A stretch of 31,980 nt of DNA from a virus. Shown piece by piece: positions 1-31,980 of the stretch. How positions within the stretch are numbered: position 1 is the stretch's first letter; each line of letters starts with the position of its first letter. Made by a program: the position numbers and the translations under genes. The notes under the pieces are model-generated. The model was not told the origin of the DNA. It searched no databases and saw only the letters and a list, made by a program, of their open reading frames with translations. The DNA lies in the IMG/VR virus record IMGVR_UViG_3300046722_000051, positions 1 to 31,980 of that record, one strand, 5' to 3'.

Positions 1-507
1 GGCCGGCGCCGCGACCGGGATGGCCTCGTCCTTGGCCCGGTTGTTGAAGTCCTCAGCGATGGCATCCAATTCTTCATGTGATGTGGCCTTGGTTTCTGCC
101 GCGGCCCGTTCCCGCTCCAGCCTGGTCAACCTGTCATTCTCGGCCTGCTCGGCCGCGCGCGCTTTCTTGGCCTCGAGCTGCTGAAAGTCTGCTATCAGGT
201 TTGAGATGCGCGATAATTCCTTCTCCAACGGCTCGCGGTATGTCCGGGCCATCTTGTCTATGTCTACCTTTTCCTTGATCTGTTTGCGGCATGTCTCGAC
301 CAGCTTCAACGTGCTGGCGAGCTTGGCCTGGACTGCCACGGCCTGCTTCTGGTCGTCTGCATCGGCTACAGCCAAGACGTTGGCTGATATTTCCAGCAGC
401 ATGGACCGGAGTTGGGGTGCGTGCTCGGTCAGGGCCAGGGTTTGGCCGGACAGAACCATCAGCTCGGTGGAGGATGGTTCGGGTTCGAATAGAGATTTAA
501 TGTTCAT
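1..507 (-). CDS. Coiled-coil early protein, partial (runs off left edge)
   Basis: The frame is open from an ATG at 507 to the window edge (169 codons, no stop), so the C-terminus is missing. After a short N-terminal segment (MNIKSLFEPEPSS) the protein is highly charged and helical. Residues about 75-150 are rich in Lys/Glu/Arg/Ala and look like a long coiled coil. Phage recombination and single-strand-binding operons often hold a protein of this type beside their SSB or annealing protein, and here it follows an SSB-like gene. Its start overlaps the end of the upstream gene by 11 bases, so translational coupling is likely. I cannot assign a biochemical function; a recombination-associated accessory role is inferred from composition and neighbours. 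Confidence 0.72.
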   Translation of the reverse strand, partial: MNIKSLFEPEPSSTELMVLSGQTLALTEHAPQLRSMLLEISANVLAVADADDQKQAVAVQAKLASTLKLVETCRKQIKEKVDIDKMARTYREPLEKELSRISNLIADFQQLEAKKARAAEQAENDRLTRLERERAAAETKATSHEELDAIAEDFNNRAKDEAIPVAAPA

Positions 508-856
508 GATACTGGACCTCGGGCAAACGATCTTTCATGGTTTGAATGATTCGCTCCATTTCGTTCTGGTAAAATTGGTCGAACGTGGCGCTGGTTTGGC
601 CCTGACTTTGTTCCCATTTCCAGACTGCATAATGAACCCCCCGAAGTCTTTGGCTTGGGGTCTTGTGTTCCAAGTCGCCCTTGACCGTGATGAGTTCTTC
701 GGGTGCATCGTCAACGGGCTGGATCAGGAGCCTGACATTCTTGTGGTCCAGTTCCATAAGCGCCACCTTTTCAGGCACCGAAAGTTCAGGTGTGCTGGCC
801 CTGAACCCGATTGAGCCATCTGCCCGGCTGGTGAAGCCGGACAGAATGGAGGGCAT
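497..856 (-). CDS. Conserved phage hypothetical protein beside the SSB-like gene
   Basis: This is a 119-residue protein starting at an ATG (MPSILSGFT) with an AAGG about eight bases upstream; a GTG five codons earlier (871) is the alternative start. The N-terminal half is beta-rich (DHKNVRLLIQPVDDAPEE). The C-terminal half holds the segment KTPSQRLRGVHYAVWKW followed by a helix with FDQFYQNEMERII. I recognise the TPSQRLR...W...FYxxxMExII pattern from small phage proteins in recombination/replication operons, but no function is known to me. It lies six bases after the SSB-like gene and overlaps the coiled-coil gene, so the three probably form one functional set. Confidence 0.7.
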   Translation of the reverse strand: MPSILSGFTSRADGSIGFRASTPELSVPEKVALMELDHKNVRLLIQPVDDAPEELITVKGDLEHKTPSQRLRGVHYAVWKWEQSQGQTSATFDQFYQNEMERIIQTMKDRLPEVQYHEH

Positions 857-877
857 GGTTATGGCCTTCACGATGCC

Positions 878-1321
878 TCAAAACGGGACATCATCAGGAG
901 GTTCGGGGTCCAGCTCTGCTGGATCGGGTTCCTGTTGTCGAGCTGGTGCAGGATTGGCCTTTGCTGGCGCTGGCTTCGTTTGGGCGGCGGGTTTGGGCTG
1001 GTTCCGGGGTGCCCGGACCCTGATTCCGCCCACAAGCTTCCCGCCGAAGCTTACGTTGGGCTCGTCATAGATCACGATTTTCTGGCCGATCCAGTCATCC
1101 GATTCCTCGCTCTTGAAGATTTGGGCACAAATCTGGCCGTTGGTGCTGTTCAGGACCATGGGCTTCTCGCATTCATCGAAGCTCATGCACCAGCGAAGCT
1201 CCTCGGGTGCGCCCTGTTTGGCCACGTTCTCCTGGTGTATGTCTTTGATCGTAACCAACAACCCACGCCCAGCATCAGCCCGGGTTAGGAAGTTGGATTG
1301 TTTCAGTTGGGATACATTCAT
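878..1321 (-). CDS. SSB-like protein with acidic DDVPF C-terminal tip
   Basis: This is a 147-residue protein. Residues 1-105 form a compact beta-rich domain that includes the pattern MVLNSTNGQICAQIF...DDWIGQKIVIYDEPNVSFGGK. That matches a conserved phage family found in single-strand DNA metabolism operons (inference from memory of the family). Residues 106-135 are a Pro/Ala/Lys/Gln-rich linker. The protein ends in EPPDDVPF, closely matching the acidic C-terminal tip of bacterial SSB (DDDIPF in E. coli), which docks DNA-repair partners. The start has an AAAGG upstream. Linker plus tip suggests a phage single-strand DNA-binding protein or an SSB-tip mimic. The fold is not the classic SSB OB-fold sequence, so the family call is tentative. 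Confidence 0.68.
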   Translation of the reverse strand: MNVSQLKQSNFLTRADAGRGLLVTIKDIHQENVAKQGAPEELRWCMSFDECEKPMVLNSTNGQICAQIFKSEESDDWIGQKIVIYDEPNVSFGGKLVGGIRVRAPRNQPKPAAQTKPAPAKANPAPARQQEPDPAELDPEPPDDVPF

Positions 1322-1355
1322 CTACTTACCTTTCTTTGTTCGTGTTCCCGGGTTG

Positions 1356-1532
1356 TTATTGGACCGGAAATTGGTGAGCGCGGGGACGGTTCTTACGGTT
1401 CCGCCCGGTCTGTCCAATGAATCCTGCGGGGCAATTACTCCCGCCCGTATTCATTAAGGGCCACCCGAGTCTATCACCCGCCGTTGTCGGTCGAAACCGA
1501 CAAGTTGGTTCCCGCCTAGGCGCCGCGCTCAT
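1356..1532 (-). CDS. Possible small basic ORF in the gap before the SSB-like gene
   Basis: This 58-codon frame starts with ATG three bases after the stop of the zinc-ribbon gene and ends 34 bases before the SSB-like gene. The product would be strongly basic (many Arg, including the run TGRNRKNRPRAH) with two Cys and no recognisable domain. No convincing Shine-Dalgarno sequence precedes it. The co-directional position in an otherwise gapless operon is the only argument for it. The alternative is that this ~210-base stretch is an untranslated regulatory leader. Confidence 0.25.
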   Translation of the reverse strand: MSAAPRREPTCRFRPTTAGDRLGWPLMNTGGSNCPAGFIGQTGRNRKNRPRAHQFPVQ

Positions 1533-1535
1533 AAA

Positions 1536-1772
1536 TTACTTAAATCGTCTCTGGGCCAGCTCCGCCTTGCGTTCCGCCAGCGCCTCATCATGGCTCTGCT
1601 CAATATCGGCCTTGTCATACGCAGCCAAGAACTGTTCCTCGGCCTCAAGCATCGTCTCGCCCTGGCCCTGGGCTTGGTTCGCGCAGGAGACGGTGCCGCA
1701 GCGGACCATGTAGGTGTTCTGATCCATTTGATACCAGGACCAGACGGGGCGGGAGCAGGTTGGACAAGTCAT
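1536..1772 (-). CDS. Small zinc-ribbon protein
   Basis: This is a 78-residue protein. The N-terminus carries a four-Cys zinc-ribbon-like arrangement, CPTC at residues 3-6 and C25/C30 in VRCGTVSC. A charged helical tail follows (MLEAEEQFLAAYDKADIEQ). The layout resembles Lar-type and other small zinc-ribbon phage proteins, but the family is not certain. The start overlaps the upstream stop in an ATGA, indicating translational coupling. The role is unknown; single zinc ribbons of this size usually bind nucleic acid or protein partners. Confidence 0.65.
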   Translation of the reverse strand: MTCPTCSRPVWSWYQMDQNTYMVRCGTVSCANQAQGQGETMLEAEEQFLAAYDKADIEQSHDEALAERKAELAQRRFK

Positions 1773-2050
1773 AGACTTTTCAATATCCGAATGGCCTTGC
1801 CAGCGGTAACTGTCGTTCTGTTTTTTCCCTTCACCCTATTCCAAAACCGATCATGGAATGGGAATGGTTGCCCCGGAATGCCCGTCATCGTCCCGCCAAT
1901 GCCAACGACATGTTTCGACTTCCTGTGTTTGAATCTGTGGAATTGAGTAAACAGGCACCCGCATTCGGATAAGTTAAACCAGCTAAAGTCCTTAGTGGCT
2001 TTGAATCGTTTCAACCAGACAATAACTTGCTTGGGGGTGTATGGTTTCAT
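1769..2050 (-). CDS. Small basic protein of unknown function
   Basis: This is a 93-residue basic protein beginning MKPYTPKQVIVWLKRF. I chose the ATG at 2050 because GAGGGGGA sits immediately before it and the ATG overlaps the stop of the XRE-type gene (ATGA); a longer in-frame start at 2107 would lie inside that gene. The mid-region is rich in aromatics, His and Gly (FHRFKHRKSKHVVGIGGT). I recognise no family. Its tight coupling to the repressor-like gene upstream and the zinc-ribbon gene downstream suggests a small early accessory protein. Confidence 0.6.
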   Translation of the reverse strand: MKPYTPKQVIVWLKRFKATKDFSWFNLSECGCLFTQFHRFKHRKSKHVVGIGGTMTGIPGQPFPFHDRFWNRVKGKNRTTVTAGKAIRILKSL

Positions 2051-2280
2051 TTCCCCCTCACTTTCTTTAGCGCAGCGCGGACGCGGGCCATGGCGTTCTT
2101 GTTCCATGATGTAAGCCCTCGTTCAAGCTGGCTCATGTAAGCCGGGGACCAGCCGCAGGCTTTGGCCAATGCACGCAGTTTAATGTCGCACCGCTCACGT
2201 TCCTGCCTGACCAGCTTTCCGGTCACACGATGGTTTATCTTTTCCACTTCATCAATGTAGGTTGAAAGGATCAAACTCAT
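2047..2280 (-). CDS. XRE/Cro-type helix-turn-helix regulator
   Basis: This is a 77-residue protein with a single helix-turn-helix domain over residues about 22-70. The pattern LVRQERERCDIKLRALAKACGWSPAYMSQLERG matches the XRE/Cro/C1 family: LRALAKACGWS is helix 2 and the turn, and PAYMSQLERG is the recognition helix. The small size and lack of a dimerisation or peptidase domain fit a Cro-like or accessory transcription factor rather than a CI repressor. It follows an 87-base gap that may hold its own promoter and sits mid-operon, so it could tune downstream early genes. Its target operator is not identifiable from sequence alone. Confidence 0.78.
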   Translation of the reverse strand: MSLILSTYIDEVEKINHRVTGKLVRQERERCDIKLRALAKACGWSPAYMSQLERGLTSWNKNAMARVRAALKKVRGK

Positions 2281-2367
2281 GTGAATGATGTTTACTTGAT
2301 AAGGTTGCAGCCGTCAAGGATTTATTTCCAACAATCTGCGAAGGCGGTTATGCCTGGCATTGTGGCG

Positions 2368-2604
2368 TCATTGGTCCAGCCTTTGAATCGCCCTCTCGAT
2401 CAAGCGCCAGGCGAGTTGGTTGAAATCCCTTTCGATAAGCAACTGTTTGGATTCCATCTGCTCAAGCGTTTTACCTAATGCCTGCTTGCAATTCAATAAG
2501 GCTCGCGCCCTCTCCAAATCCTCGCGGATCGCCTTGCGCCGGGCGATGATGGCGCGGGTTAGGTCAGTGATCTCCTCTTGGCCTGCGTTGGGTGGGGTGG
2601 TCAT
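2368..2604 (-). CDS. Small helical coiled-coil protein
   Basis: This is a 78-residue protein that is almost entirely alpha-helical and charged after a short Pro/Asn N-terminus (MTTPPNAGQEE). The helical run continues from ITDLTRAIIARRKAIRED to the C-terminal ERAIQRLDQ, with heptad-like spacing of Leu/Ile. No family is recognised. It starts four bases after the methyltransferase stop, so it is probably co-translated with the modification cassette. It might be an adaptor for that cassette or an unrelated small early protein. Confidence 0.6.
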   Translation of the reverse strand: MTTPPNAGQEEITDLTRAIIARRKAIREDLERARALLNCKQALGKTLEQMESKQLLIERDFNQLAWRLIERAIQRLDQ

Positions 2605-2608
2605 GGGG

Positions 2609-4039
2609 TTATAGCCTCCCTATCGGCGCGTAAAGGTCTTTGATTCTGCAAATATCACCCTTGTAAGCAACGATGATCTTTTGTTCTCGTTTGGGGAACT
2701 TGCGATAGTTCAGAGTCTTCTTGGCGTGGGCCAGCCGAGTGAATTCACATTCGAGGTAGGTAATCTTATTATAAACCGAAAGGCCATGCTCTTTGAAGAA
2801 AAGTTCCGTTTCGGCCTCGGAACAGTAATATGCCCCGTCTTTGTCCCGGCTGTCGCCAGTCATCACCACGAAGAAGCAATTATCATTCAGCCGATCAATG
2901 GCGATTTTGTATCCAGCGAAAAGCGCAGCACTGAACTTGTCGTAAGTGCTGAAAGTGTTCAGTTCTCCGGGGGGAGGGTTTCCGTCGTAATCAAGATATT
3001 CCTCGACCTTGTAATAAGGCGGGCAGGTGAACACCAGATCGAATCTTCCTTCCGGCTCATAGGTGGAGCTGTCGCTCTGTATCCAAGTGGAATCAAAGTC
3101 GCTGCAGAGCTTGTTATTTGCATCGCACTGGTTCTGCCTCAATTCGCTGGCCACGTATTCATAGCCATACGATCCAGCGACAAATCCAAACTGAACACCT
3201 CCGCCGAATGGATTGTAAATTCTCCGTCCGCGTTCTGGAATGAAGAATCGCAACACCACTTCACAAGCGACAGGATCAAGAACGGAAGCATTCCCGTTGT
3301 GCGCTTTTGTCTTGGCCTCAACCTCGCCAGCATCATTTATAAATCGCTTGGTGTTTACGATGTTGGAGTAGCCATTCTCCCCCTGCCAGCAACCGTCTCG
3401 CGTGGCATATGTCGGATTCTTGATGCCTTTCTTTTCGCCAACAGCTTCGATCTTCTCATTCCACTCCCGCTTCAACCGCAGCCAATCTCCTTTGGTTGTG
3501 TTCCAGACGTTTGTCATTGTGATATGCGCCAGAAGTTTCATCCGCACGGCGGACAAGTCGCCCAGGACCATGTAATGAAACCCGGACATTTTCAGATAGG
3601 TGACAAATCCAAGGCTCTCGAATAATTCCGGGGTCTCGAATTTGCTCTTCGGGTCGGTGGTGATGATTGCTGGGTAGCCCTCCGTGTTATGTTCAACCAC
3701 AGCCTCAACCATCTGTCTGTAAAGTGCGGGCGTGAAGTGCTGCGGTGAGATCACCGATTGCAACAAGCAAAACTCTTTAACGACATGATTCTTCTGGAAT
3801 GTCATAAAGCCAGCGAATTGACCGTCCACTTTTAACACTACGGCGGAATGAATCTGCATGTTCTTGCGAGCGGCTCGCATCGCAATGCCGTCCTCGATTG
3901 CGAGCTTGGCTATCTGATTTTCAAATCCAGATCCGATCACACTCGGCACGCAGAGAAATTCCGCCTGCGTCTTAATCAGGTCTAGCTGTTCGCGGGTCTT
4001 AGAGCGCGAGTGTTTTTTGTCTGGCGTTTCTATTTTCAT
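2609..4039 (-). CDS. GNAT-like domain fused to an N6/N4-type DNA amino-methyltransferase
   Basis: This is a 476-residue protein with two apparent parts. Residues about 60-160 look like a GNAT acyltransferase-type domain: beta strands AVVLKVDGQFAGFMTF, a helix RQMVEAVVEH, and the typical C-terminal signature ELFESLGFVTYLKMSGFHYMV. Residues about 250-465 are a Rossmann methyltransferase with an AdoMet-binding loop (NPFGGGVQFG, 276-285) and a catalytic TCPPYY (338-343) of the amino-methyltransferase (S/T/D)PP(Y/F) type. Motif I precedes motif IV. The start overlaps the radical-SAM-like gene by 41 bases. Likely role: modification of phage DNA, probably adenine or cytosine amino groups. The GNAT part recalls Mu Mom, a GNAT-fold enzyme that hypermodifies adenine, but that link is inference. 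The methyltransferase call is firm; the GNAT call is moderate. Confidence 0.8.
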   Translation of the reverse strand: MKIETPDKKHSRSKTREQLDLIKTQAEFLCVPSVIGSGFENQIAKLAIEDGIAMRAARKNMQIHSAVVLKVDGQFAGFMTFQKNHVVKEFCLLQSVISPQHFTPALYRQMVEAVVEHNTEGYPAIITTDPKSKFETPELFESLGFVTYLKMSGFHYMVLGDLSAVRMKLLAHITMTNVWNTTKGDWLRLKREWNEKIEAVGEKKGIKNPTYATRDGCWQGENGYSNIVNTKRFINDAGEVEAKTKAHNGNASVLDPVACEVVLRFFIPERGRRIYNPFGGGVQFGFVAGSYGYEYVASELRQNQCDANNKLCSDFDSTWIQSDSSTYEPEGRFDLVFTCPPYYKVEEYLDYDGNPPPGELNTFSTYDKFSAALFAGYKIAIDRLNDNCFFVVMTGDSRDKDGAYYCSEAETELFFKEHGLSVYNKITYLECEFTRLAHAKKTLNYRKFPKREQKIIVAYKGDICRIKDLYAPIGRL

Positions 4040-4874
4040 ATGTGGGCTTGTTCGGGTTGGTTAATGCAGGAGAGCCATTGTGACTTCCTGCGATTGCGTT
4101 TTGACCCACCAAAGTCACCCCGCAAACGTCCGGGCAATGAGAGCAATGGCCAAGGTAGGTAGAATTGTTTGAGAGCGAAACCGCTCTGACAGACTCCAAA
4201 TCTTTAACCGCCGTCAGTTTGATTATGCCGCCGACTACCAGGGAATGATTCTTTGGGACGCGCAAGGGATTATCAATGGTCGGGTGCAATCGGAATAACT
4301 CGTCCTGAACCGCAGCCATCCGTGCGCCGTCTGGATTAGCCCGAATGAAATCACAGGAAACAATCCGCGCAATGCTGTCACCCCCAGAGAGTTTAAATCG
4401 GTAGAACTCACGCTTTCGATAGGCAAGCTCGGCGGCCGTGTCCAGTGCGGAAATGGAAGTGTTCAGAACCGTTCGGCAGGCAACGAGCCTTTTAACCTGC
4501 GCGTCACTTAGCCGCATCCAGTGTTTTGTAATTACAACTGGTCGGGCGAAATCTGCGAGCCATTCGATTGTATCAACGGTTTCCTCCCAGTCGTGGCAAG
4601 GATCGCCCATTGTTCCGACCCGGAAGAAACCATGCGGAGAATTGGCAACCGCTCTCTCAATTGCCCTGGCTTGCGTCTTTGAGTGAACCTTGCGCGTGAC
4701 TGCGACGGTAAAATCTATGCCACGAAATTTGGCTATGTTAGCCGCGTAGCATCCATCGTAACAGCCAGCAGCGGGCCGCGCTGCCATGCCAGCGGTGCAA
4801 CCTTTGACCGTATCAACATCAAAAACACCTTTGGAATTAAGCGTTGCGGTCAAGACGTTTGAGAATTGGCGCAT
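3999..4874 (-). CDS. Cys-rich radical-SAM-like phage protein (Gp37/Gp68- or GP88-like)
   Basis: This is a 291-residue protein. The N-terminus carries GCT at residues 25-27 and GCYDGCYA at 37-44, giving Cys 26, 38 and 42. The spacing resembles the GCT...GC..CYA signature of phage Gp37/Gp68 (DUF5131) and GP88 families, which are considered radical-SAM-like. Later segments fit a partial TIM barrel: RVGTMGDPCHDWEET (85-99), PVVITKHW and NTSISALD. A second cluster, CSHCPDVC (Cys 244, 247, 251), lies near the C-terminus. The canonical CX3CX2C is not intact, since the first set is CX11CX3C. GAGGTGAA precedes the ATG. It is coupled to the GNAT-methyltransferase gene, so I infer an Fe-S or metal enzyme acting in nucleic-acid modification. 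Reaction and substrate are unknown. Confidence 0.62.
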   Translation of the reverse strand: MRQFSNVLTATLNSKGVFDVDTVKGCTAGMAARPAAGCYDGCYAANIAKFRGIDFTVAVTRKVHSKTQARAIERAVANSPHGFFRVGTMGDPCHDWEETVDTIEWLADFARPVVITKHWMRLSDAQVKRLVACRTVLNTSISALDTAAELAYRKREFYRFKLSGGDSIARIVSCDFIRANPDGARMAAVQDELFRLHPTIDNPLRVPKNHSLVVGGIIKLTAVKDLESVRAVSLSNNSTYLGHCSHCPDVCGVTLVGQNAIAGSHNGSPALTNPNKPTYENRNARQKTLAL

Positions 4875-5032
4875 GGGTTCACCTCAACGAGAACAACTCT
4901 CGGGTTTTTGTAGATCAACGAAATCTTCTGGCGATAATGGCCGGCCCGAATATGGCGCCACACGGTTCTGGTGGATCGCGAGCACCTAACGGATTCTTCG
5001 TGCAGAAATTGTTTTAGTGGGATGGGTTTCAT
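4850..5032 (-). CDS. Small excisionase-like helix-turn-helix protein
   Basis: This is a 60-residue basic protein. Residues about 14-50 (VRCSRSTRTVWRHIRAGHY followed by a short beta wing, ISLIYKNPRVVLVEV) resemble the winged helix of AlpA/excisionase/MerR-like proteins, in which an (S/T)xxTVxRxIxxG helix contacts DNA. The start overlaps the stop of the helicase loader (ATGA) and the end overlaps the radical-SAM-like start by 25 bases. A DNA-binding regulatory or architectural role is likely. True excisionase activity is not implied, because no integrase is seen in the window. Confidence 0.55.
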   Translation of the reverse strand: MKPIPLKQFLHEESVRCSRSTRTVWRHIRAGHYRQKISLIYKNPRVVLVEVNPCANSQTS

Positions 5033-5727
5033 TGTGAGTTGTAGTCAGGGACATCAGCGAGCGAGACATGGCGGGCATTGCGAAGGAACCGGCTGGCTAT
5101 GCGGCGCTCAAACTTGGATTCCCATGATTCAGGCGGGACATTGGTTGTGATGACTGTCCACTTGGCAACCCGCCGCTCGAGGATCAGATACAGCTTTTCC
5201 ATTCCTGCCCTGCTCGGATCGTGTTCGGCGCCGATGTCATCAATCACCAGCAGCGAAACCGGCATCATTTCCTGAACCAGATACCAGTTGCCCTCTTTGA
5301 ACCTGTCAACGGTGGTGGGCCAATGGACGAACATGGTGTCTGCCAGCCTCATTTCGCCATCGTCACTGATTACGAGGGGAATCCTCATGGCCAGCCTGGA
5401 TGCCCAGTTGTGGATCGCCTTGGCGGAATGGCTCTTCCCGGTGCCGTTCTCGCCTGAGATGATCATCCGGTAGCCGCTACTCGGCCGCTTTGCGTAGTTC
5501 GCGCAGAAGCTCCAGACCTCGTTCTGTAGCCGGGCCAAGAGCGGGTGGTGGGGGTTCAACCTTAGCCACTTGTCCAACCAGGCTTGCTTCTGACTCTTTT
5601 GCTTGTCGGTCAATGAGTCGTCTGGCGGCGGCTCCATAATCCGTCGGGCCGATGGTAATTCCAACGTTTCTAGGATTTGGCTGATTGGCTTTGTTCGATC
5701 CGGTTCCGGTGTATTTTCCGTTAGCAT
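5029..5727 (-). CDS. DnaC/IstB-like AAA+ helicase loader
   Basis: This is a 232-residue AAA+ ATPase. Walker A is SGENGTGKS (residues 91-99), Walker B is LVIDD followed by IGAE (160-167), sensor I is ITTN (193-196), and an Arg-finger-type segment ERRIASRFL lies near 207-215. This order and size match DnaC/phage helicase loaders, which deliver the replicative helicase to the initiator-bound origin. I chose the ATG at 5727, preceded by AAAAGGA; the TTG at 5760 lacks support. The first ~84 residues, including the presumed helicase-contacting region, are encoded out of frame inside the 3' end of the initiator gene (251 bases of overlap). Starting later would remove the strand leading into the P-loop, so the overlap is probably real. 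Confidence 0.85.
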   Translation of the reverse strand: MLTENTPEPDRTKPISQILETLELPSARRIMEPPPDDSLTDKQKSQKQAWLDKWLRLNPHHPLLARLQNEVWSFCANYAKRPSSGYRMIISGENGTGKSHSAKAIHNWASRLAMRIPLVISDDGEMRLADTMFVHWPTTVDRFKEGNWYLVQEMMPVSLLVIDDIGAEHDPSRAGMEKLYLILERRVAKWTVITTNVPPESWESKFERRIASRFLRNARHVSLADVPDYNSQ

Positions 5728-6334
5728 AGTTCCTTTTCCAGTTGCGTGCAGCAGCCTCAAAGCTGCGCATCGGGTTTCTGCCTACTTTCCAACCGTTTGA
5801 CTCGTAGAAATCAAAAAACTTCTCGGCCTCCTCCTGGGGCAAACCAGCTTTGACGAACCAGAGGCGCACTTGTTCGGCTGTCGGCTTCTCAAACGCCTTT
5901 TTAGTCTCTGCCCGAATGGGCACACTCTTAGGCGAGGGCGAGGGCGAGGGCGAGGGCGAGGGCGAGGGAGGCGAACATTTGTTAACATTTGTTAACATTT
6001 GTTCGGGAGCGGCTGGATATTTACTGACTGTCCTTGCATGTTCTTTCCATTTAAGCACTTGCAAGTATTTGGTTCCGTCCACCTCATAAAGCACGATCTC
6101 TCTTTTGCTAACAAGTGTTTGCAAGGCGATAACAATTGTTTGCACGGGTATCTCATTGCCATCTGGATCGCCTAAAGGGAAAGCCTCACTCCTGACCAAC
6201 ATCGGCTCGGCTTCGAGTCTGCCGTAATCATCCACCAAGGTTAGCAGGCGGATAAATAGGCTCTGGCTTAGATAGTCGCAGCGATTGAATCGGAGGCTCG
6301 TACGGACGCCTGGCCTGAGAAAGCGTTGGGGCAT
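5477..6334 (-). CDS. Phage replication initiator / replisome organiser
   Basis: This is a 285-residue protein. The N-terminal ~105 residues (MPQRFLRPGVRTSLRFNR...LFIRLLTLVDDYGRLEAEP...RSEAFPL) match the winged-helix N-domain of phage replisome organisers, typically FLxxLxxxADDxGRxxADPxLLR. A low-complexity Pro-Ser linker follows, then a C-terminal domain with FFDFYESNGWKVGRNPMRSFEAAARNWKRNYANGKY, common in phage DnaD-like or O-like initiators. I prefer the ATG at 6334 over the GTG at 6466, because the extra 44 residues look non-coding and the family starts near the conserved segment. It directly precedes and overlaps the helicase loader, giving an O/P-like pair. The gene carries an AACAnnTGTT repeat array, which suggests an internal origin. 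Confidence 0.8.
   Translation of the reverse strand: MPQRFLRPGVRTSLRFNRCDYLSQSLFIRLLTLVDDYGRLEAEPMLVRSEAFPLGDPDGNEIPVQTIVIALQTLVSKREIVLYEVDGTKYLQVLKWKEHARTVSKYPAAPEQMLTNVNKCSPPSPSPSPSPSPSPKSVPIRAETKKAFEKPTAEQVRLWFVKAGLPQEEAEKFFDFYESNGWKVGRNPMRSFEAAARNWKRNYANGKYTGTGSNKANQPNPRNVGITIGPTDYGAAARRLIDRQAKESEASLVGQVAKVEPPPPALGPATERGLELLRELRKAAE
5931..5966. repeat. Six tandem GGCGAG hexamers
   Basis: Six perfect copies of GGCGAG read on the plus strand (CTCGCC on the coding strand). In the initiator frame they encode a Ser-Pro dipeptide run that joins the N- and C-terminal domains. Copy-number change would keep the frame and only lengthen or shorten the linker. Confidence 0.95.
5974..6003. repeat. 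Three tandem AACATTTGTT decamers (iteron-like)
   Basis: Three exact, contiguous copies lie at 5974-5983, 5984-5993 and 5994-6003, inside the initiator coding region. The 10-base period is not a multiple of three, so each copy is read in a different frame (peptide QMLTNVNKC). The repetition is therefore kept at the DNA level rather than the protein level. Two related sites follow within 140 bases. Confidence 0.9.
6110..6140. repeat. Two further AACAnnTGTT sites, each followed by TGCA
   Basis: AACAAGTGTT at 6110-6119 and AACAATTGTT at 6131-6140 share the consensus of the tandem decamers, and each is followed by TGCA. The second is a perfect 10-base palindrome. Both are read in the same frame and encode QTLV and QTIV, so protein-level similarity could also explain this pair. 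Confidence 0.7.
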
Positions 6335-6504
6335 GGTCGCCAATCGAAAAGCTCTGCATCGCTGCCGTGGCAGGGTCGTGAAACAAACCAGCCTTGGCGG
6401 CAAGTCCTGTTCACGGCAACGAAGCGGAAATTTCCACTGATTTGTTTCACGGCCCCAATTACTCACACCCTTCCAGCCAACGCAAGAGAAAAATCATTCA
6501 CGGC
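6335..6504. promoter_or_regulatory. Repeat-rich leader upstream of the replication initiator
   Basis: This is a non-coding gap of 170 bases between the stop of the gene at 6505-6738 and the initiator ATG. It holds an 11-base inverted repeat (CGTGAAACAAA at 6377-6387 and TTTGTTTCACG at 6441-6451). It also holds three copies of TTCACGGC on the plus strand (6410-6417, 6446-6453, 6497-6504). Such repeats ahead of an initiator gene could be operators or additional initiator-binding sites. No clear -35/-10 pair is visible. Confidence 0.45.
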
Positions 6505-6738
6505 TTATAAACGTCGTTGGATTGCCGCCTCGATCAAGTCCTCATCTTCTGGACGGGGCTTTAGGCCAAGGCCGACGCTTTTACCGTAAGTCGTTGGCCC
6601 TGTCGTTCCGCCCGCATTCAGGTTGACTTGTCCGGCGCTTACGACTTTGTGGCCAGCACCAACTTGATCGTGCTTCAGCAACTCATCGAAGATCACCGCG
6701 ACCTCGATACCTTCACTGTCAATGATGATGTATTTCAT
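6505..6738 (-). CDS. Conserved small phage protein of unknown function
   Basis: This is a 77-residue protein beginning MKYIIIDSEGIEVAVIFDELLKH, with the later segment TYGKSVGLGLKPRPEDEDLI. The pairing of an N-terminal beta hairpin (YIIxD..GxEVAVIF) with a C-terminal YGxSxSLGxxSRPED motif is familiar from many phage and prophage accessory regions, but I know of no assigned function. It lies just upstream of the repeat-rich initiator leader. The length fits the family, so the gene appears complete. Confidence 0.65.
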   Translation of the reverse strand: MKYIIIDSEGIEVAVIFDELLKHDQVGAGHKVVSAGQVNLNAGGTTGPTTYGKSVGLGLKPRPEDEDLIEAAIQRRL

Positions 6739-6812
6739 ATAAACTCAATCCCGGAGCCAAGGTTATCGCGGACACGCGCCGGGTCGCGTGGAAATGGACG
6801 CCACTGGCCCAC

Positions 6813-7124
6813 TCATGGCTTGGGGTTGGCCTTTCTTTGGAGCCGATCAATCTCAGCGGCTATCAACGCCCCGGCCTTGACTAAATCACGGACTGGGCTT
6901 TGTGGTTTCCACCATTCATCTTCCCAAGGCCATTCCTCGGGTGGGTTCTCGGTTTGATATGCTTCCGATTCCGTCCAGTGTCGGGCGATGTAATGGCCGA
7001 CATAAGATTGGGCGGCGCGGGCCAGCTCTCTTGATTGGTGCTCGTCATCATGTTCAACGGTCCAGCCTTCCTTGGCTATTTGGCGCTTCCGCTCATGGGC
7101 TATCATTTCAATTCCAGTTGTCAT
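6813..7124 (-). CDS. Conserved phage protein (ER.RQI..EGW..EHDD family)
   Basis: This is a 103-residue protein. Its motifs ERKRQIAKEGWTVEHDD, ELARAAQSYVGHY, WPWEDEWWKP and RDLVKAGALIAAEIDRL match a widespread family of small phage-encoded proteins that are often left as hypothetical. The conserved acidic and His residues in the helical core (EHDDEHQ) recall metal-binding helical NTP-pyrophosphatase-like proteins, but that is only a suggestion. A 10-codon micro-ORF ends three bases before its start, so translation may be coupled through it. Confidence 0.72.
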   Translation of the reverse strand: MTTGIEMIAHERKRQIAKEGWTVEHDDEHQSRELARAAQSYVGHYIARHWTESEAYQTENPPEEWPWEDEWWKPQSPVRDLVKAGALIAAEIDRLQRKANPKP

Positions 7125-7127
7125 ATT

Positions 7128-7160
7128 TCATCTCTTAAACGGGTTCCTGGGTTTGGTCAT
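7128..7160 (-). CDS. Micro-ORF MTKPRNPFKR between early genes
   Basis: This ten-codon frame has an ATG that overlaps the stop of the gene at 7157-7534 (ATGA) and a stop three bases before the next ATG. It contains the KPRNPF sequence shared with two other junctions. It may be a translational relay rather than a functional peptide. Confidence 0.3.
   Translation of the reverse strand: MTKPRNPFKR
7134..7155. repeat. Junction repeat copy A
   Basis: This 22-base sequence is identical to 7546-7567. Its last 15 bases on the plus strand (GGGTTCCTGGGTTTG, 7141-7155) recur at 7553-7567 and at 7751-7765. All three copies lie immediately upstream of a minus-strand gene start. Confidence 0.9.
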
Positions 7161-7534
7161 CTGGATACGCTTATTTCCGCATCGGGATAAGCCTTGCACG
7201 CTTCAAGGTAACGCTCGACCCAAGGCACGAAATGCTTGTATAATCCCCAACCGTTCTTGGCGTTGAATAGCTCGAAGTGACCCGGCCTGGCTTTGAGATC
7301 AGCCAACCCCTTGGTCAATGGCTCAATCAGTTGTCCTGCCTTGGTGGCACCGATGGCTTCTGGATGCCAGCAGGCATCATAAACGCCAGCAGCCTCAGCC
7401 ATCCGGTTTAGGTTGTGGGTTATGTTAGCCTCGAAAAAGGTTTCGCGGTGCTTTCGTTTGTGGACATGGCCGCATTCAGAGCAGGCACAATCCACTTCCT
7501 CGGCAGGGCCGTTTAGCCAAACGTCTAAGCTCAT
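7157..7534 (-). CDS. Conserved phage protein with zinc-finger-like insert
   Basis: This is a 125-residue protein. The family pattern is clear: MSLDVWL at the start, then ANITHNLNRMAEAAGVYDACWHPE, GQLIEPLTKGLADL, NGWGLYKHFVPWVERYLEAC and a C-terminal PDAEISVSR. These occur in a common family of phage hypotheticals with no known activity. This copy carries a Cys/His cluster (CACSECGHVHKRKH, residues about 16-29) that resembles a zinc knuckle between the N-terminal strand and the helical core. An AAGGAGG precedes the ATG and lies inside a repeated micro-ORF. Confidence 0.72.
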   Translation of the reverse strand: MSLDVWLNGPAEEVDCACSECGHVHKRKHRETFFEANITHNLNRMAEAAGVYDACWHPEAIGATKAGQLIEPLTKGLADLKARPGHFELFNAKNGWGLYKHFVPWVERYLEACKAYPDAEISVSR

Positions 7535-7572
7535 TTGGCCTCCTTCTTAAACGGGTTCCTGGGTTTGAGCAT
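7531..7572 (-). CDS. Micro-ORF MLKPRNPFKKEAK carrying the next gene's RBS
   Basis: This 13-codon frame ends in an ATGA overlap with the gene at 7157-7534. Its codons for KKEA contain that gene's AAGGAGG ribosome-binding site. The KPRNPF core is shared with two other gene junctions. It overlaps the 3' end of the gene at 7547-7738 in another frame. Confidence 0.3.
   Translation of the reverse strand: MLKPRNPFKKEAK
7546..7567. repeat. Junction repeat copy B
   Basis: This 22-base copy is identical to the one at 7134-7155. It spans the stop codon of the gene at 7547-7738 and precedes the start at 7534. Confidence 0.9.
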
Positions 7573-7738
7573 CGCCTTTTTCCAGAGCGGCTTTAGCGCG
7601 TTTGATTTGATGCCATGGCGCGGAAATATCCGCCTTGGCTACGATCTCTTCCAGTGCGGCACGGTAAATGTCCCGTTCCTCAGCCACGCATTGCGGGCAT
7701 TCGGGCGGGGAAGTCCAGTTGTGCTTGCAGCGATTCAT
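7547..7738 (-). CDS. Small protein with a zinc-knuckle-like N-terminus
   Basis: This is a 63-residue protein. The first 18 residues hold Cys4, His6, Cys15 and Cys18 (CKHNWTSPPECPQC), a plausible single zinc site. A helix follows (EERDIYRAALEEIVAKA) with a short tail QTQEPV. I chose the ATG at 7738 because GGAGGAAACC sits directly before it and the ATG overlaps the stop of the membrane peptide; the longer frame to 7879 would duplicate that peptide's territory. The C-terminal QTQEPV is encoded by one copy of the 22-base junction repeat. Function unknown. Confidence 0.6.
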   Translation of the reverse strand: MNRCKHNWTSPPECPQCVAEERDIYRAALEEIVAKADISAPWHQIKRAKAALEKGDAQTQEPV

Positions 7739-7845
7739 GGTTTCCTCCAAGGGTTCCTGGGTTTGAGCACTGGCGCGAAACAGATCACGAACGCGGCCAC
7801 AATGGACAGGCCGAGCAAGAAGCAGCAAAAGCAGATTAGGAGCAT
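7735..7845 (-). CDS. 36-residue single-pass membrane peptide
   Basis: This short frame starts with ATG at 7845, preceded by AAAAAGGA, and ends in an ATGA overlap with the next gene. It encodes a strongly hydrophobic segment (LLICFCCFLLGLSIVAAFVI, residues about 2-21) followed by a basic tail, VLKPRNPWRKP. The topology fits a single-pass inner-membrane peptide with a positive cytoplasmic tail. Possible roles are a small holin-like or superinfection-type protein, but position in an early operon argues against lysis. The Cys-rich membrane segment is unusual. Good RBS and double coupling make it likely to be translated. Confidence 0.5.
   Translation of the reverse strand: MLLICFCCFLLGLSIVAAFVICFAPVLKPRNPWRKP
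7751..7765. repeat. Junction repeat copy C (15-base core)
   Basis: This is an exact copy of the 15-base core GGGTTCCTGGGTTTG. It encodes the KPRNP segment at the C-terminus of the membrane peptide and lies just upstream of the start at 7738. Confidence 0.9.
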
Positions 7846-8024
7846 GGGTTTTCCTTTTTGATAATCGCTTTGAGTTCATCGGCCCATCGCTTGTGCTTGC
7901 GTTCGTGTTCGGTTGTCAGTGGCGGGCCAAGACTGCATTCAATGCGCCTGATTCGCTCCTTCCTGAACGCTCTGCATTTAAGCATGTGATAATCCATAAT
8001 TTCGGTGAGGGTTTGGCAGTTCAT
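7836..8024 (-). CDS. Small basic helical protein
   Basis: This is a 62-residue protein, mostly charged helix (CRAFRKERIRRIECSLG, then HERKHKRWADELKAIIKKE). No domain is recognised. Its start overlaps the stop of the upstream gene (ATGA) and its stop lies within the first codons of the membrane peptide gene. The strong positive charge suggests nucleic-acid or acidic-protein binding; this is composition-based inference only. Confidence 0.5.
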   Translation of the reverse strand: MNCQTLTEIMDYHMLKCRAFRKERIRRIECSLGPPLTTEHERKHKRWADELKAIIKKENPCS

Positions 8025-8245
8025 ACCGGCAACCTCCTATCCTGCCTCTTTCGCCAGTCCCGGATATGCGCCTGCAACTCGGGGCTGATGTTCGGGTCTG
8101 GCTCGGGGGTGATGGTGGCTTTTGTCAGGACTTGGCGGGCCAGTATAACTTCTCCGTTCCAAGAGTCACGCCGCTTATCTGTCAACACTAAGGCTATGGA
8201 GATCGCCTCGTTTATCCTGTTCCATTCAGTTTGTGTGCAGGTCAT
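8021..8245 (-). CDS. Small early protein, first gene of the leftward block
   Basis: This is a 74-residue protein beginning MTCTQTEWNRINEAISIALVLTDKRR; the C-terminal part is helical and charged (ELQAHIRDWRKRQDRRLPV). I chose the ATG at 8245 because AGAGGTAAC precedes it; the longer frame to 8314 reads into the regulatory gap. It appears to be the first gene of the early transcript. No family is recognised. Confidence 0.5.
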   Translation of the reverse strand: MTCTQTEWNRINEAISIALVLTDKRRDSWNGEVILARQVLTKATITPEPDPNISPELQAHIRDWRKRQDRRLPV

Positions 8246-8454
8246 GTTACCTCTGAATCCCGCGCGCTCGCCGTGTTCAGACGCAACCCAGGCCGGGCAG
8301 CCACGACGAGGCACGCGGGAAAACTTTGGTTTGAAGTTGTGTTCGTCTGACTGAACATGCCCACACGATAAACCAAGCGCGGATTACACGCAAGAGGGTT
8401 TGTTTGTAATCGGTTCGTTCTTGACAAGGCCCGTATTTATGCCGCCAATAAGCC
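8246..8454. promoter_or_regulatory. Divergent early/late switch region with dyad operators
   Basis: This is the only place where the leftward and rightward gene blocks diverge, so both promoters should lie here. Visible elements are a dyad GATTACA-N16-TGTAATC (8382-8388 and 8405-8411), a dyad TGTTC-N8-GAACA (8340-8344 and 8353-8357), and a TTGACA at 8421-8426 that could be a rightward -35. No good -10 stands at the usual distance, so the late promoter may be non-canonical or activator-dependent. Confidence 0.45.
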
Positions 8455-9756
8455 ATGGCCGACGAGTCGCTAGACATCCAAATAAAGCTGCTGGCAGACA
8501 CTTACGGGGCTGAGAAGGTCCAGAGCGCGCTCAAGCAGATCAAAGGCGAAACCGAGGGGTTGACCATCAAACACCAGGAACTGCGCGCCGCGGTGCGCGG
8601 GTTGCATACAGAGTTTCCTGAACTGGCCAGGATCGCGCATCTGGCGTTGCATCCAATCGGGCTGGCCGTCGCTGCCATTGGTGGATCGTTCGCGGTCTGG
8701 AAGATGCGAACGGAAGAGCTGCAGGCCACATTCGCTAATCTCGCCTTGCCAGACATAAAGGCGCTAGATGTCGGGCACATCAACGCAGTTACTGAGGCAT
8801 GGGGCAAATATAACAAGGCATTAGGGACGGCGATTGAGAACGCGCATTCTGTCGAAAAGGATACAGAGAAAGCTCTGAAGAGCATCGAAACCAGAATCGA
8901 AGCCACCAATAAACTGATTGAGGCATTCGCCGGAAAGAAACAAGCAGGCGCATCAGGAATCCTTGAAAAGCTCGGCATCTCGGAACAGGAGACGATTGAC
9001 AAGAGCATCATAGACAAGAGAGCCGACAACCTGAAGCTGGGCGAGAAGGAACGGGAGATTGCGAACCTGGGAATCGAATCAGTGAACAAGCGCCGAGAGG
9101 GTGCGAAGATAAGGGTTGCCAGCGCGGAGGATGATGCAAAAACTACAGAAGCCCTCAAAGCCGCAGCCGAGATAGCCAAAAAAGACATTGATGAACGCAA
9201 GCAGAAGATAGGCGTTCTGCGCGCGCGTCAAGCTGGTGAAACACTAACGCCAGCCGAACACTTGCAGATCGTGAAATTGTTGGGCCTTGGCCAAGGTGCT
9301 GATGCCATCCCTGGAGCTATCGCAGACATCCAGGGCGGCATACCCGCGGCACAAGCCACGGTTGATCTTTACAATTCCAGATTGAGAGGCGCTGCAGGTA
9401 GAGATGCTCAACGCGCCACACGGGACCGTTTATTTTCCGAATCTGCTGCGGCCGGAGCAAAGGCAGAGGAGCTAAATGCCGGGATGCCAGCCGACTACAG
9501 ACAGGCCCGAGACAGGCAAGGGCTTGGTTCGATTCTGGATGTGCTGAAGCGGCAGACCGAAACCCTGAAAGCCCTGCATGAAGCGCATGACCAAACCGAC
9601 AAGGCCAGCAAGGAAATCGCTGATGCCATCAAGAGCAAGCAGACTGTTCAGGCATCCATGATCAAAGCCCTGAAAGACTCTGAGGCTATTGAAACCGCCC
9701 TCGTTGAGCACCAGAAACGGCTTGAGATGAACCTTAAAGCCCTTGCTGCCCACTAA
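8455..9756 (+). CDS. Tape-measure-like tail protein
   Basis: This is a 433-residue protein, predominantly helical. The N-terminus (DIQIKLLADTYGAEKVQSALKQIKGE) and a hydrophobic segment at residues about 62-82 (HLALHPIGLAVAAIGGSFAV) are typical of tape-measure proteins. Long charged helices follow (DKRADNLKLGEKEREIANL, KAAAEIAKKDIDERKQK), with a final helical bundle. It is short for a tape measure, consistent with a short tail or a split or accessory form. It is the first gene of the rightward block and its stop overlaps the next start (TAATG). A general structural coiled-coil protein is the alternative. No strong Shine-Dalgarno sequence is visible. Confidence 0.55.
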   Translation: MADESLDIQIKLLADTYGAEKVQSALKQIKGETEGLTIKHQELRAAVRGLHTEFPELARIAHLALHPIGLAVAAIGGSFAVWKMRTEELQATFANLALPDIKALDVGHINAVTEAWGKYNKALGTAIENAHSVEKDTEKALKSIETRIEATNKLIEAFAGKKQAGASGILEKLGISEQETIDKSIIDKRADNLKLGEKEREIANLGIESVNKRREGAKIRVASAEDDAKTTEALKAAAEIAKKDIDERKQKIGVLRARQAGETLTPAEHLQIVKLLGLGQGADAIPGAIADIQGGIPAAQATVDLYNSRLRGAAGRDAQRATRDRLFSESAAAGAKAEELNAGMPADYRQARDRQGLGSILDVLKRQTETLKALHEAHDQTDKASKEIADAIKSKQTVQASMIKALKDSEAIETALVEHQKRLEMNLKALAAH

Positions 9757-11747
9757 TGCCCGACTGGACCCTCACCGCCGGCACGACGACCAAGACCCTC
9801 GCCGCCTGGGGGTTCAAAGGCGACTCGCTGACCCTTGAGCGCATCAGTCAAGCCCCCGACGTTTGCACCGTGACCAAGCCGGGGCCGATGGATGCCACCC
9901 TGCTCTTCGCGTTCGGGTCCATCGTTAAGATCCAACGCCCGGACGGCACGATCTGGTTCCAGGGCCGAGCAACTCTGCCTGTTCGTCAAGGGAGCGGGGA
10001 TAATGAATCAGTTGCATACCGTTTCGAGGGGCCGTGGTTCGATCTGGACAACATCATATTCGAGCAGACTTGGCAGCAGTTTAATGGCTACACCACACCG
10101 GGCGATCCAAGCACCCCGCCGACGTTCATCAGCAAGTTTGCCAGCGAGGTGTTTCTTGGATTCCAGGCGGATGGCACACGCATCAATACCGGCCAACAGA
10201 TCACGCAGGCGCTGACCTGGGCTGTTGGCGCCGGGGCGAACCTCCAGATCGGCACGATCACGCCAGCTACAAACTTCGCCTATTACAACGTGCGCGACAT
10301 GACTTGCGGTGAGGTGATCCGCCAGATGTTGCGCTGGACACCGGACACGATTACCTGGTTCGACTACAGCACAACACCTCCGACATTCTACGCCAAGCGC
10401 CTGGCCGATCTGACGGCAACGACGGTGACGCTGGGCACTGACAAAATCAAAGCCTTGTCATTGCGCCCTCGTCCTGACCTTGTGCTCGATGCCTGCGTGA
10501 TCCGCTACAAGATACCCAACAGCGTAAACGGGATTGTGTTCATAGCCATTCAGACCGACACTTACCCGGTTGGCGCCACGGAGCAGCACATTTTTAACAG
10601 CATCAACACCATTGAGCTTTTTGGATTCCGCAAGACCGTGGTGAGTGCGACGATCAAGACGAACACGATATTTGCCAATGCGGTGGCATCGGCTGACCGG
10701 GTGACATGGTGGGAGAACAAAATCCCATGGCTCAAAGACCCGCACATTGTCCAATCCAGCATCCAAATCACCTTCAATAGCGCCATTGAAACCATCATTG
10801 ATCCTGTAACCGGGGCATCGAATGACGTTGCGGTGGATATGACGCAGTATCCCAATGAGCTGATTGACGGCCAGATCGCCACTTGGATGACGGGGTTCCA
10901 TCAGAAGGAAGTGAAGCTCTCCGCTACGCTGACCTACGCGCGCACGACGGACACTTCTGGTGCGATACCCATTCAAGGCGCGAACGGAGTTCCCATCACT
11001 TGCACAGTGAAGGGCACCAATGCCACCTCGGGCACTTATACCGCTATCCAGAGCTTCGAGGAGGGCGACCCGGTGCCGTCCGGGCTTGCTCAGGACATTT
11101 ACACCTCACGCGCTACGCTGCAGCATGAGGGAGAAATTGAGCTTGTGGGTTCGGAGATACCTGCGGGGTTCGCCATGGGCCAGAAGATCAGCCTAAATGG
11201 CCTGGCCTCCTCGTTCGGATCCATGATGGTGCAGCAGATCACCGAGGAACCGTTCGCTGGACGAATAACCCTGCGCGTGGGGCCGCCGCGGCAGATCGGC
11301 ATTCAAGACCTTATTGAGCTGATGCGCGCCAACCGTTACCGGATCATCTACAACCTGCCCATCCAGCAGCAGGGAAGCCCCGAGGCGAGCGGCAATGTCC
11401 CGCTGGGCAGCAACATGCCCAAACAGGATTCGGTTGCCGACTCCACGCCAAGCAGTGCGTTCGGGGTCAGCAAGGACCAGGGCGGCGGAACGACTGCGGT
11501 TGTTGTTAAGGATGCCATTGGACCCGCTGCCAATCCTGGGCCACAAGTGAGGATCGTTTATTATGATTCGGCTGGCGCAAAGGTCACGACTCAACCGAGT
11601 GCCACCATGAACGTGTCCGATCTTGTCGCCCTTGGACTGGTGAACCATGACGCGAAGTTCGTACTACTGAAGTTCAAAGACCCAAACAACTCCTGCGCTC
11701 CGATGAAGATGGCGGTGATGGGCACAACGCCCGAGCCTGATGTATGA
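9756..11747 (+). CDS. Putative tail hub/baseplate protein
   Basis: This is a 663-residue protein. The N-terminal ~330 residues (short beta strands such as GSIVKIQRPDGTIWFQGRAT, then FDLDNIIFEQTWQQF, GEVIRQMLRWTPDTITWFDY) resemble tail-hub proteins of the gp27/late-control-D type, in which substrate-like barrels flank a helical insert. The C-terminal ~130 residues are Gly/Pro/Ser-rich and probably flexible. It sits directly after the tape-measure-like gene, the usual position for hub or distal-tail proteins. I see no lysozyme or peptidase motif. The assignment rests on layout and fold impression rather than a diagnostic motif. Confidence 0.45.
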   Translation: MPDWTLTAGTTTKTLAAWGFKGDSLTLERISQAPDVCTVTKPGPMDATLLFAFGSIVKIQRPDGTIWFQGRATLPVRQGSGDNESVAYRFEGPWFDLDNIIFEQTWQQFNGYTTPGDPSTPPTFISKFASEVFLGFQADGTRINTGQQITQALTWAVGAGANLQIGTITPATNFAYYNVRDMTCGEVIRQMLRWTPDTITWFDYSTTPPTFYAKRLADLTATTVTLGTDKIKALSLRPRPDLVLDACVIRYKIPNSVNGIVFIAIQTDTYPVGATEQHIFNSINTIELFGFRKTVVSATIKTNTIFANAVASADRVTWWENKIPWLKDPHIVQSSIQITFNSAIETIIDPVTGASNDVAVDMTQYPNELIDGQIATWMTGFHQKEVKLSATLTYARTTDTSGAIPIQGANGVPITCTVKGTNATSGTYTAIQSFEEGDPVPSGLAQDIYTSRATLQHEGEIELVGSEIPAGFAMGQKISLNGLASSFGSMMVQQITEEPFAGRITLRVGPPRQIGIQDLIELMRANRYRIIYNLPIQQQGSPEASGNVPLGSNMPKQDSVADSTPSSAFGVSKDQGGGTTAVVVKDAIGPAANPGPQVRIVYYDSAGAKVTTQPSATMNVSDLVALGLVNHDAKFVLLKFKDPNNSCAPMKMAVMGTTPEPDV

Positions 11748-13042
11748 GCCAGAACGCAGACTTCTGCTGCGATTGCGGCGGGCCAGGCTGCAACAATGCC
11801 CGGTTCCTGGTGGAGTTCATGGGCGTTGGCCAGTGCGGCGGATTCCAAGACCTGCTTTGCTTCGATGATTGCGGGTTCGAGTTGGGAACTCCGAACGGGT
11901 TCTGTCCTGCCAGTTCGGCCTGTGATCATGTCGCCGCCTCATTTTATTCCGGCTTCAAGCTGCGCGTGGAATATGGCACATTCGATCCAGGCACCGGGCC
12001 AACATACGCTTGGACTGAGGTTAGGGCGACCTGTGACACGACCATTGGTGAGCCGGAACATATCGAGGTTGAGCAGGGCACCGGCACACACTCGGACGGG
12101 ATTGTGTTTCAATGGACCCGCAACGCAGATGGATCAGTCAGTCAGAGCGGCGGCGTGGGCGCGATTGCTCTTGCGGTATCCAACACCAATGTTGCAAGCC
12201 ACACCAGCACGCATTATCTGCGAACAGACGCGACTATGCCGCCTGATTCTCATTACAAAACCGAGGTCACACTTGATGGAGCTGTTGCTGTTGGGGCGTG
12301 TATTACGGATGCGAAAACATTCTGCGATTCAGTCAGCATCTCAGGCAACGCCACGGTCACAATCTGGGATGGCTCCACGGTTCAAACCAATGTCCCGGCC
12401 AGCCCGTTAAGGATTCGCAAGTTCTACGCGCGCAGGCCGGGAGGATTCACTGTCATCAACGGAATCAATGGCACAACCTATACTGATGGCGTCGGAAATG
12501 CGCTTGGTGTCCCAGACGGTCCATTCGTGAATGCAGCCACCTCGCCAGAATGCCGTTACGTTGCTGGACAAGGCAACATCGGTGCTCATGACCCAAACAC
12601 ATTCCCGATTGACATAGAGGACAACGGCAGCGGCCTGCCCTTGTTCCAATCCATCTGCAATCCAGTCTATCTTAACACCATAAACGTAGCCGCAGCGACA
12701 CAGACCAAGCTCGCATTCATCATGCCGAGGTGGTGCATTGAGAAGGTTCAGGCGCAGATCATAAAATGCGATGGCAGCAACACGCTGATGGATTGGACAA
12801 CAGTTCCAACTGATCAATGCCAGATCGGTGCTGCGGCCGGTAGAATAGCCCATTGCCACTCCGAGCCTGATGGCAACAATCAAATCGGCACAATAACCAA
12901 TGTTGATGGTTGCCAATCCGGCGGATGCACAGGCATTATCTGGCTGTTCACTTATCACGACATGCAAACCTTCGGCTGGATGGAGCTTGACGAAACAACT
13001 TGTGGCGATTGCACTGTGATCTGTAATAACCTGGCGCCATGA
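11744..13042 (+). CDS. Cysteine-rich tail-module protein
   Basis: This is a 432-residue protein with about 23 cysteines, clustered at the N-terminus (CCDCGGPGC, residues 8-16) and C-terminus (CGDCTVIC). The body is beta-rich and Gly/Asn/Thr-rich. That number of Cys is unusual in a cytoplasmically assembled virion protein and suggests metal-binding knots or disulfides formed after release. No signal peptide is visible. Its position between the hub-like gene and small Cys-containing proteins indicates a tail-tip or receptor-binding component. No family recognised. Confidence 0.5.
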   Translation: MSQNADFCCDCGGPGCNNARFLVEFMGVGQCGGFQDLLCFDDCGFELGTPNGFCPASSACDHVAASFYSGFKLRVEYGTFDPGTGPTYAWTEVRATCDTTIGEPEHIEVEQGTGTHSDGIVFQWTRNADGSVSQSGGVGAIALAVSNTNVASHTSTHYLRTDATMPPDSHYKTEVTLDGAVAVGACITDAKTFCDSVSISGNATVTIWDGSTVQTNVPASPLRIRKFYARRPGGFTVINGINGTTYTDGVGNALGVPDGPFVNAATSPECRYVAGQGNIGAHDPNTFPIDIEDNGSGLPLFQSICNPVYLNTINVAAATQTKLAFIMPRWCIEKVQAQIIKCDGSNTLMDWTTVPTDQCQIGAAAGRIAHCHSEPDGNNQIGTITNVDGCQSGGCTGIIWLFTYHDMQTFGWMELDETTCGDCTVICNNLAP

Positions 13043-13329
13043 GAATCCCGTTGAGCCACATCGTCTATCGCGCACAGAGCCGACCACCTGGCTATCTTGA
13101 GGACATGAAAGCGCATGGCGTGGTCAGCGGTGAGGATCTGGTCATGGACGATGACATTTACTCCCTGCTCAAATACAAATACCGCAAAGGGCTGGGTGAT
13201 GTGGTCGAGGCCACGGCCAAGCCGTTCGCCAAGCTGTTCAACATGGATTGCCTCGATGCCGATACAAAATTGAAGCCCGATTCTAATTGCGCCAAGCGCA
13301 GGGATGCACTAAATAAACTTATCAGATGA
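13039..13329 (+). CDS. Small tail-module protein
   Basis: This is a 96-residue protein with a basic N-terminus (MRIPLSHIVYRAQSRPPGYLED), a central acidic segment (EDLVMDDDIYSLLKYKYRKG) and two Cys near the C-terminus (Cys71 and Cys84). Both ends overlap neighbouring genes (ATGA), so it is co-translated with the two Cys-rich proteins around it. The segment DLVMDDDIYSLLKYKYRKGLGDVVEAT may interact with a partner. Function unknown. Confidence 0.55.
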   Translation: MRIPLSHIVYRAQSRPPGYLEDMKAHGVVSGEDLVMDDDIYSLLKYKYRKGLGDVVEATAKPFAKLFNMDCLDADTKLKPDSNCAKRRDALNKLIR

Positions 13330-13553
13330 AACAGGCCACCCGTTTAACGCCCGTTGCAGCACCGCCACAACCCGGCCCGCCCCTGACCGAGAGTTGTTCC
13401 AACTGCAAATGTTTCATGGCTGATCAGACCTGCCATCGCGGCCCGCCCTGCACAGATTTCCAGTTCTATCGTTCGCTCGGGTTCTGGCCGACTGTCACTG
13501 AATCGCAATGGTGCGCTGAATGGAAACCCCGTAAACCCGTAAATGGAGTATGA
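13326..13553 (+). CDS. Small Cys-rich metal-binding-type protein
   Basis: This is a 75-residue protein. The segment ESCSNCKCFMADQTCHRGPP, then FWPTVTESQWCAEWKP near the C-terminus, matches a recurrent small-protein pattern, C.NCR/KxF....CxRxPP....WPxV...WCGE(F/W)xP, seen in phage and bacterial ORFs. The four conserved Cys (C24/C27, C36, C62) probably bind a metal or Fe-S cluster. The role in the virion operon is unknown. It overlaps both neighbours by four bases. Confidence 0.6.
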   Translation: MKQATRLTPVAAPPQPGPPLTESCSNCKCFMADQTCHRGPPCTDFQFYRSLGFWPTVTESQWCAEWKPRKPVNGV

Positions 13554-13960
13554 CAAACCTCCTGATCCTCACCCTGCAACTGATCCACACAAACATATTC
13601 CCCATCGGCTGCAAGTATGGTGATGGCGGAACACCCGCGGCTTATTGCTGGAATGTGGAATTGACCTACACCATACCAACCAATCTCACGCCCTCGGTCT
13701 GGGTTGTGGAATCCACCGACACACCTGAAGGTGTCACAATCATTGAAGAGCCACCCTGGGGCACGCTCTACATTGGCCAGCCGTGGCAGGAGATAAACAC
13801 ATCAACGAACGTGACCTTCTGGCAATATCCAAACCTTGACCTTGGCCATTTCACGAACACATGGACAGGCACGGTCCAAACCAATCGCATCCGGTTCCCG
13901 GTGCCGGATGGGTATGCCGATGGCAAGGGCTATTATTACCGGATGAAACGAGTTAGGTGA
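13550..13960 (+). CDS. Hypothetical beta-rich protein with hydrophobic N-terminus
   Basis: This is a 136-residue protein. Residues 1-17 are hydrophobic (MTNLLILTLQLIHTNIF) and could be a weak export signal or N-terminal anchor, though basic residues are missing before the hydrophobic stretch. The rest is beta-rich with an aromatic- and Thr-rich composition (PPWGTLYIGQPWQEIN) reminiscent of fibronectin-like folds. Start overlaps the previous stop (ATGA). It lies just before the terminase genes. Function unknown. Confidence 0.5.
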   Translation: MTNLLILTLQLIHTNIFPIGCKYGDGGTPAAYCWNVELTYTIPTNLTPSVWVVESTDTPEGVTIIEEPPWGTLYIGQPWQEINTSTNVTFWQYPNLDLGHFTNTWTGTVQTNRIRFPVPDGYADGKGYYYRMKRVR

Positions 13961-13961
13961 T

Positions 13962-14432
13962 GTGGGTAAGCATGATTCCAAGAACACACGCCCAGGCAAG
14001 CTCACTGGTATCAAACCCACCGCTGCCGAACATGAGAGGCGTGTGCAGATCGTGTGTGACTTGATCGGTCAAGGCAGAAAGAAACATGAGATAATCCATG
14101 AACTCTGCACCGAGTTTGGCGTTCATTGGCGCACATCAGAAAATTACCTTGTTCGCGCCAGAGAAGTGATTATCAAGGCCATGGGCCGGAGCAAGCCAGA
14201 ACTGAGAGCCGAGGCCGTCCTGTTCAATGAGCAGATCATTAGAAGCCCAGATACCAGCACTAAAGAGAAACAGGACAGTTCCAAACAACTCTGCGAACTG
14301 CTCGGCCTCTACGCCCCGCGCACAGTTGAGGTTGATGCTACGGTATCAAGCGAGATCACCGTCATCCATTCACCGATTGATGTTGAGGAAGTGATTGAGC
14401 CGATTGCGATAACGAACGGGAATGGCCACTAA
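13962..14432 (+). CDS. Terminase small subunit (DNA recognition)
   Basis: This is a 156-residue protein starting at GTG, with AGG about five bases upstream. A helix-turn-helix lies at residues about 24-70 (RRVQIVCDLIGQGRKKHEIIHELCTEFGVHWRTSENYLVRARE), typical of small terminase DNA-binding domains. A helical oligomerisation region follows, ending in an acidic, hydrophobic tail. Position immediately upstream of, and overlapping by 11 bases, the large terminase supports the call. It would bind the packaging site and load the motor. The recognition site cannot be placed from this window. Confidence 0.78.
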   Translation: MGKHDSKNTRPGKLTGIKPTAAEHERRVQIVCDLIGQGRKKHEIIHELCTEFGVHWRTSENYLVRAREVIIKAMGRSKPELRAEAVLFNEQIIRSPDTSTKEKQDSSKQLCELLGLYAPRTVEVDATVSSEITVIHSPIDVEEVIEPIAITNGNGH

Positions 14433-15741
14433 ACATTTCTACCTGCCCGACTTCCGCGGTGGTCCGCGCGACCTGCTCACATCGCATGAGCATGAGGTGA
14501 TCTGTGTTGGGCCAAGCGACACCGGCAAGACCTGGGCTGCTTGCGTCAAATCGTTCATGCTCTGCACGGACAAGAAACGGCCTGGAGTCAAAGGCGCGAT
14601 GATGCGCAAGACATTCCACAGCATCTTCGATTCTGTTGTCCGCACATTCGACAAGATCACAGCCGGAATGCCGATACGCCGTTACGGTGGCCAGCTTTAT
14701 CGTGATCGTTACGTGTTCCCGAACAAGAGCGAGATCGTCTGCATCGGTCTGGACAAGCCCGACAAGCTGCTATCGAGCGAATGGGATTTCATTCAGGTAT
14801 GCCAAACTGAGGAACTGCTCGAAGCAGACTGGGAAATGATCGCCTCACGTTGTACCGGGCGCGGCGCTGTCGTGGCATTCCCGCAGATCTTCGGTGACTG
14901 CAACCCAGGCTCAAGCCGACACTGGATCAGGCAACGGGCTGAGAAGGGCGCGCTGCGGCTTATCAACGCTTATCACAAAGACAACCTGGCACTGTATGAC
15001 AAGGCTGGGAACATCACCGAGGAAGGCAAGCGCCGGATTGGGTTTCTAGAATCAACGCTGACAGGACTGCGCCGACAACGATTGCTCCTGGGCAAATGGG
15101 CTACGGCCGAGGGTGCAGTGTTTGACACATTTGATCCTGAGAATGTGCATGTGTGTGTCAGGTCCGAGTCTGAGATGAAAACCTGGCACCTGTGCATGGA
15201 CGAAGGTTTCACAAACCCAGCCGTGATACTGCTCTGCGGTGATGACAGCGACGGCCGGCGCCATGTGTTCCGCGAGTATTACCAGCGTGGCGCACTCCAG
15301 GCTGATGTGATCCAGGCAGCGGTGAAACTGTTCAAGGATTTCCAATGCTACATGATCGCAGTGGACGCGGCCGCAGCTGGTCTGATTGCTGGCTTGAACG
15401 GGTGTGGAGTCAATGCGGTTGGTGGAAAGGGCCGGATCATTGATGGAATCTATGCGCTGCAGAACCGGCTTCTGGTCTGTCGTGATGGCAGGCCCAGGCT
15501 TACCATTGATCCGAGCTGCAAAGAGACGATCAATGAGTTTGAGAGTCATGTATGGCAACCTGACAAGCCCAAGGATGTGCCGATAGATCGGGACAATCAC
15601 AGCATCGCAGCCCTGCGCTATCTTGAAGATGTGCTGGCTGTGCCCACGGGCGCTGTGGACTCAGCAGACAACCTTTACACAGGCGAAAGCGAGTTTGCTG
15701 GTGAAGAGATCGAGTTTGGTCAACGATTGGAGCTGAGATGA
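14422..15741 (+). CDS. Terminase large subunit (packaging ATPase/nuclease)
   Basis: This is a 439-residue protein. Walker A is GPSDTGKT (residues 30-37); a Walker-B-like segment with QTEE lies at 128-131; FGDCNPG at 157-163 is a coupling-motif-type segment. The nuclease half includes CMDEGFTNPAVILL and VDAAAAGL and ends with DNHSIAALRYLED. In most large terminases the last motif reads DHxxDAxRY, but here Ala396 replaces the conserved Asp. The length and order otherwise fit a Terminase_6-type motor. It is directly followed by two tiny ORFs and the portal gene. The ATPase call is firm; nuclease competence is open. Confidence 0.9.
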   Translation: MATKHFYLPDFRGGPRDLLTSHEHEVICVGPSDTGKTWAACVKSFMLCTDKKRPGVKGAMMRKTFHSIFDSVVRTFDKITAGMPIRRYGGQLYRDRYVFPNKSEIVCIGLDKPDKLLSSEWDFIQVCQTEELLEADWEMIASRCTGRGAVVAFPQIFGDCNPGSSRHWIRQRAEKGALRLINAYHKDNLALYDKAGNITEEGKRRIGFLESTLTGLRRQRLLLGKWATAEGAVFDTFDPENVHVCVRSESEMKTWHLCMDEGFTNPAVILLCGDDSDGRRHVFREYYQRGALQADVIQAAVKLFKDFQCYMIAVDAAAAGLIAGLNGCGVNAVGGKGRIIDGIYALQNRLLVCRDGRPRLTIDPSCKETINEFESHVWQPDKPKDVPIDRDNHSIAALRYLEDVLAVPTGAVDSADNLYTGESEFAGEEIEFGQRLELR

Positions 15742-15848
15742 TAGAAGAGAAACCGATAATAAACACTGTTGACATCGGACAGGACAGGCTTCTGGATGTA
15801 GCTAATATTATCGCGCTAGCCAGACGCGACCTAAAGAAACCCAAATGA
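15738..15848 (+). CDS. Tiny ORF between terminase and portal
   Basis: This frame encodes 36 residues (beginning MIEEKPIINTVDIGQ, then LLDVANIIALARRDLKKPK). It overlaps the terminase stop by four bases and the next start by four bases (ATGA), which is the coupling style of the whole operon. The sequence is a single amphipathic helix with a basic tail. Function unknown; real translation is likely from its double coupling. Confidence 0.5.
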   Translation: MIEEKPIINTVDIGQDRLLDVANIIALARRDLKKPK

Positions 15849-16096
15849 ACCTGCAACTATTAACCCACGAACCCGCACCAACACCCTGGATACCCAATGG
15901 CCGAACCATGGCTGGCCGCAGAGAGATCAAGGCCCAGGTCGAGAGATGGTTTAAGATCGGATTGATCAGGCCAGCCAGGCCAGCGCCACCCATCAGGCGG
16001 GTGTTGGGCAAATACGATCTGAACGGCCTTTGTTGTAAACAAAGTTACACAATCTGCAGCGCACCTATTCCATCCAAAGCCCCGCCTGTGGTATAG
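15845..16096 (+). CDS. Small Pro/Arg-rich protein before the portal gene
   Basis: This is an 83-residue protein rich in Pro and Arg (PTPWIPNGRTMAGRRE, then IRPARPAPPIRRVLG). A helix around residues 26-40 precedes a conserved-looking WFKIG, and the C-terminus has three Cys. It could be a small head-assembly or DNA-binding protein; no family recognised. Coupled to the preceding ORF and separated by nine bases from the portal start. Confidence 0.5.
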   Translation: MNLQLLTHEPAPTPWIPNGRTMAGRREIKAQVERWFKIGLIRPARPAPPIRRVLGKYDLNGLCCKQSYTICSAPIPSKAPPVV

Positions 16097-16105
16097 CCGT
16101 GCCAG

Positions 16106-17797
16106 ATGCGGCTGTTTGGCTATGATCTTCGCAACCCTTTTCTAAGGGCCAGAAGCCCCAATCTTCCCCCGCGCGGCTCTGACCAGCAGTTAGCCGACAT
16201 CCTCCCTCCGTTCGGCACAAACCCGCCTCAAGGCCCAATCCACACCGCCAGTTATGAGATGGGCGATAGGCTCATCCATAACGATCCGCGCGAGCTTTGG
16301 TATCTGGCCCTGCCATCCAAGCTTACACCGCAACAGGTTACGAACATCCTGCGCGCGGCCCTGGGTGGCGACGTCTGGCAGCAATGGCAGCTCCTGAGCC
16401 TGATGATGGACACATGGCCAATGCTCAGGAAGTGTGCGTTTGAGGTGTTGAGTGCAGTATCCACCTCTAAATACATCGTTCGTCCTTATTGCGAACCTGG
16501 AGAAGATCCAACCGATACGGCTCTTGAAAAGGCCGATCTGGTGCAAAGGGCTGTCGCCGGCATGGCCCCTAACCCATTCAATGATGAAACCGGATTCTCC
16601 GGAATGGTATTCGACCTGTGCGATGCGATGCTCAACGGGTTGGCCATGACGGAACTGATGTGGCAGGAGGTCCAGGGCGAGTTGATGCCGCGCGCGAGTG
16701 CCTGGGTGCATCCCCGGCATTTCACATTCGGCAATGATGGAGTGCTGAACATCTTCGACGAGACATACCACAGGCTGAACTTTCAACTGGCTCAGAACCC
16801 CGGCCAGATGCCTGACCCGAACAAGTTCTTATGCGCCCAGTTTAAGAGCCGGAGCGGATCAAGCCTTGGCAACGGCCTGATGCGGCCGCTGGCCTGGTAT
16901 TGGTCTGCCATCGTGTTCAATCGGGAATGGATGCTCGAAGTGGCCCAGAAATACGGGTCCATGTTCCTGGACATGACATACAAACCCGGCACACCACAGG
17001 CCGAGGTGGATAAAATGAACAGTTTCCTGAACAAAGCGGCTATCAGAGGCTGGATGACGCATGTGGAGGGATCGGTCATCAATGTTACTCCTGCTGCCGC
17101 TATGGGGCCGGACAATCCCCAGGTCCACATCATCAAAGCCGCCGATGAAGCCTGCCAACTGCTGTTGCTGGGCCAGACCGCTACGACCAGCCCGACACCG
17201 GGCAAGTTGGGCAATGACCAAAGCCACATGGAGGTCAAGCGCGAGCATATCGAGAGGATTGCTAAATGGATTTCACCGTCAGTGCTCACCAATCAGTTCA
17301 GCCGTGCCATCGTGCGCGTTAATTACTTCGGAACTCAGAACCCATTCGCTGTAGTCACCGAGATACCATCTGTAGACGCCGACTTCACCGAGGCAACAGA
17401 CCCGCTCACAGAAGCGCAGCGCGACCAGATATTCCTTACTGCCGAGGTGCCATTGGGCGAGGAAGAGTTTTACAAGCGGCACAACCTTGCCATGCCTGAG
17501 CCTGATGACCGCGTGATCGTGGGTGGCAAGGTCGGGACCATGGACGAGATCAAGCAGGAAGCTGCTGATGCACTTGCCGCACAACAGCAGCCCAAACTCG
17601 ATGCGAACGGCAAGCCAATGACACAGCCCCAGGACGATCCGTTGCGTAAAGCCGTGGCCAAAGCCAGCACTGAGGATGTGCAGGAGCTGCATCGGCTCAT
17701 TGTGGCCGCCAAACAGGCCAAGCACATGAACGGCGAACTTGAGGCAGTCGAAATCAAGATCAAACAGATTAAGAAAGGCGCTTATGCCAGATCCTGA
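16106..17797 (+). CDS. Portal protein (Mu gp29 / DUF935-type)
   Basis: This is a 563-residue protein. Strong DUF935 features include LMMDTWPMLRKCAFEVLSAVS near residue 100, AMLNGLAMTELMWQ, PRHFTFGNDGVL and FNREWMLEVAQKYGSMFLDM, in the order seen in Mu gp29-type portals. These form the dodecameric channel at the capsid vertex for DNA entry and tail attachment. The C-terminal ~90 residues are Gln/Asp-rich, as in family members. It follows the terminase genes and overlaps the protease-capsid gene by 14 bases, matching the canonical head-gene order. Confidence 0.88.
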   Translation: MRLFGYDLRNPFLRARSPNLPPRGSDQQLADILPPFGTNPPQGPIHTASYEMGDRLIHNDPRELWYLALPSKLTPQQVTNILRAALGGDVWQQWQLLSLMMDTWPMLRKCAFEVLSAVSTSKYIVRPYCEPGEDPTDTALEKADLVQRAVAGMAPNPFNDETGFSGMVFDLCDAMLNGLAMTELMWQEVQGELMPRASAWVHPRHFTFGNDGVLNIFDETYHRLNFQLAQNPGQMPDPNKFLCAQFKSRSGSSLGNGLMRPLAWYWSAIVFNREWMLEVAQKYGSMFLDMTYKPGTPQAEVDKMNSFLNKAAIRGWMTHVEGSVINVTPAAAMGPDNPQVHIIKAADEACQLLLLGQTATTSPTPGKLGNDQSHMEVKREHIERIAKWISPSVLTNQFSRAIVRVNYFGTQNPFAVVTEIPSVDADFTEATDPLTEAQRDQIFLTAEVPLGEEEFYKRHNLAMPEPDDRVIVGGKVGTMDEIKQEAADALAAQQQPKLDANGKPMTQPQDDPLRKAVAKASTEDVQELHRLIVAAKQAKHMNGELEAVEIKIKQIKKGAYARS

Positions 17798-20519
17798 ACC
17801 TATTCAAGCCAAGGGCACCGCACCCGGCGCCAAGAAGGCCAACGCCACGCGCAAGACCGCAGCGGCTGATTCATCCAGCACCGACGCCCACGAGGCCAGC
17901 GCAAAGGCACACGACACCGATGCGCCCGACGATCACAAGGCCGCGGCTGATGCCCACCAGAAGGCTTACGACAAGCACGAAACGGCCTACAAAGCCAACG
18001 CCAAGGCCGGTAATGACGATGCCATGGATCATCACATGGCAGCCATGAGCGGTCACAAGGCCATGGTTGGGGTGCATTCTGATGGGGATGATGACGATGA
18101 TGACGCCAAGGCCAAGGGCGGGGCAACCAATGGCATTGTCCATTGCGAGGGTTCCTCAGCCACATTCGAGGAAACACCCACAGGCGAGCTTCAATGGATG
18201 CCAGGCGGTGTAACCACGGTTACGGCCAATTACGATGGCAAGCCCATCCAATTGACCGTCCAATGCACGCAGGACAGCGCCAGGACCGTCGCTGACTCGT
18301 TCGAGAGGTGTATCAAGGCCAGCCCGCGCCGGCCTCCATACGGCTGCGTGGAGCACAGGGAAGAGGAAGCAGCATTCCATCCCAAAGGCTTTACATGGAA
18401 GGATCAGCCTGAGCCTGGAATCTATTGTTCAGCCGAATGGACCACTCTGGGCCTGCGTAATGTCCGGGGAAAGATTCACACCAGCTTTTCACCCAGTTTC
18501 GCCACAGACGCCGAATACACCAAGGGCAGTCTGCGTGATGGTGTCCTGACATTTCCCGATGGTGTGAAAGGCAGCGAAAGTAATCCTGCCAACATCACCG
18601 GGGTTAGCCATAAGTCGGTTGGTAGCTTAACCAACTGGCCGGCATTCAAGAACATTTTGCCCGTCCGGGCGAAACAGGCCGAACCGCAGCCTGAAACAAC
18701 AAACGCGGGTCAAATCACAGGTCTAAAAATGAGAGTCAAACTACTCAAGGCCCGCGGATCAAACACTGCGGGGACATACCTCGAACTGGAAGATAACGAC
18801 GCCGTTAAGGCTGTCGCTTCAGGCGAGGCCATGCCGGAACATGCGGCTCAGGCTATTGAAGCCAGGGACGCCGAACTAGTCACAATCAAAGCCAAACAAA
18901 CCGAGTCCGACAAGAGCCGGATCGTCGAGGCGATTGACCGCGGCGTGAAGCGCGGCGCATTGCTGCCCAAGGGCACGGATGCCAAGAGCCAGGAAACGAT
19001 CAAGGCCACCCAGTTTGACAGGCTGCTCAAGGGCGCCGATGTCAACCTGCTCATTGAGATGCTGGACAACATGCCGCAGGTCACAAATCCTGAAGGGCTG
19101 ACCGGGCGCCGGATTCAGGCAGAGAATGGGAGTGTTGATAAGCACGTATTCGGCGGTGAACCGACCGCTGCTGAGGTGGTCGAGAAGATCATCAGCGCGT
19201 CAGGTAAGGACAGGATTGGATCAGCAATCGGAGCATGTCACCGCCCGTTATCGCTTCAACAGGGCGGGTCGAGCCTGAGCGATATACAAGCCGCCGCCGC
19301 TGAATCCTTGGATAATGCCAGACTGCTAAAAGCCCATGTGCTCGATGCTTACAACAAGCAGGGCGACTGGGCATTGCGCCAGATGGTTCGCGCCATCAGC
19401 GATGTAACCGACCCCAATACTCAGGTTGGCACGCTGTCCAGCACGCTCGTTCTGATGAGGAACCTTGGCTACCTGAAGAACAAGCTAAACTTCATGCCTT
19501 ACATCAGCACCGACCTGCGGGCCGAACCGGCGAGGTATGGCCAGTCTGTTCTGACTCGTTACATTACGCCGCCCAATGTGCTAACCTACGTGCCCGGCAC
19601 TGGTTACACCTCGGATGCGACTGCGATCAGCAATTACATCGCCAACCTCGGCACGAACAAGGCCAACATTGGAACCTCGGTTTCAGGTGTGGCTGCTGAT
19701 GTGGCCGGAACTCACACACTCAGCGCCCCAAGCACAACGGATGTGCCTGTCATCATCAACAACCATACGGGTGTTGAGATCAGGTTCCCGACGAGCACAA
19801 TCGGAGCAACTGTCCGTAACCTGTTCGCGGAACAGCAGGGCGCACAGATGTATTCACTGGCCGAGTTCATCAACAAGGTATTCCTGGCAACGGTATTCAG
19901 CGCCACCTGGAACGGTATCAGTGCCACGGCGCTTCCGCTGGGCGGTAACACGTTCGGACTGTCTGGTGTGGTGAAGATCAAGAACAAGTTCTCGATCAAC
20001 AAGATGCCTGACACCGGGCGCTTCGCGGTCTTGCACTCGGTCTATCACGACAACATTCTGACTGATGCCAGCCTGCTCACTGCCAAGGCAATCCTGGCCG
20101 TGAATGGTGGCGAGAGCGACTTCGAGACCGGCGAACTTCCGACGTTGTTCGGGATCAAGGTTCTGGAAAGCCAGCTCGCGGCATACAAATCGGCTGGATC
20201 AGTGGCTGCGGCCTTTACCGGGCTGGTGACGCCTACCGATCCGACGACCATTGCTGCTGTTGCTCCTGACGGCATCGGGTTTGCGGGTAACTCAGCCTCG
20301 GCCCTGTTCGTGGCTCGTTTGCCGCAGGATTATACCACGGTCCTTCCCAACATCCCGGCCACAGCAGCAATCGAGATCGTGACCGAACCGGACAGCGGGT
20401 TGTCTCTCCTGTTCACCAAGTACGTGGATCATTCGCTGGCCGAAGTGAAGGCGCGCTGCGCCATCATGTTTGGTTTCGCGCAAGGCGATCCTCGGCAGGG
20501 TTTCGTTCTGACACCATAA
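17784..20519 (+). CDS. Fused prohead protease and major capsid protein
   Basis: This is a 911-residue protein. Residues about 20-125 are low complexity, with repeated His/Asp/Ala units and a DDDDDD run. Residues about 195-300 match the Mu I-type protease family (GIYCSAEWTTLGL, FSPSF, then VGSLTNWPAFKNILPV). From Met316 a short helical scaffold-like region leads to a capsid domain (about 500-911) with NLFAEQQGAQMYSLAEF and RFAVLHSVYHDNILTD, typical of HK97-fold capsid proteins. I chose the ATG at 17784 because an upstream in-frame ATG (17739) lies within the portal gene. An internal ATG at 18729 could make a separate scaffold-capsid product. Self-cleavage is expected but not shown. Confidence 0.75.
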   Translation: MPDPEPIQAKGTAPGAKKANATRKTAAADSSSTDAHEASAKAHDTDAPDDHKAAADAHQKAYDKHETAYKANAKAGNDDAMDHHMAAMSGHKAMVGVHSDGDDDDDDAKAKGGATNGIVHCEGSSATFEETPTGELQWMPGGVTTVTANYDGKPIQLTVQCTQDSARTVADSFERCIKASPRRPPYGCVEHREEEAAFHPKGFTWKDQPEPGIYCSAEWTTLGLRNVRGKIHTSFSPSFATDAEYTKGSLRDGVLTFPDGVKGSESNPANITGVSHKSVGSLTNWPAFKNILPVRAKQAEPQPETTNAGQITGLKMRVKLLKARGSNTAGTYLELEDNDAVKAVASGEAMPEHAAQAIEARDAELVTIKAKQTESDKSRIVEAIDRGVKRGALLPKGTDAKSQETIKATQFDRLLKGADVNLLIEMLDNMPQVTNPEGLTGRRIQAENGSVDKHVFGGEPTAAEVVEKIISASGKDRIGSAIGACHRPLSLQQGGSSLSDIQAAAAESLDNARLLKAHVLDAYNKQGDWALRQMVRAISDVTDPNTQVGTLSSTLVLMRNLGYLKNKLNFMPYISTDLRAEPARYGQSVLTRYITPPNVLTYVPGTGYTSDATAISNYIANLGTNKANIGTSVSGVAADVAGTHTLSAPSTTDVPVIINNHTGVEIRFPTSTIGATVRNLFAEQQGAQMYSLAEFINKVFLATVFSATWNGISATALPLGGNTFGLSGVVKIKNKFSINKMPDTGRFAVLHSVYHDNILTDASLLTAKAILAVNGGESDFETGELPTLFGIKVLESQLAAYKSAGSVAAAFTGLVTPTDPTTIAAVAPDGIGFAGNSASALFVARLPQDYTTVLPNIPATAAIEIVTEPDSGLSLLFTKYVDHSLAEVKARCAIMFGFAQGDPRQGFVLTP
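18729..20519 (+). other. Possible internal translation start of the capsid part
   Basis: An in-frame ATG at 18729 begins MRVKLLKARGSN, with an AGG six to nine bases upstream. It lies exactly where the protease-like region ends. An internal start like lambda Nu3 within C would yield scaffold-capsid independently of the protease. Only the position and weak ribosome-binding site support this. Confidence 0.35.
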
Positions 20520-20555
20520 CCAGTCCCAAACACAATCAACAGAAAGATCAATACA

Positions 20556-21065
20556 ATGAAAAAGAATCTGTTCACAGTTCTCGGGTTGCTTGGGGCTGCC
20601 ACGGGTGTAGCATACCTGCTGGCGTTCCTGTCATCCTCGATGCACGCTCAACCCGCCCCCGGAGGCGGGATCATCGGCACACCATCCACTCTCATTCTGA
20701 GTGGGTCTGGAAACTGGACCAACCGCATTGCGGCGTCCACCTCTGTTACCAACACGGTGAGATACGACACTGGAAACGCCCTAAATGTCTATGTGCAATG
20801 GGCGCTACAGGCCACCACGGTAGGGCCGACCAATTGCACATTGGAAATCCGGCGCAGCGTGGACGGCGTATATGCAAACGCTGAGCTCTGTTGCCTGCTC
20901 ACGAACACGACCAGCGCAACGGCACTGACCACGACATACGTTTACACGAACCTAAACGGGAATGTGACGGTGGGGGGCGCCAAGTATCTGTTCTTCAACA
21001 TCATGAGCAACGCCACGGCTGGCGGGTTCCTGACGAACTATTCCGTTACAGTCAATTCCAAATAA
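20556..21065 (+). CDS. Secreted-looking head-module protein
   Basis: This is a 169-residue protein. The N-terminus is a clear Sec-type signal or membrane anchor: MKKN, hydrophobic FTVLGLLGAATGVAYLLAFL, then a possible cleavage at MHAQ near residue 32. The mature part is Asn/Thr-rich and beta-like (SGNWTNRIAASTSVTNTVRY, LEIRRSVDGVY). It sits immediately after the capsid gene, where a decoration or head-fibre gene would be expected, yet virion components normally lack export signals. Either it is an exported host-surface protein or this phage routes structural proteins through the membrane. Confidence 0.55.
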   Translation: MKKNLFTVLGLLGAATGVAYLLAFLSSSMHAQPAPGGGIIGTPSTLILSGSGNWTNRIAASTSVTNTVRYDTGNALNVYVQWALQATTVGPTNCTLEIRRSVDGVYANAELCCLLTNTTSATALTTTYVYTNLNGNVTVGGAKYLFFNIMSNATAGGFLTNYSVTVNSK

Positions 21066-21079
21066 CTTCTCTCGGGCAC

Positions 21080-21118
21080 GCCGCGCGTTGGGGTTATACG
21101 GGTTCTCCGACGCGCGGC
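21080..21118. terminator. Strong GC hairpin between head genes
   Basis: A perfect nine-base inverted repeat (GCCGCGCGT at 21080-21088, ACGCGCGGC at 21110-21118) with a 21-base loop fills the 62-base gap after the secreted-looking gene. There is no T-run after it. It could be a partial terminator or an mRNA-stabilising or processing structure limiting downstream expression relative to capsid. Confidence 0.55.
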
Positions 21119-21127
21119 TCTTAGACT

Positions 21128-21655
21128 ATGCCAAATCCAGGGCAACCGTGGGTGGTAGTGACAGCCGATAGCATACAGACTTGGCTATCAGCCACGCCTG
21201 TCAACGCGGCTAACGAGACAGACCCATCCGGCCTGAACAGGTTGGAACAGGTCTTGATTGATGTGGTTGAGCGGATCAGGGGCACGATCCTGACCGCCGG
21301 CCGCATCCCATTGAGCCTGACACAAGGTCCGGTATCCCAGGACTCGAAGTTCAATGTCAAGTCTGTGCCACCTGAAGGCAGGCAACACACCAAGGTATTG
21401 ACCGCGGCAAGTGCTGTGGCAGCCATACCTACGCTGTGGGCATTCTGCGAGTCCGATGTATTCAAGCGCCAACTGGATGCGGCTGAGAAGTGGATTACGG
21501 ACGTCCAGGAGGGCGCCTCAGTCACGTTGCCAGTTGATCCTGACCCAGACACAACCCCGAGCGGCACTGAATGGGGAGATTATAGCGGTCAGGAGGTTAA
21601 CGGGGTTGGCGGCTTGATAGACATGAGCACGGACCAGGCGATACCGGCCACATGA
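21128..21655 (+). CDS. Putative gp36-like head-tail adaptor
   Basis: This is a 175-residue protein. N-terminal helices (VVVTADSIQTWLSAT, LEQVLIDVVERIRGTIL) are followed by a helical segment ending FKRQLDAAEKWITDVQEGASVTLP. This matches the layout of Mu gp36 (DUF1320)-type adaptors, in which the final helix precedes xxGxxxLP. The C-terminal ~30 residues are acidic and Gly-rich. It follows the hairpin and overlaps the head-morphogenesis gene by four bases. An HK97 gp6-like connector is the alternative. Confidence 0.5.
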   Translation: MPNPGQPWVVVTADSIQTWLSATPVNAANETDPSGLNRLEQVLIDVVERIRGTILTAGRIPLSLTQGPVSQDSKFNVKSVPPEGRQHTKVLTAASAVAAIPTLWAFCESDVFKRQLDAAEKWITDVQEGASVTLPVDPDPDTTPSGTEWGDYSGQEVNGVGGLIDMSTDQAIPAT

Positions 21656-22812
21656 AGCCAGACATGGACATCACAATCGAAGATCAGGCTCAGGACGTCC
21701 TGGGCCGGATCCAGCGCATTGTTGATGAGGAATTGATCGTCCGCGCGGTCAACCAGTTCCCGGCCAAGCCTGACACCCGGAACATTGCCCATGCCAAACG
21801 GGTCATCCTGCGACATGCCCAGCTTCAGAGCGTTGGCAACTGGATTCAAAGCCGGGTGGATAGGCGCCTGTCCAAACTTGAGGATGAACTTGTCAGCGAA
21901 ACACGGAGCATTGACCCGACTGAGGATGAGGCCAGAACCGAACGGCTACTTGCGGTGGCAGACAAGAGCATCCATGCGGCGTTCGATGACATTCGTAAGC
22001 AGGTTGAGAAAGATGCCATCGGCGCGGCCGAGATCGTGGCCGAACGCGCAGCCAAGAACCTGAAGGATCATCACGGCATCAAGGCTGAGGCTCCAGAGCT
22101 TGACCATTTCAGCGATGTGCCGGTCCTGGGCCTGACGCTGCAGGAACACCTCTCAAAGCTGGCCGACGATGCTCTGGTTAGGTTCACGGCCGCTATTCGT
22201 GCCGGGGTCCAAGCTGGTGACACCCTGGCCCAACTCGTTGCGCGGATAGAAGGCAATGGCCAGTCTGTGACCGCCAGCGAGCCAGTCAAGGCCGATGACG
22301 CCACATCATTTCTGATCCGATTGCGCCTCATGGATGCCAGCGAGATGAGCGTCAACAAGGTCATCCAGGCCGCTCTGACCATGTTCGCTAACAATGCCGA
22401 GCAAGAGGTTCTGGAAGGATCAGACGAGGAGGATGAAGATGGCGAAGAAGTCAACATGGGCTGGCAATGGATGGCGATTCTGGATCAGGCCACATGCCCA
22501 CAATGCGAGTTCTACGATGGCAACCGATGGGATTCGGAGTTTGAGCCGGTGGATGATGCGCCGGAGTTTCCTGATGAACCGCCGCTTCACTTCAACTGCC
22601 GTTGCAGTCTTGTCCCTTCCAACCTCGACGATGACCCCGAGAAAACACCCGACTTCGAGCATGTCCTTAATGGTTACACGCGCAAAGAAAAGCTCGAAGC
22701 GTTTGGTGAACAGGCATACACCGCATTTCAAAGAGGGGATATAACAGCGAATCAGCTTATAGGGCAGAGAACAAACCTATTGAGTCTGAAAGCGTTCGGG
22801 GAGGCCGAATGA
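21652..22812 (+). CDS. Mu F-like / SPP1 gp7-like head morphogenesis protein
   Basis: This is a 386-residue protein. Near residues 275-325 it carries the diagnostic Mu F C-terminal motif: WMAILDQATCPQCEFYDG, then PPLHFNCRCSLVP, with its paired CPxC and CRC cysteines. The preceding ~270 residues are helical and charged, as in minor head proteins that interact with portal and DNA. In Mu-like phages this gene usually lies next to the portal; here it follows the capsid and adaptor genes, so the head module is re-ordered. Its stop overlaps the tiny membrane ORF (ATGA). Confidence 0.82.
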   Translation: MKPDMDITIEDQAQDVLGRIQRIVDEELIVRAVNQFPAKPDTRNIAHAKRVILRHAQLQSVGNWIQSRVDRRLSKLEDELVSETRSIDPTEDEARTERLLAVADKSIHAAFDDIRKQVEKDAIGAAEIVAERAAKNLKDHHGIKAEAPELDHFSDVPVLGLTLQEHLSKLADDALVRFTAAIRAGVQAGDTLAQLVARIEGNGQSVTASEPVKADDATSFLIRLRLMDASEMSVNKVIQAALTMFANNAEQEVLEGSDEEDEDGEEVNMGWQWMAILDQATCPQCEFYDGNRWDSEFEPVDDAPEFPDEPPLHFNCRCSLVPSNLDDDPEKTPDFEHVLNGYTRKEKLEAFGEQAYTAFQRGDITANQLIGQRTNLLSLKAFGEAE

Positions 22813-22889
22813 TTGCTCTTGGAATATTCATCGTGCTGGCTTTCTTCGCCGGGCTATGGGTTGGCACCCAAATGAAAGGGAAACCATAA
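22809..22889 (+). CDS. 26-residue single-pass membrane peptide
   Basis: This frame encodes MIALGIFIVLAFFAGLWVG followed by TQMKGKP: a transmembrane helix with a basic C-terminus. It overlaps the previous stop (ATGA) and the next start (TAATG), so it would be translated by re-initiation. Functions such as a pinholin or membrane regulator are possible but not supported by family evidence. Confidence 0.45.
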   Translation: MIALGIFIVLAFFAGLWVGTQMKGKP

Positions 22890-23509
22890 TGGGACCGGAC
22901 ATGGAAATAAACGTCCTGAGAGACACAGCCACGGCTGCGGTTTCCGATCTGCGTCACAAGATCACATCGGAGCAACTCAAAAAACGTGTTGGCAATGATT
23001 GCGTGGAGCTAACCCAAGAACATCTCAAGGCACTTGACCCAAATAAAAACAACTGGCCGACAACTGGCTTTTATGCCGGGGCAGCGGACGGAACAGATTT
23101 TGATATTCTGGACGACGGCATCCTGATCTACGTTGACAACAAGAACGCAAAAGGAGCCATGCGGCAGCGGTTCCATGGCGGCACGATCAACAAGCGGGAC
23201 AAGATGCTGACCATACCCGCGCGCGCGGAGTTCTACGGCATGAAAGCCACGGACTTTACCAACCTGCGCCTGGCCATATTCGGCAGGGGGGTTCTGGCCC
23301 TGGTCATTGGCGAGGGAGGCACAGGTAAGGTTAATTTCAGGACTGGAAAAGAAAGGGCCGTGGCAGGCGCAAGCTCTCGACAGGCATCAATGGTCGCATT
23401 CTGGCTGCGCGACTCGGTTCATCAAGACCCTGACCCTGACGTTATTCCAACCAGATCGCAATATGTTGGCACTGCCATTGACTCGATTATGGAGCTTATA
23501 AAAGAATAG
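22889..23509 (+). CDS. Virion morphogenesis / tail completion protein (Mu gpG-like)
   Basis: This is a 206-residue protein. The mid-section (WPTTGFYAGAADGTDFDI, then GAMRQRFHGGTINKRDKMLTIPARAEFYG) matches phage virion-morphogenesis proteins, in which a hydrophobic beta strand and the sequence HxGTIxxRxxxxTIPAR occur in the tail-completion fold. I chose the ATG at 22889 because it forms TAATG with the preceding tiny ORF; an upstream in-frame ATG (22856) lies inside that ORF. It lies between head and tail genes, as expected for a neck protein. Confidence 0.65.
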   Translation: MGPDMEINVLRDTATAAVSDLRHKITSEQLKKRVGNDCVELTQEHLKALDPNKNNWPTTGFYAGAADGTDFDILDDGILIYVDNKNAKGAMRQRFHGGTINKRDKMLTIPARAEFYGMKATDFTNLRLAIFGRGVLALVIGEGGTGKVNFRTGKERAVAGASSRQASMVAFWLRDSVHQDPDPDVIPTRSQYVGTAIDSIMELIKE

Positions 23510-23515
23510 AAGTGA

Positions 23516-24196
23516 ATGCTCGACCTCGTTCAAGCTCAAAAAGACCTGACCGCCCTCGGCGCATCGTCGGATCAGCTCATCTCGGTGGGCGTGGTGTCCT
23601 ATCGCCAGCTTCGGATAGACAACGAGACGGATACACGCAAGGTGCTGACCAGCGCACGCAATGGCCGAACCGGAGCAGGGCTGATCGTCTGTATGCCAGA
23701 GGCTTCACAGAAGGAGAAGAACATCACCGGCCCGGTGCTGGACTGGGTATTCCCTTTGGTCTGCATGGAGCAGCCTTTCATCAACATGGATAAGGTTAAC
23801 GGCACATTAATTCCATGCGAGGAACTGGCTCAACGGGTCATGGACATCTATCACCTGTTCGCGGACGAACTGTATGGCCAGTTTTACATTGGGGAAAAGG
23901 CTGTGCAGGAAGAGAAGAACCTTACCAGCGTGTTCCCGGGCTGTATCGGGCTGCGGGTCAATCTGTATCTCAAGGGCAGAAGCCAGCAGATCCTGAGACT
24001 TGCGCCCACGATATTTTCCTATGACCGATTGACTGGCATCCTGACTCTTTCATGTGCCACACCGGGCGCGACAATCAAATACACTTTGGATGGGAGCTTC
24101 CCAGCGGCCGACATAGCCAACAACCCATCTTCATTCCATTACACCGGGCCTTTCTATGTGGACCCAGGAATAACCGTGAGGGCCGCTGCATGGTAG
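23516..24196 (+). CDS. Tail terminator-like protein with chitobiase-C-like domain
   Basis: This is a 226-residue protein. The first ~160 residues (LTSARNGRTGAGLIVCMPE, VFPLVCMEQPFINMD, CEELAQRVMDIYHLF) resemble tail-terminator or gp37-like proteins and lie at the expected point before the tail-tube gene. The C-terminal ~65 residues carry a typical chitobiase/beta-hexosaminidase C-terminal or Fn3-like beta-sandwich: LSCATPGATIKYTLDGSFP, YTGPFYVDPGITVRAAAW. Such domains occur in bacterial cell-surface enzymes. The combination is unusual in a neck protein; the domain may decorate the tail surface. Confidence 0.5.
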   Translation: MLDLVQAQKDLTALGASSDQLISVGVVSYRQLRIDNETDTRKVLTSARNGRTGAGLIVCMPEASQKEKNITGPVLDWVFPLVCMEQPFINMDKVNGTLIPCEELAQRVMDIYHLFADELYGQFYIGEKAVQEEKNLTSVFPGCIGLRVNLYLKGRSQQILRLAPTIFSYDRLTGILTLSCATPGATIKYTLDGSFPAADIANNPSSFHYTGPFYVDPGITVRAAAW

Positions 24197-24726
24197 GCAT
24201 GAACAATTCTCCGGTGCGATATTTCGTTACGCCAAGCCTTGCACAGGTGCTTTCGGGAACATCCAACCCGAACACGGTCAACGGTGATCCGACGATAGGG
24301 GCCGGTTCATGGCAGGAGATTTTCGGAGTCAATCTCCCCGCAGCAGCGGAGAGTTATTATCTGGACATCACCTCATCTGGTTACATTGACCCTCCAACGA
24401 ATAGCATCTGGAACACGGTATTGACTTGGACTTTCCCGCCGTCAGTCGTCAGCGAAAACGTTCCCGGAGGTTCAACACTGAATGGAGATGTCGGCATTGT
24501 GGGATTGTTCATTCAGCGTTCCGCAAACGCAACCAATATGCCGAACCCAGCCGAGAACATATACGCCACGACGAATACCGCACCCGCTGCCGATCCAAAC
24601 TGGACTACGATTTCAACGTACACCGGAGCTGGCGGGAATTTCCTTCCTACCACATACACAGATACAGCAGTCCCTAATCCGTGCTTCTCGTATCGAGTAA
24701 TCCTGATCATGGAGCTTGTGCCCTGA
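24190..24726 (+). CDS. Hypothetical structural-type protein
   Basis: This is a 178-residue protein, beta-rich and Asn/Thr/Pro-rich with aromatic spacing (VRYFVTPSLAQVLSG, IWNTVLTWTFPPS, LPTTYTDTAVPNPCFSYRV). I start at 24190, whose ATG overlaps the previous stop and has GAGGG upstream; 24199 is an alternative. It forms a pair with the propeller gene, and the two look like an insert between neck and tail-tube genes. No family recognised. Confidence 0.5.
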   Translation: MVGMNNSPVRYFVTPSLAQVLSGTSNPNTVNGDPTIGAGSWQEIFGVNLPAAAESYYLDITSSGYIDPPTNSIWNTVLTWTFPPSVVSENVPGGSTLNGDVGIVGLFIQRSANATNMPNPAENIYATTNTAPAADPNWTTISTYTGAGGNFLPTTYTDTAVPNPCFSYRVILIMELVP

Positions 24727-24727
24727 T

Positions 24728-26734
24728 ATGCCTGGACCTGGACCAAAAGGCGAACTCGATTGGAACGTGGCCTCTTGCACAAGGAACTACGTTCTGCGCG
24801 CGGCGTTCACCAACCCGAGCCTGGTTCATTTAACATGGGATATTCCGGCAGGGATTGATTACTACTGGTTTTACCAGACAAGCGATCTAGCTGCTGGATT
24901 CGGTAATCCGGTTAAAGTGTTAAGCAGTGACCCCGTTGACCCTGCCGGCCCATTCGCATTTAAGGATGTGCAGGTAGGAAACCAAAACACACCCTTCCCA
25001 ATTTATTGGCGCGTGGTCGGCGTGCTCGGGAACGGCCTGAGAGTTCCTTACAACGACTTGGCAATATTAGATTTCACAGATGCGAGACTGACCGGGGCTA
25101 TAACGTCTCCCGCAAACAATGCAACCGTCGCCGGAACGATCCACATGGCAGCCGAGGTGTTCGATGGCGTAGCGCTTCAATCCGCGAGATTCATCATTTC
25201 CAACTTGGGCGGATATATTTATCTGCCGCTCATTCCGGTGACGGGCACCTCTGCAATCATAACCCAGGATTATGATTCAACAGCGCTTCCGATTTCCAAT
25301 GGCAACCAACTGATGTTTGCCCAGGTGTTCAACCAGGCTGGGGCATTCAAATACAGTGCTGGTATATCTATCAAAGTGGATAACGCCGTCACAGATCCTG
25401 GCAACCTTCTCAATCTCAAGACGGCAGGCCATAGCCCGCTGACTGGATTCTGCAAACTGGTAGACGTAAAGATTGACAGCCAGGGTCGAGTGAATGTGGT
25501 AGGGGTGTTCTCGGGAACGGTTAGCTTCTATGGAACATCAATTACATCTTTTGCAGACGGGTTGAACATCGTAGTTGCTCAGTTGGCATCCGATCTTCAA
25601 TCAGCCAACTGGGTCCATCATTATGGCGGGAAATACGCTTGTCTAGCATCCTCGTTGTCCGTTGATTCCTCGGATAACATCATCGTCACCGGGCAGAACA
25701 CCGGCACGACTAATTTCGGAGGTTCTGATATCGTGAGCGGTGGTGGGGTTGATAATCCAGACCCATTCCTTGTGAAGTTCAATAGCTCCGGGACGCATGT
25801 TTGGTCAAAGGGATTCGGTGGTTCGCACGGAAACTATGCCTCTGCGATATGGATGGACTCATCCGACAACATATACGTCGCGGGCAACTTCAACTTCCAA
25901 GCTGACTTCGGAGGTGGAGTAAGGACAGGACCACCGACGCTTTCAATGTTTATTGCTAAGTTCCTCGGCACGGATGGTTCCTGGGTATGGGACAGGTTCA
26001 ACGGTGTTGGTTCATCATATAATTCCGCGACAGAAATAACAGGAGACGCATCTAACCTGTTCGTCTCTGGATTTACCACAGGGAATGTGGACCTCGGCAA
26101 CGGCCTGGTTACTCCCTCTGGTAACGAGATGGGATTCGCAGCCAGCTACAAGCAACTGGACGGTTCTTATATATGGGCTAGCGTTCACCAAGCACCGGGA
26201 TCGAACATAGAGGCTACTTCAATCTGCCTGGATGGATCAAATGTTTGGGTTGCCGGAACATGCACTCAGACGTTCACCCTAAACGGAATCACGTTCACAG
26301 CAACCCTGTCCGGGGCGATGTATCTGGTGAAGCTCAATGGAACCACTGGAATAGCTTCAGCCGGAATATCGCACGGAGGCTCAAGTTCAATCGGAGGGTA
26401 TGTTAAAGCGTTCTGTGTTCGCGCCGACTCCAACGGCAATTTAGTGCTTTGCGGAGGCGTAACCGGAGAAGTGGACTTCGGAGATGGAAACGTAACGGCC
26501 GGAACGGGAGGTCTATTCATAGTCAAATACTCCCCCACATTGCTGGTGATGTGGTATGACCGGACGTCTGGGACCGGGGGAGTTAGCGCCCTCCTGCAAC
26601 GCCTCGCTATAAATGCGACTCGCCAGATCTTTGCGGCCGGAGGACACACAGGCGATCTCACCATCGGGCCGACAACCATTTCCTCAGCCAGCAACCAAAC
26701 TAACGATGGGGCGATCATGAAATTTACACCGTGA
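24728..26734 (+). CDS. Tail-module protein with Ig-like domains and seven-repeat propeller
   Basis: This is a 668-residue protein. The first ~100 residues have Fn3-like features (LVHLTWDIPAGIDYYWFYQT). Residues about 105-235 resemble an Ig-like domain (TSPANNATVAGTIHMAAEVFD). From about 242 to the end I count seven repeats of about 60 residues, each with a D.xxN.xxxxG motif and a FGG-type strand (VDSSDNIIVTGQNTG, MDSSDNIYVAGNFNF, DSNGNLVLCGGVTG). These fit SBBP-type seven-bladed beta-propellers of bacterial surface proteins. I prefer the ATG at 24728 over a TTG at 24716. The role is probably adhesion or tail decoration; the gene looks acquired from a bacterial surface protein. Confidence 0.68.
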   Translation: MPGPGPKGELDWNVASCTRNYVLRAAFTNPSLVHLTWDIPAGIDYYWFYQTSDLAAGFGNPVKVLSSDPVDPAGPFAFKDVQVGNQNTPFPIYWRVVGVLGNGLRVPYNDLAILDFTDARLTGAITSPANNATVAGTIHMAAEVFDGVALQSARFIISNLGGYIYLPLIPVTGTSAIITQDYDSTALPISNGNQLMFAQVFNQAGAFKYSAGISIKVDNAVTDPGNLLNLKTAGHSPLTGFCKLVDVKIDSQGRVNVVGVFSGTVSFYGTSITSFADGLNIVVAQLASDLQSANWVHHYGGKYACLASSLSVDSSDNIIVTGQNTGTTNFGGSDIVSGGGVDNPDPFLVKFNSSGTHVWSKGFGGSHGNYASAIWMDSSDNIYVAGNFNFQADFGGGVRTGPPTLSMFIAKFLGTDGSWVWDRFNGVGSSYNSATEITGDASNLFVSGFTTGNVDLGNGLVTPSGNEMGFAASYKQLDGSYIWASVHQAPGSNIEATSICLDGSNVWVAGTCTQTFTLNGITFTATLSGAMYLVKLNGTTGIASAGISHGGSSSIGGYVKAFCVRADSNGNLVLCGGVTGEVDFGDGNVTAGTGGLFIVKYSPTLLVMWYDRTSGTGGVSALLQRLAINATRQIFAAGGHTGDLTIGPTTISSASNQTNDGAIMKFTP

Positions 26735-26754
26735 TAACAACGAAAGAATAAATT

Positions 26755-27732
26755 ATGGCAACAATCTACGCAGGACCAGGCAAGGTTTACATGGTGACAC
26801 CTGGCGTGTCACTTCAGGCCGAGGGCGTCGAGGGCAAGATAGTTCTGAGCCTGAACGAGACAACGGCAGACTATGCCGCAGGGCAATGGGGTCACATCGG
26901 GGAACAGCCAACGGACCAGATCGTTGACCTGACATTCAAGCCGTTTGACCAATGGATTCTGTTGCCTGCCCTGTTCCCGGCATATCTGGGTTGCGATACC
27001 TCGGCCATTGCAGGAGGCGCCGCGGCCGCGCTCAAGGTCGGCACAAGGCCACATGCTGCCACGGTAGCAACAGGAACCCATTGCAAGGTCTGGACCTGGG
27101 ACGGGCGGCTGTATGACATCGTGCGCGCGGCGATTGTGGGCATTCCAAGCCTTCACCTTGGCACGGCTCGGGCCTTGTTCGGGGATGCTAAGATTGTTGG
27201 ATTGCCTGACCTGTCCGTTGCCATGGGATCATCTGGCTATCTCATAACGGCCAATGCCATTACTGAGAGCGGTGGAACTGACCCTGACATCTCATTCTCC
27301 ATGGCCAGCTTCGTGCGCGAGGCATGGACCGGAGCATGGGGCGCTGTAACAGGGTTCACCGCTATTCAGGCTGAGGAGGAATGGACGATTGAGACAACTG
27401 CCCAGTTCTCCCCGCTCAAGGTCCAGGGCAGAACGCTGTCCATGCAGTTCGACAGCATCAAGTTTATGGCCAAATGCCGGCCGTTCGGCCCGACACATAC
27501 TCAGATCGTGGGTGCGGTGGGCGCCCATTTGCAGGGTCAACGGCTTGGGGCGCATGATCTGGTTCTGACGTCCAGCGCCAGTGCCAAGACCATCACCCTG
27601 TATAACTCTGAGATCAAAGGGGCTGGATTCGACTTTGGCGGAACTGTCCTGGGCACGGGCGAGATCGGGTTTGTGCAGGAAATGCAATTCAGCGCCGGAG
27701 CACCAACCAAATTGATCCAGTTCAGCGCATAG
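26755..27732 (+). CDS. Tail-tube / major tail protein candidate
   Basis: This is a 325-residue protein beginning MATIYAGPGKVYMVTPGVSLQAEG. The N-terminal layout, with VDLTFKPFDQWILLPALFP and two similar halves of about 160 residues, resembles tail-tube proteins built on the beta-barrel fold. It has no low-complexity regions or export signal, in contrast to its neighbours. Its position after neck proteins and before baseplate genes supports the call. A tail-tube or baseplate-adaptor alternative cannot be excluded. Confidence 0.5.
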   Translation: MATIYAGPGKVYMVTPGVSLQAEGVEGKIVLSLNETTADYAAGQWGHIGEQPTDQIVDLTFKPFDQWILLPALFPAYLGCDTSAIAGGAAAALKVGTRPHAATVATGTHCKVWTWDGRLYDIVRAAIVGIPSLHLGTARALFGDAKIVGLPDLSVAMGSSGYLITANAITESGGTDPDISFSMASFVREAWTGAWGAVTGFTAIQAEEEWTIETTAQFSPLKVQGRTLSMQFDSIKFMAKCRPFGPTHTQIVGAVGAHLQGQRLGAHDLVLTSSASAKTITLYNSEIKGAGFDFGGTVLGTGEIGFVQEMQFSAGAPTKLIQFSA

Positions 27733-27740
27733 AGCCGTGA

Positions 27741-28178
27741 ATGAAGATAAACTACAAGCTGGTATCGGGTGGGGGTTATCTGCCCTTGGCGGACGATACC
27801 TCGCTATCCACTGTGACGCCTCCGGCCAACAAGGGCCAGGCGATCAACATGGATTTCAAGCCATCGTTCAAGCCGGCTGTGCAGCAAGATATGCTATTCC
27901 GCAGCCAAGCCGCGTTCAGGGTGAACCGGGGCAACATCGTTCTGAGCATACCATTAACGGTAACGGTGGAGTACTCGACTCTTGCGAGCGCGCTGGCCTC
28001 TATCCGGGCCTTCGCTGGGCTGCTGGATCAAGTAATGCATCTGCAAGTCATTCAGGACACCGAGACACAGTACTACCCAAACGCGCTCTTGCAGGCTTAC
28101 GACGCCGAGCCTTCGGGAGCATCCATAGTCCACAGGTTTCTTTTCGCCAGCGATAACGTGACTGACACCGCCGTCTAA
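27741..28178 (+). CDS. Tail-module hypothetical protein
   Basis: This is a 145-residue protein beginning MKINYKLVSGGGYLPLADD. Later segments (VEYSTLASALASIRAFAG, VMHLQVIQDTETQYYPN) suggest an alpha/beta fold. It follows the tail-tube candidate by eight bases and overlaps the next gene by one base (TAATG). A tail-adaptor or chaperone role is possible but not shown. No frameshift signal of the tail-chaperone type is apparent. Confidence 0.5.
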   Translation: MKINYKLVSGGGYLPLADDTSLSTVTPPANKGQAINMDFKPSFKPAVQQDMLFRSQAAFRVNRGNIVLSIPLTVTVEYSTLASALASIRAFAGLLDQVMHLQVIQDTETQYYPNALLQAYDAEPSGASIVHRFLFASDNVTDTAV

Positions 28179-28816
28179 TGCCAACCCCACTTGCTGCAAC
28201 GCGAATAAGGTTTTCGAGCGATCAGGTGTTGAATCGCGACAACGCCCTCACGCTCACGGACAAGATCACCGGATTGCAAATCCAGATGTGGCAGTCCGAA
28301 GATTCTCAGATCGAGACGAGCCTGTTCTCGAACGGCACCTTCATTGACAGTTACGCGAACATTACCAGCATAACACTGCAATTCAAAGACCCCGGAAACC
28401 TGCTCGGTTCGCCTCTATTCAGCAAGACGATCACGATTGCCGGCGGTGCTCCTGCTTACGATGCAACCTGCACGCTGACCGATTGGAATGCTGGCACAAA
28501 ACAAACCTTTGCCTTCGCGCTTGCTGCGGCTGACACAAACATTGCGCTAGATGGACGGCCTTCCAGAACCCTGCAGCTTGATATGTGGGTGACAAGCACG
28601 ACATCTCAACGGATCATGGTCTGCTCTGGAATCCTAACCTTAGTTGATAGCGGCTATGGGGACATCGGCTCCATCGTGATCGTGGCGCCAGGCGCACGTA
28701 TGAAGTCCAATCTCCTGCAGGTGATCAATTCTGATAACTCTCTTTACTACAATGTGCGGCTCAGGAACGTGAGCGGTGTTCCAACGCTGACAACTGATGG
28801 GGCAGGTGAAGCATGA
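28178..28816 (+). CDS. Baseplate/fibre-attachment-like protein
   Basis: This is a 212-residue protein. A beta-rich body (ADTNIALDGRPSRTLQLDMWV, ITSITLQFKDPGNLLG) resembles BppU-like N-terminal domains that attach fibres to the baseplate. It lies between the tail-tube candidate and two large fibre-type genes. Assignment is by position and fold impression. Confidence 0.4.
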   Translation: MPTPLAATRIRFSSDQVLNRDNALTLTDKITGLQIQMWQSEDSQIETSLFSNGTFIDSYANITSITLQFKDPGNLLGSPLFSKTITIAGGAPAYDATCTLTDWNAGTKQTFAFALAAADTNIALDGRPSRTLQLDMWVTSTTSQRIMVCSGILTLVDSGYGDIGSIVIVAPGARMKSNLLQVINSDNSLYYNVRLRNVSGVPTLTTDGAGEA

Positions 28817-30207
28817 GAAAGCAAACGATACTCAACGCCCTGCTGCTGCTATTCGTGGCAGCGTGCATCGTCATCAAGGTTAGGGGCGGAACACCTATCG
28901 CGGGCAGTCCTCATGTGGGTGTTATCACCGACACCAACGGAAACCTTTTTGACTCGGCCAGCAACCTATTCGCATCTAATCTGGCATTCCTTCAGCCGTT
29001 CGAGTTCCCTTTTGCCAGCAACATTGTTCATGGTGGCATCATACCCCCGGCGAGCGCCGGAAACCTCACGAACCATGTGGACGTTCAGGCCACCGCCCTG
29101 GCAACCGGTCAGGTGCTCCAATGGAATGGCGCGTTCTGGACCAACCTGCTCTTCCCGATCACCGCAGGCATCACCAACGGCTTTATACCAGCCGTCAACC
29201 TCAATGGTCCGGTATGGTCAACGAACGGGTTCAATACAACTAACCTGAACGGGTTCGCGGCCTACGATTCCACGGCGACAAACTTCTGGCGGCTGCGCGC
29301 CAACCCGAACATGGCCACGAATGTCAACTGGATGGGGCCAACCAATGTCGGGACAGGGCTATTGTATGGCACCAATGAACTGGCCGGATCTGCAACCAAT
29401 GTTCTGTTGCGCCAGATAGCCAATGGCACAGCTAATCAGGTGCTCTCTATGGTGGGCGGGATACCGACCTGGGCGAGCGCCGGCGCGTTGGGTGCAGGCC
29501 CGTTCACGAACCTCACGATCTGGAGCCATCCGACTTACTTCATGCGAACCAACGGCCAGGTTCCCCCTGTCCTGATTGTGAGCAACACCGCCACAGCCTC
29601 CACGCTGCTCACCATTGACGGCACAGGCGATCTTTATGCAAGGAACGTGTATGCTACCCAGTTGAATGTCGGCGCGAACCTCCTGGGCACTCTGGGAGAC
29701 ATCTACGCCACAAACCATATCGTTGCTTACACAACCGGGATTGGGTTCGTCGGGGATGGATCCGGCCTGACCAATCTCGGCAATGGGGCATTCAACGGTC
29801 AGGTGTTGACCAACCATTTCACCGGGGCAAGCCTGACCAATACAGTCCATGCTGGCAGCAACATATTCTCATTGATCTCCTTCGCGCGCAGGAACATCAC
29901 GACGATAGCCAACGGTTTCAATGCCGACATCAATCTAGGAACAAACGTATTCGTCAAGTTTAGTGGCGCTTCAGCAGCATTCACAAACTGCGGGTTTGTC
30001 GCAGGTTCAAGTGGAGAGTTCCATATTCTCGTGAATATGAGCACGTTCGACATGGATCTGGCTAACGAAAGCGGTGTGGAATCCACCGCGGCCAACCGGA
30101 TCACATGCCTGACCGGGGCCGACAAGAAGGTAACTGGTAACTCCGCTGTGATGATCATTTACGACGATGCGACCTCGCGCTGGATACCTCTCACGTTCAC
30201 ACAATGA
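28813..30207 (+). CDS. Tail-fibre-like protein with signal-type N-terminus
   Basis: This is a 464-residue protein. The N-terminus MRKQ plus a hydrophobic core (ILNALLLLFVAACIVI) contains VAAC, which fits a lipobox as well as a Sec signal. The mature region is Asn/Thr-rich and repeat-like (TNHVDVQATALATGQVLQWN, GDGSGLTNLGNGAFNGQVLT), typical of fibre proteins and endosialidase-chaperone-type stalks. Such an export signal is not normal for fibres assembled in the cytoplasm. Overlaps its neighbours by four bases at each end. Confidence 0.6.
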   Translation: MRKQTILNALLLLFVAACIVIKVRGGTPIAGSPHVGVITDTNGNLFDSASNLFASNLAFLQPFEFPFASNIVHGGIIPPASAGNLTNHVDVQATALATGQVLQWNGAFWTNLLFPITAGITNGFIPAVNLNGPVWSTNGFNTTNLNGFAAYDSTATNFWRLRANPNMATNVNWMGPTNVGTGLLYGTNELAGSATNVLLRQIANGTANQVLSMVGGIPTWASAGALGAGPFTNLTIWSHPTYFMRTNGQVPPVLIVSNTATASTLLTIDGTGDLYARNVYATQLNVGANLLGTLGDIYATNHIVAYTTGIGFVGDGSGLTNLGNGAFNGQVLTNHFTGASLTNTVHAGSNIFSLISFARRNITTIANGFNADINLGTNVFVKFSGASAAFTNCGFVAGSSGEFHILVNMSTFDMDLANESGVESTAANRITCLTGADKKVTGNSAVMIIYDDATSRWIPLTFTQ

Positions 30208-31980
30208 AAAGATTACTCGCTTTCCTATGTTGCCTCCTGGTTCTGCGCGCGCAGGCCGTCAATGTGCTGGTCAATGTTCGAGATGTGGTGAGCGGCACTG
30301 TGAACCATCGCCCGGTGACTATCACCCTGACCAAGCCAGCCGGCCCAGTCGTCCTGGGTTCATGGGTGATCGCTGGAGACTCAGCAACGCAGCTCACGGA
30401 CACCAACGGCATCGCGGTGTTTACCAATATCCTGACCGTGGGCCAGTATCGGCTGGACATAGCCGGCAATCCATCTCGCAGCTTCCCATTCTCGGTATCG
30501 GCGACCACGCCAACGAATGGAACTTACAATGTCATTCAACTCCTGGGCACGAACGTGGCGCCTGAGATGTTTTATGATACAGGACAGATTGATGCGTTGT
30601 TGTCGGGGATAACCGGAGGCGCTGCAACGAACGTCACCGTCCAGCCGGCTGATGGATCAATCACAGTGTCAACCAACTCATCGAGCAATTGGTCTTTGGC
30701 CATGGCAGCCGCGCAGAGAAACTTCTGGTTGAGCAATAGTCATAACTTCATCCTGTCGGATACGGCGGGAATCCTCTATGGCAACGGGGCAGGGTTATCG
30801 AATGTTCCACCTATAGGCAGCGTGACGAACGTATTCGTTCACCCTCTTGATGTTACGGTCAAGGTTGTGACGAACACACCATCTGATTTCTCTGTGGCCA
30901 CGACCAATATATCCCCCGTATATCGCCTTTTCACCAATGGCGTGTTGGTCGGCCCGAAGGGCGTCATCAGCACGGCGGGGACGGTGACGGCGGGCATTCA
31001 AGAGGCAATCAACGACATGCCTCTGGCCGCGAACTCCACGCCAGCCAGCAAGTTCACCGTGCCGGGTGGTGGCCGGATCGAACTGCAACCGGGGAAATAC
31101 GTTTGCACTGGGCAGATACTCATTCCCAGCTACACCAACCGCCCGTTTAACCTGAAGATTGAAGGTGTCGGATTGCCGCAGGTGATCTACAACGGACCAG
31201 GTGGGTCTAACTTCGTCATCACCACGGAATACAGTGGTGGCACTCTTTACAACGGGCTTCGACTGGAGGTGGAAGGCATCTCATGGCTGATGATTCCAAA
31301 CACGACAAACATGCTCTTCAAAATCGGAGCGTGGCAGGATGTTCGATTCCGAAACAACACCTTTGCTTGGAACATGGGCTTGACTAACGAGCAGGCTGGT
31401 ACGAGTGGGGGATACACCTACAACTACGAACTAAAGCAGCCGGTCCAGCCGGGGGTTGTGGGAGTATGGTTGGAGCCATCCTCGAGCGTATGGTCGGAGT
31501 TCACTGGAAACACGTTCTTTGGTTTGGCTTGCGGCATTGCCCATAGTGGAAATCGAGGAATCATCAGCGGTAACAATTTCGGAAATGTGGGGTCATTCTT
31601 CACTAATTCGGCTTACACCTATACTACACTATGGACGAACGCGGATTATGCAGGGAGTCTGGACGTATCAAGTTTAATGGGGTTGGGTCCGGCTATAGTC
31701 TATCAGACGTTCGATTCATCAGACCTGGTTGTGATCAACAACAGCTTCCTGAAATGCGGGGCAGGGGTAATAAACTACGGAGGCTCTATCACTGTGCAAA
31801 ATGACTTTTACTTCGGTGGCAATTACAAGATAGTAAACTATTCAACAGGAGGGCACTGTGCCGTCAACCATTCTCAAGGCGGATACCAAGAAGCGGACCA
31901 CGGAGATGCGATCATACACGATAGTGGTCTAACCCCTTGGTTCGTATTCAGTCCACAAACAAGCACTACGACAACCGCAC
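30204..31980 (+). CDS. Beta-helix tail-spike-like protein, partial (runs off right edge)
   Basis: The frame is open from ATG 30204 to the window edge (592 codons), with no stop seen. It begins with a clean signal-peptide-like segment (MKRLLAFLCCLLVLRAQA, cleavage after AQA). A beta-rich domain follows, then from about residue 250 a pectate-lyase/beta-helix-type segment: AGIQEAINDMP, GRIELQPGKYVCTGQILIP, LKIEGVGLPQVIY, RFRNNTFAW, VVINNSFLKCG. That matches tail spikes that bind or cleave surface polysaccharides. The catalytic residues are not identifiable in the visible part. The export signal is again unusual for a virion protein. Confidence 0.68.
   Translation, partial: MKRLLAFLCCLLVLRAQAVNVLVNVRDVVSGTVNHRPVTITLTKPAGPVVLGSWVIAGDSATQLTDTNGIAVFTNILTVGQYRLDIAGNPSRSFPFSVSATTPTNGTYNVIQLLGTNVAPEMFYDTGQIDALLSGITGGAATNVTVQPADGSITVSTNSSSNWSLAMAAAQRNFWLSNSHNFILSDTAGILYGNGAGLSNVPPIGSVTNVFVHPLDVTVKVVTNTPSDFSVATTNISPVYRLFTNGVLVGPKGVISTAGTVTAGIQEAINDMPLAANSTPASKFTVPGGGRIELQPGKYVCTGQILIPSYTNRPFNLKIEGVGLPQVIYNGPGGSNFVITTEYSGGTLYNGLRLEVEGISWLMIPNTTNMLFKIGAWQDVRFRNNTFAWNMGLTNEQAGTSGGYTYNYELKQPVQPGVVGVWLEPSSSVWSEFTGNTFFGLACGIAHSGNRGIISGNNFGNVGSFFTNSAYTYTTLWTNADYAGSLDVSSLMGLGPAIVYQTFDSSDLVVINNSFLKCGAGVINYGGSITVQNDFYFGGNYKIVNYSTGGHCAVNHSQGGYQEADHGDAIIHDSGLTPWFVFSPQTSTTTTA

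What the first reader, a model, noticed from the sequence alone, without database searches (positions are those of the whole stretch)
2609..4874. Radical-SAM-like gene coupled to a GNAT-methyltransferase fusion: candidate DNA hypermodification cassette
Two overlapping early genes pair a Cys-rich radical-SAM-like protein with a two-domain protein joining a GNAT-like fold to an amino-methyltransferase (NPFGGG, TCPPYY). GNAT folds are known in DNA modification from Mu Mom. The combination suggests a multi-step base modification (methyl or amino-group chemistry followed by acyl-type transfer) that could protect phage DNA from host restriction. I know of no described system with exactly this pairing; the pathway is inferred.
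Basis: partly seen in the sequence, partly recalled or inferred. Interest (0 to 1): 0.82.

Follow-up and report, generated by a model that had tools for sequence, protein, structure and literature searches.

The report
Phage radical-SAM, GNAT and methyltransferase DNA-modification module
An uncultivated phage carries two overlapping genes, fused into one protein in about half of its relatives, that pair a divergent radical-SAM enzyme with an acetyltransferase-like fold joined to a DNA methyltransferase; this undescribed pairing probably makes an unusual DNA base that shields the phage from its host.

Summary
Window 3999-4874(-) encodes a radical-SAM-fold protein (RS1) and 2609-4039(-) a GNAT-fold plus amino-methyltransferase protein, with 41 bp overlap. 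The pairing is not chance. Of 78 distinct GNAT-MTases with >=900 bp on both sides, 77 lie next to a radical-SAM gene. In 43 of them the two are fused into one ~735-aa RS1-GNAT-MTase protein. Reciprocally, 93 of 96 RS1 genes with >=1.5 kb flanks have the GNAT-MTase. In some relatives a different, canonical radical-SAM family (RS2) replaces RS1, at least three times on the tree.

The nearest methyltransferases (ParB-MTases) are wired differently: 68 of 84 have an S-adenosylmethionine decarboxylase downstream, and none of 28 contigs tested carries a canonical radical SAM. RS1 copies without the GNAT-MTase can adjoin TAGT DNA glycosyltransferases; RS2 can adjoin C5-MTases.

Best reading: a compact phage DNA-base hypermodification module. 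A link to Mom is not supported: no profile similarity, and the GNAT lacks the CoA-binding motif. Step order and product are unknown. No isolated phage in INPHARED has RS1 or the GNAT domain, and I know of no description. Verdict: real, new variant of a known kind, chemistry untested.

The parts
3999..4874 (-). RS1: divergent radical-SAM-fold protein, 291 aa
   Evidence: ORF; AF2 model pLDDT 90.2, pTM 0.86; top PDB Foldseek hits PFL-activating enzyme 3cb8 (prob 0.98), EpeE, AprD4; viral Foldseek hits are phage radical-SAM proteins; 51-member alignment
4749..4799 (-). Putative [4Fe-4S]/SAM cluster motif C26-x11-C38-x3-C42-Y-A (atypical spacing; first gap 9-12 residues in relatives)
   Evidence: invariant Cys in 51 sequences; spacing counted
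4122..4145 (-). C-terminal C244-x2-C247-x3-C251-G triad, possible second metal or Fe-S site
   Evidence: present in 51/51 aligned relatives; metal identity not tested
2609..4039 (-). GNAT-MTase: two-domain protein, 476 aa (exact start uncertain; conserved region begins near residue 26)
   Evidence: ORF; 43-member alignment; AF2 model pLDDT 78
3560..3964 (-). GNAT-fold domain (residues 26-160), lacks CoA-binding motif A, has invariant RAARKNMQxHSA and EFCLLQS segments
   Evidence: predicted order b1-a1-a2-b2-b3-b4-a3-b5-a4-b6-b7; weak PDB profile hits all GNATs; paralogue L077 hits PF00583 at 8.5e-4; motif count
2612..3511 (-). Amino-methyltransferase domain (residues 177-476), related to phage ParB-MTases
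   Evidence: PHROG 12517 6e-38 and 498 'DNA methyltransferase' 2e-34; PF01555 in 36 of 43 members, best 3.4e-6; tblastn to ParB-MTase phages
3197..3214 (-). MTase motif I NPFGGG
   Evidence: invariant in 43 homologues; counterpart FDCFAG in ParB-MTases
3011..3028 (-). MTase motif IV TCPPYY
   Evidence: CPPYY invariant; SCPPYF in ParB-MTases

Best explanation
RS1 plus GNAT-MTase is a self-contained phage module for DNA base hypermodification. Shown: the two are an evolutionary unit (fusion, reciprocal adjacency, replacement of one radical-SAM family by another). Inferred from homology: the methyltransferase domain alkylates an exocyclic amine of a DNA base (adenine N6 or cytosine N4 most likely) using SAM. 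Inferred from context: the radical-SAM enzyme, acting without oxygen, then activates a C-H bond, most simply on the newly installed methyl group, and the GNAT-fold domain helps add a further group. Speculative: the product is a bulky base that blocks host restriction or other DNA-targeting defences.
For: Reciprocal co-occurrence: 77/78 GNAT-MTases beside a radical SAM; 93/96 RS1 beside a GNAT-MTase. RS1-GNAT-MTase fusion in 52 of 98 distinct proteins. Gene order is free (RS1 upstream, downstream or fused), so the link is functional and not a frozen operon. RS1 is replaced by canonical radical-SAM family RS2 (PF04055, down to 1e-11) at least three times on the tree. RS1 and RS2 align co-linearly over 206 columns, E 0.0017. 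DNA context: MTase domain kin to phage DNA MTases; RS1-only loci abut TAGT DNA glycosyltransferases (L004, L109), and TAGT also sits in L152 and 4 of 29 GNAT-MTase contigs. RS2 pairs with C5-MTases in 13 of 85 loci. No third gene recurs around the pair (13/97 at most). The four cellular genomes with the module are from Desulfobacula, Desulfobacterales, Smithella and a spirochaete; the first three are groups of anaerobes, which suits radical-SAM chemistry.
Against: No product has been measured. The GNAT domain lacks a CoA-binding motif and might be a DNA-binding or specificity domain. ParB-MTases can stand alone (Funu2), so the MTase domain may only methylate. One phage (L019/L020) has the GNAT-MTase with no detectable radical SAM. 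RS2 is a common phage gene that often sits by ParB-like genes (36/85), so its replacement of RS1 is weaker evidence than it looks. RS1's cluster motif is atypical, and SAM cleavage is unproven.
Confidence: 0.5

Rival explanations
1. The unusual group is made before transfer: the radical-SAM and/or GNAT domain builds a modified SAM-type donor or SAM-derived alkyl group which the methyltransferase domain then transfers whole to the base, as carboxy-SAM is used by CmoX and as decarboxylated SAM would be used by the ParB-MTase sister group.
For: Sister ParB-MTases are followed by SAM decarboxylase in 68/84 loci; P2559S is one of them, and its decarboxylase restored spermidine synthesis in an E. 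coli speD mutant (PMC9992855). Others pair with or are fused to PLP enzymes. So this MTase family is repeatedly wired to enzymes of SAM or amino-acid chemistry. SAM decarboxylase is absent from 42 GNAT-MTase/RS contigs.
Against: No radical-SAM enzyme known to me makes an alternative alkyl donor for a methyltransferase; the decarboxylases may serve spermidine synthesis and not DNA.
Confidence: 0.2
2. Plain DNA methylation. The GNAT fold is a recognition domain (as ParB may be in the sister group), and the radical-SAM protein does an unrelated or regulatory job.
For: MTase motifs are intact; the GNAT lacks motif A; ParB-MTases exist without partners.
Against: Fusion and near-obligate reciprocal linkage; dense invariant polar residues in the GNAT domain (R55, R58, K59, N60, Q62, H64, S65, E89, C91, Q94, S95) look like an active site.
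Confidence: 0.15
3. The module modifies RNA (host or phage tRNA) or a protein and not DNA.
For: Foldseek hits to the MTase part include the tRNA guanine-N2 enzymes Trm11 and TrmN; radical-SAM and GNAT enzymes are common in tRNA modification (general knowledge).
Against: Closest sequence relatives are phage DNA MTases and ParB-MTases; RS1 and RS2 neighbours are DNA-modification genes (TAGT, C5-MTase).
Confidence: 0.08

Closest known systems
Phage ParB-MTases with SAM decarboxylase (Pseudomonas phage ZRG1, Croceibacter phage P2559S)
   Same: Homologous MTase domain (about 25-33% identity), N-terminal extra domain, tight pairing with a SAM-handling enzyme
   Different: ParB_N instead of GNAT; SpeD instead of radical SAM; separate clade with 100% SH-aLRT; 0/28 contigs have a canonical radical SAM or TAGT
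Mu Mom
   Same: GNAT fold used in phage DNA modification (literature: PMC7824862); Mom also lacks an R/Q-x-x-G-x-G/A motif (sequence)
   Different: No profile similarity (hhalign prob 0.1%); Mom is encoded with Com, without MTase or radical SAM beside it
Phage CmoA/CmoX/CmoY carboxymethylcytosine system (PMC12783734)
   Same: MTase family installs a handle that a second enzyme elaborates
   Different: C5-MTase, carboxy-SAM and amide ligase; no radical SAM or GNAT mentioned
Phage TET + TAGT pathway
   Same: RS1 can neighbour TAGT; logic methylate, activate the methyl, decorate
   Different: No Tet_JBP hit in 16 contigs (control also silent, so inconclusive); radical SAM in the place of an oxygenase is only a hypothesis
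Thymidine hypermodification pathways (radical-SAM isomerases and acetyltransferases acting on 5-hydroxymethyl-dU; recalled, paper not held)
   Same: Radical SAM and acetyltransferase enzymes both take part in phage base hypermodification
   Different: Those start from 5-hmdU made by thymidylate-synthase homologues; none found in 28 contigs; no amino-MTase fusion recalled

Membership tests
Radical SAM superfamily | Partial TIM-barrel radical-SAM fold | tested here: met
   AF2 model pLDDT 90; best Foldseek hits are radical-SAM enzymes, prob up to 0.98, though TM only about 0.3-0.5
Radical SAM superfamily | CX3CX2C cluster motif | tested here: not met
   RS1 has C-x9-12-C-x3-C; RS2 has the canonical C-x3-C-x2-C
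Radical SAM superfamily | Pfam Radical_SAM model | tested here: not met
   RS1 none; RS2 yes
Radical SAM superfamily | Binds [4Fe-4S] and cleaves SAM | not testable with these tools
   needs purified protein
GNAT superfamily | b-a-a-b-b-b-a-b-a-b-b topology | tested here: met
   predicted secondary structure order
GNAT superfamily | Motif A Q/R-x-x-G-x-G/A binding CoA pyrophosphate | tested here: not met
   0 of 75 family members; present only in paralogue L077:5209-5871
Mom family | Sequence-profile relation to Mu Mom | tested here: not met
   hhalign prob 0.1%, E 0.5 (Mom profile shallow)
DNA amino-methyltransferases (N6/N4) | Motifs I and IV in Rossmann MTase fold | tested here: met
   NPFGGG and TCPPYY conserved; PF01555 best 3.4e-6 among members; Rossmann MTases in Foldseek
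DNA amino-methyltransferases (N6/N4) | Transfers methyl to DNA A-N6 or C-N4 | not testable with these tools
   needs assay
5-hmdU-based thymidine hypermodification | Thymidylate-synthase-like hydroxymethylase in the phage | tested here: not met
   0/28 contigs, control rang in 9 of 14 genomes; contigs may be incomplete
TET/TAGT pathway | Tet_JBP dioxygenase present | tested here: inconclusive
   0/16 but the control search rang nowhere

The most novel reading that the evidence does not exclude
RS1 and RS2 are oxygen-independent counterparts of TET dioxygenases: after a DNA methyltransferase (GNAT-MTase or C5-MTase) installs a methyl group on a base in phage DNA, the radical-SAM enzyme activates that methyl by hydrogen abstraction, and a GNAT-fold or TAGT glycosyltransferase partner elaborates it, giving anaerobe-infecting phages a route to hypermodified bases.
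Probability: 0.2. Interest if true: 0.9.

Novelty: new variant of a known kind. Interest (0 to 1): 0.72.

Why it matters
Phage base hypermodification is known, but the routes described start from 5-hydroxymethylpyrimidines, deazaguanines, Mom or carboxymethylation. A module in which one polypeptide holds a radical-SAM enzyme, a GNAT fold and an amino-methyltransferase would be a new route, probably to an undescribed base. It occurs in about a hundred distinct uncultivated phages, and none of the isolated phages searched here has it. It also makes a testable rule visible: one phage MTase scaffold is plugged into different SAM-chemistry partners (SAM decarboxylase, PLP enzyme, radical SAM plus GNAT).

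Tried and rejected
Mom homology: rejected by hhalign, with the caveat that the Mom alignment was shallow. A 5-hmdU thymidine pathway: rejected, no thymidylate synthase. A hidden third module gene: none recurs. SAM decarboxylase as a partner: absent from GNAT-MTase contigs. Pfam, NCBIfam and PHROGs on RS1: nothing convincing; weak hits such as PPR proteins in the PDB sequence search are repeat artefacts. RS1-only loci as frayed contigs: partly true (L010 and L153 end at a contig edge, L014 is frameshifted), but L004, L109, L113, L119 and L152 are real RS1-without-GNAT-MTase contexts. TET search inconclusive because its control was silent. The Foldseek top hit 6d6y (MT-GNAT) is not taken as structural proof: rmsd 19 A over two domains in the opposite order. 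A Fisher test of TAGT enrichment was dropped because the home-made TAGT model missed two loci that the Pfam model later found. Papers: no description of the pairing found in the held library; subscription papers are not held, and two key papers could not be opened.

Full report
Observation. Two overlapping minus-strand ORFs lie at 3999-4874 (291 aa) and 2609-4039 (476 aa), downstream of a replication-initiation-like gene and a DnaC-like loader. The terminase, portal and head genes lie on the plus strand. The window's two proteins are identical to those in two IMG/VR contigs, one of 42 kb.

What the two proteins are. RS1 has no significant Pfam, NCBIfam or PHROGs match. Its AF2 model is confident (pLDDT 90.2, pTM 0.86), and the top six PDB Foldseek matches are radical-SAM enzymes (PFL-activating enzyme, EpeE, AprD4). 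The viral library gives phage radical-SAM proteins. TM-scores are modest (about 0.3-0.5), so this is a divergent member. Six Cys are invariant in 51 relatives. The cluster motif is unusual, C-x9-12-C-x3-C-[YW]-A instead of CX3CX2C, and a second CxxCxxxCG triad ends the protein. The partner has a GNAT-ordered N-terminal domain. A paralogue in L077 keeps the CoA motif (KWKGNGLA) and is recognised by Pfam GNAT models, which ties the family to GNATs. The main family has lost that motif in all 75 members checked while keeping dense invariant polar residues. The C-terminal domain is an amino-methyltransferase kin to phage DNA MTases.

The unit. I searched IMG/VR with each protein separately and scored neighbours with HMMs built here. 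After removing one reverse-orientation duplicate (L161 = L020), there are 98 distinct GNAT-MTases. Of the 78 with at least 900 bp on both sides, RS1 is fused in 43, downstream in 16 and upstream in 13; RS2 is downstream in 5; one has neither. Reciprocally, 93 of 96 RS1 genes with at least 1.5 kb on both sides have the GNAT-MTase. The searches kept the best 80 hits per call, so these figures describe the closer relatives (GNAT-MTases about 62% identity and up; RS1 down to about 33%).

Partner exchange. GNAT-MTases without RS1 mostly have, overlapping or abutting their stop codon, a different gene (RS2) with a canonical CX3CX2C motif and a PF04055 match above cut-off. RS2 cases are scattered in the MTase tree, needing at least three changes on well-supported branches. 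RS1 and RS2 profiles align over 206 columns with E 0.0017, though hhalign's probability is only 16%. RS2 is itself a widespread phage gene: of 85 loci, 36 have a ParB-like gene nearby (typically directly downstream), 14 a GNAT-MTase (6 of these were the seeds) and 13 a C5-MTase. In MT835521 a C5-MTase lies directly upstream of RS2.

The sister group. The closest MTase relatives carry an N-terminal ParB domain and form a separate clade (100% SH-aLRT). Of 84 such loci, 68 have a SpeD-like SAM decarboxylase downstream, in most within 100 bp and on the same strand. For P2559S, where the two genes overlap, that decarboxylase has been shown to restore spermidine synthesis in an E. coli speD mutant (PMC9992855). 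None of 28 ParB-MTase contigs has a canonical radical SAM or a TAGT, and none of 42 GNAT-MTase/RS contigs has SpeD. AlanGrant and Pam4 relatives pair with or are fused to PLP enzymes. One MTase scaffold is thus wired to alternative chemistries.

DNA context of RS1. Where RS1 lacks the GNAT-MTase it can sit directly behind a TAGT, a family whose name denotes TET-associated DNA glycosyltransferases (L004, L109; also L152). TAGT also occurs in 4 of 29 GNAT-MTase contigs. No other gene recurs around the pair. The module is absent from the isolate-phage collection. In the cellular collection only four contigs encode an RS1 relative, all with the GNAT-MTase: Candidatus Desulfobacula maris, a Desulfobacterales MAG, Smithella and a spirochaete MAG.

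Interpretation. The shown part is that a radical-SAM protein and a GNAT-MTase form one evolutionary unit in DNA phages. The inferred part is the chemistry. I favour alkylation of an exocyclic amine followed by radical activation and further decoration, at about 0.5; donor-first synthesis, plain methylation and RNA targeting follow. Mom is a poor guide: the profiles do not match and the CoA motif is missing. Radical-SAM and acetyltransferase enzymes are, from memory, already part of thymidine hypermodification, so the kind of system is known. The pairing on an amino-methyltransferase, its fusion, and its lack of any thymidylate-synthase-like gene are what is new.

Noticed in passing
L163-L166, L173-L252 (relatives of the window MTase domain): Phage ParB-MTases are followed by SpeD-like SAM decarboxylase in 68 of 84 loci, usually within 100 bp; one such decarboxylase (P2559S) is experimentally functional. 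Suggests aminopropylation of DNA bases in place of, or besides, spermidine synthesis.
   Followed up: partly
L361:2012-4501 and L358:1-2275: The same MTase family is fused to (Pam4) or overlaps (AlanGrant) a PLP-dependent enzyme (PF00291).
   Followed up: partly
L360:2806-4328 (MT835521): C5-cytosine methyltransferase (PF00145, with SPDC at the usual PPC position) directly upstream of radical SAM RS2; a C5-MTase neighbour recurs in 13 of 85 RS2 loci.
   Followed up: partly
L077:5209-5871: Second GNAT-MTase paralogue (cut by the contig end) directly after the first, with an intact CoA-binding motif KWKGNGLA in its GNAT domain.
   Followed up: no
L119:4176-7412 and L397:2202-3254: RS1 or RS2 near PAPS-reductase-like (PP-loop) genes, in L119 also ParB-like genes: another possible DNA-modification neighbourhood.
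   Followed up: no
window 17739-20519: 926-aa ORF whose residues 673-832 match a major head protein PHROG; the long N-terminal part has no match (possible protease or scaffold fusion).
   Followed up: no
window 11744-13042: Unusually Cys-rich 432-aa protein of unknown function behind two other large ORFs; no PHROGs or Pfam hit.
   Followed up: no
window 5782-5988 within 5477-6466: Replication-initiation-like protein contains a Ser-Pro dipeptide repeat (SPSPSPSPSPSP), read as PRPRPR in another frame.
   Followed up: no
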